Below the pieces are notes generated by a model. That model was given only the letters and a program-made list of their open reading frames with translations. It did no database searches and was not told where the DNA came from. From NCBI RefSeq assembly GCF_016863255.1, contig NZ_BOON01000011.1:1-60708 (forward strand): 60,708 bases of DNA, written 5' to 3'. A program made the translations under genes and the position numbers. Numbering within the stretch: the first letter of the stretch is position 1; the number at the start of each line of letters is the position of its first letter. The DNA is from Planosporangium mesophilum (GTDB lineage Bacteria; Actinomycetota; Actinomycetes; Mycobacteriales; Micromonosporaceae). This document shows, in pieces, positions 1 through 60,708 of the stretch.

Positions 1-2
1 AG

Positions 3-134
3 CCCGCCCAGCCGGCGGACGTGTCCGCCGCCCAGCCGGAGGCAGCCTCCGACCTCGCCAATACCGGAGAAAGAGGTACAAATCTCCCTGCGGGAAACGC
101 GGCCGGCGCCAATGGCGCACCGCAGTCCCCCTAG
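3..134 (+). CDS. C-terminal tail of an upstream protein, probably excinuclease UvrC (partial)
   Basis: An open frame enters from the left edge and ends at TAG 132-134. The visible 43 residues are rich in Ala, Pro, Gly and Asn (AQPADVSAAQPEAASDLA, then TGERGTNLPAGNAAGANG) and look like a disordered tail rather than a folded domain. Codon third positions are mostly G/C at first and weaken towards the end. In actinobacteria uvrC lies directly before rapZ, so a UvrC C-terminal extension is the likely identity, but that is inferred from position only. No UvrC domain is visible here. Confidence 0.4.
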   Translation, partial: PAQPADVSAAQPEAASDLANTGERGTNLPAGNAAGANGAPQSP

Positions 135-185
135 GATCGGTGCCGGGTGAGCCGTCGCGTGAGGCGCGACGGGCTAGGGGGAAGC

Positions 186-1094
186 GTGACAGAACGTACC
201 GCCGTTACCGCCGAGGCGTCCGAGCCGGAGCGCTCGGAGACCGACCTGGTGATCGTGACCGGGATGTCCGGCGGTGGCCGCAGCACAGTGGCCCGGGCGC
301 TGGAGAACGTCGGCTACTACGTCGTGGACAACCTGCCGCAGGCGCTCATGCTCGACATGGCTGAGCTGGCCTTCGCCGCGGGCGGCACGGCCCGGCGTAC
401 CGCGATGGTCCTGGACGTGCGCAGCCGCGCCTTCTCCACCGACCTGGGCGGCGCCATCAAGGCGCTGCGGGAGCGCGGTTTCCACCCGCAGGTGGTCTTC
501 GTCGACGCCGACACCGACGTGCTGATCCGACGCTTCGAGAGCGTGCGCCGCCCACACCCGATGCAGGGGGAGGGGCGCCTGTCCGACGGCATCGCCGCCG
601 AGCGGGAGCTGCTGAGCGAGGCGCGTGAGCAGGCCGACGTCTTCATCGACACCAGTCACCTCAACGTCAACCAGCTCCGGGCGCGCGTCGAGGAGATGTT
701 CGCCACGGAGGACGCCCGGCGGCTGCGCGTCACGGTGCTGTCGTTCGGCTTCAAGTACGGGCTGCCGCCCGACGCCGACTTCGTGGTGGACGCCCGGTTC
801 CTGCCCAACCCGTACTGGGTCTCCGAGCTGCGTGACCACACCGGCCGCGAGCCGGAGGTCAGCCGGTACGTGCTGGGTCAGCACGGCGCGGTCACGTTCG
901 TGGAGACGCTCGCCCGGCTGCTCAATGCCACCTCTCCCGGCTTCGAGCGGGAGGGGAAGCGCTATGTCACGGTGGCCGTCGGCTGTACCGGCGGCAAGCA
1001 CCGCAGTGTGGCGATCGCCGAGGAACTGGCGCGCCGGCTGCGCGAGGCGCGGATGTCGGCCTCGGCACAGCACCGTGACCTGGGGCGGGAATGA
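186..1094 (+). CDS. rapZ: RNase adapter / nucleotide-binding protein RapZ (YvcJ)
   Basis: P-loop protein of 302 residues in the RapZ/YvcJ family. In Gram-negatives RapZ controls amino-sugar synthesis through small-RNA decay; in Gram-positives YvcJ hydrolyses nucleotides and its role is less clear. The Walker A-like loop GMSGGGRST near residue 27 carries Arg where Lys is usual, which is common in actinobacteria. It is followed by YYVVDNLPQ, and the C-terminal domain has the family motif GCTGGKHRS. I chose GTG 186 because AGGGGGA at 175-181 is well spaced before it; GTG 147 upstream is in frame but less well supported. It overlaps yvcK by 4 nt (ATGA), giving the conserved rapZ-yvcK-whiA operon. 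Confidence 0.93.
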   Translation: MTERTAVTAEASEPERSETDLVIVTGMSGGGRSTVARALENVGYYVVDNLPQALMLDMAELAFAAGGTARRTAMVLDVRSRAFSTDLGGAIKALRERGFHPQVVFVDADTDVLIRRFESVRRPHPMQGEGRLSDGIAAERELLSEAREQADVFIDTSHLNVNQLRARVEEMFATEDARRLRVTVLSFGFKYGLPPDADFVVDARFLPNPYWVSELRDHTGREPEVSRYVLGQHGAVTFVETLARLLNATSPGFEREGKRYVTVAVGCTGGKHRSVAIAEELARRLREARMSASAQHRDLGRE

Positions 1095-2089
1095 GCGGGC
1101 CGCACGACGCCGCCGGGCCGCTGCGGGTCGTCGCGTTCGGTGGTGGCCACGGCCTCTCCGCGTCCCTGCGTGCGCTGCGGCTGCTGCGCGGCCAGTGGAG
1201 TGCGGGCCGGCAGCGCCGTGAGCTGGAGGTCACCGCCGTTGTCACCGTTGGCGACGACGGCGGCTCCAGCGGCCGGCTTCGGGCCGAGCGGGGCGGGCTG
1301 CCCCCCGGCGACCTGCGGCAGGCCCTCGTCGCACTGGCCGACGCCGACGATCCGACGGCCGACCTGACCGCCCGTCTCTTCCAGCACCGTTTCGACGGCA
1401 ACGGGCAGCTGTCCGGCCACCCGGTCGGCAACCTGACGCTGCTGGGCCTCATGGAGCTGATGGGCGATCCGGTCGACGCGCTCGACCACGCCGCCCGGCT
1501 GCTGGGCTGCTGCGGCCGGGTACTGCCGATGTCGCGGCACGCGGTGAGCCTCGAGGCCGACGTCCTGGGCGGCGACCCGGCCCGCCCCGACGACGTGGTC
1601 GCGGTGCGCGGTCAGCACGCGGTCGCGGTCACCCGCGGTGAGGTCCGGAGGGTGCGGCTGCTGCCCGAACGGCCGGTCGCCTGCGCCGAGGCGTTGGCGG
1701 CGGTCGAGGCGGCCGACTGGTTGATCTTCGGTCCGGGCTCGTGGTTCACGAGTGTCATACCCCACCTCCTGGTGCCGGACCTGGCCGCCGCGGTGTCGAA
1801 CAGCCGGGCAAAACGCCTGGTCACGCTCAATCTCGCGGCCGAGAAAGAGACGTCCGGGTTGTCGCTGCCGGACCATTTGGCGGCGCTTGCCCGTTACCTC
1901 CCCGGCCTCCGGTTCGATGTAGTACTTGCCGACGGGAAAGCGGTTGGAGACCCCGAGCCGGTACACCGTGCGGCAGAATCGCTGGGTGCGCGACTCTCCC
2001 TCGCGCCCGTCGCGGTACCCGACGGGTCTCCGCGACATGACCCGGCCGCGCTGGCGGCAGCCCTGGAGGCTGTACTGGGTCCTCCGTGA
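1091..2089 (+). CDS. yvcK: gluconeogenesis factor, YvcK/CofD-like protein
   Basis: CofD-like Rossmann protein of 332 residues. YvcK binds UDP-sugars and is needed for growth on gluconeogenic carbon and for wall homeostasis in Bacillus and Mycobacterium (CuvA). Motifs in order: GGGHGLSASLRAL (about residues 17-29), TVGDDGGSSGRLR (about 52-64), GHPVGNL (about 116), and FGPGSWFTSVIPHLL (about 213-227), the usual YvcK phosphate/nucleotide-site region. Its ATG overlaps the rapZ stop, so translation is probably coupled. A 74-nt gap separates it from whiA. Length is normal for the family. Confidence 0.93.
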   Translation: MSGPHDAAGPLRVVAFGGGHGLSASLRALRLLRGQWSAGRQRRELEVTAVVTVGDDGGSSGRLRAERGGLPPGDLRQALVALADADDPTADLTARLFQHRFDGNGQLSGHPVGNLTLLGLMELMGDPVDALDHAARLLGCCGRVLPMSRHAVSLEADVLGGDPARPDDVVAVRGQHAVAVTRGEVRRVRLLPERPVACAEALAAVEAADWLIFGPGSWFTSVIPHLLVPDLAAAVSNSRAKRLVTLNLAAEKETSGLSLPDHLAALARYLPGLRFDVVLADGKAVGDPEPVHRAAESLGARLSLAPVAVPDGSPRHDPAALAAALEAVLGPP

Positions 2090-2163
2090 TCGAGTCGGCC
2101 GGCCAGGACCGGCGATGGATACTGACGCACAGACGACGGATCGGCCCATGAGGTGACGACACA

Positions 2164-3144
2164 ATGGCGATGACCGGCGCGGTCAAAGACGAGCTCAGCC
2201 GGGTTAGCGTGGCCAAGCCCTGCTGCCGCCGGGCGGAGATGGCGGCCCTCCTGCGGTTCGCGGGCGGGCTGCACATTGTCTCCGGGCGCGTGGTGGTGGA
2301 GGCCGAGCTGGACACCAACTCGGTGGCGCGGCGGCTGCGTACCGAGATCGCCGAGGTGTACGGGTACGCCAGTGAGGTGCACCTGCTCGCCTCCGGGGGG
2401 CTGCGCAGGGCCACCCACTTCATCTTGCGGGTGGTCAAGGACGGCGAGGCGCTCGCCCGCCAGACGGGCCTGCTCGACGTGCGCGGCCGTCCGGTCCGCG
2501 GACTCCCGTCGCACGTCGTCTCGGCCAACATGTGCTGCGCGGTGGCCGCGTGGCGGGGCGCGTTCCTGGCCCACGGCTCGCTGACCGAGCCCGGCCGCTC
2601 CTGCGCCCTGGAGGTCACCTGCCCCGGCCCGGAGTCGGCGCTCGCCCTGGTGGGTGCGGCCCGGCGGGTCGGCATCACCGCCAAGGCGCGGGAGGTGCGT
2701 GGCGTCGATCGCGTCGTGGTCAAGGACGGCGACGCCATCGGTGCGCTGCTCACCCGGATCGGCGCGCACAGCAGCGTGCTGGCCTGGGAAGAGCGGCGGG
2801 TACGGCGCGAGGTGCGCGCCACCGCCAACCGGCTGGCCAACTTCGACGACGCCAACCTGCGCCGCTCCGCGCGGGCCGCGGTCGCCGCGGCCGCCCGGGT
2901 CGCCAGGGCGTTGGAGATCCTCGGGGAGACGGCGCCCCAGCACCTGTCCAGCGCCGGCCACCTGCGGCTGGAGCACCGGCAGGCCTCGCTGGAGGAGTTG
3001 GGTGCGCTCGCCGACCCGCCGATGACCAAGGACGCGATCGCCGGCCGGATCCGCCGGCTGCTGGCGCTGGCCGACAAGCGCGCCCGCGACCTCGGCATCC
3101 CAGACACAGAGTCGGCGGTCACCCCCGAGATGATGGTGAGCTGA
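2164..3144 (+). CDS. whiA: sporulation/division regulator WhiA
   Basis: DNA-binding protein of 326 residues. WhiA has an N-terminal domain related to LAGLIDADG homing endonucleases (about residues 20-200) and a C-terminal helix-turn-helix domain (about 225-310). In Streptomyces WhiA and WhiB together activate ftsZ and other sporulation-division genes. The start VKDELSRV, the block [10 protein letters not shown] and the C-terminal block [16 protein letters not shown] followed by [11 protein letters not shown] are typical. ATG 2164 has GAGG about 10 nt upstream; a second ATG lies two codons in. It is the last gene of the rapZ-yvcK-whiA unit and is followed by a strong hairpin. Confidence 0.95.
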
Positions 3145-3163
3145 CCGCTCCGATCCGACCGTG

Positions 3164-3210
3164 ACAAGGGCGCCCCGCTCACCGACTGCCGGTGAGCGGG
3201 GCGCCCTTGT
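3164..3210 (+). terminator. intrinsic terminator after whiA, 20-bp perfect stem
   Basis: The arms at 3164-3183 and 3191-3210 are perfectly complementary over 20 bp around the 7-nt loop GACTGCC. There is no long T-run, as is usual for terminators in high-GC actinomycetes. It closes the rapZ-yvcK-whiA unit before the gap promoter region. The stem core is shared with the hairpin after acn. Confidence 0.85.
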
Positions 3211-3260
3211 CTCGACCGCAGGCCTGCCGGTCGATGGCTGCCGGCCCACCGGTGTCATGA

Positions 3261-5652
<2,392 letters not shown>

Positions 5653-5656
<4 letters not shown>

Positions 5657-6435
5657 CGCAGCCAACCGGCCGCCGGCCCCTGATGGCCGGCAACTGGAAG
5701 ATGAACCTCAACCACCTCGAGGCGATCGCGCTGACGCAGAAGCTGGCGTTCAGCCTCACCGAGAAGCAGCTGTCCGACGTCGAGGTGGTCGTGCTGCCGC
5801 CCTTCGTCGACCTCCGCAGCGTGCAGACCCTCATCGACGGGGACAAGCTGCTTCTCGGGTACGGCGCGCAGGACCTCTCGCCGCACGTCTCCGGCGCGTA
5901 CACCGGCGACGTCTCCGGCGGCATGCTGGCGAAGCTGGGCTGCCAGTACGTCGTGGTCGGGCACTCGGAGCGGCGGGCGTACCACCACGAGGACGATGCC
6001 CTGGTCGCCGCGAAGGTGAAGGCGGCGCTGACCAACGACATCACCCCGATCCTGTGCGTGGGGGAGGGCCTGGAGGTCCGCGAGGCGGGCAACCACGTGG
6101 CCCACACCGTGGGCCAGCTGGACGCAGCGCTGAAGGGCCTCAAGTCCGACCAGGTCGAGAAGGTCGTGGTGGCCTACGAGCCGATCTGGGCGATCGGGAC
6201 CGGCAAGACCGCGACCCCCGAGGACGCTCAGGAGGTGATCGGCGCCCTGCGCGGCCGCCTCGCCGAGCGCCACGGCAACACCGCCGACCGGGTACGGATC
6301 CTGTACGGCGGGTCGGTCAAGGCCAACAACATCGCGGCGATCATGGCACAGCCCGATGTGGACGGTGCGCTGGTCGGCGGGGCGAGCATCAACGCCGAGG
6401 AGTTCGTACGCATCTGCCGGTACCAGGAGCACTGA
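5653..6435 (+). CDS. tpiA: triose-phosphate isomerase
   Basis: TIM-barrel enzyme of 260 residues that interconverts dihydroxyacetone phosphate and glyceraldehyde-3-phosphate. Visible are the N-terminal AGNWKMNLN with catalytic Lys, GHSERR with catalytic His, and the loop-6 region [17 protein letters not shown] with catalytic Glu. YGGSVKANN, the phosphate-binding motif, follows. ATG 5653 overlaps the pgk stop (ATGA). It is the last gene of the gap-pgk-tpiA operon and is followed by a strong terminator. Confidence 0.97.
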
Positions 6436-6450
6436 GCCGGTGCCGACGGA

Positions 6451-6489
6451 ACGTGGCGCGGTCCGCACGGACCGCGCCACGTCCTTTTT
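6451..6489 (+). terminator. Rho-independent terminator after tpiA
   Basis: ACGTGGCGCGGTCC (6451-6464) pairs with GGACCGCGCCACGT (6469-6482) around GCAC, followed by CCTTTTTC. The stem-plus-T-run form is the most classical in the window. It ends the gap-pgk-tpiA transcript. Confidence 0.9.
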
Positions 6490-6661
6490 CATGCCCCCGG
6501 CGCCACCAACAACCTCAACGGGGCCGTGACGGTACCGGTGATCTACATCAAGGCGCTCGGGCCGTCCGGTACGAACCTCCGCGGCGGTTTCATCCACCCC
6601 TGGTTCGGGCCAGCCCGGCCCGTGCGCGCTGGGGCCCGCAGACCCGTCACGGTGAGGCGTG

Positions 6662-6692
6662 GTGCACGGCGGCGGTCCGGTACGGCTATCCT
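6662..6692 (+). promoter_or_regulatory. possible secG promoter
   Basis: GTGCAC (6662-6667) and TATCCT (6687-6692) could be -35 and -10 elements, with a 19-nt spacer. The -10 fits the actinobacterial TANNNT pattern and lies about 20 nt before the AGAGG ribosome site of secG. This is pattern matching only. Confidence 0.3.
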
Positions 6693-6728
6693 GTTTCACG
6701 CCGCACTACTGAGAGGAACCGCACCGCC

Positions 6729-6986
6729 ATGATGGCGTTCGCTTATACCCTGATCGTGCTGCTCGTGCTGACCAGCATCCTGTTGACCATGCTGATCCTG
6801 CTGCACCGCGGCAAGGGCGGCGGTCTGTCCAGCATGTTCGGCGGCGGTGTCTCCTCGACCCTCGCCGGCTCCTCGGTGGCGGAGAAGAACCTCGACCGTT
6901 ACACGGTTCTCGTTGGGATCATCTGGTTCGCCTGCATTGTCGGCCTGGGCCTGTGGATGAAGCTCGCCCAGAACGGGGCTTCCTGA
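6729..6986 (+). CDS. secG: preprotein translocase subunit SecG
   Basis: Small membrane protein of 85 residues, the SecG subunit of SecYEG. It has two hydrophobic helices (about residues 4-24 and 58-77) linked by the conserved loop HRGKGGGLSSMFGGG. ATG 6729 is used; ATG 6732 directly follows and would serve equally. AGAGG lies at 6712-6716, a rather long spacing. Its place after tpiA is conserved in actinobacteria, but here a terminator separates it from tpiA, so it probably has its own promoter. Confidence 0.93.
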   Translation: MMAFAYTLIVLLVLTSILLTMLILLHRGKGGGLSSMFGGGVSSTLAGSSVAEKNLDRYTVLVGIIWFACIVGLGLWMKLAQNGAS

Positions 6987-7010
6987 ACAACCAAGTCGTT
7001 CTAAACTCAT

Positions 7011-7039
7011 GCGCGCGGCCCGCAAGCTGGGCCGCGCGC
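7011..7039 (+). terminator. terminator hairpin after secG
   Basis: GCGCGCGGCCC (7011-7021) pairs perfectly with GGGCCGCGCGC (7029-7039) around the loop GCAAGCT, followed by GTGTTTG. It lies 24 nt after the secG stop. Confidence 0.75.
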
Positions 7040-7097
7040 GTGTTTGCGCAGCTACTCCTGCACTCGCGCCGCCCCCGGACGACAGGAGAAAACAGCA

Positions 7098-7439
7098 GTG
7101 GCAAGTGGTTACGCCATCCGCGGCAGCCGCATCGGCTCCGGACCGATGCGCTGGACGGAGCGGGGTGATGAGGCCCCTCGCCGCTCCGTGACGTACTGGT
7201 GCGCCCACGGGCACGCGACGACGCCCTCGTTCGCCGCCGACGTCACACCGCCCCCGCATTGGGACTGCCCGCGCTGCGGGCTCCCCGCCGGACAGGACGA
7301 GCACAACCCGCCGGCATCCCCCCGCGCCGAGCCGTACAAGACCCATCTGGCGTACGTCAAGGAGCGTCGCAGCGACGCCGACGGCGCCGCGATCCTCGCC
7401 GAGGCCCTGGCCCGTCTCCAGCAGCGCCGCGGCCGGTAG
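7098..7439 (+). CDS. rbpA: RNA polymerase-binding protein RbpA
   Basis: Actinobacterial transcription factor of 113 residues that binds the beta subunit and the principal sigma factor and stabilises the open complex. It begins MASGYAIRGSRIGSGPM, like other Micromonosporaceae RbpA. The zinc-binding core follows (CAHGH near residue 40, then WDCPRCGLPAGQ), and the C-terminal sigma-interaction segment YKTHLAYVKERRSD precedes the final helix. GTG 7098 is chosen because AGGAGAA at 7084-7090 is ideally spaced. It converges on pgl, with an 18-bp tandem repeat between them. Confidence 0.93.
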   Translation: MASGYAIRGSRIGSGPMRWTERGDEAPRRSVTYWCAHGHATTPSFAADVTPPPHWDCPRCGLPAGQDEHNPPASPRAEPYKTHLAYVKERRSDADGAAILAEALARLQQRRGR

Positions 7440-7462
7440 CCGGCCCCCCGGCGCTGACGGGT

Positions 7463-7530
7463 ACGCCGGCCAGCGCCGGAACGCCGGTCAGCGCCGGAAC
7501 GCCGGTCAGCGCCGGAACGCCGGTCAGCGC
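7463..7530. repeat. 18-bp tandem repeat, about 3.8 copies, carrying the pgl stop codon
   Basis: The unit ACGCCGGTCAGCGCCGGA occurs at 7463-7480 (one change, T to C), 7481-7498 and 7499-7516, with 14 nt of a fourth copy at 7517-7530. The array lies between convergent rbpA and pgl and overlaps the pgl 3' end. Because 18 is a multiple of three, the pgl stop (TCA on this strand at 7524-7526) recurs in frame at 7506-7508 and 7488-7490. The first unit has CCA there instead. Confidence 0.95.
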
Positions 7531-8294
7531 AGGGACCGGAAGCGTGGGCCGATCTCGGCGGCCGCGGCCCGGTCCAGCAGCCAGACGGTACGGTCGACGC
7601 CGCGTACCCCCGCCGCGGGCACCTGCACCGGGCCGGCGCCCGACAGTGCCAGCCGGACCGCGCTGGCCTTGTCCGGGCCGGACGCGATCAGCCACACCTC
7701 CTCGGCGGTGTTGATCGCAGGCAACGTCAGCGTCAGCCGTACCGGCGGCGGCTTCGGCGCCCCGCGCACTGCCGCCACCGGCCGCGTCTCGTAGGCCACC
7801 GGGTGCTCCGGGAACACCGACGCGACGTGGCCGTCCTCGCCGACGCCGAGCAGCAGCACGTCGAAGTGCGGCAGCGGGGCCGTACCGGGCTTGGCGGCCC
7901 GCGCCAGCTCCTCGGCGTACCGGGCGGCCGCGGCCTCGGGGTCGGGGCCGTCGGGCCCGTCCGAGGGTGGCATCGGGTGTACCCGCGCCGGGTCCAGCGG
8001 TACCGCGTCGAGCAGGGCCTCCCGGGCCTGGCGCTCGTTGCGCTGCGGATCGTCGTGCGGCACGAAGCGTTCGTCGCCCCACCACACGTCCACCCGCGGC
8101 CAGTCGACGGCGTCACGGGCCGGGCTGTCGCGCAGCGCCCGGTACACGGCAAACGCGATCCGGCCGCCGGTCAGGACCACGCTCGCCTCGCCGCGCTCGG
8201 CCTGCGCGTCGATCAGCCGGACGGCCAGGCGGGCCGCCACCGCCTGGGCCAGCAGGTTCGCGTCCGCGTGCACGATCACGCTGACTTCGCTCAA
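7524..8294 (-). CDS. pgl: 6-phosphogluconolactonase
   Basis: Enzyme of 256 residues (SugarP isomerase/DevB fold) that hydrolyses 6-phosphogluconolactone in the oxidative pentose-phosphate pathway. Motifs: VVLTGGRIAF, WWGDERFVPHDDPQRN with conserved Asp/Glu/Arg, and LLGVGEDGHVASVFP with the catalytic His. I chose a TTG start at 8294 because GAGGAG lies 5 nt upstream and the homologous domain begins there; a GTG at 8324 is possible but has no ribosome site. It is last in the tkt-tal-pgi-zwf-opcA-pgl unit. The stop lies inside a tandem repeat that supplies two further in-frame stops. Confidence 0.92.
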   Translation of the reverse strand: MSEVSVIVHADANLLAQAVAARLAVRLIDAQAERGEASVVLTGGRIAFAVYRALRDSPARDAVDWPRVDVWWGDERFVPHDDPQRNERQAREALLDAVPLDPARVHPMPPSDGPDGPDPEAAAARYAEELARAAKPGTAPLPHFDVLLLGVGEDGHVASVFPEHPVAYETRPVAAVRGAPKPPPVRLTLTLPAINTAEEVWLIASGPDKASAVRLALSGAGPVQVPAAGVRGVDRTVWLLDRAAAAEIGPRFRSLR

Positions 8295-8318
8295 CGGAGC
8301 TCCTCGTCTGACAACCAT

Positions 8319-8348
8319 GGACACGCGGGCCGTTCGACCCGCGTGTCC
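8319..8348 (-). other. hairpin between opcA and pgl
   Basis: GGACACGCGGG (8319-8329) pairs perfectly with CCCGCGTGTCC (8338-8348) around an 8-nt loop, 24 nt upstream of the pgl TTG. It could attenuate pgl or stabilise the opcA end. Its function is not known. Confidence 0.5.
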
Positions 8349-8360
8349 ACGATCACATGA

Positions 8361-9524
8361 TTACTTCGCGGGCTCGCCGCCGGGTGCCCTGGTGTCGCCG
8401 GCCGCCTCGATGTCGCCGTCGGCCACGCCGGGGCCGGCGGGCCTGGCGACGTCGGCGGTATCGGGGACCTTCGCGACGTCGGCGGCGCCGCTCACGCTGA
8501 CCATGGCGGTTTCGCCGCTGGGACCGGTGTCGCGGCCCGCGTCGTCGGCGGTGTCGGGCCGCTCGGCCAGGGCCGGGTCGTGCCAGACGTGTACCCGGAT
8601 GGGGGCGCGGTCCTGGAAGCCGTCCCGGCCGGTGGCCTTCGCCAGTGCGGCCGCGTACGTCTGGTCGGCGTCGAGCCGGCGCAGCTCCTCGGCGAGGTCC
8701 TCGCCCAGCGAACGATCGGTCAAGGGCAGCGTACGGTCGGGCAGGCCGGTGCGCTGGACGACCACCCTGCCGTCGTCACGCCGGATCGTGACCGTGCCGC
8801 CGTCGGTCATCTGCATCGCCACGCCATGCATGCGGTTACCGGAGACCGGGCGCATCTCGGGGGTCACGCCCAGCCGGGCGGTCAGCCAGCCGCCCATCAG
8901 CAGCGCGCTCGGGTCCTTCGGCGGTGCCTCGATGGTGATCTTGGTCGGCAGGCTGTGCGAGGCGTCGAAGACGCTGGCGACGAGCGTGCGCCACGGCGTG
9001 ATGCGCGTCCACGCCAGGTCGGTGTCGCCGGGGGCGTAGTCGTCCGCCCGCACCCGCAGCGCTTCGAGCGGATCGTCGCACTGCATGGTGTCGGTGATCC
9101 GCCGCTCCGCCACGACGCCCAGCGGGTCGTACGCGATGCGGTCCGGCGGTCCGCACCGCCACCACGTGACCACCGGCACGTCGGGGGCGAGCAGCGGCAT
9201 GACCACCGACTCGGCGTGCAGCGCCAGCCGGCCGCGCATGCGCGTCACGACGGCCTCGCACGGCCCCAGCCGTCCGCCGACGACGACCTCGGCGTCCAGC
9301 CGGGACCGGGGGTGGGTGACCTCGTCGCGTACGACGATGAGCAGCCGGCACGGGTGTGCGGCGGCCGCGACGGTCGCCGCCGCCTCCGCGGCGCGGACCT
9401 CGGCCTCCTCGGTGACGACGATGAGGGTCAGGGCCAGTCCGCTCGTCACGCCGCCGGCGGTGCGCCGTTCGGCGGCGAGCGCCTTGACCACCGCGCTTCC
9501 GGTGGTGTCCCAGAGCCCGATCAT
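8361..9524 (-). CDS. opcA: glucose-6-phosphate dehydrogenase assembly protein OpcA
   Basis: Protein of 387 residues in the OpcA family, which activates or assembles Zwf in cyanobacteria and actinobacteria. The N-terminal half has ALTLIVVTEEAEV and HPCRLLIVV; the middle has LLAPDVPVVTWWRCG and the C-terminal domain has HGVAMQMTDGG. The last 60 residues are Ala/Asp/Gly/Pro-rich and probably disordered, making it longer than many homologues. It sits between zwf and pgl, the usual place, with 30 nt to zwf and 66 nt to pgl. AAGGAG lies upstream of ATG 9524. Confidence 0.92.
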   Translation of the reverse strand: MIGLWDTTGSAVVKALAAERRTAGGVTSGLALTLIVVTEEAEVRAAEAAATVAAAAHPCRLLIVVRDEVTHPRSRLDAEVVVGGRLGPCEAVVTRMRGRLALHAESVVMPLLAPDVPVVTWWRCGPPDRIAYDPLGVVAERRITDTMQCDDPLEALRVRADDYAPGDTDLAWTRITPWRTLVASVFDASHSLPTKITIEAPPKDPSALLMGGWLTARLGVTPEMRPVSGNRMHGVAMQMTDGGTVTIRRDDGRVVVQRTGLPDRTLPLTDRSLGEDLAEELRRLDADQTYAAALAKATGRDGFQDRAPIRVHVWHDPALAERPDTADDAGRDTGPSGETAMVSVSGAADVAKVPDTADVARPAGPGVADGDIEAAGDTRAPGGEPAK

Positions 9525-9554
9525 GAGTTATTCCGCTCCTTCATGCCCACCGCG

Positions 9555-11072
9555 CTATGCCCGCCGCCAGGCCCGACCGGTGCGGGCCAGCATCGCGTCA
9601 GCGGCGCGAGGCCCCCACTCGCCGGCCCGGTACGGTTCGGGCCTGGTGCCCGCCCATGCTTCTTCGAGGGGGTCGACGACCCGCCAACCCGCCTCGACCT
9701 CCTCGGCGTCCGGGAACAGCGTCTTGTCCCCGAGGAGCACGTCGAGGATGAGGCGCTCGTACGCCTCGGGGCTGGTCTCGGTGAACGCCTCGCCGTACTG
9801 GACGTCCATGGTGATGTCGCGTACCTCCATGGTGGTGCCCGGCACCTTGGAGCCGAACTTCAGCGTCACGCCCTCGTCGGGCTGCACCCGGATCACCAGC
9901 TGGTTGGCGCCCAGCATCTCCACGTCGGACGGGGCGAACGGCAGGTGCGGGGCCCTCTTGAACAGTACGGCGATCTCGGTCACCCGGCGTGGCAGCCGCT
10001 TGCCGGCCCGGATGTAGAACGGCACCCGGGCCCACCGGCGGTTCTGCACGCCGAGCGTGAGGGCGACGTACGTCTCGGTCGTCGAGTCCGGTGGCACGCC
10101 CGGCTCGTCGAGGTAGCCGGGTACCCGCTCACCGGCGACCCAGCCGGCCTGGTACTGCCCGCGTACCGTGTCGCGGGAGATGTCGCCGGGCAGCTTGATC
10201 GCTCGCATCACCTTGAGCTTCTCGGTGCGGATCTCCGTGGCAGAGAAGCCGGTCGGCTCCTCCATCGTGACCAGTGCCAGCAGCTGCATGAGGTGGTTCT
10301 GTACGACGTCGCGCGTGGTGCCGACCTTGTCGTAGAACGCCGCCCGGGTGCCGATGCCCACGTCCTCGGCCATCGTGATCTGTACGTGGTCGACGTAGAG
10401 CGAGTTCCACACCGGCTCGAACAGTGTGTTCGCGAAGCGCAGGGCAAGGATGTTCTGGACCGTCTCCTTGCCGAGGTAGTGGTCGATCCGGAAGACGTCC
10501 TCGGGCGTGAACGCGTGGTCGACGAGATCGTTGAGCTGCTTCGCCGAGGGCAGGTCGTTGCCGAACGGCTTCTCCACCACGACCCGGCGCCAGCCGCCCG
10601 ACTTCTGGTTGTCGCTCATGCCGGTGCGTTCGAGCTGCTTGAGCACGACCGGGAACGCCGACGGGGGGATGGACAGGTAGAACGCGGCATTGCCCTCGAT
10701 GCCGTGGGTGGCGCGCAGCTCGTCGAGCGTCTCGGCCAGCCGGTCGAACGCCTCGTCGTCGTCGAACGAGCCCGGCACGAACTTGATGTTCTCGCCGAGC
10801 CGGTCCCAGACCTCGTCGCGCCACGGGGTACGGGCGTGGGCCTGGGCCGCCTTGCGGGCCAGGCTCGCGAAGTCCTCGTCGCCCCAGTCGCGGCGGGCGA
10901 ATCCGAGCACCACGAACCCGGGTGGCAGCAGTCCGCGGTTGGCCAGGTCGTACAGCGCCGGGATCAGCTTCTTGCGGGACAGGTCCCCGGTGACCCCGAA
11001 GATCACCAGGGCACACGGCTCCGGGATCCTCGGCAGTCGCCGGTCCTGAGGATCACGCAGCGGATTGTTCAT
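9555..11072 (-). CDS. zwf: glucose-6-phosphate 1-dehydrogenase
   Basis: Enzyme of 505 residues that oxidises glucose-6-phosphate to the lactone with NADP, opening the oxidative pentose-phosphate pathway. The dinucleotide fold reads FGVTGDLSRKKLIPALYDL (about residues 25-43), the substrate site FRIDHYLGKETVQNI (about 194-208), and EKPFGNDL precedes it. Length is typical. GAGGTGG precedes ATG 11072. The partner OpcA follows 30 nt downstream. Confidence 0.97.
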   Translation of the reverse strand: MNNPLRDPQDRRLPRIPEPCALVIFGVTGDLSRKKLIPALYDLANRGLLPPGFVVLGFARRDWGDEDFASLARKAAQAHARTPWRDEVWDRLGENIKFVPGSFDDDEAFDRLAETLDELRATHGIEGNAAFYLSIPPSAFPVVLKQLERTGMSDNQKSGGWRRVVVEKPFGNDLPSAKQLNDLVDHAFTPEDVFRIDHYLGKETVQNILALRFANTLFEPVWNSLYVDHVQITMAEDVGIGTRAAFYDKVGTTRDVVQNHLMQLLALVTMEEPTGFSATEIRTEKLKVMRAIKLPGDISRDTVRGQYQAGWVAGERVPGYLDEPGVPPDSTTETYVALTLGVQNRRWARVPFYIRAGKRLPRRVTEIAVLFKRAPHLPFAPSDVEMLGANQLVIRVQPDEGVTLKFGSKVPGTTMEVRDITMDVQYGEAFTETSPEAYERLILDVLLGDKTLFPDAEEVEAGWRVVDPLEEAWAGTRPEPYRAGEWGPRAADAMLARTGRAWRRA

Positions 11073-11148
11073 GGTGCCACCTCACGGCTCGTCGCGCGCC
11101 TGAGCCCGCCGACTCGTCGGACATCGTCGCTCATCTCTCGTCGGCTCC

Positions 11149-12795
11149 TCACGAAACCCAGGGCAGTTCGTCGACGGCGGCGAGCAGTCGCGACACGCCA
11201 GCCGCCCGGTCGGTCAGGTGCAGCCGTACCAGCGGCCGTCCCCGCCTGGTCAGCGCCTCGCGGTCACCGGCGGCCTGGGCGGCTTCCAGTATCCCGAACG
11301 TGTACGGCCGGCCGGGCACCGGCAGGTCCTCGGTCACCGTGCCGGTGATCTGGAGGAACGCGCCGGTCGGCGGGCCACCCTTGTGGTACTGGCCGGATGC
11401 GTGCAGGTACCGCGGACCCCAGCCGAAGGTCACGGCGCGCGAGGTGTGGTCGGCGAGTCCGGCGCGCGCCTGCGCCGCCTCCGCCTGCCCGAACCGGTCG
11501 AGGAAGGCCAGCACCGCAAGGTACCCGTCCGGGGGCACCCGGCTGAGCAGCCAGCCCAGCGCCTGGTCCACAGTCCGGGCATGCCCGAGATCCGCGCCGT
11601 AAACCTCGATCGGTCCGTCGACGAACGCCGGTGTCTCGGTGGGCAGCCCCGCGGCGAGGATGCGCTGGGTGTTCTCCTTGCTCTCGGCCACGTCGGGCTG
11701 GTCGAACGGGTTGACCCGCAGCAGCCGCGCGGCGACCGCCGTGGCGTACTCCCAGGCCAGGAACTGCGCGCCGAGCGGCCCGTTGACCGCGATGTGCGGG
11801 GTGATGCCGCCACCGGGTACGGACTCCGGCGGCAGCGAGCCGCCCACGGTGACGGTCAGCACGTCGTGGCGGACCGCGCCCGGCGCGTCGGGCGACTCGA
11901 TCACGACCGGCAGGATGCCCCGCCCCTGCTTGCCGGTCGACTCGGCGATGAGCTGCTCGATCCAGTCGCCCGTGCCGACGAGGCCGGTACCGTCGGAGAT
12001 CAGCGCGATCTTGTCGCGCCCGGACAGCGTCGCCGCGGCGAGGGCGGCGCCCAGCGTCAGCGCCGGGTTGGTCACGGCGTCGGCCAGCGAGGGGGCGAAC
12101 TCCTCGGCCTCGTCGAGCAGTTCGGCCACGTCGACGCCGGCCAGCGCGGTGGGCACGATGCCGAAGGCGGTGAGCGCGCTGTACCGGCCGTCCACCTCCG
12201 GGTCGGCCAGGATCAGGTTCGCGTACATCTCCTCGGCCACCGCCTCGAGCGGCGAGCCGGGGTCGGTGACGATCACGAACCGCGACGGGAGGTCCGGCAG
12301 GTCGGCGTCCTCGAACGCCTTCAGGCACGCGCGGCGGTGGCTGTCGGTCTCGATCGTGCCGCCCGATTTGCCGGACACCACCACCACGCTGCTCGCGAGG
12401 CGGTTGTTCAGGGCCGCGCGGACCTGGTACGGGTCGGTCGAGTCCAGGACGGTCAGGTCGACGCCGAGGGTACGGGCGATGACCTCCGGGGCGGGCGAGG
12501 AGCCGCCCACCCCGGTGAGCACCACGTTGTCGAGGCCGGTGTTCTGCAACTCGTCGCGAAGCTCGGCCAGCCTGGGCAGCAGTTCCCGGCCGCGCCGGAA
12601 GGTGTCCAGCCAGCCCAGCCGGATCTTCGCGTCGGCCGCCGCCTCCGGGCCCCACAGCGTCGGGTCCTTGGCGGCGAGCCGGGCCGGTACGTTGTCGGCG
12701 ACGAGCTGGGCCCGGGTCTCGGCGGCGCCCGGTACGGCCCTCGCGCCGTAGACGGCGAGCCCGCCCGCCGCCTCGACCTCGAGCAGTCCACTCAT
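11149..12795 (-). CDS. pgi: glucose-6-phosphate isomerase
   Basis: Enzyme of 548 residues that interconverts glucose-6-phosphate and fructose-6-phosphate; the sequence is of the divergent actinobacterial type with two SIS folds. Visible are VVLTGVGGSSPAPEVIA, VVSGKSGGTIETDSHR (sugar-phosphate loop) and the helix GAQFLAWEYATAVAARLL in the second half. It lies 19 nt after tal and 76 nt before zwf, inside the pentose-phosphate operon. In M. tuberculosis pgi maps elsewhere, so this placement differs from the otherwise similar gene order there. Confidence 0.92.
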   Translation of the reverse strand: MSGLLEVEAAGGLAVYGARAVPGAAETRAQLVADNVPARLAAKDPTLWGPEAAADAKIRLGWLDTFRRGRELLPRLAELRDELQNTGLDNVVLTGVGGSSPAPEVIARTLGVDLTVLDSTDPYQVRAALNNRLASSVVVVSGKSGGTIETDSHRRACLKAFEDADLPDLPSRFVIVTDPGSPLEAVAEEMYANLILADPEVDGRYSALTAFGIVPTALAGVDVAELLDEAEEFAPSLADAVTNPALTLGAALAAATLSGRDKIALISDGTGLVGTGDWIEQLIAESTGKQGRGILPVVIESPDAPGAVRHDVLTVTVGGSLPPESVPGGGITPHIAVNGPLGAQFLAWEYATAVAARLLRVNPFDQPDVAESKENTQRILAAGLPTETPAFVDGPIEVYGADLGHARTVDQALGWLLSRVPPDGYLAVLAFLDRFGQAEAAQARAGLADHTSRAVTFGWGPRYLHASGQYHKGGPPTGAFLQITGTVTEDLPVPGRPYTFGILEAAQAAGDREALTRRGRPLVRLHLTDRAAGVSRLLAAVDELPWVS

Positions 12796-12814
12796 GCGTA
12801 GGTCTCTTCCGCCC

Positions 12815-13981
12815 CTACTGCTGTGCCTCGGTCTTCGCGCAGCCGGCGGCGGCCTTCCCGGGGTTGTCGGCGCCCGACTTCGCGGCCCGGAGCGACTTGG
12901 TCACGCCGTCGAGCAGCTCGTTCCAGCTCGCCGCGAACTTCTCCACGCCCTCGCGCTCGAGCACGTCGACCACGTCGTCGTAGTCGATCCCCAGCGCGGC
13001 GATGTCGTCGAGGACCTTCTTGGCCTCGTCGTAGTACGGGGTGATGGTGTCGCCGCGGACCTCGCCGTGGTCGGCGAAGGCGTGGATCGTCGGCTCCGGC
13101 ATGGTGTTGACCACGCCCGGTGCGATGAGCTCCTCGACGTACATCACGTCGCGGTACTCCGGGTTCTTGGTCGAGGTCGACGCCCAGAGCGGGCGCTGCG
13201 GGCGGGCGCCCGCGTCGGCCAGGGCCTGCCAACGGTCGGTACCGAAGACCTTCTCGTACCGCTGGTAGGCCAGCCGCGCGTTCGCGATCGCCGCCTTGCC
13301 CTTGAGCGCCCGGGCCTCGGGGGTGCCGATCTTGTCGAGGCGCTTGTCGAACTCGCTGTCGACCCGGGACACGAAGAACGACGCCACCGAGCCGATCTTG
13401 GACAGGTCGTGGCCGTTCGCCTTCGCCTGCTCCATCCCGGCCAGGAACGCCTCCATGACCTGCTGGTACCGCTCCAGGCTGAAGATCAGCGTGACGTTCA
13501 CGCTGATCCCCTGACCGAGCACCGCGGTGATCGCCGGCAGGCCCTCCAAGGTGGCCGGGATCTTGATGAACAGGTTCGGCCGGTCGACCAGCCACCACAG
13601 CGCCTTGGCCTCGGCCGCGGTGCGTTCGGTGTCCTTGGCCAGCCTCGGGTCCACCTCGATCGAGACCCGGCCGTCGAGGCCGCGGGAGACCTCGTACGAC
13701 GGGTGCATGACGTCGCAGGCCCAGCGCACGTCGTACGTGGTGAGCATGCGGGTCGCCTCCTCGACGTCGACGCCCCGCGTGGCCAGGTCCTTGATCTGCT
13801 CGGCGTAGACGTCGGCGTCACTGAGCGCCTTGGCGAAGATGGTGGGGTTGGTCGTGACCCCGGACACGTGGCATTCGCGTCGCAGCTTGTCCAGCCCACC
13901 GGTGACGAGCCGCTCGCGGGAAAGATCGTCCAGCCAGATCGCCACCCCGGCGGCGGCCAGTTGCGCCAGCCTGTCGGTCAT
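12815..13981 (-). CDS. tal: transaldolase
   Basis: TIM-barrel enzyme of 388 residues that transfers dihydroxyacetone units in the non-oxidative pentose-phosphate pathway. Family signature [14 protein letters not shown] lies near residue 40. The Schiff-base Lys is expected in [15 protein letters not shown], and [15 protein letters not shown] follows. The length fits the long transaldolase subfamily of actinobacteria. ATG 13981 has GGGAG 6 nt upstream. It lies 24 nt after tkt. Confidence 0.96.
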
Positions 13982-14005
13982 CGTCGCTCCCTATGTTCAG
14001 TTGCC

Positions 14006-16108
14006 TCAGTTGCCGGTCGTCTCGCCCTTGATGGATCCGCAGCGTGCCAGCGCGGCGTGCGCCGCCGCCACGACCCGGTCCGGGGTGAAGCCGAACTGCT
14101 CGTACAAGACCTTGTACGGCGCACTGGCGCCGTAGTGTTCAATACTCACGCACTCGCCGCCGTTGCCGACGAGGTCGCGCCACGGCATCGCGATGCCGGC
14201 CTCGACGCTCACCCGCGCCGGCACCCCGGAGGGCAGAACCTCCTGCTGGTAGGCGCGGTCCTGGGCGCGGAACCACTCCTGGCAGGGCATCGACACCACG
14301 CGGGTCGGCACGCCGTCGGCCTCCAGCCGCTCCCGGGCCTCCACGCACAGCGCCACCTCCGAGCCGCTGCCCATCAGGATGACGCGCGGCTGCCCGTTCG
14401 AGGCGTCGATGAGGGTGTACCCGCCGCGGGCCAGGCCCTCGGCCGAGGCGACCTTGGTCCGGTCGAAGATCGGTACGTTCTGGCGCGTCAGGGAGAGCGC
14501 GGTCGGGCGGTCGGTGTGCCCGAGCGCCGTCCGCCAGGCCTGCGCGGTCTCGTTGGCGTCGGCCGGGCGTACCACGTCGAGGCCCGGGATCGCGCGCAGC
14601 GCGGCCAGGTGCTCGATCGGCTGGTGGGTCGGGCCGTCCTCGCCGAGGCCGATCGAGTCGTGCGTCCACACGTACGTCACCGGCAGCTTCATCAGCGCCG
14701 CCAGCCGTACCGCCGGGCGCATGTAGTCGCTGAAGACCAGGAAGGTGCCGCCGTACGGCCGGGTCGGGCCGTGTAGCACGATGCCGTTGAGGATCGACCC
14801 CATGCCGTGCTCGCGGACGCCGAAGTGCAGGGTACGGCCGTACCAGCTGCCGGGGAACATGTCGGTCGCCCGGTTCGGCGGTACGAACGAGGGCCCCTCG
14901 ATGGTCGTGTTGTTGCTCTCGGCCAGGTCCGCCGAGCCGCCCCACAGCTCGGGCAGCACCGGCCCGATGGCGTTGAGGACCTTGCCCGACGCCGCCCGGG
15001 TCGACATCCCCTTCGGGTCCGGCTCGAACTCCGGCAGCGCCTCGGTCCAGTTCGGCGGCAGCTTCCGCTGCGACACCCGGTCGAACAGCGCCGCGCGGTC
15101 CGGGTTGGTCTCGCGCCAGGCCTGGAAGCTCTTCTCCCACTCGGCGTGGAGCTGCCGGCCGCGCTCGATCACCTCGCGGGCGTGCTCGAGGACGGCGTCG
15201 TCGACCTGGAACTGCCGGTTGACGTCGAAGCCCAGGATCTTCTTGGTCGCGGCGATCTCGTCACCGCCGAGGGCGGCGCCGTGCGCCTTGCCGGTGTTCT
15301 GCGCCTTCGGCGCAGGCCAGGCGATGATCGTACGCAGGCTGATGAACGACGGGCGGCCGGTCTCCGCCTTCGCGGCCTCGAACGCCCGGTACAGCGCGTC
15401 GACGTCCTCGGCGTACCCGTCCTCGCCGCGCCAGTTGACCTCCTGGACATGCCAGCCGTACGCCTTGAAGCGCTCCGTCACGTTCTCGGAGAGGGCGATG
15501 TCGGTGTTGTCCTCGATGGAGATCTGGTTGTTGTCGTAGACGACGACCAGGTTGCCCAGCTCGAGGTGGCCGGCGAGGGACCCCACCTCGTGGCTGATCC
15601 CCTCCTCCAGGTCGCCGTCGGAGCAGAACGCGTAGATGAAGTGGTCGAACGGGCTCTCCCCGGCCGGCGCGTCCGGGTCGAACAGCCCGCGCTCGCGGCG
15701 CGACGCCATCGCCATGCCGACCGCGTTGCCCAGGCCCTGGCCCAGCGGACCGGTCGTGGTCTCGACGCCGACGGTGTGGCCGTACTCCGGGTGACCGGGG
15801 GTGAGGGAGCCCCACTGGCGCAGCTGCTGCAGGTCCTGGACGCTCAGCCCGTACCCGGAGAGGAAGAGCTGGATGTAGAGGGTGAGGCTGGAGTGCCCCA
15901 TCGAGAGCACGAACCGGTCGCGACCGATCCAGTGCGGATCGGTCGGGTCGTGCCGCAGCACCCGCTGAAAGAGCAGGTACGCCGCCGGTGCCATGCTCAT
16001 AGCCGTGCCGGGGTGGCCACTGCCGGCCTCTTCGACCGCGTCCATGGCCAGGACCCGGACCGTGTCGACCGCGCGTCGGTCGACGTCGGACCAGTTCAGC
16101 TGAGTCAC
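14006..16108 (-). CDS. tkt: transketolase
   Basis: Thiamine-diphosphate enzyme of 700 residues that moves two-carbon ketol units between sugar phosphates. The N-terminal domain has [35 protein letters not shown] and the ThDP motif [14 protein letters not shown]. The middle domain has FREHGM-type sequence [14 protein letters not shown] and [15 protein letters not shown]. The start is GTG 16108 with AAAAGGAG about 10 nt upstream. It is first in the minus-strand unit tkt-tal-pgi-zwf-opcA-pgl, so the promoter must lie in 16109-16434. Confidence 0.97.
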
Positions 16109-16434
16109 GTCGGTGCTGCTCCTTTTGGTACTCGAGAGGTGGAGATCACGCGGAGTATGTCGTCATAGATCACCCTACCCATCGGACGGAGCCGCAAAGC
16201 ACCGGTCGGCCAGTTCTCGCACATGGTCGGTGAACTGCCCGGTACCCCCCGCAGGTGTGAGCTGGCGCGCAATCCCCTGCGGGTCGGCATCTGACCAGCA
16301 CGAAACGTGTTCTACGATTCGTTGTCTCATACTGTGCGGTAGCTGGGGAAGCCCCGCCCGCCAAGCGACACCGGAAGGTGGCAACCCCGCGTGACATTCC
16401 CGCCAGTGCGGTCAGTCTTCCGAGGGCGGCAGCG
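16109..16434. other. divergent promoter region between tkt and ctaB
   Basis: This 326-nt stretch has no credible gene. It should hold promoters for both tkt (minus) and ctaB (plus). I see two inverted repeats: CCCGCAGG/CCTGCGGG at 16248-16255 and 16276-16283, and CAGTTC/GAACTG at 16211-16216 and 16232-16237. They may be regulator sites, but I cannot name the regulator and no promoter elements stand out. Confidence 0.5.
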
Positions 16435-17418
16435 GTGAGTACGATCGCCGATCGCACCCCTTCCGCCACGGAAGAGACCCTTCAGACGCAGGGAGAGCGG
16501 CCGCTGCGGCCGACCGTCATCCGGGAGGTCGTTCCGCCCCGCTCGCGGCCCAAGGCCGTGTTCAAGGCGTACCTGACGCTGACCAAGCCCCGCATCGTCG
16601 AACTGCTGCTGGTCACCACCGTGCCGGCGATGCTGTTGGCGGAGCGCAGGGTCCCGTCGCTGTGGCTGATGGCGGTGACGCTGGTCGGAGGCGCGCTCGC
16701 CGCCGGCGCCGCGAACGCGCTCAACTGCTACATCGACCGCGACATCGACCCGCTGATGCGGCGTACCTCCAAGCGCCCGCTGCCGGCGCACACGATCGCA
16801 CCCCGGTCGGCGCTGGTGTTCGGGCTGACCCTGGCGGTCGTCTCGGTGGCGCTGATGGCGGCGTTCACCAACCTGCTCGCCGCGGCGCTGACCGCGATCG
16901 CCATCGCCTACTACGACCTCGTCTACACGATGTGGCTCAAGCGCACCACGCCGGCCAACACGTTCTGGGGCGGCGTCTGTGGCGCGATGCCGGTGCTCAT
17001 CGGGTGGGCCGCGGTGACCGGCAGCCTGGCGTGGCCGGCCTGGGCGATGTTCGCGGTGGTGTTCTTCTGGCAGCCGCCGCACTTCTGGGCCCTGGCGATC
17101 CCGTGCAAGGACGACTACGCGCGGGCCGGCATTCCGATGCTCCCCGTCGTCGCCTCGATGCGGCGGGTCGGGCTGGAGATCGTCATCTACAGCTGGATCA
17201 CGATCGCCGCGTCGCTGGCGCTCTGGCCGCTGGGCATGAGCGTCGGGTACGGGGTCACCGCGATCGTCGTCGGCGCGCTCTTCCTGCTGGAGGCGCACCG
17301 GGTGTACGGGCGCGCCCGCCGCGACGAGCCGGTGAAGCCGATGCGCCTGTTCCACCTGTCCACGACTTATCTGACGATTCTGTCAATCGCTATTTCGGTG
17401 GATGCCCTGATTCATTGA
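16435..17418 (+). CDS. ctaB: protohaem IX farnesyltransferase (haem O synthase)
   Basis: Polytopic membrane prenyltransferase of 327 residues (UbiA superfamily) that adds a farnesyl group to haem B to make haem O for cytochrome aa3 oxidase. About 8-9 hydrophobic helices are visible. The first Asp-rich site is [20 protein letters not shown] and the second active-site region is [22 protein letters not shown] 16435 has GAGG at 16422-16425; an in-frame GTG at 16378 would add 19 residues but lacks a good site. With ctaA (haem A synthase) 1.5 kb away it supplies haem A. Confidence 0.95.
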
Positions 17419-17439
17419 TCCTTTATGTCCTTTTCGTGG

Positions 17440-17471
17440 CGCGCCACCTGCGAGTTTTCGCAGGTGGCGCG
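17440..17471 (+). terminator. first hairpin after ctaB
   Basis: CGCGCCACCTGCGA (17440-17453) pairs perfectly with TCGCAGGTGGCGCG (17458-17471) around GTTT. It lies 22 nt after the ctaB stop and immediately before a second hairpin. Confidence 0.75.
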
Positions 17472-17478
17472 CTGTGTT

Positions 17479-17516
17479 CCGGCCGCCGGTGACCTGCCGG
17501 CGGCCGGGTTGTTTTA
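17479..17516 (+). terminator. second terminator hairpin after ctaB
   Basis: CCGGCCGCCGG (17479-17489) pairs with CCGGCGGCCGG (17497-17507) around TGACCTG, followed by GTTGTTTTA. The T-rich tail makes this the better terminator of the two; the tandem arrangement is a back-to-back double terminator. Confidence 0.8.
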
Positions 17517-17586
17517 TCCGTTTCTTGCCTAAATTGTGGCGAATAAATTCCCGAAACATCTTCGTTAGGGTCATCACAATTGATGC
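17513..17586 (+). promoter_or_regulatory. AT-rich promoter region of the small-protein/ATP-grasp pair
   Basis: This stretch is strikingly AT-rich for the window. TAGGGT at 17566-17571 fits an actinobacterial -10 and would place transcription start only about 8 nt before ATG 17587, so the mRNA may be nearly leaderless. No clear -35 is visible. Confidence 0.4.
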
Positions 17587-17949
17587 ATGGAATACGCCAG
17601 GTTCCGGACGCCTGTGGTTACCGTGTTGTTCATGGCAGATGTTTCGACGATGACTCTTGAGCCGTCCGTGCCCGGCACCCTGGTTGACGGGCTGCGGTCG
17701 TTCGCGGGCGACCACGGCGGAGCCAAGGCGGTCATCGAGTACGTCGGGCGGCGCGGCGCGCGCATCGTGCTCGTCGGTACGGACGGCGCCTGGGGCGACC
17801 AGTTCGCACCCAGTACGGACGTGGCCCGGCAGGCGTGCGCCACGGCCGGTGTCGACATCGAGAATGCGTGGGAGCGGGAACTGATCGAGCAGATGCGGCC
17901 GAGCAAGGACCTGTGGCGTTCGATGGGGCGACGGTCCCTCGCCCGATGA
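17587..17949 (+). CDS. small conserved-looking protein of unknown function
   Basis: Protein of 120 residues; I do not recognise a named domain. The body looks like a compact alpha/beta fold: PGTLVDGLRSFAGDHGGAKA, then a helix and the strand-like RRGARIVLVGTDGAWGDQFA, ending in a charged helix. No signal peptide, membrane segment or Cys-rich motif is seen. The start is uncertain. ATG 17587 fits a short-leader promoter, and ATG 17632 would give 105 residues, but neither has a ribosome site. Its stop overlaps the ATG of the ATP-grasp gene (ATGA), so the two proteins are probably made together. Confidence 0.75.
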   Translation: MEYARFRTPVVTVLFMADVSTMTLEPSVPGTLVDGLRSFAGDHGGAKAVIEYVGRRGARIVLVGTDGAWGDQFAPSTDVARQACATAGVDIENAWERELIEQMRPSKDLWRSMGRRSLAR

Positions 17950-18863
17950 TCGAAAGGAATTCACCCCTCGGAGCGGCCCGGGTTGATCCCCGGGTCGCTC
18001 TCGTTACGTGCGCCGAACTGCCCGACCTCGAGCCCGACGACCGGCTCGTCATCGAGCCCCTCGCGGCCCGGGGGGTACGCGCCGAGCCGGTGGTCTGGGA
18101 CGACCCGGCGGTCGACTGGGCCGCCTACGACCTGGTCGTGGTGCGCTCGCCGTGGGACTACGTCGGCCGGCGCGAGCAGTTCGTGGCGTGGGCCGCCCGC
18201 GTGCCGAGGCTGGCGAACCCCGCCGAGGTCATCGCCTGGAACACCGAGAAGACATACCTGGAGCGCCTCGCGGCCGACGGCGTACCGGTGGTGCCGACCG
18301 GCTGGGTGCGCCCCGGTGAGACCTGGGTGCCGGCCGGCGACGGCGAGTACGTGGTGAAGCCCGCGGTCAGCGCGGGCAGCCGGGACACCGGCCGGTACGA
18401 CCTGGCCGACCCGACCCACCGGGAACTGGCCGCCGCCCACGTGGCGCGCCTGCAGGCCGCCGGCCGGCTGACCATGGTGCAGCCGTACCTCGCGGCGGTC
18501 GACACCGACGGCGAGACCGGCCTGCTGTTCTTCGGCGGCGCGTTCAGCCACGCCATCCGCAAGGGGCCGATGCTGGAAGGGCCGGACGTTCCCGCGTCGG
18601 GCGACCGGCCGCCGGGGCTTTTCCGGCCCGAGCGCATCGAGGCGCGGCAGCCGTCACCGGCCGAGATGGAGGTGGCGGAGAAGGTGCTGGCCGCCATCCC
18701 GGGCGGCGCCGAGCGCCTGCTGTACGCCCGCGTCGACCTCATCCCGGGGCCGGACGGGTCCCCGATGCTGATCGAGCTGGAGCTCACCGAGCCGTCGCTG
18801 TTCCTGGACCGCGCGCCCGGCGCCCCCGAGCGGCTCGCGGACGCGATCGCACAACGCCTCTGA
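17946..18863 (+). CDS. ATP-grasp superfamily ligase, substrate unknown
   Basis: Protein of 305 residues with the ATP-grasp order of motifs: an N-terminal Rossmann-like part (VVRSPWDYVGRREQF), a linker with NTEKTYLERLAADGVPVVPT, an ATP-binding strand EYVVKPAVSAGSRDTG, then MVQPYLA. The metal-site region follows (LLFFGGAFSHAIRKG and LYARVDLIPGPDGSPMLIEL, ending ELTEPSLF). Such enzymes join a carboxylate to an amine or thiol through an acyl-phosphate. The closest general match is the RimK/glutathione-synthetase-like group often annotated only as ATP-grasp protein. The start is ATG 17946 within the stop of the preceding gene. It converges on ctaA. I cannot predict the substrate. Confidence 0.85.
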   Translation: MIERNSPLGAARVDPRVALVTCAELPDLEPDDRLVIEPLAARGVRAEPVVWDDPAVDWAAYDLVVVRSPWDYVGRREQFVAWAARVPRLANPAEVIAWNTEKTYLERLAADGVPVVPTGWVRPGETWVPAGDGEYVVKPAVSAGSRDTGRYDLADPTHRELAAAHVARLQAAGRLTMVQPYLAAVDTDGETGLLFFGGAFSHAIRKGPMLEGPDVPASGDRPPGLFRPERIEARQPSPAEMEVAEKVLAAIPGGAERLLYARVDLIPGPDGSPMLIELELTEPSLFLDRAPGAPERLADAIAQRL

Positions 18864-18885
18864 CCTCTCGATGATCCTGGAGCGG

Positions 18886-19851
18886 CTAGGCGCGGGGACG
18901 GGCCAGCGCGGCCGGTAGGGGGTCGGAGGCCGCCTGTGCCGCGGGTGACACGGGGCTCGACCCCTCGGCGGGCGCCGGGCGGATCGCCTCCAGGACGGCG
19001 AGGACCGCCACCCACACCACGGCGGCGCCGACCATGTGCAGCCCGACGGCGAGGACCGGCAGGTGCAGGAAGTACTGCACGAAGCCGATCACGCCTTGCC
19101 CCAGTTCGACCGCGATCAGCCAGCCGGCCGCCCGCCGGGCGCTCGTCGGGGCGCCGACGGCGCGCAGCGCGTACCACAGCGCCACGGACAGGCCCAGCAG
19201 CAGGAACACCAGGTCGGCGTGGAGCTGCGAGACCTCCTGCGGGTCCAGGCCGGTACGGTGGGCGCCCGCGTCGCCGGCGTGCGGGCCGCTGCCGGTGACC
19301 ACGGTGCCGACCGCCAGGACGGCGGCCGCGACGACCACGGTCAGCCGGGTCAGCGCGGTCAGCGGCCGGGGCAGGTCGGCGCCGGCCGGGGCGCCGCCGG
19401 CGCGGACCCAGAGCTGGTAGGCCGCCGCGATGACCGCCATGGAGGCGAGGAAGTGCAGCCCGACCAGCCACGGGTTGAGGTTGCTGAGCACCACGATGCC
19501 GCCGATCACGGCCTGGGCCGGGATCTGGGCGAGCACCAGCACCGACCACAGGGTCAGCGAGCGGTTGCGGGGCCGCTGGCAGAGGGCGGCGACCACGCAG
19601 AGGAGCGCGAGCAGCCCGACGACGAAGGTGAGCGACCGGTTGCCGAACTCGATCACGCCGTGCAGGCCCATCTGCTGAGTCGTCACGTACGAGTTCGCGG
19701 TGCAGCGGGGCCAGGTCGGGCAGCCGAGGCCGGAGCCGGTCAGCCGGACGGCGCCGCCGGTGCCGACGAGGACGATGTTGGCCACCAGGGACGCCAGGGC
19801 GAGGTGGCGCAGCAGGGACGGCGTACCGAGAAGCCGGCGGATGGAGCTCAC
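18886..19851 (-). CDS. ctaA: haem A synthase (CtaA/COX15)
   Basis: Membrane enzyme of 321 residues with about eight hydrophobic helices that oxidises haem O to haem A. The first helix is followed by the family motif GGAVRLTGSGLGCPTWPRC, with a conserved Cys pair region, and helix-borne His residues appear in GLHGVIEFGNR and LHFLASMAVIAAAY and later near LHADLVFL and LHMVGAAVVW. It is divergent from sufR, with 98 bp between them. The tail after residue 300 is Ala/Pro-rich. Its work follows that of CtaB at 16435. Confidence 0.95.
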   Translation of the reverse strand: MSSIRRLLGTPSLLRHLALASLVANIVLVGTGGAVRLTGSGLGCPTWPRCTANSYVTTQQMGLHGVIEFGNRSLTFVVGLLALLCVVAALCQRPRNRSLTLWSVLVLAQIPAQAVIGGIVVLSNLNPWLVGLHFLASMAVIAAAYQLWVRAGGAPAGADLPRPLTALTRLTVVVAAAVLAVGTVVTGSGPHAGDAGAHRTGLDPQEVSQLHADLVFLLLGLSVALWYALRAVGAPTSARRAAGWLIAVELGQGVIGFVQYFLHLPVLAVGLHMVGAAVVWVAVLAVLEAIRPAPAEGSSPVSPAAQAASDPLPAALARPRA

Positions 19852-19912
19852 CTGGCGATCGTACTGACAGTGGTGCCCGCAACCGGAGTGGCCCGGGTCA
19901 CCGGAGGTGCCG

Positions 19913-19943
19913 TTTGCGTCCGGGGAAGGAAATACGTAACACT
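19913..19943 (+). promoter_or_regulatory. putative sufR/suf operon promoter (leaderless)
   Basis: TTTGCG (19913-19918) and AACACT (19938-19943) could be -35 and -10, with a 19-nt spacer. The -10 ends 6 nt before GTG 19950, the spacing expected if transcription begins on the start codon. There is no Shine-Dalgarno before that GTG, which agrees with a leaderless message. Confidence 0.4.
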
Positions 19944-19953
19944 GGTGTTGTGA
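19939..19953 (+). promoter_or_regulatory. candidate SufR operator over the sufR start
   Basis: ACACT (19939-19943), five nt (GGTGT), TGTGA (19949-19953): this equals the ACACT-N5-TGTGA inverted repeat I recall being reported for M. tuberculosis SufR. It also contains AACAC-N2-GTGTT and TAAC-N6-GTTG, close to the cyanobacterial SufR pattern CAAC-N6-GTTG. It overlaps both the proposed -10 and the GTG start, ideal for autorepression. Confidence 0.7.
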
Positions 19954-20693
19954 AAAACGCGGCCGTACTCGCCGAGCGGACCGGAGCCCTTGACCGGGAT
20001 CCGTCCGACGGCCGTACCCGCGATCGCGTGGCCCAGCTGCTGCTGCAGTACGGGTCGGCGACCACCAACGAGCTTAGCGAGGCGCTCGGCCTGAGCTGCG
20101 CGGCCATCCGCCGCCACCTGGACGCCATGCTCGGCGACGGGCTGGTGGAGGCGCGGGAGCAGTCGGTGCGCGGCCCGCGTGGGCGGGGGAGGCCGGCCAA
20201 GGTCTTCTCGCTCACCGAGAGCGCCCGGGAGTCGTTCCCGCACGCGTACGACGGCCTTGCCACCGCCGCACTGCGCTGGATCGCCCAGCACGGCGGCCCG
20301 GCCGCGGTGAGCGCGTTCGCCACGGCCCAGCTCGCCGCACTGGAGGAGCGTTGCCGCGCCGCCATGCTGGAGGCCGGCGACGACACCCTCGCACGGGCAA
20401 AGGCGCTCGCCAGCGCGCTGACCGCCGAGGGGTACGCTGCCGGCGCGTCGACGATCGCGTCCGGCGGCCAACTCTGCCAGCACCACTGCCCGGTGGCGCA
20501 CGTGGCCGCCGAGTTCCCGCAGCTGTGCGAGGCCGAGACCCAGGTGATCTCCCGGCTCGTCGGCACGCATGTGCAGCGGCTGGCGACGATCGCCAACGGC
20601 GACGGCGTGTGTACCACACACATTCCGACGCGCCGGCCGCTCGATAAGCCGGCACAGCACCAGACAGATCACGACAAGACAACCGGATCGTGA
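19950..20693 (+). CDS. sufR: iron-sulphur-sensing repressor SufR
   Basis: Transcriptional regulator of 247 residues that controls the SUF operon according to its own [4Fe-4S] cluster. The N-terminal winged helix-turn-helix contains [18 protein letters not shown] (about residues 36-53), and the wing contains [13 protein letters not shown]. The C-terminal ligand region has Cys at about 176, 180, 193 and 221 ([27 protein letters not shown]). GTG 19950 is chosen because the operator and a -10-like box abut it; no ribosome site exists. It lies 10 nt before sufB, the first gene of the unit it regulates. Confidence 0.93.
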
Positions 20694-20703
20694 GGACCGC
20701 CCG

Positions 20704-22125
20704 ATGACCGAACAGATGATCGAGCCGATGGACCAGCTTGCCGGCCTCGGCACGTACGAGTACGGCTGGGCCGACTCCGACCTCGCCGGCGCTTCGGCGC
20801 GACGCGGCCTCGACGAGGACGTCGTTCGCGACATCTCGGCGAAGAAGAACGAGCCGGAGTGGATGCTCGACCTGCGGCTCAAGGGCCTGCGGCTGTTCGG
20901 CCGCAAGCCGATGCCGGCCTGGGGCGCGGACCTGTCCGGGATCGACTTCGACAACATCAAGTACTTCGTCCGCTCGACCGAGAAGCAGGCGGCGAGCTGG
21001 GACGACCTGCCCGCGGACATCAAGAACACCTACGACAAGCTGGGCATCCCGGAGGCCGAGAAGCAGCGGCTGATCGCGGGTGTCGCGGCGCAGTACGAGT
21101 CCGAGGTCGTCTACCACAAGATCAACGAGGAGCTGGAGCGGCAGGGCGTCCTCTTCCTCGACACCGACACGGCGCTCAAGGAGCACCCGGAGCTCTTCAA
21201 GGAGTACTTCGGCACCGTGATCCCGGTCGGTGACAACAAGTTCGCCTCGCTCAACACCTCGGTGTGGTCGGGTGGCTCGTTCATCTACGTGCCGAAGGGC
21301 GTGCACGTGGAGATCCCGCTGCAGGCGTACTTCCGGATCAACACCGAGAACATGGGCCAGTTCGAGCGGACCCTGATCATCGTCGACGAGGGCGCGTACG
21401 TGCACTACGTCGAGGGCTGCACCGCGCCGATCTACTCGTCGGACTCGCTGCACTCCGCGGTCGTCGAGATCATCGTCAAGAAGAACGCCCGGTGCCGGTA
21501 CACGACGATCCAGAACTGGTCGAACAACGTGTACAACCTGGTCACCAAGCGCGCCGTCTGCTCCGAGGGCGCGACCATGGAGTGGATCGACGGCAACCTC
21601 GGCTCCAAGGTGACCATGAAGTACCCGGCCGTCTACATGTACGGCGAGCACGCCAAGGGCGAGGTCCTGTCGGTCGCGATGGCCGGCGAGGGCCAGCACC
21701 AGGACGCCGGCGCCAAGATGGTGCACGCCGCGCCGCACACCTCCTCGAGCATCATCTCCAAGTCGATCGCCCGGGGTGGCGGCCGCACCAGCTACCGGGG
21801 CCTGGTCCAGGTCCTGGAGGGCTCGCACCACTCGAAGTCGACCGTCAAGTGCGACGCGCTGCTGGTCGACACGATCTCCCGCTCCGACACGTACCCGTAC
21901 GTGGACGTGCGTGAGGACGACGTCGCGATGGGCCACGAGGCGACCGTCTCCAAGATCAGTGATGACCAGCTCTTCTACCTGATGAGCCGGGGCATGACCG
22001 AGGACGAGGCCATGGCGATGATCGTGCGCGGCTTCATCGAGCCGATCGCCAAGGAGCTCCCGATGGAGTACGCGCTCGAGCTCAACCGACTCATCGAACT
22101 GCAGATGGAGGGGGCGGTCGGCTAA
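20704..22125 (+). CDS. sufB: Fe-S cluster assembly protein SufB
   Basis: Scaffold protein of 473 residues, part of the SufBC2D complex on which iron-sulphur clusters are built. The SufB/D beta-helix is visible with [20 protein letters not shown], a [14 protein letters not shown] stretch carrying a conserved Cys, and [17 protein letters not shown]. The C-terminal helical part has [19 protein letters not shown], also seen in sufD. ATG 20704 has GAGG about 8 nt before it. A 48-nt gap separates it from sufD. Confidence 0.97.
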
Positions 22126-22173
22126 CGCCCCCCGCTGCCGCGGTGCCCACCCGATCCTGATCAGAAGGAAGCT

Positions 22174-23319
22174 ATGACCCAGTCCGTCGCGCCGCCGAAG
22201 ACCAAGTCCCAGGCGTTGCGCTCCTACGATGTTGCCGATTTCCCGGCGCTCACCGGCCGGGAGGAGGAGTGGCGGTTCACGCCGCTCAAGCGGCTGCGCG
22301 GCCTCGCGACCGCGACCGGCGGCACCGCCACCGGTCCGGCGCCCAAGCACGAGTACGGGCAGTTGCCTGCCGGCGTCAGCGTCTCCACCGTGGATCGCGA
22401 GGACCCCCGGGTCGGTTCGCTGCTGACCCCGTTCGACCGGATCAGCGCGCTGGCCTACGGCGCCGCCGACTCCGCCCTGCTGGTCAGCGTCGCGCGCGGC
22501 GCCACGCCGGAGCAGGCGGCCGTGATCCGCCTGGTCGGCGGTGGCGGCGAGGGCGTGTCGTTCGGGCACACCTTCGTCGAGGTCGGCCCGCTGGCCGAGG
22601 CGACCCTGGTGCTGGAGCAGACCGGCTCGACCACCCTCGCGGACAACATCGAGGTGTCGGTCGGCGACGGTGCCCGGCTGGTCTTCGTGACCGTGGCCGA
22701 CTGGGCGCCCGACGCGGTACAGGCCCAGCACGTCCGGTTCCGGCTGGGCCGCGACGCCAAGGTGACCCACGTCCAGGTGACGCTCGGCGGTGACCTGGTC
22801 CGCCAGTTCACCAGCGTCGAGTACGGCGACCGGGGCGGCGACTGCGAGGCGTACGGCCTGTACTTCGCCGACTCCGGCCAGCACCTGGAGCACCGGCTGC
22901 TGGTCGACCACGCGGTGCCGGACTGCCGCAGCTACGTCGCGTACCGCGGCGCGCTGCAGGGCAAGGAGGCGCACACGGTCTGGGTCGGCGACGTGCTGAT
23001 CCGGGCCGAGGCCACCGGCACCGACACGTACGAGGTCAACCGCAACCTGGTCCTGACCGACGGGGCTCGGGCGGACTCGGTACCGAACCTGGAGATCGAG
23101 ACCGGTGAGGTCGCCGGCGCCGGACACGCCAGCGCCACCGGAAGGTTCGACGACGAGCAGCTGTTCTACCTGATGGCCCGGGGCATCCCGGCCGAGGAGG
23201 CGCGCAAGCTGGTCGTCCGCGGCTTCTTCAACGAGCTGCTCGGCAAGATCCCGGTCGAGGACCTGCGGGAGCGCCTGGCCGACACGATCGAGGCGCGGCT
23301 GGCAGAGGTGGATCAGTGA
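22174..23319 (+). CDS. sufD: Fe-S cluster assembly protein SufD
   Basis: Protein of 381 residues, the SufB paralogue of the SufBC2D scaffold. The beta-helix core includes LEHRLLVDHAVPDCRSY with the His that takes part in cluster assembly. The C-terminus has LFYLMARGIPAEEARKLVV, mirroring SufB. AGAAGG lies 9 nt before ATG 22174. Its stop overlaps the GTG of the Rieske gene (GTGA). Confidence 0.96.
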   Translation: MTQSVAPPKTKSQALRSYDVADFPALTGREEEWRFTPLKRLRGLATATGGTATGPAPKHEYGQLPAGVSVSTVDREDPRVGSLLTPFDRISALAYGAADSALLVSVARGATPEQAAVIRLVGGGGEGVSFGHTFVEVGPLAEATLVLEQTGSTTLADNIEVSVGDGARLVFVTVADWAPDAVQAQHVRFRLGRDAKVTHVQVTLGGDLVRQFTSVEYGDRGGDCEAYGLYFADSGQHLEHRLLVDHAVPDCRSYVAYRGALQGKEAHTVWVGDVLIRAEATGTDTYEVNRNLVLTDGARADSVPNLEIETGEVAGAGHASATGRFDDEQLFYLMARGIPAEEARKLVVRGFFNELLGKIPVEDLRERLADTIEARLAEVDQ

Positions 23320-23639
23320 CGTCGGTGCGGATCTGTTCCGTCGACGACATCGCCAAGGGCGAGGTCATCGCGGTGACGGTCGACGACACCCCGCTGGCGG
23401 TGGTGCACTGCGAGGACGGCAGCTTCCACGCCGTCCACGACGAGTGCTCGCACGCGGCGATCCCGCTGTCCGAGGGCGAGGTCGACGGCTGCACGCTCGA
23501 GTGCTGGCTGCACGGCTCGCGCTTCGACCTGCGCACCGGCAAGCCGACCGGGCCACCGGCGACCGAGCCCGTACCCGTCTACTCCGTCGAGGTCCGCGAC
23601 GGCGACATCTACGTGAACCTGAGCGAGGAGAGCAAGTGA
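23316..23639 (+). CDS. Rieske-type [2Fe-2S] ferredoxin of the suf operon
   Basis: Protein of 107 residues with the full Rieske ligand set: C44-S-H46 in DECSHAAIPL and C63-x2-H66 in LECWLHGSRFD. These bind a [2Fe-2S] cluster through two Cys and two His. It resembles the ferredoxin subunits of aromatic dioxygenases. It is a usual member of actinobacterial suf operons, between sufD and sufC, where an electron-donor role is assumed but not shown. Both ends overlap neighbours by 4 nt. Confidence 0.93.
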   Translation: MTSVRICSVDDIAKGEVIAVTVDDTPLAVVHCEDGSFHAVHDECSHAAIPLSEGEVDGCTLECWLHGSRFDLRTGKPTGPPATEPVPVYSVEVRDGDIYVNLSEESK

Positions 23640-24409
23640 GCACCCTGGAGATCCGCGACCTGCAGGTCTCGGTCAAGCTGCCCGACGGCGAGCTGAAGCC
23701 GATCCTGGCCGGGGTCAACCTGACCGTACGGTCCGGCGAGACGCACGCGATCATGGGCCCCAACGGCTCGGGCAAGTCGACGCTCGCGTACTCGATCGCC
23801 GGGCACCCCAAGTACGAGATCACCGGCGGCTCGGTGACGCTCGACGGCGAGGACGTCCTCGCGATGACCGTCGACGAGCGCGCCCGCGCCGGCCTGTTCC
23901 TGGCGATGCAGTACCCGGTCGAGGTGCCGGGTGTGTCGGTGGCGAACTTCCTGCGTACCGCGAAGACCGCCATCGACGGCGAGGCGCCGAAGCTGCGCAC
24001 CTGGAGCAAGGAGCTCAAGGGCGCGATGGAGCGGCTGCACATGGACCCGGCGTTCGCCCAGCGCAACGTCAACGAGGGCTTCTCCGGCGGCGAGAAGAAG
24101 CGGCACGAGATCGTGCAGCTCGAGCTGCTCAAGCCGAAGATCGCCATCCTGGACGAGACCGACTCCGGCCTCGACGTCGACGCGCTGCGCATCGTTAGCG
24201 AGGGCGTCAACCGGGTACGCGACACCGGCGACACCGGCATGCTCCTGATCACGCACTACACGCGGATCCTGCGGTACGTGAAGCCGGACTTCGTGCACGT
24301 CTTCGTCGCCGGCCGGATCGTCGAGGAAGGCGGTCCCGAACTGGCCGAGAAGCTGGAAGAGGAAGGCTACGAGCGGTACCTCGCCGGCGCCGGCCCCGCG
24401 AACGCATAG
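23636..24409 (+). CDS. sufC: Fe-S cluster assembly ATPase SufC
   Basis: ABC-type ATPase of 257 residues that drives conformational change of SufB-SufD. Walker A GPNGSGKST near residue 41, signature FSGGEKKRHEI near 148 and the Walker B region KIAILDETDSGLDVDAL are intact. ETDSGLD is the SufC form. GTG 23636 overlaps the Rieske stop. It is 12 nt before sufS. Confidence 0.97.
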   Translation: MSTLEIRDLQVSVKLPDGELKPILAGVNLTVRSGETHAIMGPNGSGKSTLAYSIAGHPKYEITGGSVTLDGEDVLAMTVDERARAGLFLAMQYPVEVPGVSVANFLRTAKTAIDGEAPKLRTWSKELKGAMERLHMDPAFAQRNVNEGFSGGEKKRHEIVQLELLKPKIAILDETDSGLDVDALRIVSEGVNRVRDTGDTGMLLITHYTRILRYVKPDFVHVFVAGRIVEEGGPELAEKLEEEGYERYLAGAGPANA

Positions 24410-24421
24410 GACGGAGTTTCG

Positions 24422-25681
24422 ATGACGGCCACCCTCCCGATGTACGACGTCCAGGCCGTGCGCGCCGACTTCCCGATCCTGGCGCGCCAGGTCAACGGCG
24501 CGCCGCTGGTCTACCTGGACTCGGCGGCCACGTCCCAGAAGCCGCGCCAGGTCCTGGACGCGCTGCGTGAGCACTACGAGCAGCGCAACGCCAACGTGTC
24601 CCGCTCGGTGCACGCGCTGGGCACGGAGGCCACCGAGGCGTACGAGGGTGCCCGGGCCAGGGTGGCCGCCTTCATCGGGGCGGCCACGGCGGAGGAGGTC
24701 GTCTTCACGAAGAACTCCACCGAGGCGATCAACCTGCTGGCGCACGCGTTCTCGGAGCGCAGCATCGACCCGAGGTTCCGGCTGGGCCCCGGCGACGAGA
24801 TCGTGATCTCCGAGATGGAGCACCACTCGAACATCCTGCCGTGGCAGCTGCTGTGCGAGCGTACCGGCGCGACCCTGCGCTGGTTCGGCCTCACAGATGA
24901 CGGCCGGCTCGACGAGTCCGACCTCGACGCGCTGGTCAACGAGCGGACCAAGCTGGTGTCGCTGGTGCACGTGTCCAACATCCTGGGCACGGTCAACGAG
25001 ACCGCGCGGATCGTCGCGCGGGCGCACCAGGTCGGCGCGCTGGTGATGCTGGACGCGTCGCAGTCCGTACCGCACCTGCCCGTCTCGGTGTCCGAGCTCG
25101 GGGTGGACTTCATCGCCTTCACCGGGCACAAGATGTGCGGGCCCACCGGCATCGGCGCGCTCTGGGGCCGGTACGAGCTGCTGCTGGCGATGCCGCCGTT
25201 CCTGGGCGGCGGCTCGATGATCGAGACCGTCACGATGCAACGGTCGACGTACGCGCTGCCGCCGATGAAGTTCGAGGCGGGCACCCCGCCGATCGCCGAG
25301 GCGGTCGGGCTGGGCGCGGCCGTGGACTACCTGTCGGCGGTCGGTATGGAGGCCATCCACCAGCACGAGGTGGACCTCGCCGGGTACGCGCTCGGCGCCC
25401 TGGCGACAGTGCCGGACCTGCGGGTCATCGGTCCCCAGAAGACCGAGGGCCGGGGCGGGACGATCTCCTTCGCGCTCGGGGACATCCACCCGCACGACGT
25501 CGGGCAGATCCTCGACAACGAGGGTGTCGAGGTACGCGCCGGCCACCACTGCGCCCGCCCGGTCTGCGCCCGGTACGGCGTACCGGCCACCACCCGCGCC
25601 TCGTTCTACCTGTACACGACCACCGACGAGATCGACGCGATGGTGCGCGCCTTGGAGAAGGCGCGGAAGGTGTTCGGGTGA
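24422..25681 (+). CDS. sufS: cysteine desulphurase SufS
   Basis: PLP enzyme of 419 residues that takes sulphur from cysteine as a persulphide. Visible are LDSAATSQKP at the N-terminus, the PLP-site block ISEMEHHSNILPW, the Schiff-base Lys in DFIAFTGHKMCGPTG, and the active Cys in VRAGHHCARPVCARYG. This is the group II (SufS) type, which works with a SufU or SufE acceptor. GGACGGAG lies before ATG 24422. Its stop overlaps sufU. Confidence 0.97.
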   Translation: MTATLPMYDVQAVRADFPILARQVNGAPLVYLDSAATSQKPRQVLDALREHYEQRNANVSRSVHALGTEATEAYEGARARVAAFIGAATAEEVVFTKNSTEAINLLAHAFSERSIDPRFRLGPGDEIVISEMEHHSNILPWQLLCERTGATLRWFGLTDDGRLDESDLDALVNERTKLVSLVHVSNILGTVNETARIVARAHQVGALVMLDASQSVPHLPVSVSELGVDFIAFTGHKMCGPTGIGALWGRYELLLAMPPFLGGGSMIETVTMQRSTYALPPMKFEAGTPPIAEAVGLGAAVDYLSAVGMEAIHQHEVDLAGYALGALATVPDLRVIGPQKTEGRGGTISFALGDIHPHDVGQILDNEGVEVRAGHHCARPVCARYGVPATTRASFYLYTTTDEIDAMVRALEKARKVFG

Positions 25682-26142
25682 GGGCTGTGGACGACCTCTA
25701 CCAGGAGATCATCCTGGATCACTACAAGCACCCGCACGGGCGGGGGCTGCGCGAGCCGTACCGGGCCGAGGCGCACCACGTCAACCCGACCTGCGGCGAC
25801 GAGGTGACGATCCGGGTCGACGTGGCCGACGATCGGATCACCGACGTCTCGTACGAGGGCGTCGGCTGCTCGATCAGCCAGGCGTCGGCCAGCGTGCTGC
25901 ACGAGACGATGGTCGGGCTGCCGGTCATCGAGGCCCTGGCGCGCCACGACGCGTTCGCCGCGCTGATGGTCGGCCGGGGTCAGGTCGAGCCTGACGAGGA
26001 TGTCCTCGGCGACGCGGTAGCGTTCGCCGGGGTGGCCCGCTACCCGGCGCGGGTCAAGTGCGCGCTGCTGTCGTGGATGGCGTTCAAGGACGCCCTCGCG
26101 CGGGCGGCCGTTCCAGAGTCGAACGTGGGAGGCACATCATGA
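25678..26142 (+). CDS. sufU: sulphur acceptor SufU
   Basis: Zinc protein of 154 residues, related to IscU, that accepts sulphur from SufS by ligand exchange. The conserved ligands are Cys and Asp in PTCGDEV (about 38-44), Cys in YEGVGCSISQAS (about 64) and Cys in ARVKCALLSW near residue 126. The insertion before the last Cys typical of SufU, as against IscU, is present. GTG 25678 overlaps the sufS stop; GTG 25687 is an alternative. It overlaps sufT by 4 nt. Confidence 0.94.
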   Translation: MRAVDDLYQEIILDHYKHPHGRGLREPYRAEAHHVNPTCGDEVTIRVDVADDRITDVSYEGVGCSISQASASVLHETMVGLPVIEALARHDAFAALMVGRGQVEPDEDVLGDAVAFAGVARYPARVKCALLSWMAFKDALARAAVPESNVGGTS

Positions 26143-26480
26143 GCGAGGTCACCGCCAAGGCGTCTGTCGACGACGTCGAAGAGGCCATGAAGGACGTCGT
26201 CGACCCGGAGCTCGGTATCAACGTGGTTGATCTCGGTCTGGTGTACGGCATCCACGTCGACGACGAGAACGTCGCCACCCTCGACATGACGCTGACCTCG
26301 GCCGCCTGCCCGCTCACCGACGTGATCGAGGACCAGGCCCGCTCGGCGCTGTGCAAGGGCCCGGGTGGCGGGCTGGTCAACGACATGCGCATCAACTGGG
26401 TCTGGATGCCGCCGTGGGGTCCGGACAAGATCACCGACGAGGGCCGCGAGCAGCTGCGCGCGCTCGGCTTCAACGTCTGA
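26139..26480 (+). CDS. sufT: Fe-S cluster maturation protein SufT (MIP18/DUF59)
   Basis: Protein of 113 residues from the MIP18 (DUF59) family, which helps load Fe-S clusters into target enzymes. Motifs: VVDPELGINVVDLGLVYGI near residue 24, and TSAACPLTDVIEDQ near residue 48 with the conserved Cys. GGGAGG lies about 7 nt before ATG 26139, which sits on the sufU stop. It is last in the suf operon and is followed by a hairpin. Confidence 0.93.
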   Translation: MSEVTAKASVDDVEEAMKDVVDPELGINVVDLGLVYGIHVDDENVATLDMTLTSAACPLTDVIEDQARSALCKGPGGGLVNDMRINWVWMPPWGPDKITDEGREQLRALGFNV

Positions 26481-26502
26481 CGCCACACTCCGCGATCCTG
26501 GT

Positions 26503-26532
26503 CACCTGACGGGCCGGTAGCGCCGTCAGGTG
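26503..26532 (+). terminator. hairpin after the suf operon
   Basis: CACCTGACGG (26503-26512) pairs with CCGTCAGGTG (26523-26532) around a 10-nt loop, 22 nt after the sufT stop. There is no T-run. It probably ends the suf transcript, or reduces it before acVLRF1. Confidence 0.6.
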
Positions 26533-26560
26533 TCCACGACTGCCAGTTATCGTCGTCGAC

Positions 26561-27217
26561 ATGGGGAGCAGGCCCGCGGCGGGCGGAGGACGGTGGGTCG
26601 AGGTCGACCCCGAGCGGCTGCCCCGCTGGCTGGCCGGTTTCCGCGAGCGGCACGGCGACGTGATCGCGCGACGGCTCCCGGACGGGCTCGCACTCACCGC
26701 CGCGGACGGCGAGGTGGCCGAGTGCCACCTGCTCCTCGGTTCGGCGGGCGACCTCGACGACCTGGCGACCGAGGCGCTGCGCCCGCACCGGCTGGGGCTG
26801 CTGCTGGTACGGCGGGGCGGGTACGGCATCGGCGTCGCGCAGGGGACCGAACTGGTCGAGTCCAAGGTCGGCAGCCGGTACGTGCAGAGCCGTACGGCCG
26901 CTGGCGGCTGGTCGCAGCAGCGGTTCGCCCGCCGCCGCGACAACCAGGCCCGCGCCGCGGCCGGCGAGACCGTGGACACCGTCCTTCGCCTGCTCGTACC
27001 GCAGGCGAAGGTTCTGGACGCGCTGGTGACCGGGGGAGACCGCCGGCTGGTCGACGAGGTGCTGGCCGATCCGCGCCTCGCGCCGCTGCGCGAGCTGCGG
27101 GCCGAGCGCTTTCTCGACGTACCCGATCCCAAGCTCGCCGTCCTGAAGACGGCCGTGGCCGGCGCGCGGAAGGTCCGGATCCGGCTGCCTGACACCGGGT
27201 CCGGACCTTCCGGGTGA
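26561..27217 (+). CDS. acVLRF1-family release factor / peptidyl-tRNA hydrolase
   Basis: Protein of 218 residues. The VLRF1 core lies at about 75-130, with GSRYVQSR, then GGWSQQRFARRR and the basic DNQ segment, the signature of Vms1-like release factor 1 domains whose Gln cleaves peptidyl-tRNA. The actinobacterial form (acVLRF1) is thought to rescue stalled ribosomes or stalled nascent chains. ATG 26561 follows the proposed suf terminator by 28 nt and no clear ribosome site is seen, so the start is only likely. It converges with the zinc peptidase, the stop codons being 3 nt apart. Confidence 0.85.
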   Translation: MGSRPAAGGGRWVEVDPERLPRWLAGFRERHGDVIARRLPDGLALTAADGEVAECHLLLGSAGDLDDLATEALRPHRLGLLLVRRGGYGIGVAQGTELVESKVGSRYVQSRTAAGGWSQQRFARRRDNQARAAAGETVDTVLRLLVPQAKVLDALVTGGDRRLVDEVLADPRLAPLRELRAERFLDVPDPKLAVLKTAVAGARKVRIRLPDTGSGPSG

Positions 27218-27220
27218 CGA

Positions 27221-28156
27221 CTAGACGCCGCGGCCGAACGTGTCGCAGGTACGGGCGTCGCCGCTGTTGTAGCCCTGGTTGAACCACTTCTGGCGGTCGT
27301 CGGACGAGCCGTGGGTGAACTTCGACTCGTCGACCCCGCCGCCCATCTTCTTCTGGATCGCGTCGTCACCGACCGCGGCGGCCGCGTCCAGCGCCTCCCG
27401 GACGTCCTGCGGCGTGACGGAGGTGAACAGGGCCTGGCCCTGGGCGCTCCTGGTCTCGGTGGCGTGGTTGGTCCACACCCCGGCGTAGCAGTCGGCCTGC
27501 AGCTCCAGCATCACCGAGTACTGGTTGGCGTTGTTCGGGTCGCGCTGTTGCGCCCGGCGCATCTGGGCCTCGGTACCGAGCAGGTCCTGCACGTGGTGGC
27601 CGTACTCGTGGGCGAGCACGTACGGCTGGGCGAACTGGCCCTTCGCGCCGAACCGGCTGGACAGCTCGTCGTAGAAGGCCAGGTCGATGTACACCTTGTC
27701 GTCGGCCGGGCAGTAGAACGGCCCGACACCGGAGTCGGCCTGCCCACAGGCGGTGCTGACGGCGCTGGAGAAGTAGTGGGTGGGCGCCTTCTGGTACGGC
27801 TTGCCGAACGTCTCCGGCAGCGTGGTCTGCCAGTACGCCTGGATCGAGTTGACGTAGAGCAGGTTGCGACAGTCGGCGTCCTTGAACCGGTCGGGATTGC
27901 TCTTGTCGCACTTCTGCTCGAGCGTGGTGTTGTTGCCCTGGCCGCTGTCGTCGCCGCCGCCGCCGAGCAGGCTGCGGCCGAACGTACCGCCGCCGACCAG
28001 CAGGCCGATCACCACGACGACGATCGTGATGATCATCCCACCCCCGCCGCCGCCCATCGGGATCGGCAGGCCGAAGCCGCGGCCGCCTCCGCCACCGGCT
28101 CCCCGTGCGTCCTCGACCTGGCTGGTGTCCAGATCAGCGTTCTCGTTGAGTTCCAT
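27221..28156 (-). CDS. neutral zinc metallopeptidase, membrane-anchored (YpfJ type)
   Basis: Protein of 311 residues. The N-terminus is cytoplasmic and Gly-rich (about 1-40), followed by one transmembrane helix (about 41-57) and an extracytoplasmic domain. The zinc motif HEYGHHVQ is at 183-190, with the Glu as catalytic base. Four Cys outside the helix (about 83, 96, 137, 149) could form disulphides. This matches the putative neutral zinc metallopeptidase family (YpfJ/KPN_02809), whose substrates are unknown. GAGG lies upstream of ATG 28156. Confidence 0.9.
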   Translation of the reverse strand: MELNENADLDTSQVEDARGAGGGGGRGFGLPIPMGGGGGGMIITIVVVVIGLLVGGGTFGRSLLGGGGDDSGQGNNTTLEQKCDKSNPDRFKDADCRNLLYVNSIQAYWQTTLPETFGKPYQKAPTHYFSSAVSTACGQADSGVGPFYCPADDKVYIDLAFYDELSSRFGAKGQFAQPYVLAHEYGHHVQDLLGTEAQMRRAQQRDPNNANQYSVMLELQADCYAGVWTNHATETRSAQGQALFTSVTPQDVREALDAAAAVGDDAIQKKMGGGVDESKFTHGSSDDRQKWFNQGYNSGDARTCDTFGRGV

Positions 28157-28426
28157 CTCGACCTCGATCGCCGCTCACGTCCATGAAAATGACCACTGCC
28201 ACGAATATGACCGCTGTCACCGCTGCGCCGGACCAGGTCCGCGCGCCCGGTTCGTACCCTACGATCTCGATCGATAATCGTGTCGCTGGTCGGGGTGGGG
28301 GAGCGGGTACACTGGTCGCGTGCTCGCCCGCAGAGACTGACCCGCCCGCGCCGACCGCTTCGAGCGGCCGGCGCCGCTGTGTGCCCCGGTCAGTGCCCGA
28401 TCGTCAAAGAGAGCGAGCTTTCCCGC

Positions 28427-30037
<1,611 letters not shown>

Positions 30038-30043
30038 GTACGC

Positions 30044-31411
30044 CTACCAGGGCGTCGCCAGGACCGCCTCGATCACGACCGCGACCACGGCCCCGAGGGC
30101 GGTGAGCGCGAGCGGGGCGGGCACCGGCGTACCGGCCTGCCGCTCCGGCGCCACCGCCGCGACCGTCAGCCACGGGAAGAACGGCAGCCAGGCGTGCTCC
30201 ACGCCGCCCCGGGCCAGCCCGGCGAGGACCGAGAACAGCACCGCCACGCCCGCGCCGACCAGGAACGGCCAGGCCGGCGTGTTGCGTACCTTGCGCAGGC
30301 TGGCCAGCAGCGGCGGCCCGACCGCGAGCAGCAGCGCCACCAGGCTGATCCCGCTCCACCACAGCGCCGAGCGGTGCGGTACCACCCGGCTGGTCCAGTC
30401 GTGCTGGGCGACCCCGAGCCCGCTGGCCCAGGAGAAGCCGAGCAGGTACGAGGTGGCCAGCACCGGAATCAGTACGCCGATGCCGCTGGCGAGGTTGAGG
30501 AACGGCCGCCGCCGGGCGAAGTACAGCAGGATCAGGGCCAGACCGAGCCAGGGCACCGAGTACGAGAACAGCGCGGCCACCCCGGCCAGCAGTCCGGCGA
30601 CGCCGGCCCAGGCGGCGGCGCGCCGGCCGGTACGCCCGGGCGCGCTGGCGCGTACGCCGGCGGCGATCATCGCGGCGCCCAGCATCGCGACGATCCCGTC
30701 CAGGCTGACCGCCGTCCACACCGCGTACGGGGCCAGGACCAGCACCGGGAGGTAGCGGCGGGCCGTCAGCTCACCACAGGTGCCGCTCACGGCGGCCAGT
30801 ACCAGCGGCACGGTGACCGTGCCGAGCGCGGTGATCAGCAGTCCGAGCGCCAGGTTGTCCGAGATCCCGATCCGGTGCAGCGCCCAGAGCAGGATCACCG
30901 GTCCCGGTGGGTGCCCGCGCGCCGCCACCGACAGCTCACCGGCTCGTTCGGTGAAGTGGCGGACGAAGTCCACCGGGGTGTCGCCGACCGCGGCCAGGTC
31001 GGCGGAGTACTCGTCCGGAGAGCTCAGCGCCCGGGTCAGCCCGGACTCGCCGTCCGCGACGGCGAGCGCGAGGGCCCATGCCAGCGCGGTCAGGTACGAC
31101 CAGACCAGCACGAGCCGCCACGGCAGCCGGTCGAGCCAACCACGTGCCCCGAGCACCAGGACCACGGCGGCGACAGCGGGGGCGAGCAGGCTCGCCGGGC
31201 CGAGTTGCAGCCGGTACCGGCCGAGAAACGGGGCACTCGCGGTGCCCAATTGCGCACCGGCGCGTACCGCGAGCGCGGTCAGAGCGAGCCCGGCGACGGT
31301 GAGGACCAGCCAGCCGAGGGCGTCGCGCCACGGCCTGGGTACGGGTTCCGGGAGGCGCCGTGGCTGCCCGGGCACACCCTCGGTCACGACGACCCCCGCT
31401 CTGCTCATCAC
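30044..31411 (-). CDS. polytopic membrane protein, GT-C-like
   Basis: Protein of 455 residues with about 11-12 hydrophobic helices and no signal sequence beyond the first helix (about 32-50). The loop after the early helices has SSPDEYSADLAAVGDTP and then RGHPPGPVILLWALHRIG, the HPPG pattern seen in polyprenol-phosphate-dependent GT-C glycosyltransferases. This suggests a wall-glycan or lipoglycan transferase, but donor and acceptor cannot be inferred. It is divergent from the small HTH gene. Confidence 0.7.
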   Translation of the reverse strand: MMSRAGVVVTEGVPGQPRRLPEPVPRPWRDALGWLVLTVAGLALTALAVRAGAQLGTASAPFLGRYRLQLGPASLLAPAVAAVVLVLGARGWLDRLPWRLVLVWSYLTALAWALALAVADGESGLTRALSSPDEYSADLAAVGDTPVDFVRHFTERAGELSVAARGHPPGPVILLWALHRIGISDNLALGLLITALGTVTVPLVLAAVSGTCGELTARRYLPVLVLAPYAVWTAVSLDGIVAMLGAAMIAAGVRASAPGRTGRRAAAWAGVAGLLAGVAALFSYSVPWLGLALILLYFARRRPFLNLASGIGVLIPVLATSYLLGFSWASGLGVAQHDWTSRVVPHRSALWWSGISLVALLLAVGPPLLASLRKVRNTPAWPFLVGAGVAVLFSVLAGLARGGVEHAWLPFFPWLTVAAVAPERQAGTPVPAPLALTALGAVVAVVIEAVLATPW

Positions 31412-31425
31412 GGGCCATCACGGTA

Positions 31426-31437
31426 TCGGGTACCCGA
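31426..31437. repeat. perfect 12-bp palindrome
   Basis: TCGGGTACCCGA is self-complementary and lies just upstream of the GT-C-like gene (start 31411) in the divergent region shared with the HTH gene. It could be a dimeric regulator site. No regulator is assigned. Confidence 0.4.
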
Positions 31438-31493
31438 CAGCCGTGTGCGTGTCGGTTGGCGCGGGGTCGATATCTGGCGCATGATCGCCTGAG

Positions 31494-31515
31494 GCGGTCT
31501 AATAGGTGAGACCGC
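31494..31515 (+). promoter_or_regulatory. inverted repeat upstream of the HTH/crotonase pair
   Basis: GCGGTCT (31494-31500) and AGACCGC (31509-31515) form a perfect 7-bp inverted repeat around AATAGGTG, the only AT-rich point of the region and a plausible -10 zone. It lies 35 nt before the HTH start and could be that protein's own operator. Confidence 0.4.
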
Positions 31516-31549
31516 ACCAACCGCTCAGTCTGGGACGTGAGGAATCAAC

Positions 31550-31777
31550 ATGGCAGCCACCGCCACCACCACCAGTACCGAGAAGGGTCGCCGGATCGTC
31601 GGAGCCGAACGCCAGACGCTCGCCAAAGATCTCGTGAAGCGCTACACCAGCGGTGAGAGCATCCGTGCGCTGGCCTCGTCGACCGGCCGTTCCTACGGCT
31701 TCGTGCACCGTGTGCTCACGGAGTCCGGAGTCCAGCTGCGTCAGCGCGGCGGCGCACGTCGGCGGAAGAAGGCGTGA
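31550..31777 (+). CDS. small helix-turn-helix DNA-binding protein
   Basis: Protein of 75 residues. The central part GAERQTLAKDLVKRYTSGES is followed by IRALASSTGRSYGFVHRVL, a compact HTH whose recognition helix is GRSYGFVHRVL. The N-terminus is Thr/Ala-rich, and the C-terminus RQRGGARRRKKA is strongly basic and would add DNA contacts. It corresponds in position and type to the small regulator Rv1473A near Rv1473 in M. tuberculosis. GTGAGGAA lies 6 nt before ATG 31550. The stop overlaps the GTG of the crotonase gene, so the regulator and enzyme are coupled. Confidence 0.87.
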   Translation: MAATATTTSTEKGRRIVGAERQTLAKDLVKRYTSGESIRALASSTGRSYGFVHRVLTESGVQLRQRGGARRRKKA

Positions 31778-32649
31778 CCGGGCGCGAGAGCTCGAACGCG
31801 GCTCATTTTCACGGAGTACGGCTAGATCGTGAAGGGCCGGTCGCAACGGTCACGTTGTGCCGGCCCGAGGTCCTCAACGCGCAGACCCCCGCCATGTGGG
31901 CGGCGCTCCGCGATATCGCTCGAGAATTGCCGGGCGACGTTCGTGTCGTGGTGGTTCGCGGTGAGGGAAGAGCATTTTCGGCGGGTCTCGACCTGTCGGT
32001 GGCCGGAGCGCTTACGTCGGGGGGCGGGGCGTCGGGGGGCACGGCCACGGACGGTGCCGAGACCGTTGACGGCGCTGCTGGCGCCGGTGAACCACCGGCG
32101 CCCAGCGGCAGTTTTGCGGACCTCGTGCGCCTTCCTCCGGAACGCGCGCAGGACCGGATCGCCTTCTACCAGGAGGGCTTCTCCTGGCTGCGCCGCCCCG
32201 ATCTGATCACGATCGCCGCGGTGCACGGGCACGCCATCGGCGCGGGCTTCCAGCTTGCGCTGGCGTGTGACTTCCGCATCGTCAGCGACGACGCGTCGTT
32301 TTCGATGGCCGAGGTGAAGCTCGGCCTCGTTCCCGACCTCACCGGCTCGAAGCGGCTGGTGGAGCTGGTCGGGTACGCCCGGGCGCTGGAGATCTGCGTG
32401 ACCGGACGGCGGGTGCCGGCGGCCGAGGCCGAGCGCATCGGCCTGGCCAACCTGGTCGTCGGGCGCGCCGACCTCGACGGGGCGGTAGCCGATCTCACCG
32501 CGGCCGTCCTGGCCGGTCCGCGCGACGCGGTGGTCGAGATCAAGGCCCTCATCGCCGCGGCCGCCGGGCGGGACTTCGCCGCTCAGGAGGCGGCCGAGCG
32601 GGCCGCGCAGATCCGCCGCCTACGCGATCTTGCCGGAGTCGGCGAGTAA
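31774..32649 (+). CDS. enoyl-CoA hydratase/isomerase (crotonase) family protein
   Basis: Protein of 291 residues with the crotonase fold. CoA/oxyanion segments are GEGRAFSAGLDLSVAG and VHGHAIGAGFQLALACDFR. The hydratase Glu that normally stands in the GGCELA motif is Gln here (GFQLAL), while the second Glu is kept in MAEVKLGLVPD. This favours an isomerase or another crotonase reaction over simple hydration. Residues about 80-114 are a Gly/Ala/Thr/Pro-rich insert between the two oxyanion segments, unusual in length. The start is GTG 31774 overlapping the HTH stop. It corresponds in position to echA12 (Rv1472). Confidence 0.88.
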   Translation: MTGRESSNAAHFHGVRLDREGPVATVTLCRPEVLNAQTPAMWAALRDIARELPGDVRVVVVRGEGRAFSAGLDLSVAGALTSGGGASGGTATDGAETVDGAAGAGEPPAPSGSFADLVRLPPERAQDRIAFYQEGFSWLRRPDLITIAAVHGHAIGAGFQLALACDFRIVSDDASFSMAEVKLGLVPDLTGSKRLVELVGYARALEICVTGRRVPAAEAERIGLANLVVGRADLDGAVADLTAAVLAGPRDAVVEIKALIAAAAGRDFAAQEAAERAAQIRRLRDLAGVGE

Positions 32650-32746
32650 CCTGCCGTAGGAGAAGTCCGGGAAGAAAGCGCTCACACCCACGGTTGTCCA
32701 TGCCGTCCGCGACATCGGTGTGCGGGCGCGACGCGGAGGTGTGTCG

Positions 32747-34699
32747 GTGGGCCCGATGGGTGGCATGGGCGGCTGGGAGACGCTGCGCGCGATGCGGCGC
32801 GAGGGCGATCTCGCCGGTCGCAAGATCGGCCGGGAGACCGCGCGGCGCGTGATGGCGTTCGCGCGGCCGTACCGGCGCGACATCGTCGTCTTCCTGCTGT
32901 CGGTCGTCGTGGCGGCCGGCATCGGGGTCGCCACGCCGCTGCTGGCCGGCCGGGTGGTCAACGAGATCACCGGCGGCGGCCCCGGTGCGGCGTCGGCGGT
33001 GATCCGCACCGCACTGTTCATCGGGGGCCTCGCGGTCGCCGACGCGCTGCTCTCGCTGGTCCAGCGGTGGTACTCGGCCCGCATCGGTGAGGGGATCATC
33101 CTCGACCTGCGCACCCGGGTCTACGACCACGTGCAGCGCATGCCGCTGCAGTTCTTCACACGTACCCAGACCGGCGCCCTGGTCAGCCGGCTCAACAACG
33201 ACGTACTGGGCGCGCAGCGGGCGTTCACCTCGACGCTGTCCGGCGTGGTCAGCAACGTCATCCAGCTCGCCCTCACCGCCGCGGTCATGTTCACCCTGTC
33301 CTGGCAGGTCACCGCGCTGTCGCTGGTCCTGCTGCCGGTGTTCGTGCTGCCGGCCCGGCGTATCGGCCGGCGGCTGGCCGACATCACCCGCGAGTCGTAC
33401 CAGCTCGACGCGAAGATGAACGCGACGATGACCGAGCGGTTCGGCGTGGCCGGCGCGCTGCTGGTCAAGCTGTTCGGTCGCCCGGACGTCGAGGCGAAGC
33501 GCTTCGGCGAGCGGGCCACCCGGGTACGCGACATCGGGATCGAGTCGGCGATGTACAGCCGTACCTTCTTCGTCGCGATGCTGCTGGTCGCCTCGCTGGC
33601 ACAGGCGCTGACCTACGGCCTGGGCGGCTGGCTGGCCGTACGGGGCGCGTTCAGCGCCGGTACCGTCGTGACCCTCGCGCTGCTGCTCACGCGGCTGTAC
33701 GGGCCGCTCACCGCGCTGTCGAACGTGCGGGTGGACGTGATGAGCGCGCTGGTGTCGTTCGAGCGGGTCTTCGAGGTGCTCGACCTCAAACCGGGCATCT
33801 CCGAGAAGCCGGACGCCCGGGCGATCCCGCGCGGCGCCGGTCGGGTCGAGTTCCGGGACGTGTCCTTCCGGTACCCGAGCGCGGCCGAGGTCTCGCTGGC
33901 CTCCCTCGAAGACGTCGCCGCGCTGGACCGCACCGCGAGCGAGCCGGTCCTGCGCGGGGTGTCCTTCACCGTCGAGCCCGGGCAGATGGTGGCGCTGGTC
34001 GGACCGTCCGGCGCCGGCAAGTCCACCATCGCGATGCTGGTGCCCCGGGTGTACGACGTGACCGACGGCAGTGTGCTCGTCGGGGACGTCGACGTGCGGG
34101 GCGCGACGCTCGAGTCCCTGCGCGACACGATCGGGGTGGTCACGCAGGACTCCCACCTGTTCCACGAGACGATCGCGGAGAACCTCCGGTACGCCCGACC
34201 CGACGCCACCGACGAGGAGCTGTGGACCGCGCTGGAGCGGGCGCAGGTCGGTCACCTGATCCGCGACCTGCCCGACGGCCTGGACACCGTGGTGGGGGAG
34301 CGGGGGTACCGCTTCTCCGGCGGTGAGAAGCAGCGGATCGCGATCGCCCGGCTGCTGTTGAAGGCCCCGTCGGTCGTGATCCTGGACGAGGCGACCGCCC
34401 ACCTGGACTCGGAGTCCGAGGCGGCGGTGCAGCAGGCCCTCGCCGCGGCGCTGACCGGGCGGACAGCGCTCGTCATCGCGCACCGGCTGTCGACCGTGCG
34501 CGACGCCGACCAGATCCTCGTCGTCGACGGCGGGCGGATCGTCGAGCGGGGCACCCACGACGAACTGGTCGCCGCCGGCGGCCTGTACGCCGAGCTGTAC
34601 CGCACCCAGTTCGCGGTCGCCGGCTCGCCGCGACCGTTCGCCGAGGAGCTCCCGCCGGGAGCGATCGTCACGGTGCCCGACGACGAGTTCGTGGACTGA
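32747..34699 (+). CDS. ABC exporter, fused membrane and ATPase domains
   Basis: Half-transporter of 650 residues that probably works as a dimer. The six-helix membrane domain spans about residues 35-320, with EGIILDLRTRVYDHVQRMPL in a typical coupling region. The ATPase follows, with Walker A GPSGAGKST, Q-loop VTQDSHLFHETIAENL, signature FSGGEKQRIAIARLL, Walker B VVILDEATAHLDSE and H-loop IAHRLSTVRDAD. The cargo is unknown; multidrug or lipid export is typical of the family. GTG 32747 has GGAGG 7 nt upstream; in-frame GTGs at 32720 and 32741 are less likely. A terminator follows. Confidence 0.92.
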   Translation: MGPMGGMGGWETLRAMRREGDLAGRKIGRETARRVMAFARPYRRDIVVFLLSVVVAAGIGVATPLLAGRVVNEITGGGPGAASAVIRTALFIGGLAVADALLSLVQRWYSARIGEGIILDLRTRVYDHVQRMPLQFFTRTQTGALVSRLNNDVLGAQRAFTSTLSGVVSNVIQLALTAAVMFTLSWQVTALSLVLLPVFVLPARRIGRRLADITRESYQLDAKMNATMTERFGVAGALLVKLFGRPDVEAKRFGERATRVRDIGIESAMYSRTFFVAMLLVASLAQALTYGLGGWLAVRGAFSAGTVVTLALLLTRLYGPLTALSNVRVDVMSALVSFERVFEVLDLKPGISEKPDARAIPRGAGRVEFRDVSFRYPSAAEVSLASLEDVAALDRTASEPVLRGVSFTVEPGQMVALVGPSGAGKSTIAMLVPRVYDVTDGSVLVGDVDVRGATLESLRDTIGVVTQDSHLFHETIAENLRYARPDATDEELWTALERAQVGHLIRDLPDGLDTVVGERGYRFSGGEKQRIAIARLLLKAPSVVILDEATAHLDSESEAAVQQALAAALTGRTALVIAHRLSTVRDADQILVVDGGRIVERGTHDELVAAGGLYAELYRTQFAVAGSPRPFAEELPPGAIVTVPDDEFVD

Positions 34700-34710
34700 C
34701 CGGCTTTTGT

Positions 34711-34748
34711 CACGAAGCGGCGCCCGGGCCCCCGGGTGCCGCTTCGTG
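34711..34748. terminator. hairpin between the ABC exporter and the convergent SDR gene
   Basis: CACGAAGCGGCGCCCGGG (34711-34728) pairs with CCCGGGTGCCGCTTCGTG (34731-34748); one pair is a G-T wobble, and the innermost pairs must open to make a loop. TTTTGT precedes it, which would be an A-rich lead on the plus strand and follows the stem poorly on the minus strand. It probably terminates both convergent genes. Confidence 0.75.
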
Positions 34749-34761
34749 CTCTCAGGTGCCG

Positions 34762-35523
34762 CTAATAGCCGCGCACCGACCCGCCGTCGACCGGCAGCGT
34801 CAGGCCGGTCAGGTAGCTCGCCGCCGGCGACAGCGCGAACGCCGCCACCCGGCCGAACTCCTCCGGCTCGGCCATCCGGCGCAGCGGGATCTGCGCCTCG
34901 AACTCGGACGCGGCCCGGTCCGGATCGCCGCTCGCGGCGATCAGTTCCTTCATGCGGTCGGTCTTCACCCGGCCCGGCAGCAGGCTCACCACCCGGATGC
35001 CCCGAGGGCCGAGCTCGTCGGCCATGTCCTTGGCGGCACCGGCCAGGCCGGGCCGCAGCCCGTTGGAGATGCCGAGGCCGGGAATCGGCTGGCGGACGGA
35101 GGTCGACAGGACGAACCCGATCGCGCCGCCGGCGTCGAGGCGGGCGGCGACGGTACGCGCGGTCCGGATCGCACCCAGGAAGACGGTCCGGAAGGCCTGC
35201 TCCCACTGCTCGTCGCTGACCTGGAGCGCGGATCCGGGCGGCGGGCCGCCGACCGAGATCAGCGCGCCGTCGAGGCGCCCGAAGCGCTCCTGGGCGAGGT
35301 CGACCAGGCGGCCGGGGGTGGCGGGGTCGGAGAGGTCGGCGGCGATCCCGGCGGCGCCGGCGGAGCCGCCGAGGCGCTCCACCGCCTCCTTCACCCGTTC
35401 CTCGTCGCGAGAGGAGATGACCACGCGCGCGCCGTCGGCGACGAGGCACTGCGCGGTGGCGAAGCCGAGGCCACGGGAGGCTCCGGTCAGTACGTACACC
35501 CGGTCGGCAAGTCCAAGGTCCAT
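34762..35523 (-). CDS. SDR-family protein lacking the catalytic Tyr-Lys pair
   Basis: Rossmann-fold protein of 253 residues. The cofactor motif TGASRGLG (13-20) and the C-terminal LTLPVDGGSVRGY are normal for short-chain dehydrogenases. Ser140/Ser142 stand in the catalytic-Ser region (VLSTSVRQ), but the Y-x3-K motif expected at about 153-157 reads S-N-G-L-R. The usual NNAG is VGGP. This matches the BKR-like SDR subgroup described as lacking the perfect tetrad, so its chemistry is uncertain. It is convergent with the ABC exporter and followed (same strand, upstream) by the TetR gene 44 nt away. Confidence 0.88.
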   Translation of the reverse strand: MDLGLADRVYVLTGASRGLGFATAQCLVADGARVVISSRDEERVKEAVERLGGSAGAAGIAADLSDPATPGRLVDLAQERFGRLDGALISVGGPPPGSALQVSDEQWEQAFRTVFLGAIRTARTVAARLDAGGAIGFVLSTSVRQPIPGLGISNGLRPGLAGAAKDMADELGPRGIRVVSLLPGRVKTDRMKELIAASGDPDRAASEFEAQIPLRRMAEPEEFGRVAAFALSPAASYLTGLTLPVDGGSVRGY

Positions 35524-35567
35524 TCCCGAATCCTAGGGAAGGCCCGACCGTGCGTGCCGCCCGGGGA

Positions 35568-36164
35568 TCAGCGGCGGCGCACGGTCTCCTCGACCAGGTC
35601 GAGCACGGCTTCGAGGTCGTCGGCGGGCCGGCCGGTGGCCAGGTGCAGCACGAGGCCGTCGTACGCCAGCTCGAGGAACTGGGCGAGCACGTCGACGGGT
35701 ACGTCCGCGCGCAGCACCCCGGCCTCGCGCTGGCGGACCAGCCGTTCCCGGGTGGCGGCCGAGATCGCCTCGGCCCGGGCGGCCCACCGCTTGGCGAACT
35801 CCGGATCGGTACGCAGCCGGCGGGACACCTCGAGCTGGGTACCGAGCCAGCCGGCCACCTCCGGCTCTCCGGTGGCCTCGACCGGCGGTTCGGCGGCCCG
35901 GCCTAGCAGGTCGCGCATGACCTGGACGAGTCCGTGCTCGGCGACGGTGGCCACCATCGCGGCGGCGTCGTCCTCGGCGACCGCGAGGAAGAGCGACTCC
36001 TTGTCCCGGAAGTGGTGGAAGATCGCGCCCCGGGACAGGCCGATCTCGTCCTCCAGCCGGCGTACGGTCGCGCCTTCGTACCCGTGGCGGGCAAAACAGG
36101 TACGCGCTCCGGCGAGGATCTCGCGTCGGCGCGCGTCGAGTTGGTCCTGGCTGACCCTGGGCAC
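35568..36164 (-). CDS. TetR-family regulator, AcnR-like (aconitase repressor)
   Basis: Regulator of 198 residues. The N-terminal HTH is ARHGYEGATVRRLEDEIGLS followed by GAIFHHFRDKESLF, closely like AcnR of Corynebacterium and Rv1474c of M. tuberculosis. The C-terminal ligand/dimer domain is all-helical. GTG 36164 is chosen because the family begins PRVSQDQLDARR; no ribosome site is seen, so the message may be leaderless. acn lies 1.7 kb away on the same strand, rather than adjacent as in Mycobacterium. A near-match to the AcnR operator lies in the acn promoter. Confidence 0.85.
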   Translation of the reverse strand: MPRVSQDQLDARRREILAGARTCFARHGYEGATVRRLEDEIGLSRGAIFHHFRDKESLFLAVAEDDAAAMVATVAEHGLVQVMRDLLGRAAEPPVEATGEPEVAGWLGTQLEVSRRLRTDPEFAKRWAARAEAISAATRERLVRQREAGVLRADVPVDVLAQFLELAYDGLVLHLATGRPADDLEAVLDLVEETVRRR

Positions 36165-36310
36165 GGAACGATCGTGACAGCCTGGTACCGGCTTGTGCAA
36201 TTTCACCGACGATCATCACGCAACCAGGCCCGGTCGGCGCCCCGGTGGTGGCGCCCGGTTGCAAATTTCCGCTCCCCGAAGGGACTGTCAGGGAACCGAC
36301 ACTGTGACGT

Positions 36311-36970
36311 ATGGTCGCCCGCGTGCCCCTGTTGCTACTCAGCCTCGACAACACGCTGATTGATCGAGACGGGGCATTTCGTGCGTGGGGACAGGACTTT
36401 CTCGAACGGGTCGGGGCGCCCGAGTACGACCTGGACTGGCTGCTCTCCGTGGACGCGGACGGCATGACCCCGGCCTGGGACCTGGCCGACGCGATCCAGA
36501 CCCGGTACCGGCTGCACGTCTCCTCGCTCGACCTGGTGGAGATCGTCCGGGAGGGGCTGCTGGAGCGGCTGCGGTTGGACCCGCTGGTCGCGTGCGCGCT
36601 CGGGATCGCCGAGGACGCCGGTTGGGTACCGGTGGTGGTCACCAACGGGGAGACCCGGCTGCAGGAGGAGAAGCTCCGGCGTACCGGCCTGGACCGCTAC
36701 CTCGCCGCCTGGGTCATCTCGGAGGAGGCGGGCTGCAGCAAGCCCAACCCGCGCATCTTCGGGATCGCGGCCGAGCGGGCCCGGGTCCGCCTGCGGGGCG
36801 CCTGGCTGATCGGCGACGTACCCGAGGCCGACATCGCCGGCGCCGACGCGATCGGCGTGCCGAGCATCTGGCTGCACCGGGGGAGGGACTGGCCGGAGTC
36901 GAGGTTCGCGCCGACCCGCACGGTCGACACTGCCATCGAGGCGCTGGCCGTGCTCATGGGCGCCACGTAG
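36311..36970 (+). CDS. HAD-superfamily protein lacking the nucleophilic Asp
   Basis: Protein of 219 residues with the HAD fold. Motif I reads LLLLSLDNTLIDRD: Ser11 stands where the first (nucleophile) Asp belongs, and Asp13 is kept as the second Asp. Motif II (VVVTNGE), motif III Lys (CSKPNPRIF) and motif IV (GDVPEADIAGA) are intact. Most HAD phosphatases need that Asp, so this protein may be a non-phosphatase or a binding protein, unless the change is a sequence error. ATG 36311 is used; GTG 36323 is an alternative. Neither has a ribosome site. It lies between the TetR gene and the acn-side genes, in the opposite direction. Confidence 0.83.
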   Translation: MVARVPLLLLSLDNTLIDRDGAFRAWGQDFLERVGAPEYDLDWLLSVDADGMTPAWDLADAIQTRYRLHVSSLDLVEIVREGLLERLRLDPLVACALGIAEDAGWVPVVVTNGETRLQEEKLRRTGLDRYLAAWVISEEAGCSKPNPRIFGIAAERARVRLRGAWLIGDVPEADIAGADAIGVPSIWLHRGRDWPESRFAPTRTVDTAIEALAVLMGAT

Positions 36971-37033
36971 TCCGGTTGCGTTGACGGCAGGTATCGCCTC
37001 ACGACTTCACCGGTTATTTGGTAATGGACAAAG

Positions 37034-37055
37034 GGGCCCGACCCGGGTCGGGCCC
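37034..37055. terminator. 22-bp perfect palindrome between HAD-like and DUF2630 genes
   Basis: GGGCCCGACCC followed by GGGTCGGGCCC is fully self-complementary over 22 bp, forming a 9-bp stem with a CCGG loop. It lies between the ends of two convergent genes, so it is probably a bidirectional terminator. Confidence 0.7.
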
Positions 37056-37067
37056 GTCGACCGCCGG

Positions 37068-37313
37068 TTACTGGAGGTAGTCCTCGACCTCGTCGGCGGG
37101 GCGCGGCGCCTCGAAATCCGGATCCCGGCCCCGCTCCGCGGCGTTGCGGCGGCGTCGCAGCAGGTCCCAACACTGGTCCAGCGACCGCTCGATCTGGCGC
37201 AGCCGGGCCTGCTCCTCGGCGGACGACAGTTCGCCGGCCATGACCTGGGACCGGAGCTTGTGCTCCTCGTCGACCAGCTGGTTGATGTGCCCCAGGATCG
37301 GGTTCTCGTCCAT
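37068..37313 (-). CDS. DUF2630 family protein
   Basis: Protein of 81 residues, almost all helical and charged: ILGHINQLVDEEHKLRSQ near the start, then LRQIERSLDQCWDLLRRRRN. This matches actinobacterial DUF2630, of unknown function. Heptad-like spacing suggests a coiled coil. ATG 37313 has GAGG about 8 nt upstream. The gene lies 37 nt after the membrane protein below and may share its message. Confidence 0.85.
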   Translation of the reverse strand: MDENPILGHINQLVDEEHKLRSQVMAGELSSAEEQARLRQIERSLDQCWDLLRRRRNAAERGRDPDFEAPRPADEVEDYLQ

Positions 37314-37350
37314 GTCCGCGACCTCTACCCACCGGCGCGGTCGGCAACCG

Positions 37351-37764
37351 TCAGTCGGCGATCCACCGGCGCAGGTCGGCACCGAACGGTGTGAACGAGG
37401 CGGCCAGGTAGGCGCCGGTCGCCAGCACCGCCATCAGCAACAGCCACCGGGTAGCGCGGTCGGCCCTGGCCGCCGGGAGGCCCAGCTGCGGTACGCCGAC
37501 CACCAGCAGCATCGCCGCCGGCAGTTGGCCGTGCAGGACGGCGAGGGACACCACGACGTACCCGAGCATCAGCGGGGCCGGTACCAGGTCCTTGGGGTCG
37601 ACCGGCGTGCCGAGAAGACCCGCGTGGCTCCAGCTGAGGCGGGCGACCCCGTACAGGCAGAGCGCGCCCAGGTATCCCACGGGTGCCACCAGCATGGCCG
37701 TGGCGAGGAGGCGGGGCACGAACGTCGGCGGCGCCGCGGTGGACGTGGAGATCGGCTCATCCAT
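37351..37764 (-). CDS. small membrane protein of unknown function
   Basis: Protein of 137 residues with three to four hydrophobic segments (about 18-40, 62-92 and 105-125) and a Ser/Thr/Pro-rich N-terminus. I do not recognise a family. It lies 86 nt downstream of acn, beyond the acn terminator, and upstream of DUF2630. No ribosome site is obvious before ATG 37764. Confidence 0.65.
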   Translation of the reverse strand: MDEPISTSTAAPPTFVPRLLATAMLVAPVGYLGALCLYGVARLSWSHAGLLGTPVDPKDLVPAPLMLGYVVVSLAVLHGQLPAAMLLVVGVPQLGLPAARADRATRWLLLMAVLATGAYLAASFTPFGADLRRWIAD

Positions 37765-37799
37765 GCCGATAGATGCTAGGCGAGGTGGACCATGAAGCA

Positions 37800-37839
37800 G
37801 GGCGCCCCGCCCACCGTGATCGCGGTGAGCGGGGCGCCC
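37800..37839 (-). terminator. terminator after acn, sharing its stem core with the whiA terminator
   Basis: The arms 37800-37816 and 37823-37839 pair over 17 bp with one C-A mismatch around TGATCG, 11 nt after the acn stop. The core GGGCGCCCCGC...GCGGGGCGCCC recurs in the whiA terminator. Confidence 0.8.
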
Positions 37840-37850
37840 CGGGTGAAACG

Positions 37851-40667
<2,817 letters not shown>

Positions 40668-40755
40668 GTGTACTCCTCGCGTCACTGGTTGGTCGGCTAG
40701 CAGTGTCCCGCAGGTGGGGTCGGCCGGCTACGGCGGGTCAGCCCTCGGCGTGTCC

Positions 40756-40783
40756 ACCCTAAGAAAACCGTACGTCCGTCTTG
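40756..40783 (-). promoter_or_regulatory. acn promoter -10 with candidate AcnR operator
   Basis: Reading the minus strand, CAAGACGGACGTACGG (40783-40768) matches the published AcnR pattern CAGNACnnncGTACTG at 10 of the 12 fixed positions. Six nt later comes TAGGGT (40761-40756), a good actinobacterial -10, about 90 nt before the acn GTG. A repressor here would block polymerase access. Confidence 0.6.
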
Positions 40784-40860
40784 TTAAACGGCGCAACCTC
40801 ATCCGCGTAACCGGATGATCGTCACACTCTCCGTCGAACACCTCTTCCGGGAGATGGCAG

Positions 40861-40900
40861 CCTGCAAAGTCTTGCTGAAATTTGCAGGAGCCGATACGTT
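40861..40900 (+). promoter_or_regulatory. amylopullulanase promoter with operator-like inverted repeat
   Basis: CCTGCAAA (40861-40868) and TTTGCAGG (40881-40888) are perfect inverted repeats with a 12-nt spacer. A -35-like TTGCTG (40872-40877) lies in that spacer and TACGTT (40895-40900) is 17 nt downstream, an ideal -10 spacing. The site would suit a repressor covering the -35, such as a MalR/LacI-type sugar regulator; the regulator is inferred. Confidence 0.5.
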
Positions 40901-40937
40901 GCGGCCAGCCCGTCCCCATCGAGGAAGGTCGCTGCGC

Positions 40938-43900
40938 ATGAAGCCCCCACTGCGCATGAAGCTCCCCAGGTCCGCGGCGGTCGCCCTCGGCTGCGTGCTC
41001 GGGTCGAGCCTGCTCACCACGTCGGCCGCGGCCGCGATCCCGCTGCCCGCCGGTCGGACCGTCCCGGCCACCGTCAGGGACGGCGCGCTCACCTGGGACC
41101 GGGAGCCGTCGGCCGCCGCCCTGGCCGCGACCGGCGGCGGGGAGCGGCCCCGCGCCGAGCAGTTCTACTTCGCGCTGCCCGACCGCTTCGCCAACGGCGA
41201 CCCGGCCAACGACCGGGGCGGCCTGACCGGCGACCGGTCGAGTACCGGCTACGACCCGGCCGACAAGGGCTACTACCACGGCGGCGACATCAAGGGCGTC
41301 ACCGACCGGCTCGACTACATCCAGGGGCTCGGTACCACCGCGATCTGGCTCGCGCCGATCTTCCGCAACCGCCCGGTGCAGGGCGACTCGGCCGGCTACC
41401 ACGGCTACTGGATCACCGACTTCACCGCGGTCGACCCGCACTTCGGTACGGAGGCGGAGCTGAAGAGGCTGGTCGACACGGCACACAAACGCGGCATGAA
41501 GGTCTACCTCGACATCATCACCAACCACACCGCGGACGTCATCACGGCCGACCGGCACTCCTACGTCAGCAAGGCCGAGGTGCCCTACAAGGACGCGGCA
41601 GGCCACCCGTTCGACGACAGCCGGTACGCCGACGGCAGACACGGCTTCCCGAAGGTCAACCTCGACTCGTTCCCGTACCGCCCGCGGTTCGCCACGCCGG
41701 CCGACGCGAACGTCAAGAAGCCCGACTGGCTCAACGACCCGACGATGTACCACAACCGGGGCGACTCCACCTTCGTCGGGGAGAGCTCCGAGTACGGCGA
41801 CTTCGTGGGCCTGGACGACCTGTGGACCGAGCGGCCCGAGGTGGTCCGCGGCATGACCGACATCTACTCGAGCTGGATCGGGCGGGCCGGGGTCGACGGG
41901 TACCGCATCGACACCGTCAAGCATGTGGACCTGCCGTTCTGGCCGCAGTTCACGGCCGGCGTCGAGCGGGCCGCGAACAAGGCCGGCAAGCCCGGCTTCT
42001 TCATGTTCGGCGAGGTGTACAGCGACGACCCGGAGGTCGGCTCCACGTACGTGCGCCGGGGCGGGCTGCCGGCCACGCTGGACTTCCCGTTCCAGGCTGC
42101 GGCCAAGGACTACGTGGCCCAGGGCGGCTCGGCGGCCGGCCTGGCGGACGTGTACGCCCGCGACGACCTGTACACCAGCAGCGGGACCGACGCCCGCCGG
42201 CTGCCCACCTTCCTCGGCAACCACGACATGGGCCACGTCGGCTCGTTCATCCGGGCTGCCGGTGGCAGCCGGGAGCTCCAGCTGAGCAGGGACGTCCTCG
42301 CCCACGAGCTGATGTTCCTCGGCCGCGGCCAGCCGGTGATCTACTCCGGTGACGAGCAGGGCTTCACCGGGCCGGGCGGGGACAAGGACGCCCGCCAGGA
42401 CATGTTCGCCTCGAAGACGCCCGACTACCTGGACGACCCGCTGATCGGCACCGACCGCACCCACGCCGTCGACTCCTACGACCCGGACCACCCGGTCTAC
42501 CGGGCCATCGGCAAGCTGGCCGACCTGCGCAAACGCCACCCCGCGCTGCGCGACGGCGTCCAGGTCACCCGGTACGCGGCCACCGGCCCCGGGGTCTTCG
42601 CGTTCTCCCGGTTCGACCCGGCACAGCGCGTCGAGTACGTGGTCGCGGTCAACAACGCGCCCACCGCGCAGACCGCCACGTTCGGCAGCTACGGCGGCAG
42701 CTTCGACCGGATCTACCCGGCCGGCGGCCAGCAGGTCGCCAGCGCACCCGACAAGAACCTCACGGTCACCGTCCCGGCGCTGTCGGCCGTGGTCTACCGG
42801 GCGACCAGGCCGGTGGCCAAGCCGTCGACCGCGCCGACCGTCCGGATCAGCAAGCCGGCGGCGGGCGCGGCGGTGCCGACCCGTACCGAGGTGGTCGCCG
42901 ACGTGACCGGCGACCCCCTCGCGACGGTGAGCGTCGCGGTGCAGGTGGGCGGCGGCGCCTGGCGGTCGCTCGGCACCGCCACGCACGCCCCGTACCGCGT
43001 CTTCCACGACCTGGCCGGGCTGGCCGGGGGTACCACGCTGCGGTACAAGGCGGTGGTCCGCGACGGCGCCGGCCGGCTGGCCACGGCCACCACGAGCGCG
43101 ACCGTCGGCACGCCGCCCGCCACCGTGGACCGGGACCACCTGGTGGTGCACTACCAGCGGCCGGCCGGCGACTACGGCTCCTGGGGCCTGTACGCCTGGG
43201 GCGACATCGACCCGGCGTCGCAGACCACCTTCCCGGCCGGGCAGCCGTTCGCCGGCGAGGACGCCTACGGCCGCTTCGCCTGGCTCACGCTGAAGCCGGG
43301 CGCGCGGAACGTCGGGTTCGTCGTCGTCGACTCCAACGGGGTCTCCGACGTCGCGGCCGACCGCACCGTCGATCCGGGCACGACCGGGGAGATCTGGCTC
43401 AAGCAGGGCGATCCGGCCGTCCACCCGTCCGACTCCGCCGCGACGAAGACCATGACCGTCCACTACCGACGGCCGGACGGCAGCTACGCCGGCTGGACGC
43501 TGCGGGTGTCGGGCGACGGGCTGGCACCCGGTACGCCCACCGAACGGCAGCCCGACGGTACCGACGGCTACGGCGCGTACTGGAACGTGCCCGTCGGCGA
43601 CCCGACCAGGACGGTCAGCCTCGCCGTCCACAACGGCGACGTCGCGGATCCCGCCGGGAACCAGTCCGTGATCCCGGCGGCAGCCGGTGACGCGTGGGTA
43701 CGCTCCGGTGAGGCGACCGTCCACCCGACCCGGGCCGCCGCCGAACACACCGCGGTGCTGCACTACCGGCGCCCGGCCGGCGACTACCCCGGCTGGGGGC
43801 TGCACGTCTGGACCGGCGCGGCGACCCCGACCGACTGGTCGGCGCCGTTGACGCCAACGAGCTTCGACGCCTACGGCGCGGTCTTCCGGGTACCGCTCGC

Positions 43901-46613
43901 CGACGGCGCGAAGAGCCTCAACTACATCGTGCACAACGGTGACACCAAGGACCTGCCCACCGACCAGTCCCTCGAACTGCGTACCAGCGGCCACGAGGGG
44001 TGGCTGCTGGCCGGCCGACCGCGCTATCTGTTGCCCATGGCAGCTGTCGCCGGACCCGACCTCGACACCACCACGTCCAAGGCCCAGTGGATCGATCGGG
44101 ACACCGTCCTGTGGAAGACCGGCCCGACCGATGGTCGCCGGTACAGCCTGACCGGCAACGGCCGGACCATCCGGCTGCACCCCGACGTGCAGACCGAGGC
44201 CCAGCGGCAGAAGTACCCGCACCTGTGGCAGTACACGGCGCTTCGGGTCGACCCGGCCGACCGGGGCACCGTGCGCGACGCGCTGCGCGGCCAGGTGACC
44301 GTCACCGCGACCGACGCCGCCGGCACCCCGCTGGAGGCGTCCTCGGTGCAGCTGCCGGGCGTGCTCGACGACCTGTACGCCGGCGCGACCGGCGCGAAAC
44401 TCGGCCCCACCTTCGACGGGAAGCGGGCCACCCTGAGCGTCTGGGCGCCGACCGCGCAGACCGTCGCGCTGGAGTTGGCCGACACGCCGTCGTCGACGCC
44501 TCGCGTGGTGGACATGCGCCGCGACGACGCCACCGGGGTGTGGAGCGCCAGCGGCGAATGGAAGGGGAAGTACTACCGGTACCGGGTCACCGCCTGGCAG
44601 CCGGCGGCGCGGAAGGTGGTGACGGCGAGCGTCACCGATCCCTACTCGGTCGACCTGTCGGTCGACTCGGTCTTCAGCCGCGTCACCGACCTGAACGACC
44701 GGGCGCTCGCGCCGGCCGGCTGGTCCGCGCTGCGCAAGCCGGGCTTCGACCGCTCGAAGATCCAGATCCAGGAGCTGTCGGTACGCGACTTCTCGGTCGG
44801 CGACGGCACGGTACCGGCCGAGCACCGGGGCACCTACCTCGCGTTCACCGACACGAACTCGGTCGGCATGGCGCACCTGCGCACGCAGGCACAGGCCGGG
44901 CTCACCCACGTACACCTGCTCCCGGTCTTCGATTTCGCGTCGGTGCCGGAGCGCAGGGCCGACCAGGCGACGCCCGCGTGCGACCTGGCGAGCCTGCCGC
45001 CCGACAGCGACAAGCAGCAGGCGTGCATCGCCGCCGTGGCCGACCGCGACGCCTACAACTGGGGGTACGACCCGCTGCACTACACCGCGCCGGAGGGCTC
45101 GTACGCGGCCGACCCGGACCAGCGGGTCACCGAGTTCCGCCGGATGGTCGCCGGCCTGAACGGCGCCGGGCTCGGGGTGGTGATGGACGTCGTCTACAAC
45201 CACACCCACGCCGCGGGCGTCGACCGGTTCTCCGTCCTGGACCAGATCGTGCCCGGTTACTACCAGCGGCTGCTCGACGACGGCACGGTCGCGGACTCCA
45301 CCTGCTGCGCCAACACCGCGCCGGAGCACGCCATGATGGGCAAGCTGGTGGTCGACTCGGTGGTCACCTGGGCCCGGCAGTACAAGGTGGACGGTTTCCG
45401 GTTCGACCTGATGGGCCACCACCCGAAGGCCAACATCCTGGCCGTCCGGGCGGCGCTGGACAAGCTGACCCTCGACCGGGACGGGGTCGACGGCAAGAAG
45501 ATCTACGTGTACGGCGAGGGCTGGAACTTCGGCGAGGTCGCTGACAACGCCAGGTTCATCCAGGCCACGCAGGCGAACATGGCCGGTACCGGCATCGGTA
45601 CCTTCAACGACCGGCTGCGGGACGGGGTCCGGGGTGGCGGCCCGTTCGACGCGAACCCGCGCATCCAGGGCTTCGCCAGCGGGCTGTACACCGACCCCAA
45701 CGGCGACCCGGTCAACGGCGTAGCCGACGAGCAGCGGGCCCGGCTGCTGCACCAGCAGGACCTGATCAAGGTGGGCCTGACCGGGAACCTGGCTGCCTAC
45801 CGGTTCATCGATTCGAGCGGCCGGACGGTGACCGGCGCGGAGGTCGACTACAACGGCTCGCCGGCCGGGTACACCGCCGCGCCGGTCGAGGCGGTCACGT
45901 ACGTCGACGCGCACGACAACGAGATCCTGTACGACGCGCTCGCGTACAAGCTGCCGGGGTCGATGTCGGCGGCGGACCGGTCCCGGATGCAGGTGCTCGC
46001 ACTGTCCACCACGATCCTGGGCCAGGGCGTCGGGTTCAGCACGGCCGGCTCGGACCGGCTGCGCTCCAAGTCGCTGGATCGCAACTCGTTCAACTCCGGC
46101 GACTGGTTCAACGCGATCTCCTGGGACTGCCGCGCCGGCAACGGGTTCGGGCGGGGTCTGCCGCCGGCCGCCGACAACGCCGACAAGTGGCCGTACGCCA
46201 GGCCGCTGCTGGCCGACCGTGCGCTCGTGCCGGACTGCGCCGCGGTCGAGGCCACCGCGCGCGGCTACGCCGACCTGCTGCGGATCCGGGCCGGCTCACC
46301 GGCGTTCGGCCTCGCCACCGCCGCCGACGTGCAGCAGCACGTGTCGTTCCCGCTGTCGGGGACCGGCGAGACGCCCGGTGTGATCACGATGACGCTGACC
46401 GGCGACCCGCGCTGGAAGTCACTCACCGTCGTGTTCAACGCGACGCCGTCGGCGGCGACCCAGACCGTACCGTCGCTGCGTGGCGCCGAGGTCGGGCTGC
46501 ATCCGATCCAGGCGGCGGGGAGTGACCCGGTGGTGAAGCGCTCCGGCTTCGACTCGTCGACCGGCACGCTGACCGTGCCGGGCCGGACGGTGGCGGTCTT
46601 CGTACAGTCGTAA
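40938..46613 (+). CDS. secreted amylopullulanase: two GH13 domains and three pullulanase-associated domains
   Basis: Exported protein of 1,891 residues, the largest gene here. Signal peptide about 1-38 (basic start, hydrophobic core, AAAA end). First GH13 alpha-amylase domain about 60-600: nucleophile D325 in VDGYRIDTVKH, acid/base E359 in FGEVYSDD, transition-state Asp D430 in GNHDMGHV. Three PUD-like starch-binding repeats begin HYQRPAGDY (738), HYRRPDGSY (842) and HYRRPAGDY (942). Then a pullulanase N-terminal/CBM48 region and a second GH13 domain: D1490 in VDGFRFDLMGHHP, E1527 in YGEGWNFGE, D1660 in YVDAHDNEI. It should cut both alpha-1,4 and alpha-1,6 links in starch, glycogen or pullulan. 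ATG 40938 has GAGGAAGG 9 nt upstream. Confidence 0.93.
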   Translation: MKPPLRMKLPRSAAVALGCVLGSSLLTTSAAAAIPLPAGRTVPATVRDGALTWDREPSAAALAATGGGERPRAEQFYFALPDRFANGDPANDRGGLTGDRSSTGYDPADKGYYHGGDIKGVTDRLDYIQGLGTTAIWLAPIFRNRPVQGDSAGYHGYWITDFTAVDPHFGTEAELKRLVDTAHKRGMKVYLDIITNHTADVITADRHSYVSKAEVPYKDAAGHPFDDSRYADGRHGFPKVNLDSFPYRPRFATPADANVKKPDWLNDPTMYHNRGDSTFVGESSEYGDFVGLDDLWTERPEVVRGMTDIYSSWIGRAGVDGYRIDTVKHVDLPFWPQFTAGVERAANKAGKPGFFMFGEVYSDDPEVGSTYVRRGGLPATLDFPFQAAAKDYVAQGGSAAGLADVYARDDLYTSSGTDARRLPTFLGNHDMGHVGSFIRAAGGSRELQLSRDVLAHELMFLGRGQPVIYSGDEQGFTGPGGDKDARQDMFASKTPDYLDDPLIGTDRTHAVDSYDPDHPVYRAIGKLADLRKRHPALRDGVQVTRYAATGPGVFAFSRFDPAQRVEYVVAVNNAPTAQTATFGSYGGSFDRIYPAGGQQVASAPDKNLTVTVPALSAVVYRATRPVAKPSTAPTVRISKPAAGAAVPTRTEVVADVTGDPLATVSVAVQVGGGAWRSLGTATHAPYRVFHDLAGLAGGTTLRYKAVVRDGAGRLATATTSATVGTPPATVDRDHLVVHYQRPAGDYGSWGLYAWGDIDPASQTTFPAGQPFAGEDAYGRFAWLTLKPGARNVGFVVVDSNGVSDVAADRTVDPGTTGEIWLKQGDPAVHPSDSAATKTMTVHYRRPDGSYAGWTLRVSGDGLAPGTPTERQPDGTDGYGAYWNVPVGDPTRTVSLAVHNGDVADPAGNQSVIPAAAGDAWVRSGEATVHPTRAAAEHTAVLHYRRPAGDYPGWGLHVWTGAATPTDWSAPLTPTSFDAYGAVFRVPLADGAKSLNYIVHNGDTKDLPTDQSLELRTSGHEGWLLAGRPRYLLPMAAVAGPDLDTTTSKAQWIDRDTVLWKTGPTDGRRYSLTGNGRTIRLHPDVQTEAQRQKYPHLWQYTALRVDPADRGTVRDALRGQVTVTATDAAGTPLEASSVQLPGVLDDLYAGATGAKLGPTFDGKRATLSVWAPTAQTVALELADTPSSTPRVVDMRRDDATGVWSASGEWKGKYYRYRVTAWQPAARKVVTASVTDPYSVDLSVDSVFSRVTDLNDRALAPAGWSALRKPGFDRSKIQIQELSVRDFSVGDGTVPAEHRGTYLAFTDTNSVGMAHLRTQAQAGLTHVHLLPVFDFASVPERRADQATPACDLASLPPDSDKQQACIAAVADRDAYNWGYDPLHYTAPEGSYAADPDQRVTEFRRMVAGLNGAGLGVVMDVVYNHTHAAGVDRFSVLDQIVPGYYQRLLDDGTVADSTCCANTAPEHAMMGKLVVDSVVTWARQYKVDGFRFDLMGHHPKANILAVRAALDKLTLDRDGVDGKKIYVYGEGWNFGEVADNARFIQATQANMAGTGIGTFNDRLRDGVRGGGPFDANPRIQGFASGLYTDPNGDPVNGVADEQRARLLHQQDLIKVGLTGNLAAYRFIDSSGRTVTGAEVDYNGSPAGYTAAPVEAVTYVDAHDNEILYDALAYKLPGSMSAADRSRMQVLALSTTILGQGVGFSTAGSDRLRSKSLDRNSFNSGDWFNAISWDCRAGNGFGRGLPPAADNADKWPYARPLLADRALVPDCAAVEATARGYADLLRIRAGSPAFGLATAADVQQHVSFPLSGTGETPGVITMTLTGDPRWKSLTVVFNATPSAATQTVPSLRGAEVGLHPIQAAGSDPVVKRSGFDSSTGTLTVPGRTVAVFVQS

Positions 46614-46881
46614 TCCGTCGGGATCATCCGGCGTCCGCCGGTCGTTTCCGGGTAGCGAACGTCATCGTGAAGTACGACGTGTTCATCAACACCGTGGTGT
46701 TCTGACGCGGGTGCCCCGGGAGCAGGCGGAGACCCTGGCTGCGGCCACCCTGGCTGCGGCCACCCTGTAGACCCTTGCCGAGCGGATCAGCGAGGACGAG
46801 AGCGGAGATAGGTCTCTGTCGACCGCCTCCCCGGCAGCGGATAGCGTGCGAAGGGAACGCGCGACCGCTTGGGAGGCGACC
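46614..46881. other. intergenic region before the aldo-keto reductase gene
   Basis: 268 nt without a convincing gene. It holds a 15-bp direct repeat (46733-46767). One frame reads VLTRVPREQAETLAAATL with a second LAAATL before TAG 46768-46770, which might be a decayed gene end, but no start or homologue can be seen. The promoter of the reductase gene should lie near the 3' end. Confidence 0.4.
46733..46767. repeat. 15-bp tandem repeat, 2.3 copies
   Basis: CCCTGGCTGCGGCCA occurs at 46733-46747 and 46748-46762, followed by CCCTG. It lies between the amylopullulanase and aldo-keto reductase genes. Confidence 0.85.
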
Positions 46882-47901
46882 ATGGAATACCGCACGCTCG
46901 GTGGGACGGGAACGATCGTGTCCACCCTGTGTCTGGGCACGATGACGTTCGGCGCGGAGACCGCCGAGAAGGACGCGTATGCGCAACTCGACCGGTACGT
47001 CGAGGTCGGCGGCAGTTTCATCGACACCGCCGACGTGTACACCCGGGGTGCCGCCGAGGAGATCGTGGGGCGCTGGCTGCGCGACCGTCCGGGCGCACGC
47101 GACCGGGTCGTCATCGCGACCAAGGGTCGCTTCCCGATGGGCGACGGGCCCAACGACACCGGCCTGTCGCGGGTCCATCTCTCGCGCGCGCTCGACGCAA
47201 GCCTGCGCCGGCTCGGCACCGACCACGTAGATCTCTACCAGGCGCATGCGTGGGACCCGTTGACGCCGATCGAGGAGACGCTGCGGTTCTTCGACGACGC
47301 CGTCCGAGCCGGCAAGGTCCGCTACGGGGGCGTCAGCAACTTCACCGGCTGGCAACTGCAGAAGGCCGCCCTGCTCACCCAGCACCTGGGGCTGGCGCCC
47401 ATCGTGACGCTGCAGCCGCAGTACAACCTGCTGGCCCGCGACATCGAGTGGGAGCTGATCCCGGTCTGCCGCAACGAGAACATCGGCGTGCTGCCGTGGT
47501 CGCCGCTCGCCGGCGGCTGGCTCACCGGGAAGTACCGGCGCGACGCGGCGCCGACGGGTGCCACCCGGCTGGGGGAGAATCCGCGGCGCGGGATGGAGGC
47601 GTACGACCGGCGCAACACCGAGCGCACCTGGCGCGTCCTGGACGCCCTGCACGCCATTGCCGACCGGCGCGGGGTGTCGACGGCGGTCGTGGCCCTCGCC
47701 TGGCTGGTCGACCGGCCGGCCGTCACGTCGGTGATCCTCGGGGCGAGGACCCTCGAACAGCTCGACGACAACCTGGCTGCTGCCGGCGTACACCTGACCG
47801 CCGACGAGATCCGGGCCCTCGACGAGGCGAGCAGGCCGGAGGTGTCCGACTACCCGTACGGCGAGCTCGGCGTCGACCAGCGGTCGCGGCGCCTGCCGTA
47901 A
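46882..47901 (+). CDS. aldo/keto reductase
   Basis: NADPH-dependent TIM-barrel oxidoreductase of 339 residues. The catalytic Asp and Tyr are in FIDTADVYTRGAAEE, the Lys in VVIATKGRF, and the His in DLYQAHAWDP. The cofactor end is SVILGARTLEQLDDNL. Substrate class cannot be predicted; the group resembles actinobacterial YajO/perakine-reductase-like enzymes. GGAGG lies 5 nt before ATG 46882. It converges with the aminopeptidase P gene. Confidence 0.92.
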   Translation: MEYRTLGGTGTIVSTLCLGTMTFGAETAEKDAYAQLDRYVEVGGSFIDTADVYTRGAAEEIVGRWLRDRPGARDRVVIATKGRFPMGDGPNDTGLSRVHLSRALDASLRRLGTDHVDLYQAHAWDPLTPIEETLRFFDDAVRAGKVRYGGVSNFTGWQLQKAALLTQHLGLAPIVTLQPQYNLLARDIEWELIPVCRNENIGVLPWSPLAGGWLTGKYRRDAAPTGATRLGENPRRGMEAYDRRNTERTWRVLDALHAIADRRGVSTAVVALAWLVDRPAVTSVILGARTLEQLDDNLAAAGVHLTADEIRALDEASRPEVSDYPYGELGVDQRSRRLP

Positions 47902-47919
47902 CCGCTGGTCGAGACGCGG

Positions 47920-49371
47920 TCAGCCGGGCAGGCGGGGGCCGGCCTCACGCTGGGCCGCCAGCCACGCCTCGACCTCGTCGGAGGTGCGCGGCAGGCCGGC
48001 CGACAGGTTCCGGGCGCCGGACGAGGTGACCAGCACGTCGTCCTCGATGCGGATACCGATGCCGCGCAGCTCGGCCGGGACCAGGCCGTCCTCCGGCTGG
48101 AAGTACAGGCCGGGCTCGACGGTCAGCACGTACCCCTCGGCCAGGGTGCCCTTGCGGTAGTGCTCGCTGCGCGCCTTGGCGCAGTCGTGCACGTCCAGGC
48201 CGAGCATGTGGCCGAAGCCGTGCAGCGACCAGCGCCGGTACACGGTGGAGTCGGCGGACGTCGCCTCGTCCACGCTGACCGGCAGCACGCCCAGGTCGGC
48301 CAGGCCCTCGGCGAGCGCCCGCATGCAGGTCTGGTGGAGGTCCTCGAACTTCACGCCCGGCTTCACCGCGTCGATGCCGGCCTGCTGGGCCCGGTACACG
48401 ATGTCGTAGACCTGGCGCTGGAGCGGGGTGAAGGAGCCGGAGACCGGGATCGTGCGGGTGACGTCGGCGGTGTAGAGGTTGCGGTTCTCCACGCCCATGT
48501 CCATCAGCAGCAGGTCACCGGGGGCGGTACGGCCGTCGTTGCGGATCCAGTGCAGGATCGTGCCGTGCGAGCCGGCGCCGACGATCGAGGAGTACCCGAC
48601 GTCGTTGCCGTCGTGGCGGGCCCGCAGCCCGAACACACCCTCGAGCAGCCGCTCGCTGACCGGGCGGTCGGCCGGCAGGACCCGGGCCACGTCCTCGAAG
48701 CCGCGTACGGTGGCGTCGACCGCGTCCTGGAGCTGGGCGATCTCCCACTCGTCCTTGACCAGGCGCAGTTCGGACAGGGTCCAGGCCAGCTCGGCATCGC
48801 GGGTACCGTCGTCGGTGATCCGTACGCCTGAGTCGACGGCCGGGTCGTAGCCGCGCAGCACCCGGGTGCGGCCCGGTGCCAGGTCGTCCAGGACGGCCGG
48901 CAGCGTGGCCAGGTCGGCGGTGGCGATGCCCAGCTCGGCCGACTTCTCCTCGAGCGTGTGGCGGCGGCCGATCCACAGCTCGCCGTACATGCGGTCGCGG
49001 AAGAACTCGTCGGTGTCGCGGGGGGAGCGGGGCCGGATGTAGAGCGTGTCGTCGCCGCCCGGCCGCATGACCAGGACCGCGTCGGGGTCGTGCTCACCGG
49101 TCAGCCAGACGTGGTCGCTGCCGGGGCGGAACGGGTACTCCGTGTCGTTGGCCCGTACCTTCGCCCGGCCGGACGGGACGACCAGCGTCTGACCAGGGAA
49201 CGCGCTGGACACCGCGGCCCGGCGCTTCGCGTGCTGCGGCGCCTCCGGACGCGCCTTCACCTCGAGGGTGCTGTCCCGCCAGCCGGTCCGCATGAACTCC
49301 AGCAGGCGCTCCGGAAAGTCGGGATCGTGTGACTGGGTGCCCTCAGCCCCCTGCTCGCCCTGATCGCTCAT
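47920..49371 (-). CDS. pepP: Xaa-Pro aminopeptidase (aminopeptidase P)
   Basis: Metallopeptidase of 483 residues that removes an N-terminal residue next to proline. The N-terminal creatinase-like domain spans about 50-220 (DDTLYIRPRSPRDTDEFF). The catalytic pita-bread domain has metal-ligand motifs LLMDMGVENRNLYTADVTRT, HGFGHMLGLDVHD and LTVEPGLYF, followed by GIRIEDDVLVT. No signal peptide. ATG 49371 is chosen where coding character begins; AGGA lies upstream. It is divergent from asnB with 72 bp between. Confidence 0.93.
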   Translation of the reverse strand: MSDQGEQGAEGTQSHDPDFPERLLEFMRTGWRDSTLEVKARPEAPQHAKRRAAVSSAFPGQTLVVPSGRAKVRANDTEYPFRPGSDHVWLTGEHDPDAVLVMRPGGDDTLYIRPRSPRDTDEFFRDRMYGELWIGRRHTLEEKSAELGIATADLATLPAVLDDLAPGRTRVLRGYDPAVDSGVRITDDGTRDAELAWTLSELRLVKDEWEIAQLQDAVDATVRGFEDVARVLPADRPVSERLLEGVFGLRARHDGNDVGYSSIVGAGSHGTILHWIRNDGRTAPGDLLLMDMGVENRNLYTADVTRTIPVSGSFTPLQRQVYDIVYRAQQAGIDAVKPGVKFEDLHQTCMRALAEGLADLGVLPVSVDEATSADSTVYRRWSLHGFGHMLGLDVHDCAKARSEHYRKGTLAEGYVLTVEPGLYFQPEDGLVPAELRGIGIRIEDDVLVTSSGARNLSAGLPRTSDEVEAWLAAQREAGPRLPG

Positions 49372-49443
49372 GTCCTGACGGTACCTCCGCGACTCACCTT
49401 GCCTCGCGTGGCGGTCCGGCGCCAGCGTGACAAGATAACGGCC

Positions 49444-51402
49444 ATGTGCGGACTGCTCACCTTTGTCAGCGCTCACGGCCGCGCTTCGGCCTGTCGGGAT
49501 GGCCTCGCCGAGGCGCTCGAGAGCATCCACCACCGGGGACCGGACGAGACCGGGGTGAACGTCGTCGACGACGACATGATCTTCGGCTTCAAGCGGCTGT
49601 CGATCATCGACGTGGAGCACAGCCACCAACCGCTGGCGTACCCGCCGACGGGGCCGGAGGCGAACCGGTACGTCATAACGTTCAACGGCGAGATCTACAA
49701 CTACGTGGAGCTGCGCGAGCAGCTGATCCGCGAGCACGGCGCCGAGTTCGCCACGACCGGCGACACGGAGGTGATCGTCGCGGCGTACCACCACTGGGGG
49801 CCGGCGGCGGTGAGCCGGCTACGCGGCATGTTCGCGTTCGTGATCTGGGACCGGGCGGCCCGCAAGGTGTTCGGCGCCCGTGACCCGTTCGGCATCAAGC
49901 CCTTCTTCCACCTGGTCACGTCCGAGGGGATCTTCTTCGCCAGCGAGAAGAAGTCGCTGCTGCCGTTCGCCGCGTCGGCGTCGGCCGGCGACTCCGGGGT
50001 CGACGGGGCCAACCTGTCGCACTACCTGACGCTGCAGTACGTGCCCGAGCCCGGCACCCTGCACCAGGGGATCGGCCGGATCGGGTCCGGCGAGTACTTC
50101 AGCTACACCCCGGGCGGCCCGCTCACCACGAGCCGCTACTACCAGCCGGAGTTCCGCCCGACCCCGACCGACCACCCGGAGGAGCTGTACAAGCGGATCC
50201 GGGAGACGCTGCGCGAGAGCGTTCGGATGCACATGCGCTCCGACGTGCCGGTCGGCGCGTTCCTGTCCAGCGGCATCGACTCCACCGCGGTCGTCGCGCT
50301 GGCCCGCGAGTTCAACCCGAACATCCTGACCTTCACCGTCGGCTCGAACGTCGAGGGGTACTCCGAGGTCGACGTGGCCCAGGACTCCGCCCGCCACCTC
50401 GGCGTCACCACGATCCCGACGTACATCGGGCCGCAGGACATGATGGACGCCCTGCCGAAGATCGTCTGGCACCTGGACGACCCGGTGGCCGACCCGGCCC
50501 TGGTCCCGCTGTACTTCGTGGCGAAGAAGGCGGCCGAGCACGTCACCGTCGTGCTCTCCGGTGAGGGCGCGGACGAGTTCTTCGGCGGGTACACGATCTA
50601 CCGCGAGCCGCTCTCGCTGGCGGCGGTCAACGGCCTGCCCGACCCGCTCCAGAAGGGGCTACGGGCGGTGTCGAAGGTCATCCCGCAGGGTGTGAAGGGC
50701 AAGAGCTTCCTCGAGCGCGGTACCACGCCGATCGAGGAGCGCTACTACGGCAACGCCCGGATGTTCACCGAGGAGGAGAAGGCGGAGCTGATGCGCCGCT
50801 ACGACCCCTCGGTCCGCTACACCGATGTCACCGCGCCGATCTACGCGGAGGCCGCGCACCTCGACGACGTGACCACGATGCAGTACGTCGACCTGTACAC
50901 CTGGCTGCGCGGCGACATCCTGGTGAAGGCCGACCGGATGTCCATGGCCCACTCCCTGGAACTGCGGGTGCCGTTCCTGGACAAGGAGGTCTTCGACGTC
51001 GCGGCGACCGTACCGGTCGACCTGAAGTTGCCGCCGAAGACCAACGAGACCAAGTACGCGATGCGGCGGGCCCTGGAGGGCGTGGTGCCCCCGGCGATCG
51101 TCAACCGCAAGAAGCTGGGCTTCCCCACGCCGACGCGGGTCTGGCTGCGCGGCGAGATGTACGAGTGGGCGCGCGACATCCTGACCCGCTCGGGCGCCGG
51201 TCACCTCCTCGACCTGCCGTACGCCGTGCGCCTGCTCGACGAGCACAAGCAGGGCAACGTGGACAATTCGCGCAAGGTCTGGACCGTGCTGATCTTCTGC
51301 ATCTGGCACGCGATCTTCGTGGAGCGTTCGCTCGACCCCCGCATCACGCGTAACGACTCGGCGCTGCTCACCAAGCCCGCGATCGGCTCGGTGGTCTCGT
51401 AA
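49444..51402 (+). CDS. asnB: asparagine synthase (glutamine-hydrolysing)
   Basis: Enzyme of 652 residues, the same length as M. tuberculosis AsnB (Rv2201), that makes asparagine from aspartate, ATP and glutamine. Cys2 is the glutaminase nucleophile (MCGLLTF). The amidotransferase domain has HHRGPDETG, FNGEIYNY and ARDPFGIKPF. The synthetase domain has the pyrophosphate loop AFLSSGIDSTAVV and VLSGEGADEFFGGY. Homologues sometimes act on wall peptides or antibiotics rather than aspartate, but nothing nearby suggests that. ATG 49444 has no clear ribosome site. A 22-bp hairpin follows. Confidence 0.95.
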   Translation: MCGLLTFVSAHGRASACRDGLAEALESIHHRGPDETGVNVVDDDMIFGFKRLSIIDVEHSHQPLAYPPTGPEANRYVITFNGEIYNYVELREQLIREHGAEFATTGDTEVIVAAYHHWGPAAVSRLRGMFAFVIWDRAARKVFGARDPFGIKPFFHLVTSEGIFFASEKKSLLPFAASASAGDSGVDGANLSHYLTLQYVPEPGTLHQGIGRIGSGEYFSYTPGGPLTTSRYYQPEFRPTPTDHPEELYKRIRETLRESVRMHMRSDVPVGAFLSSGIDSTAVVALAREFNPNILTFTVGSNVEGYSEVDVAQDSARHLGVTTIPTYIGPQDMMDALPKIVWHLDDPVADPALVPLYFVAKKAAEHVTVVLSGEGADEFFGGYTIYREPLSLAAVNGLPDPLQKGLRAVSKVIPQGVKGKSFLERGTTPIEERYYGNARMFTEEEKAELMRRYDPSVRYTDVTAPIYAEAAHLDDVTTMQYVDLYTWLRGDILVKADRMSMAHSLELRVPFLDKEVFDVAATVPVDLKLPPKTNETKYAMRRALEGVVPPAIVNRKKLGFPTPTRVWLRGEMYEWARDILTRSGAGHLLDLPYAVRLLDEHKQGNVDNSRKVWTVLIFCIWHAIFVERSLDPRITRNDSALLTKPAIGSVVS

Positions 51403-51406
51403 CTTC

Positions 51407-51462
51407 CCATGATCACCGAGAGTTGGTGTCGCTGTCGCCGCACCAACTCTCGGTGATCATGG
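51407..51462. terminator. bidirectional terminator, 22-bp perfect stem, between asnB and the PH-domain gene
   Basis: The arms 51407-51428 and 51441-51462 are perfectly complementary over 22 bp with a 12-nt loop (TCGCTGTCGCCG). The outer end touches the stop codon of the minus-strand gene (51463). The stem is notably less GC-rich than the other terminators here. Confidence 0.8.
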
Positions 51463-53064
51463 TTACGCGTGGCGCTCCAGAAAGGGCGTCAGCAGCCCGG
51501 GGGTCGCCTCGTCGGCCAGGTGTAGCGCCTCGGCCAGGTCCACGTCCAGCACCTCGTACCGCTGGTGCCCGGCGGCCGTCGTCGCGGTCAGCGTGGACAG
51601 GCCGGCCCGGCGCTGGAAGAACGACCGGTTCAGGTTCCAGCCGATGATCCCGTCGGTGTCGAGCATCCAGCGTCGCCGTACCAGCGAGCCCTGCCGGGTG
51701 ACCAGCCGGCCGCCCACCAGCGCGTGGCCGAGGGCGCGTGCCCGGTCCTCGGCCAGCAGCCAGGCCACCGGCAGCGTGACCAGCCCGACCTGCCAGGCCC
51801 AGTCCGGCCAGTCCGCCAGCCACCGGCCGGCGAGCAGGACCCCCACGATCAGCGCCGCCGTACCGAGGGTGCGGGTGTACCGGCGCTGCCGGGCCCGCGG
51901 ACCGTGCGGGACGAGCGGCGCGGTCGCCGGCTCCCGCGAGCGCAGCACCTCGCCGGCCACCCGCTCGGCCTCGGCGCGCGGCGCCGGCGGCAGCAGTAGC
52001 GATCCGCCGCGTTCGGCGCCCCGGCCCACCCGCAGCCCGGTGGCGATGGCGATGCACCGGGCACCACCGGCCACCCGGAGCAGGAGCGGCTGACTGATCT
52101 CCACCCCGCGCAGCCGCCGCTCCTCGATCGTCGTCGCCCGTGCGGTGAGGAGCCCCCGGGTGACGTGCAGGGTGCCGGCGCTGTGCCGGGTCATCCGGAA
52201 CCCCCAGAACGCCAGCACGTACCCGAACGTCGAGGCGAGGGCCACCACCGCCACGCAGGCCGCGAGGACCTCGGCCACGGCCAGGCCGACCGGCGCGTGG
52301 GTCAGGTGGCCCGCCACGGCGCGCAGCGGGCCGTACCGGGTGGGGTCGAGGTGCGCCTCGTTGACCAGCCGGGACAGGAACGCCGCGATCACCCCGACGG
52401 TCACGAAGCCGGAGAGCGTGAACGGCCCGTACCGGACCCAGCCCGGCCGTAGCCTGACCAGCTCCACCTCGACGTCGGCGGCGACCGGGACCGCCTCGGC
52501 CGGCGCCGGGGCCGTCTCAGCCGCGGTGCCGGCGGCCGTTTCGGTCGCGGTGCCGGCGGCCGTTTCGGTCGCCGGCCGGGCGCGGCGGTGCAGCAGCTCC
52601 TCGCGCAGGCGGGACGCCTCGGCGGCGCTCAGCCCGTCGAGGCGTACCCCCTCGTCGGAACGGTCGGACCGGCCGGTGCCGACCTCGACCCGGGCCAGCC
52701 CGACGAGGCGGTGGATGGCGTGGGCGGTCACGTCGACGGTACGCACCCGGTCGCGCGGTACGGACAGCTCGCGGCGGCGCAGCAGCCCCTGGCGGACCTG
52801 TACGTAGTCCGGGGTGATCCGGTACGTGGTGGTGAACCAGCGCAGCATGGCCGCGACCACGACGCCGGCGAGGCTGACCACGGCCCACCAGTCGTGGCCG
52901 CTGGTGGTACCGGCCACGAAGATGCCCAGCAGCGGTACCAGCGCGCGGGGTAGCTCCTGGACGGGGTGCACCAGCAGCATCCGCGGACTGAGCCGCCGCC
53001 ACGACGGGTCGACCCCGTCGACGGTGCCGGCCGCCTCGCCGACCCAGGGTTGCGGCCCGGTCAT
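51463..53064 (-). CDS. bacterial PH-domain membrane protein (YdbT type)
   Basis: Protein of 533 residues with repeated membrane-helix pairs each followed by a bacterial PH (DUF304) domain. The first PH region is TTYRITPDYVQVRQGLLRRR with SVPRDRVRTVDV. The second is MTRHSAGTLHVTRGLL with RRLRGVEISQPLLLR. The third begins VGGRLVTRQGSLVRRRWML. An Ala/Thr/Glu linker at about 165-190 is coded by a duplicated 24-nt unit. YdbS/YdbT pairs are found in Bacillus and may act in membrane stress or lantibiotic resistance; function is not settled. ATG 53064 overlaps the stop of its partner. Confidence 0.87.
   Translation of the reverse strand: MTGPQPWVGEAAGTVDGVDPSWRRLSPRMLLVHPVQELPRALVPLLGIFVAGTTSGHDWWAVVSLAGVVVAAMLRWFTTTYRITPDYVQVRQGLLRRRELSVPRDRVRTVDVTAHAIHRLVGLARVEVGTGRSDRSDEGVRLDGLSAAEASRLREELLHRRARPATETAAGTATETAAGTAAETAPAPAEAVPVAADVEVELVRLRPGWVRYGPFTLSGFVTVGVIAAFLSRLVNEAHLDPTRYGPLRAVAGHLTHAPVGLAVAEVLAACVAVVALASTFGYVLAFWGFRMTRHSAGTLHVTRGLLTARATTIEERRLRGVEISQPLLLRVAGGARCIAIATGLRVGRGAERGGSLLLPPAPRAEAERVAGEVLRSREPATAPLVPHGPRARQRRYTRTLGTAALIVGVLLAGRWLADWPDWAWQVGLVTLPVAWLLAEDRARALGHALVGGRLVTRQGSLVRRRWMLDTDGIIGWNLNRSFFQRRAGLSTLTATTAAGHQRYEVLDVDLAEALHLADEATPGLLTPFLERHA
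52523..52570. repeat. 24-nt tandem duplication inside the YdbT-type gene
   Basis: The 24-nt unit beginning GCGGTGCCGGCGGCCG repeats exactly at 52523-52546 and 52547-52570. It encodes the TETAAGTA linker repeat on the minus strand and keeps the frame, so linker length may vary between strains. Confidence 0.9.
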
Positions 53065-53546
53065 GTCGCGTCGCCGGGGGTCGCCTGGGTGTTGGTGGTC
53101 AGGTCGTCGACCAGCCGCTGCGCGGTGGCGTGGTCGAGCCCGTCGATCTTGAGCGGGCCGGCCGCCGAGGCGGTGGTCACGGTGACGTTGGCCAGGCCGA
53201 AGAGCTGTTCCAGCGGGCCGCGCTCGCTGTCGACGGTCTGGATGCGGGACACCGGGGCGATCCGGCGCTCCTGGTTGAGCCAGCCCGACTGGGTGTACAC
53301 CGCCTCCGGCGTCGCCTCCCACAGGTGGACCCGGTACCGCCACCGCGGCATCACGATCAGGTGGACCGTGCCGAGCACCGCGGTCGCCACCAGCGCGAGC
53401 AGGCGGAGTCCGGTCGGCCCGGCGCTCATCAGCCAGACGAGCTGGATCGCCCCCAGCACCAGCCAGCCGCCCAGGGCGCGCAGGGTCCAGTACCCGATGG
53501 CCCTGCGACTGACCCGGTTGCGCGGCGCGCGCAGGGTGACCGTCAT
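53061..53546 (-). CDS. bacterial PH-domain membrane protein (YdbS type)
   Basis: Protein of 161 residues: a basic N-terminus, two membrane helices (about 21-66) and one PH/DUF304 domain with PEAVYTQSGWLNQERRIAPV and SRIQTVDSERGPLEQLFGL. It overlaps the larger YdbT-type gene by 4 nt, and such pairs probably form one membrane complex. GAGG lies close before ATG 53546. Confidence 0.88.
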   Translation of the reverse strand: MTVTLRAPRNRVSRRAIGYWTLRALGGWLVLGAIQLVWLMSAGPTGLRLLALVATAVLGTVHLIVMPRWRYRVHLWEATPEAVYTQSGWLNQERRIAPVSRIQTVDSERGPLEQLFGLANVTVTTASAAGPLKIDGLDHATAQRLVDDLTTNTQATPGDAT

Positions 53547-53626
53547 CGCCTCGCCCGTCGACGTGTGCTGCACATTCTGACCATGACACGCCCGGGCAAC
53601 GGGCGGTACGGCGACGGGTCCGCCAT

Positions 53627-54454
53627 TCAGGTGGCCCGGCCGGCGAGTTCGGCGTACCCGCGCCGCACCGCGACCCGCGCGGCGTCCGGCCCGAACGGCG
53701 CGAGCGTCGCCACCTCGTCGACCGTGGCGGCGTCGGTGTGCCCGTCGCGGATGAGCCACTCCAGCGTGGTCAGGTCGGCGTGCTGGGCCCGGACGAACCC
53801 GGAGTCGACGACGGCGCCGTGGCCCGGTACCACCACCGTCGCCGGCGAGGCGAGCTCCAGCAGCGCGAAGACGGTCGCCGGCCATTCGAGGGGGTATCCG
53901 TCGTCGAAGTTCGGTGGCGCGCCCTCCTCGACCAGGTCCCCGGCGATCAGCACGTCCACGTCGGCGACGTGCACGACGAGGTCGGCCACGCTGTGCCCGC
54001 GGCCGAGGTGGCGCAGAACCACCGGCCGGCCGCCGATGTCGAGCGTCGCCTCCAGGTGCACCGTGTGGTCGGGCGGACGCACCCTGACCGCGGCCAGCCC
54101 CGCGGCCAGCTCAGGGTCGATCGGCGCCCACTTCGGGTACAGCTCGCGCTGGAGCGCGGCCGCCTCCTCGCACAGGATGCGCGCGGCCTCCTCGTGGGCC
54201 CAGATCGGCCGGTCGGCGTCCACCACGACGGCGTTGCCGAAGCAGTGGTCGAAGTGGTGGTGGGTGTTGACGACGGTGAGTGGGTACGGGGTGACCGCCC
54301 GGACCGCGTCGCGCAGTTCCCGCGCCTGGGCGTCGGTGGAGAGCGTGTCCACCAGCAGCGCGGCGCCGTCCCCGACGACCAGGGTGGCGTTGACGTCGAG
54401 GACCGGGTAGCGCAGGACGTACACGTCGCGCGCGACCTCCGTGAACCCGGTCAT
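53627..54454 (-). CDS. metallo-beta-lactamase fold hydrolase
   Basis: Enzyme of 275 residues. The zinc motif THHHFDHCFGN (about 64-74) fits HxHxDH, and later ligands are RGHSVADLVVH, AGDLVEEG and VVPGHGAVVD. The family includes glyoxalase II and many thioester or ester hydrolases; substrate cannot be fixed. It overlaps the thioesterase gene by 4 nt, so the two may act on related acyl substrates. Confidence 0.88.
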   Translation of the reverse strand: MTGFTEVARDVYVLRYPVLDVNATLVVGDGAALLVDTLSTDAQARELRDAVRAVTPYPLTVVNTHHHFDHCFGNAVVVDADRPIWAHEEAARILCEEAAALQRELYPKWAPIDPELAAGLAAVRVRPPDHTVHLEATLDIGGRPVVLRHLGRGHSVADLVVHVADVDVLIAGDLVEEGAPPNFDDGYPLEWPATVFALLELASPATVVVPGHGAVVDSGFVRAQHADLTTLEWLIRDGHTDAATVDEVATLAPFGPDAARVAVRRGYAELAGRAT

Positions 54455-54933
54455 GAGTCGCCGAACGCCTTCTCGACGAAGCGGTGGCGGTCGACGACGA
54501 TCCGCTCCACCCGGCCCTCCGCCACGACGGCGTCGCCGTCGCGCAGGCTGACCTCGAAGGTGAGCCGTCGGCCGTCCGCCTTCGCCAGCTGCGCCTCGGC
54601 CACGACGGTACGCCCGACCGGGGTCGGGGCCCGGTGTTCCAGCTCGACCCTGGTACCCACGGTGGTGGCGCCGGGCGGCAGCCGGTTGGCCGTCGCCCCG
54701 ACCGTCGCCGCCTCGACCAGCGCGAGGACGCGGGGGGTGCCCAGGACGGGTACGTCGCCGGAGCCGACCGCCTGCGCCGTGTCGGCGTCGGTGACCGTGA
54801 GCTGTACCCGGGCGGCGGCGCCGACCCAGCTCGCCGTGGCCTCCAGGCGGCCGCCGACGTGCGCGCGGCCGACCGCGGGTCCGGCCTGACCATCCATGGA
54901 CGTCGTGTCGAGTGCTTCACCGTCTGGCCGCAT
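54451..54933 (-). CDS. hotdog-fold thioesterase, FlK-like
   Basis: Protein of 160 residues with the single hotdog domain of the fluoroacetyl-CoA thioesterase-like group. The helix LGTPRVLALVEAATVGATAN carries the conserved Glu, and VELEHRAPTPVG carries the conserved His. The rest reads as the expected beta-sheet. The general role is acyl-CoA hydrolysis or detoxification; true fluoroacetyl-CoA activity is not implied. The start may be ATG 54933 or ATG 54897; neither has a ribosome site. It is divergent from the sirtuin gene with 35 bp between. Confidence 0.83.
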   Translation of the reverse strand: MRPDGEALDTTSMDGQAGPAVGRAHVGGRLEATASWVGAAARVQLTVTDADTAQAVGSGDVPVLGTPRVLALVEAATVGATANRLPPGATTVGTRVELEHRAPTPVGRTVVAEAQLAKADGRRLTFEVSLRDGDAVVAEGRVERIVVDRHRFVEKAFGDS

Positions 54934-54968
54934 ACGGGCAGCGTAAGCGGTCGGATACGGTCGATGCC

Positions 54969-55739
54969 ATGAGCGGCTCGATCTCTCCGTCGGACCTGAC
55001 CCGCGTGCGGGGGTGGATCGACGCGGCCCGGCAGGTCACGGCGCTGACCGGGGCGGGGATCTCCACCGACTCCGGCATCCCCGACTTCCGCGGGCCCAAC
55101 GGCGTCTGGACCCGCGACCCGGGCGCGGAGGCGATGGTGACCCTGCAGACGTACGTTGCCGACCCGGCCGTACGCGAACGGGCCTGGCGGGAGCGGCTCG
55201 GGCACGCGGCGTGGACGGCCGAGCCGAACGCCGGCCACCGGGCCCTGGTGGATCTGGAGCGCACCGGACGCCTGCGGGCGATCGTCACGCAGAACATCGA
55301 CGGCCTGCACCAGCGGGCCGGCTCCAGCCCGGAGCGGGTCATCGAGATCCACGGGACCATCTTCGAGACGGAGTGCCTGGGCTGTGGCGCGCGCGGCCCG
55401 ATGGAGGAGACCCTGCGACGGGTCGCGGCGGGGGAGGCCGACCCGGCGTGCCGCGCGTGTGGCGGCGTCCTCAAGTCCGCGACGATCTCGTTCGGGCAGG
55501 CGATGGACGAGCACAGCCTGCGCGCCGCCTACTCCGCGGCCGCCGACTGCGACCTGCTGCTGGCCGTCGGTACCTCGCTGACCGTGCACCCGGCCGCCGG
55601 ACTGGTCGACGTGGCCCACGGGCTCGGCACGCGCGTCGTGATCGTGAACGCCGGCCCCACGCCGTACGACGAGATCGCCGACGCCGTCGTACGCGAGCCC
55701 ATCGGTGAGGCACTGCCGGCGCTCCTAGCAGCCACCTGA
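54969..55739 (+). CDS. NAD-dependent protein deacylase, sirtuin family
   Basis: Enzyme of 256 residues that removes acyl groups from lysine using NAD. NAD motifs GAGISTDSGIPDFRGPNG (near 25) and TQNIDGLHQ with catalytic His in VIEIHGT are intact. The zinc ribbon has CLGCGARG and CRACGG Cys pairs. The Tyr-x-x-Arg pair that marks desuccinylases is not evident. ATG 54969 starts directly at the domain. It is divergent from the thioesterase/hydrolase pair. Confidence 0.94.
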   Translation: MSGSISPSDLTRVRGWIDAARQVTALTGAGISTDSGIPDFRGPNGVWTRDPGAEAMVTLQTYVADPAVRERAWRERLGHAAWTAEPNAGHRALVDLERTGRLRAIVTQNIDGLHQRAGSSPERVIEIHGTIFETECLGCGARGPMEETLRRVAAGEADPACRACGGVLKSATISFGQAMDEHSLRAAYSAAADCDLLLAVGTSLTVHPAAGLVDVAHGLGTRVVIVNAGPTPYDEIADAVVREPIGEALPALLAAT

Positions 55740-55837
55740 TCACCCTCTGCAACGCTGGGCGCGGATTTCGGCGTCCGGCGGAGTTCATTCCGGAGCCCCC
55801 GGAAACGCCGTCGGGAGCGCCGCTAGCCTGATGGGCG

Positions 55838-56938
55838 ATGACGCTCACGATCCGCTCCGAAGCCCGGCCACCGGACGGTCCCGTCGACGACCCGTCCCTG
55901 TCCGCCGCCCGGCGGCGGCTGAGAGCGATGTCCATCTGGACGGTCGCGTTCGCCGCCTGGTGGCTGTTTCTCGGGCTGCCGCTCACCGACCCGATCCTGA
56001 CGTTCGGGTGGCTGTGGGCGGCGACGATCGCCTGGCGCATCGACCGCCCCCGGCGGGTACATCTGCGGTTCGCCCGGGACTGGATCGCGGTGGTGGTGCT
56101 GCTCCAGGTGTACAACCTGTCGCGCGGCCTGGCCGACCAGGGCGTGGTGCCGCACGCGCTGGAGATGATCGTGGCCGACCGGGGCATGTTCGGGTGGCTC
56201 ACCGACGGTCGGGTGCCGACGCTGTGGTTGCAGGAGCACCTGTTCGACCCGGACGGCATCCACTGGTGGGACGTGTTCGCCAGTTGGGTGTACTTCTCGC
56301 ACTTCGTGGTGACCCCGGCGGTGGCCGTGGTGCTGTGGCTGCGGGACCGGGCGCGGTGGCTCGCCTTCGTCCTCCGGTGGATCATGCTGTCCGCCGCCGG
56401 CCTGGTGACCTACTTCCTGTACCCGGCGGCACCGCCGTGGTGGGCGGCCAGGTACGGGCTCCTCGACCCGGTCGAGCGGGGCTCCACGCGGGCCTGGGAC
56501 GCGATCGGGCTGCACGGCGCGGGCAACCTGATCAACGCCGGTCAGTACTCGTCCAACCCGGTCGCCGCGATGCCCTCGCTGCACACCGCGTTCGCGCTGC
56601 TCGTCGTCGTGTTCTTCCTGCCGCGGGTGCGCCACCGCTGGTGGCCGCTGCTGCTGGCGTACCCGCTGGCGATGACGTTCACGCTGGTGTACAGCGGTGA
56701 GCACTACATGATCGACGTCTTCATGGGGTGGCTCTACGTCGGGCTGGTCTGCGTCGCAGCCAGGCTCTTCGAGCGCCGGTGGGGGCCGTTGTCCCGGGCC
56801 CGGGCCGAGCGTGCCGCCGCCGATCGAGCCCTCGCCGCGGGGAGCGACGCCGACGCCGCCGGCAGCGGCGTCCGGAGCGACACCGTCGACGGCCGGTTGC
56901 TCACGGCAGGGGCTCAACCTCGCGAAGAAACCCTCTGA
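55838..56938 (+). CDS. PAP2-superfamily membrane protein, inositol-phosphotransferase-like
   Basis: Polytopic membrane protein of 366 residues with about six helices and a charged Ala-rich tail. The three phosphatase motifs are extracytoplasmic: FLYPAAPPWWAARYG, PSLHTAFAL with catalytic His, and YSGEHYMIDVFMG with the second His and Asp. This form resembles Aur1/inositol phosphorylceramide-synthase-like PAP2 proteins, suggesting lipid phosphate or phosphoinositol transfer. Its 3' end overlaps the convergent small gene by 38 nt. The start ATG 55838 has no clear ribosome site. Confidence 0.88.
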   Translation: MTLTIRSEARPPDGPVDDPSLSAARRRLRAMSIWTVAFAAWWLFLGLPLTDPILTFGWLWAATIAWRIDRPRRVHLRFARDWIAVVVLLQVYNLSRGLADQGVVPHALEMIVADRGMFGWLTDGRVPTLWLQEHLFDPDGIHWWDVFASWVYFSHFVVTPAVAVVLWLRDRARWLAFVLRWIMLSAAGLVTYFLYPAAPPWWAARYGLLDPVERGSTRAWDAIGLHGAGNLINAGQYSSNPVAAMPSLHTAFALLVVVFFLPRVRHRWWPLLLAYPLAMTFTLVYSGEHYMIDVFMGWLYVGLVCVAARLFERRWGPLSRARAERAAADRALAAGSDADAAGSGVRSDTVDGRLLTAGAQPREETL

Positions 56939-57119
56939 CCGACAGGAACTCCGTGAGCCGGGGCCGGTGCTCGCCGCAGGCGAGCCACGTCTTGCGTCGC
57001 TCGTCTGGGTGGATCTTCGGGTTGTTCCACCGCAGCGCCCAGCGGGCCGGCTCGCGACACCCCTTGGCCGAGCAGATCAAGGGTTCGGTCGGGTTCGAGG
57101 GGGCTGTCTCCGGTGGCAC
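56901..57119 (-). CDS. small Cys/His protein of unknown function
   Basis: Protein of about 72 residues: CSAKGCREPARWALRWNNPK, then HPDERRKTWLACGEHRPRL and TEFLSVRGFLREV. The pattern C-x4-C ... C-x2-H suggests a small zinc site. Similar small proteins are widespread in actinobacteria without known function. I chose GTG 57119. An in-frame ATG at 57257 is open, but the stretch between has poor third-position GC and is probably noncoding. The last 38 nt overlap the PAP2 gene on the other strand. Confidence 0.72.
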   Translation of the reverse strand: MPPETAPSNPTEPLICSAKGCREPARWALRWNNPKIHPDERRKTWLACGEHRPRLTEFLSVRGFLREVEPLP

Positions 57120-57467
57120 GATGCGAAGTCTGCCAGCCTCGGAGAGGGCTCCGGGAGCCACCTCGGAGAGATTGGGCGCCGGGCGACCACGGGGGAAGCC
57201 GCCCGGCGACGGGTGAATCGTACCCTCGAATGCCCCCCAGGTGTCTACCCGTGTCATCTGCCCGATGGACGGTTCCCATCGGGCGATCGATGGTTTTCAC
57301 CTGATCCCGTATCGAGAAACGGGCTCTCCTTCACTTTCCGCCGTCGGCGGCCGGCGGTGCCCTACCGCACACCCGCGTAGACCGGTACGGGTGCCCGGGC
57401 GCGCACGGCAGGCGGTTCATGCGACGCTTGGAGCGATCGTTAGCTTGTCTCAAGCTGTGGAGGACCG
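57120..57467. other. intergenic region upstream of moxR
   Basis: 348 nt between the divergent small Cys/His gene and moxR, less GC-biased than coding DNA. Near the 3' end, AGCTTG (57442-57447) and CAAGCT (57451-57456) form an inverted repeat just before the ribosome site, overlapping a -10-like TAGCTT (57441-57446). Otherwise I see no gene or repeat. Confidence 0.45.
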
Positions 57468-58604
57468 GTGGCCCAACCGAGCATGCCCGCGACCCCGTCG
57501 GAGCCGAGTGGCGCCGAGGCCAACGGCGGTGGTCCGGCGACCACGCCCGCCCAGGACGCCTCGTTGCTCGAGCGGGCCCTGTTCGAGGTCAAGCGGGTCA
57601 TCGTCGGCCAGGACCGGATGATCGAGCGGATGTTCGTCGCGCTGCTGGCCCGCGGTCACTGCCTACTCGAGGGCGTACCCGGGGTGGCGAAGACCCTCGC
57701 GGTCGAGACCCTCGCGCGGGTCGTGGGCGGCACGTTCGCGCGCATCCAGTTCACCCCCGACCTTGTACCGGCCGACATCGTCGGTACCCGCATCTACCGC
57801 GCCTCCAGCGAGAAGTTCGACGTGGAACTGGGGCCGGTGTTCGTCAACTTCCTGCTCGCGGACGAGATCAACCGCGCCCCGGCCAAGGTCCAGTCCGCAC
57901 TGCTGGAGGTCATGGCCGAGCAGCAGGTGTCGATCGGCGGCGAGACCCACCAGGTGCCGCAGCCGTTCCTGGTCATGGCGACGCAGAACCCGATCGAGCA
58001 GGAGGGCGTGTACCCGCTGCCGGAGGCGCAGCGTGACCGCTTCCTGATGAAGATCAACGTCGGGTACCCGACCGACGCCGAGGAGCGCGAGATCGTGTAC
58101 CGGATGGGGGTTGCCCCACCGGAGCCGGCGACCGTCTTCAACCCGAGCGACCTGCTCGCCCTGCAGCGCAAGGCGGACGAGGTCTTCGTGCACAGCGCGC
58201 TGGTCGACTACGCCGTGCGGCTCGTGCTCGCCACCCGCTCGCCGGCCGATCACGGATTGGCGGACATCGCGCAGCTCATCCAGTACGGGGCCAGCCCCCG
58301 CGCCTCCCTGGGCATCGTGCGCGCCACCCGGGCCCTGGCGCTGCTGCGCGGCCGCGACTACGCGCTGCCGCAGGACGTCCAGGACATCGCCCCCGACATC
58401 CTGCGCCACCGGCTCGTGCTGTCCTACGACGCCCTCGCCGACGACATCCCGGCCGGCCACATCATCGACCGGGTCCTCGCCGCCGTACCGCTGCCGATCG
58501 TCACGCCCCGGCAGAACGCCGCCGGGGCCGGTACCCCGGTGAGTGGCCCCGCGGGCGGCGCGATGCAGCCGCAGCCCGCGGCGTGGCCCGGGCGGCCGGC
58601 GTGA
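57468..58604 (+). CDS. MoxR-family AAA ATPase
   Basis: ATPase of 378 residues. The first 30 residues are Pro/Ala/Gly-rich. Walker A is GVPGVAKT, Walker B LLADEINRAPAKVQSALLEV, sensor 1 MATQNPIEQEG. MoxR proteins act as chaperones with VWA-domain partners, here the DUF58 and VWA proteins next door. GTG 57468 follows GGAGGA with short spacing; ATG 57483 is possible. It is 16 nt before the DUF58 gene. Confidence 0.95.
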   Translation: MAQPSMPATPSEPSGAEANGGGPATTPAQDASLLERALFEVKRVIVGQDRMIERMFVALLARGHCLLEGVPGVAKTLAVETLARVVGGTFARIQFTPDLVPADIVGTRIYRASSEKFDVELGPVFVNFLLADEINRAPAKVQSALLEVMAEQQVSIGGETHQVPQPFLVMATQNPIEQEGVYPLPEAQRDRFLMKINVGYPTDAEEREIVYRMGVAPPEPATVFNPSDLLALQRKADEVFVHSALVDYAVRLVLATRSPADHGLADIAQLIQYGASPRASLGIVRATRALALLRGRDYALPQDVQDIAPDILRHRLVLSYDALADDIPAGHIIDRVLAAVPLPIVTPRQNAAGAGTPVSGPAGGAMQPQPAAWPGRPA

Positions 58605-58620
58605 CGGGTGAGGGGGCGCC

Positions 58621-59613
58621 GTGGTGAGCCCGGCGGGACTGTCGCTGCTCGGGCGGCTGCGTCGGCGCGGCTCCACCCCGCCCGCGCAGGACTCTCCCGC
58701 CGGCCTGCCCGAGCTCGACGACGCCCGGGCCGAGCTGGTCCTGAGTAAGCTCCAGCTGCTCATCACCCGCAAGCTCGACGGCCTGCTTCAGGGCGACTAT
58801 CTGGGACTGCTGCCGGGGCCGGGTACCGAGGCGGGGGAGTCGCGGGAGTACCGCCCCGGCGACGACGTGCGGCGCATGGACTGGCCGGTGACCGCCCGTA
58901 CCCAGACGCCGCACGTCCGCCAGACCGTGGCCGACCGGGAGCTGGAGACCTGGCTGGCGGTGGACCTGTCGGCGAGCCTCGACTTCGGTACGGCCCGGTG
59001 CCTCAAGCGTGACCTCGCCATCGCCGCCGCGGCCGCGGTCGCCCACCTCACCGTGCGCGGGGGCAACCGGATCGGCGCGGTCGTCGGCACCGGCGGCAGC
59101 CGGTTACGGCTGCCGGCCCGCCCCGGCCGCAAGGAGGCCAACGGGCTGCTGCGCCAGATCGCGCGCACCCCGGTACGGCCCGGCCGCGACGACCTCGGCG
59201 CGCTGGTGGACATGCTCAACCGGCCGCCCCGACGGCGCGGCATGGCCGTGGTCATCTCCGACTTCCTCGCGCCGGTCGAGTCCTGGGCCCGTCCGCTGCG
59301 CAAGCTCGCGGTGCGCCACGACGTACTGGCCGTGGAGGTCGTCGACCCGCGCGAGCTGAGCCTGCCCGATGTCGGCGTCATCGCGTTCGTCGAACCGGAG
59401 ACCGGGCTGGCGCACGAGGTGCAGACCGCAGACCCGAAACTGCGGGAGCGGTACGCCGCCGCGGCCGGCGCGCAGCGCTCCGCCATCGCGGGCGCGATCC
59501 GCGGCGCCGGCGCGGCCCACCTGCGGCTGCGCACCGACTCCGACTGGCTTCTCGATATCGTGCGCTTCGTCGCCGCCCAGCGCCACGCCCGTACCAGGGG
59601 GACCACCCGATGA
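58621..59613 (+). CDS. DUF58 domain protein
   Basis: Protein of 330 residues. The DUF58 block is REYRPGDDVRRMDWPVTA, and the following VWA-like core begins WLAVDLSASLDFG (DxSxS metal site). It is the usual middle member of MoxR-DUF58-VWA operons, which may help fold or assemble surface or metal enzymes. GTG 58621 has AGGGG 5 nt upstream; GTG 58624 has better spacing. Its stop overlaps the VWA gene start. Confidence 0.93.
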   Translation: MVSPAGLSLLGRLRRRGSTPPAQDSPAGLPELDDARAELVLSKLQLLITRKLDGLLQGDYLGLLPGPGTEAGESREYRPGDDVRRMDWPVTARTQTPHVRQTVADRELETWLAVDLSASLDFGTARCLKRDLAIAAAAAVAHLTVRGGNRIGAVVGTGGSRLRLPARPGRKEANGLLRQIARTPVRPGRDDLGALVDMLNRPPRRRGMAVVISDFLAPVESWARPLRKLAVRHDVLAVEVVDPRELSLPDVGVIAFVEPETGLAHEVQTADPKLRERYAAAAGAQRSAIAGAIRGAGAAHLRLRTDSDWLLDIVRFVAAQRHARTRGTTR

Positions 59614-60560
59614 TCCGTTTCCTCGAGCCGTGGTGGCTGCTCGCCGTCCTCCCGGTCCTCGCCGTGGCCGGGGCGTACGTGTGGCGGCAGTGGCACCGCA
59701 AGTCGTACGCGATGCGCTTCACCAACGTGGAGCTGCTCCGCGTCCTCGCCCCGCGCGGCATCGGCCCGCGCCGCCACCTCGCGGCGGGCGCGCTGCTCGC
59801 CTGCATGCTGGTGATGGTCGCGGGGTTGGCCCGCCCGTCGGTCGACACCAAGGAGCCCCTGGAACGGGCGACGGTCATGCTCGCCATCGACGTGTCCCTC
59901 TCGATGGAGGCCACCGACGTCACACCGAGCCGGATCCAGGCCGCGAAGCAGGCGGCCGCCGAGTTCGTCCGCGGACTGCCGGCGAGCTTCAACGTGGGGC
60001 TCGTGGCGTTCGCGAAGTCGGCCAACGTGGTGGTTTCGCCCACCAAGGAGCGCGCCGCCATCCAGCAGGGGCTGGACGCGCTGCAGTTGGCCCAGTCCAC
60101 CGCGACCGGCGAGGCGGTCTTCTCCTGTCTGGACGCGCTGCGCAGCGTGCCGGCCGACGGGGCCAACGGGCTGCCGCCGGCCCGGATCGTGCTGCTCTCC
60201 GACGGGTACCGCACGTTCGGCCGCTCCGTCGAGGAGGCGGCCGCCGCGGCGGATGCGGCGAACGTGCCGGTCTCGACGATCGCGTTCGGCACCGACACCG
60301 GCATGATCGAGATCGACGGGCAGGCGCAGCGGGTACCGGTGGACCGGCCGTCGCTGCAGAAGCTGGCGCAGAGCACCAAGGGCCACTTCTACGAGGCGGC
60401 GTCAGCGGCCGAGCTGAAGAAGGTGTACCAGGACATGGGCAGCTCGATCGGCTACCGCACGAAGCCGCGCGAGGTGACCCAGTGGTACGTGGGTATCGCG
60501 CTGCTGTTCGCGCTCGCCGCGGCCGGTCTGAGTCTGCTGTGGACGTCCCGGCTGCCGTGA
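59610..60560 (+). CDS. VWA-domain membrane protein (BatA-like)
   Basis: Protein of 316 residues: an N-terminal helix (about 7-25), a second helix (about 57-73), a VWA domain from VMLAIDVSLSMEATD (MIDAS DxSxS) to about 280, and a C-terminal helix (about 291-311). This BatA-like arrangement places the VWA domain between membrane anchors. ATG 59610 overlaps the DUF58 stop (ATGA). A hairpin follows. Confidence 0.94.
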   Translation: MIRFLEPWWLLAVLPVLAVAGAYVWRQWHRKSYAMRFTNVELLRVLAPRGIGPRRHLAAGALLACMLVMVAGLARPSVDTKEPLERATVMLAIDVSLSMEATDVTPSRIQAAKQAAAEFVRGLPASFNVGLVAFAKSANVVVSPTKERAAIQQGLDALQLAQSTATGEAVFSCLDALRSVPADGANGLPPARIVLLSDGYRTFGRSVEEAAAAADAANVPVSTIAFGTDTGMIEIDGQAQRVPVDRPSLQKLAQSTKGHFYEAASAAELKKVYQDMGSSIGYRTKPREVTQWYVGIALLFALAAAGLSLLWTSRLP

Positions 60561-60587
60561 CCGGCAGCCGGATCGTAGCCGGCAGCT

Positions 60588-60620
60588 GAAGGCGCCGGCG
60601 GCGCGACCGCCGTCGCCTTC
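60588..60620 (+). terminator. terminator hairpin after the VWA gene
   Basis: GAAGGCGCCGGCGG (60588-60601) pairs with CCGCCGTCGCCTTC (60607-60620) with one mismatch around CGCGA. It lies 27 nt after the VWA stop and abuts the 22-bp tandem repeat. Confidence 0.7.
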
Positions 60621-60708
60621 AATGGGCGCCGACCGGAACTTCGATGGGCGCCGACCGGAACTTCGATGGGCGCCGACCGGAACTTCGATGGGCGCCGACC
60701 GGAACTTC
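60621..60708. repeat. 22-bp tandem repeat, at least four copies, cut by the window end
   Basis: The 22-nt unit starting GATGGGCGCCGACC and ending GGAACTTC occurs at 60621-60642 (first base A), 60643-60664, 60665-60686 and 60687-60708. The last copy ends exactly at the window edge, so the array probably continues. There are no spacers between units, and 22 is not a multiple of three. Confidence 0.95.

Follow-up and report, generated by a model that had tools for sequence, protein, structure and literature searches.

In the 60,708-nucleotide stretch of Planosporangium mesophilum DNA analyzed here (the window), an apparently leaderless sufR gene has a SufR-type operator lying across its GTG start codon, the point where transcription is predicted to start, and the −10 element. 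This operator is most likely the site where SufR binds to silence its own gene. We consider it very probable that this autoregulatory operator is a dyad of about 28 bp (19930 to 19957, centered on 19943.5) that takes in the first three codons together with +1 and the −10 element, and that selection on it sets both the GTG and codon 2. For the class as a whole, it is likely, if with somewhat less assurance, that GTG and Lys2 are by-products of a SufR site that is about 28 bp long and has its right arm in codons 2 and 3, and that lineages with a led sufR kept the arm and dropped GTG and, where this was read, Lys2. We infer the leaderless start and the binding of SufR from the sequence and from relatives.

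The sufR locus and its promoter

The gene at 19950 to 20693 (forward strand, 247 amino acids) looks like a sufR heading a suf operon. The N terminus of its product matches an ArsR-type winged helix (PF01022, 30.4 bits versus 22), and cysteines 176, 180, 193, and 221 have the spacing (4, 13, and 28) of those in C. glutamicum SufR. The protein scores below the cutoff of the cyanobacterial SufR equivalog TIGR02702 (68.9 bits, E of 4.8e-19, versus 178.8); by sequence, it is related to that group, not a member of it. A search by sequence for a relative of solved structure found none at an E of 0.01. With sufR as first gene, the operon continues on the same strand with sufB (20704 to 22125; TIGR01980, 727 bits versus a cutoff of 346.4), behind a Shine-Dalgarno-like GAGGA read from the sequence (20692 to 20696), sufD (22174 to 23319; TIGR01981, 248.3 bits versus a cutoff of 222), a Rieske-type ferredoxin gene (23316 to 23639; PF00355, 77.5 bits versus 20.3), a reading frame at 23444 to 24409 that, judging its translation by eye, holds a SufC-like ATPase with a true start later than 23444, and sufS (24422 to 25681; TIGR01979, 587.6 bits versus a cutoff of 475.1).

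A divergent COX15/CtaA-like gene lies 98 bp from sufR on the reverse strand (18886 to 19851; PF02628, 77.1 bits versus 29.9). In the same region, upstream of the −35 element, is an (A/G)TCACCGG-like element at 19895 to 19904 (about −53). It was seen in 79 of the 87 loci of the Micromonosporaceae set, which includes the best 80 of 249 relatives, at −53 in 63 loci and at −52 in 14, and could belong either to another regulator or to the divergent ctaA-like gene. Boxes resembling those of IdeR/DmdR precede the last G of the operator by about 79 to 102 bp in 12 of 209 loci (L155, L157, L172, L200, L152, L181, L090, L092, L093, L100, L175, and L184; at −91 in 7 of the 12), in a scan allowing up to 5 mismatches of 19, run without a chance control, and using what we take to be the consensus of these boxes.

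A preliminary description of this DNA had placed the repeat ACACT-GGTGT-TGTGA at 19939 to 19953, overlapping the GTG at 19950 to 19952, with a −10-like AACACT (19938 to 19943) ending 6 nt ahead of the GTG and TAAC-N6-GTTG in the same bases (19937 to 19950). All of these are where it put them. It had also reported no ribosome site for this GTG, and we find none at the usual distance; the purine run upstream, GGGGAAGGAA, is some 18 nt away. With G19950 taken as +1, A19939 and T19943 stand at −11 and −7, where a −10 element has its two key bases (A and T, respectively). The window site carries (C/T/G)AAC-N6-GTTG over the −10 element and +1 of sufR, and its last G would be at once the transcription start and the first base of the start codon. 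Its core is a perfect dyad, AACAC-TG-GTGTT (that is, AAC-N6-GTT), at 19938 to 19949, the axis of which lies 2.5 bp upstream of the axis of ACACT-N5-TGTGA. On the left is the A/T tract AAATA (19930 to 19934; −20 to −16); on the right, within codons 2 and 3, AAAAA (19953 to 19957) mirrors it about 19943.5.

By itself, the repeat is a modest surprise, and conservation carries the weight. Exact ACACT-N5-TGTGA occurs once in the window, compared to 0.04 expected (at least one in 4 of 100 shuffles); with 2 mismatches it is useless for scanning, with 7 found in the window and 21 expected. TAAC-N6-GTTG has 3 matches in the window where 1.05 are expected; apart from the sufR site, these are a single palindrome counted on both strands. 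That palindrome (31844 to 31857) is a perfect CAACG-N4-CGTTG of the SufR-core type, distant from suf. A wide pattern with both A/T tracts, derived from the relatives' loci, has a single match in the window when up to 1 mismatch is allowed (0.00 expected). In the whole genome it has 1 exact match, and 2 more at 2 mismatches equal the 2 of the reversed control; it finds no further SufR targets in the genome above that control. The sole other YAACRYTKSYGTTG in the genome (G000 C2:74119-74132) lies in overlapping long reading frames, was read as coding, lacks the A/T tracts, and was set aside as a chance match.

Conservation of the operator among relatives

A sufR gene was found in all 61 genomes drawn from the order and in 77 of 78 drawn from the class; the sole genome of that draw lacking a SufR match at the threshold (G127) has a listed completeness of 100. 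A Mycobacteriaceae-like draw of 91 genomes gave 40 loci that were read. The 80 loci from named genomes are the best 80 of 249 relatives, their record titles naming MAGs or genera that we take to be Micromonosporaceae. Removal of three duplicates left 282 distinct loci out of 285; L002, L112, L113, and L146 were dropped ahead of the 212-locus analysis, and one identical row was dropped ahead of the 122-locus and gene-body analyses. Because the loci are related, counts of them are not independent.

Aligning the sufR upstream regions of relatives, a check proposed in the preliminary description, showed that the region of the repeat is conserved, in the form of a wider dyad. Of 212 loci, among them that of the window and the best 80 of 249 relatives, 167 carry BAAC-N6-GTTG with no more than 1 mismatch and have an in-frame GTG beginning on its last G. 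These are 85 of the 87 loci of the Micromonosporaceae set, which holds those best 80, and 82 of the 125 outside it. The remaining 45 of the 212 mostly have variants such as ACAC or CATAC at the same place. In the 82 class matches outside the family, the near-fixed columns are A/T at −20 to −17, A at −11, GTT at −3 to −1 (82, 81, and 82 of 82), and A/T at +4 to +6, the GTT and GTG columns being partly demanded by the search pattern; positions −13, −12, and −8 are variable. A stands at −11 in all 82 class matches and in all 85 Micromonosporaceae matches, and T stands at −7 in 69 and 78, respectively, the family figures again including the best 80 of 249 relatives. In these same 85 family matches, drawn largely from that best 80, each base of the −35-like TTTGC (19913 to 19917 in the window) is present 83 to 85 times; this element is weak outside the family. 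Position −9 is G in 81 of the 85 (best 80 of 249 relatives included), and ACACT is therefore the exception in Micromonosporaceae.

ACACT-N5-TGTGA, which is reportedly the inverted repeat of M. tuberculosis SufR, thus does not survive as the operator unit. ACACT is rare in Micromonosporaceae, and TGTGA is missing at its place in all 45 loci with a moved start, described below; we rejected it as a conserved unit and kept the wider dyad W5-N3-(A/C)AC-N6-GTTG-N2-W4/5. The "TGTGA" half is, as read from the aligned loci, mostly start codon, which suggests that, in the repeat attributed to the M. tuberculosis protein, this half is likewise mostly start codon. The string ACACT was not met in our literature search on the SufR repeat.

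The A/T tracts are sharply bounded. Over 122 loci outside Micromonosporaceae, the A/T fraction at −16 to −20 is 0.92, 1.00, 1.00, 1.00, and 0.99, and at the mirror positions +3 to +7 it is 0.85, 1.00, 1.00, 0.99, and 0.69; it is 0.16 and 0.06 just outside the tracts and 0.13 and 0.00 just inside (for the left tract, 0.16 at −21 and 0.13 at −15). The two tracts are mirror images about the AAC-N6-GTT axis. They may well be the outer arms of a single operator that the wings of a SufR dimer perhaps contact, and SufR would then read the A/T tract in codons 2 and 3.

An in-frame start codon lies exactly at the operator's end in 234 of the 282 distinct loci, 232 with GTG and 2 with ATG. In L300 and L301, both from one genus, an ATG start goes with an operator ending in GTTA, so that the overlap is kept with a different start codon and the operator's last G is therefore dispensable. 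Low scores, against a position matrix built from part of the same loci that it scored, went to L212, L213, and L215 (full matrix) and to L266 and L268 (core). Among 12 homologous loci read in 11 genomes from outside the class, none has the operator core at a start codon. Between 400 bp upstream and 150 bp into the match, 2 of the 12 (L273 and L274) have a loose AAC-N6-GTT core followed, as judged by eye, by A/T at +3 to +7 (AAAAT and TAATT), with no start codon at its end. This pattern would fit an older operator without the start-codon overlap.

Operator bases as codons

The idea that operator bases also encode the first codons of SufR, tying the start of the protein to the operator, is borne out in relatives. 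Among the 234 loci with the overlap, 232 start with GTG and 230 have AAA, GAA, or CAA as codon 2 (AAA 208, GAA 16, CAA 6, AAT 3, and TAT 1); AAG, GAG, and CAG are found there in none. In the gene bodies, with a mean of 74% G+C, AAA makes up 32 of 309 Lys codons, GAA 325 of 2,794 Glu codons, and CAA 103 of 1,513 Gln codons. Residue 2 has an entropy of 0.67 bits, residue 3 one of 2.5, and those beyond it about 3 and more; counted up to the residue that aligns with residue 26 of the query, the N-terminal tail is 9 to 55 codons long. Most likely, then, the operator rather than the protein sets the GTG start and residue 2: operator and reading frame share bases, and selection on the operator would therefore fix GTG and a codon 2 of AAA, seldom GAA or CAA. 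The overlap exists because a leaderless gene has its repressor at −10/+1, and its consequence is evolutionary, with start codon and residue 2 apparently dictated by the operator.

Natural controls are provided by 45 loci in which the start codon has left the operator: 31 of genus g61, 11 (L289 to L299) from three genera of one further family, L213 and L267 of f17, and L212, counted here though it is without a convincing operator and its scored site is doubtful. L094 (frame unclear) and L266 and L268 (low core score) were excluded. Because these loci come from six genera, partly from groups that were searched deliberately, they are neither independent nor a measure of frequency. With the operator sites placed independently of the right flank, none of the 45 loci has the GTG, and all 45 have A/T at each of the positions +3 to +6, which are non-coding there or out of frame with a start; GTT at −3 to −1 persists (G in 44, T in 45, and T in 43). 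Position +3 is T in 25 of the 45, and so it is A/T-richness that was kept, not the AAA codon. In g61, where 39 of 40 genomes matched and 31 distinct loci were read, the operator ends in GTTG-TC followed by the A/T tract. All 31 keep GTTG, and all 31 have C as the last base of what was the GTG. The gene starts there, picked by an ad hoc Shine-Dalgarno rule, lie 38 to 52 nt downstream of the operator behind purine-rich Shine-Dalgarno-like sites and in any frame relative to it (12, 10, and 9 loci); 7 of 31 are ATG, and Lys is at residue 2 in 0 of 31.

These loci bear on a different account of the right tract, in which the operator ends at GTTG and A/T-rich codons 2 and 3 serve promoter escape, by way of an A/T-rich initial transcript, or leaderless translation, by way of an unstructured, A-rich start. 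The tract does hold its distance to +1, with a leader or without, just as it holds that to the operator, and may therefore also play a part in early transcription. However, leaderless translation cannot account for a tract retained in 45 of 45 loci that start elsewhere, and the left tract mirrors the right one about the operator axis. In addition, AAA is codon 2 in 0 of 39 leaderless candidates (20 starting with ATG and 19 with GTG) from about 460 kb of this genome, a rough control in which frames were chosen by codon composition and starts by TANNNT at 6 or 7 nt. We regard this account as unlikely and favor an operator that includes the right tract.

Two further readings concern the start and the site itself. 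If sufR were led, transcription would begin further upstream, and the purine run (19922 to 19931) or TTG 19914 would serve translation. The in-frame ATG, GTG, or TTG codons within 19860 to 20069 are TTG 19914, GTG 19950, and GTG 20028, and the 90 nt before GTG 19950 have no in-frame stop; moreover, PMC6034842 refers to a genome-wide mapping in which M. tuberculosis sufR has a 120-bp leader. The mapping done in that study itself disagrees, placing the transcription start at the start codon without a leader. The spacing of about 18 nt is too long for GTG 19950, and the purine run is not conserved (−28 to −22 are mixed), whereas the A at −11, the T at −7, and the GTG are. A led sufR in the window thus seems highly improbable. 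Least probable of all is that the conserved block is promoter and start codon alone, with SufR acting elsewhere. SufR binding at the window site is indeed argued from relatives, but GTT at −3 to −1 and C at −10 hardly ever vary, at positions for which a promoter needs no specific base, GTT persists after the start codon leaves, and S. avermitilis SufR binds this very repeat, as quoted in PMC11995493.

Mechanism and comparison with known systems

On this reading, a cluster-bearing SufR dimer would occupy about −20 to +7 and exclude RNA polymerase, and loss of the Fe-S cluster would release SufR and allow the suf operon to be transcribed. sufR would be translated from the 5′-terminal GTG, and sufB from its own ribosome site. 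The preliminary description had SufR blocking promoter and start codon together. Its placement over the −10 element, the predicted +1, and the GTG stands, as judged from the sequence and from relatives; a start-codon block as a separate effect does not. Because SufR binds DNA, covering the start codon would be part of the transcription block and would have no separate effect on translation. For the window, the sequence, conservation, wobble bias, and fate of the bases after the start moved come from our analysis, and binding, repression, cluster dependence, and the transcription start come from relatives. In M. tuberculosis, holo-SufR represses and cluster loss derepresses, and in S. peucetius inactivation of sufR raises suf expression, according to PMC9045647, PMC10848736, and PMC12979805, taken as a group.

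In the literature we searched, we found no description of a class-wide coding constraint or of its release in led genes; the primary studies (Anand 2021 and Cheng 2020) were outside the reach of that search, and we do not claim that either is absent from print. If the constraint is real, the N terminus conserved in this protein would be dictated by the DNA specificity of that same protein. It would be a case in which a regulatory site limits coding sequence, and the loci where the two have separated serve as natural controls. In practice, the sufR operator, transcription start, and start codon can be annotated jointly, and caution is advisable before reading the N-terminal "MK" of SufR as functional protein sequence.

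The arrangement is an instance of a known promoter-operator arrangement. SufR of Synechocystis is a winged-helix Fe-S repressor of a suf operon, as the window SufR is predicted to be, and cyanobacterial SufR has the same core repeat. Lambda cI and tetR of Tn1721 are self-regulators with leaderless mRNAs. So is crtR of C. glutamicum, according to PMC5401885. All three resemble sufR in having an operator near a leaderless regulator start; their protein families differ.

Among SufR proteins, the closest description is that of S. avermitilis, where the operator (Cheng et al. 2020, as quoted in PMC11995493) is CAAC-N6-GTTG, its first half over the −10 element AACAAT and its last G the transcription start. 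The window site has the same register, with TAAC-N6-GTTG and AACACT at the same place as AACAAT; it differs in the outer C, which is T, and in its core, ACTGGT. C. glutamicum SufR, with cysteines presumably at 171, 175, 188, and 216, has GAAC-N6-GTTG over the main promoter. Unlike the window gene, C. glutamicum sufR has three transcription starts and a native ribosome-binding site, as described in the same source (PMC11995493), and its start codon is therefore away from the operator. M. tuberculosis Rv1460 is, according to PMC6034842, a leaderless, self-repressed sufR heading suf, with a led sufB (Rv1461), and a ChIP-seq site cited there lies 20 bp upstream of the start codon. The window sufR, compared to Rv1460 by description, is alike in its predicted leaderless start and its place at the head of suf. 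A leaderless sufR and an operator over −10/+1, reported apart in these systems, are found here in one register in most of the sampled loci.
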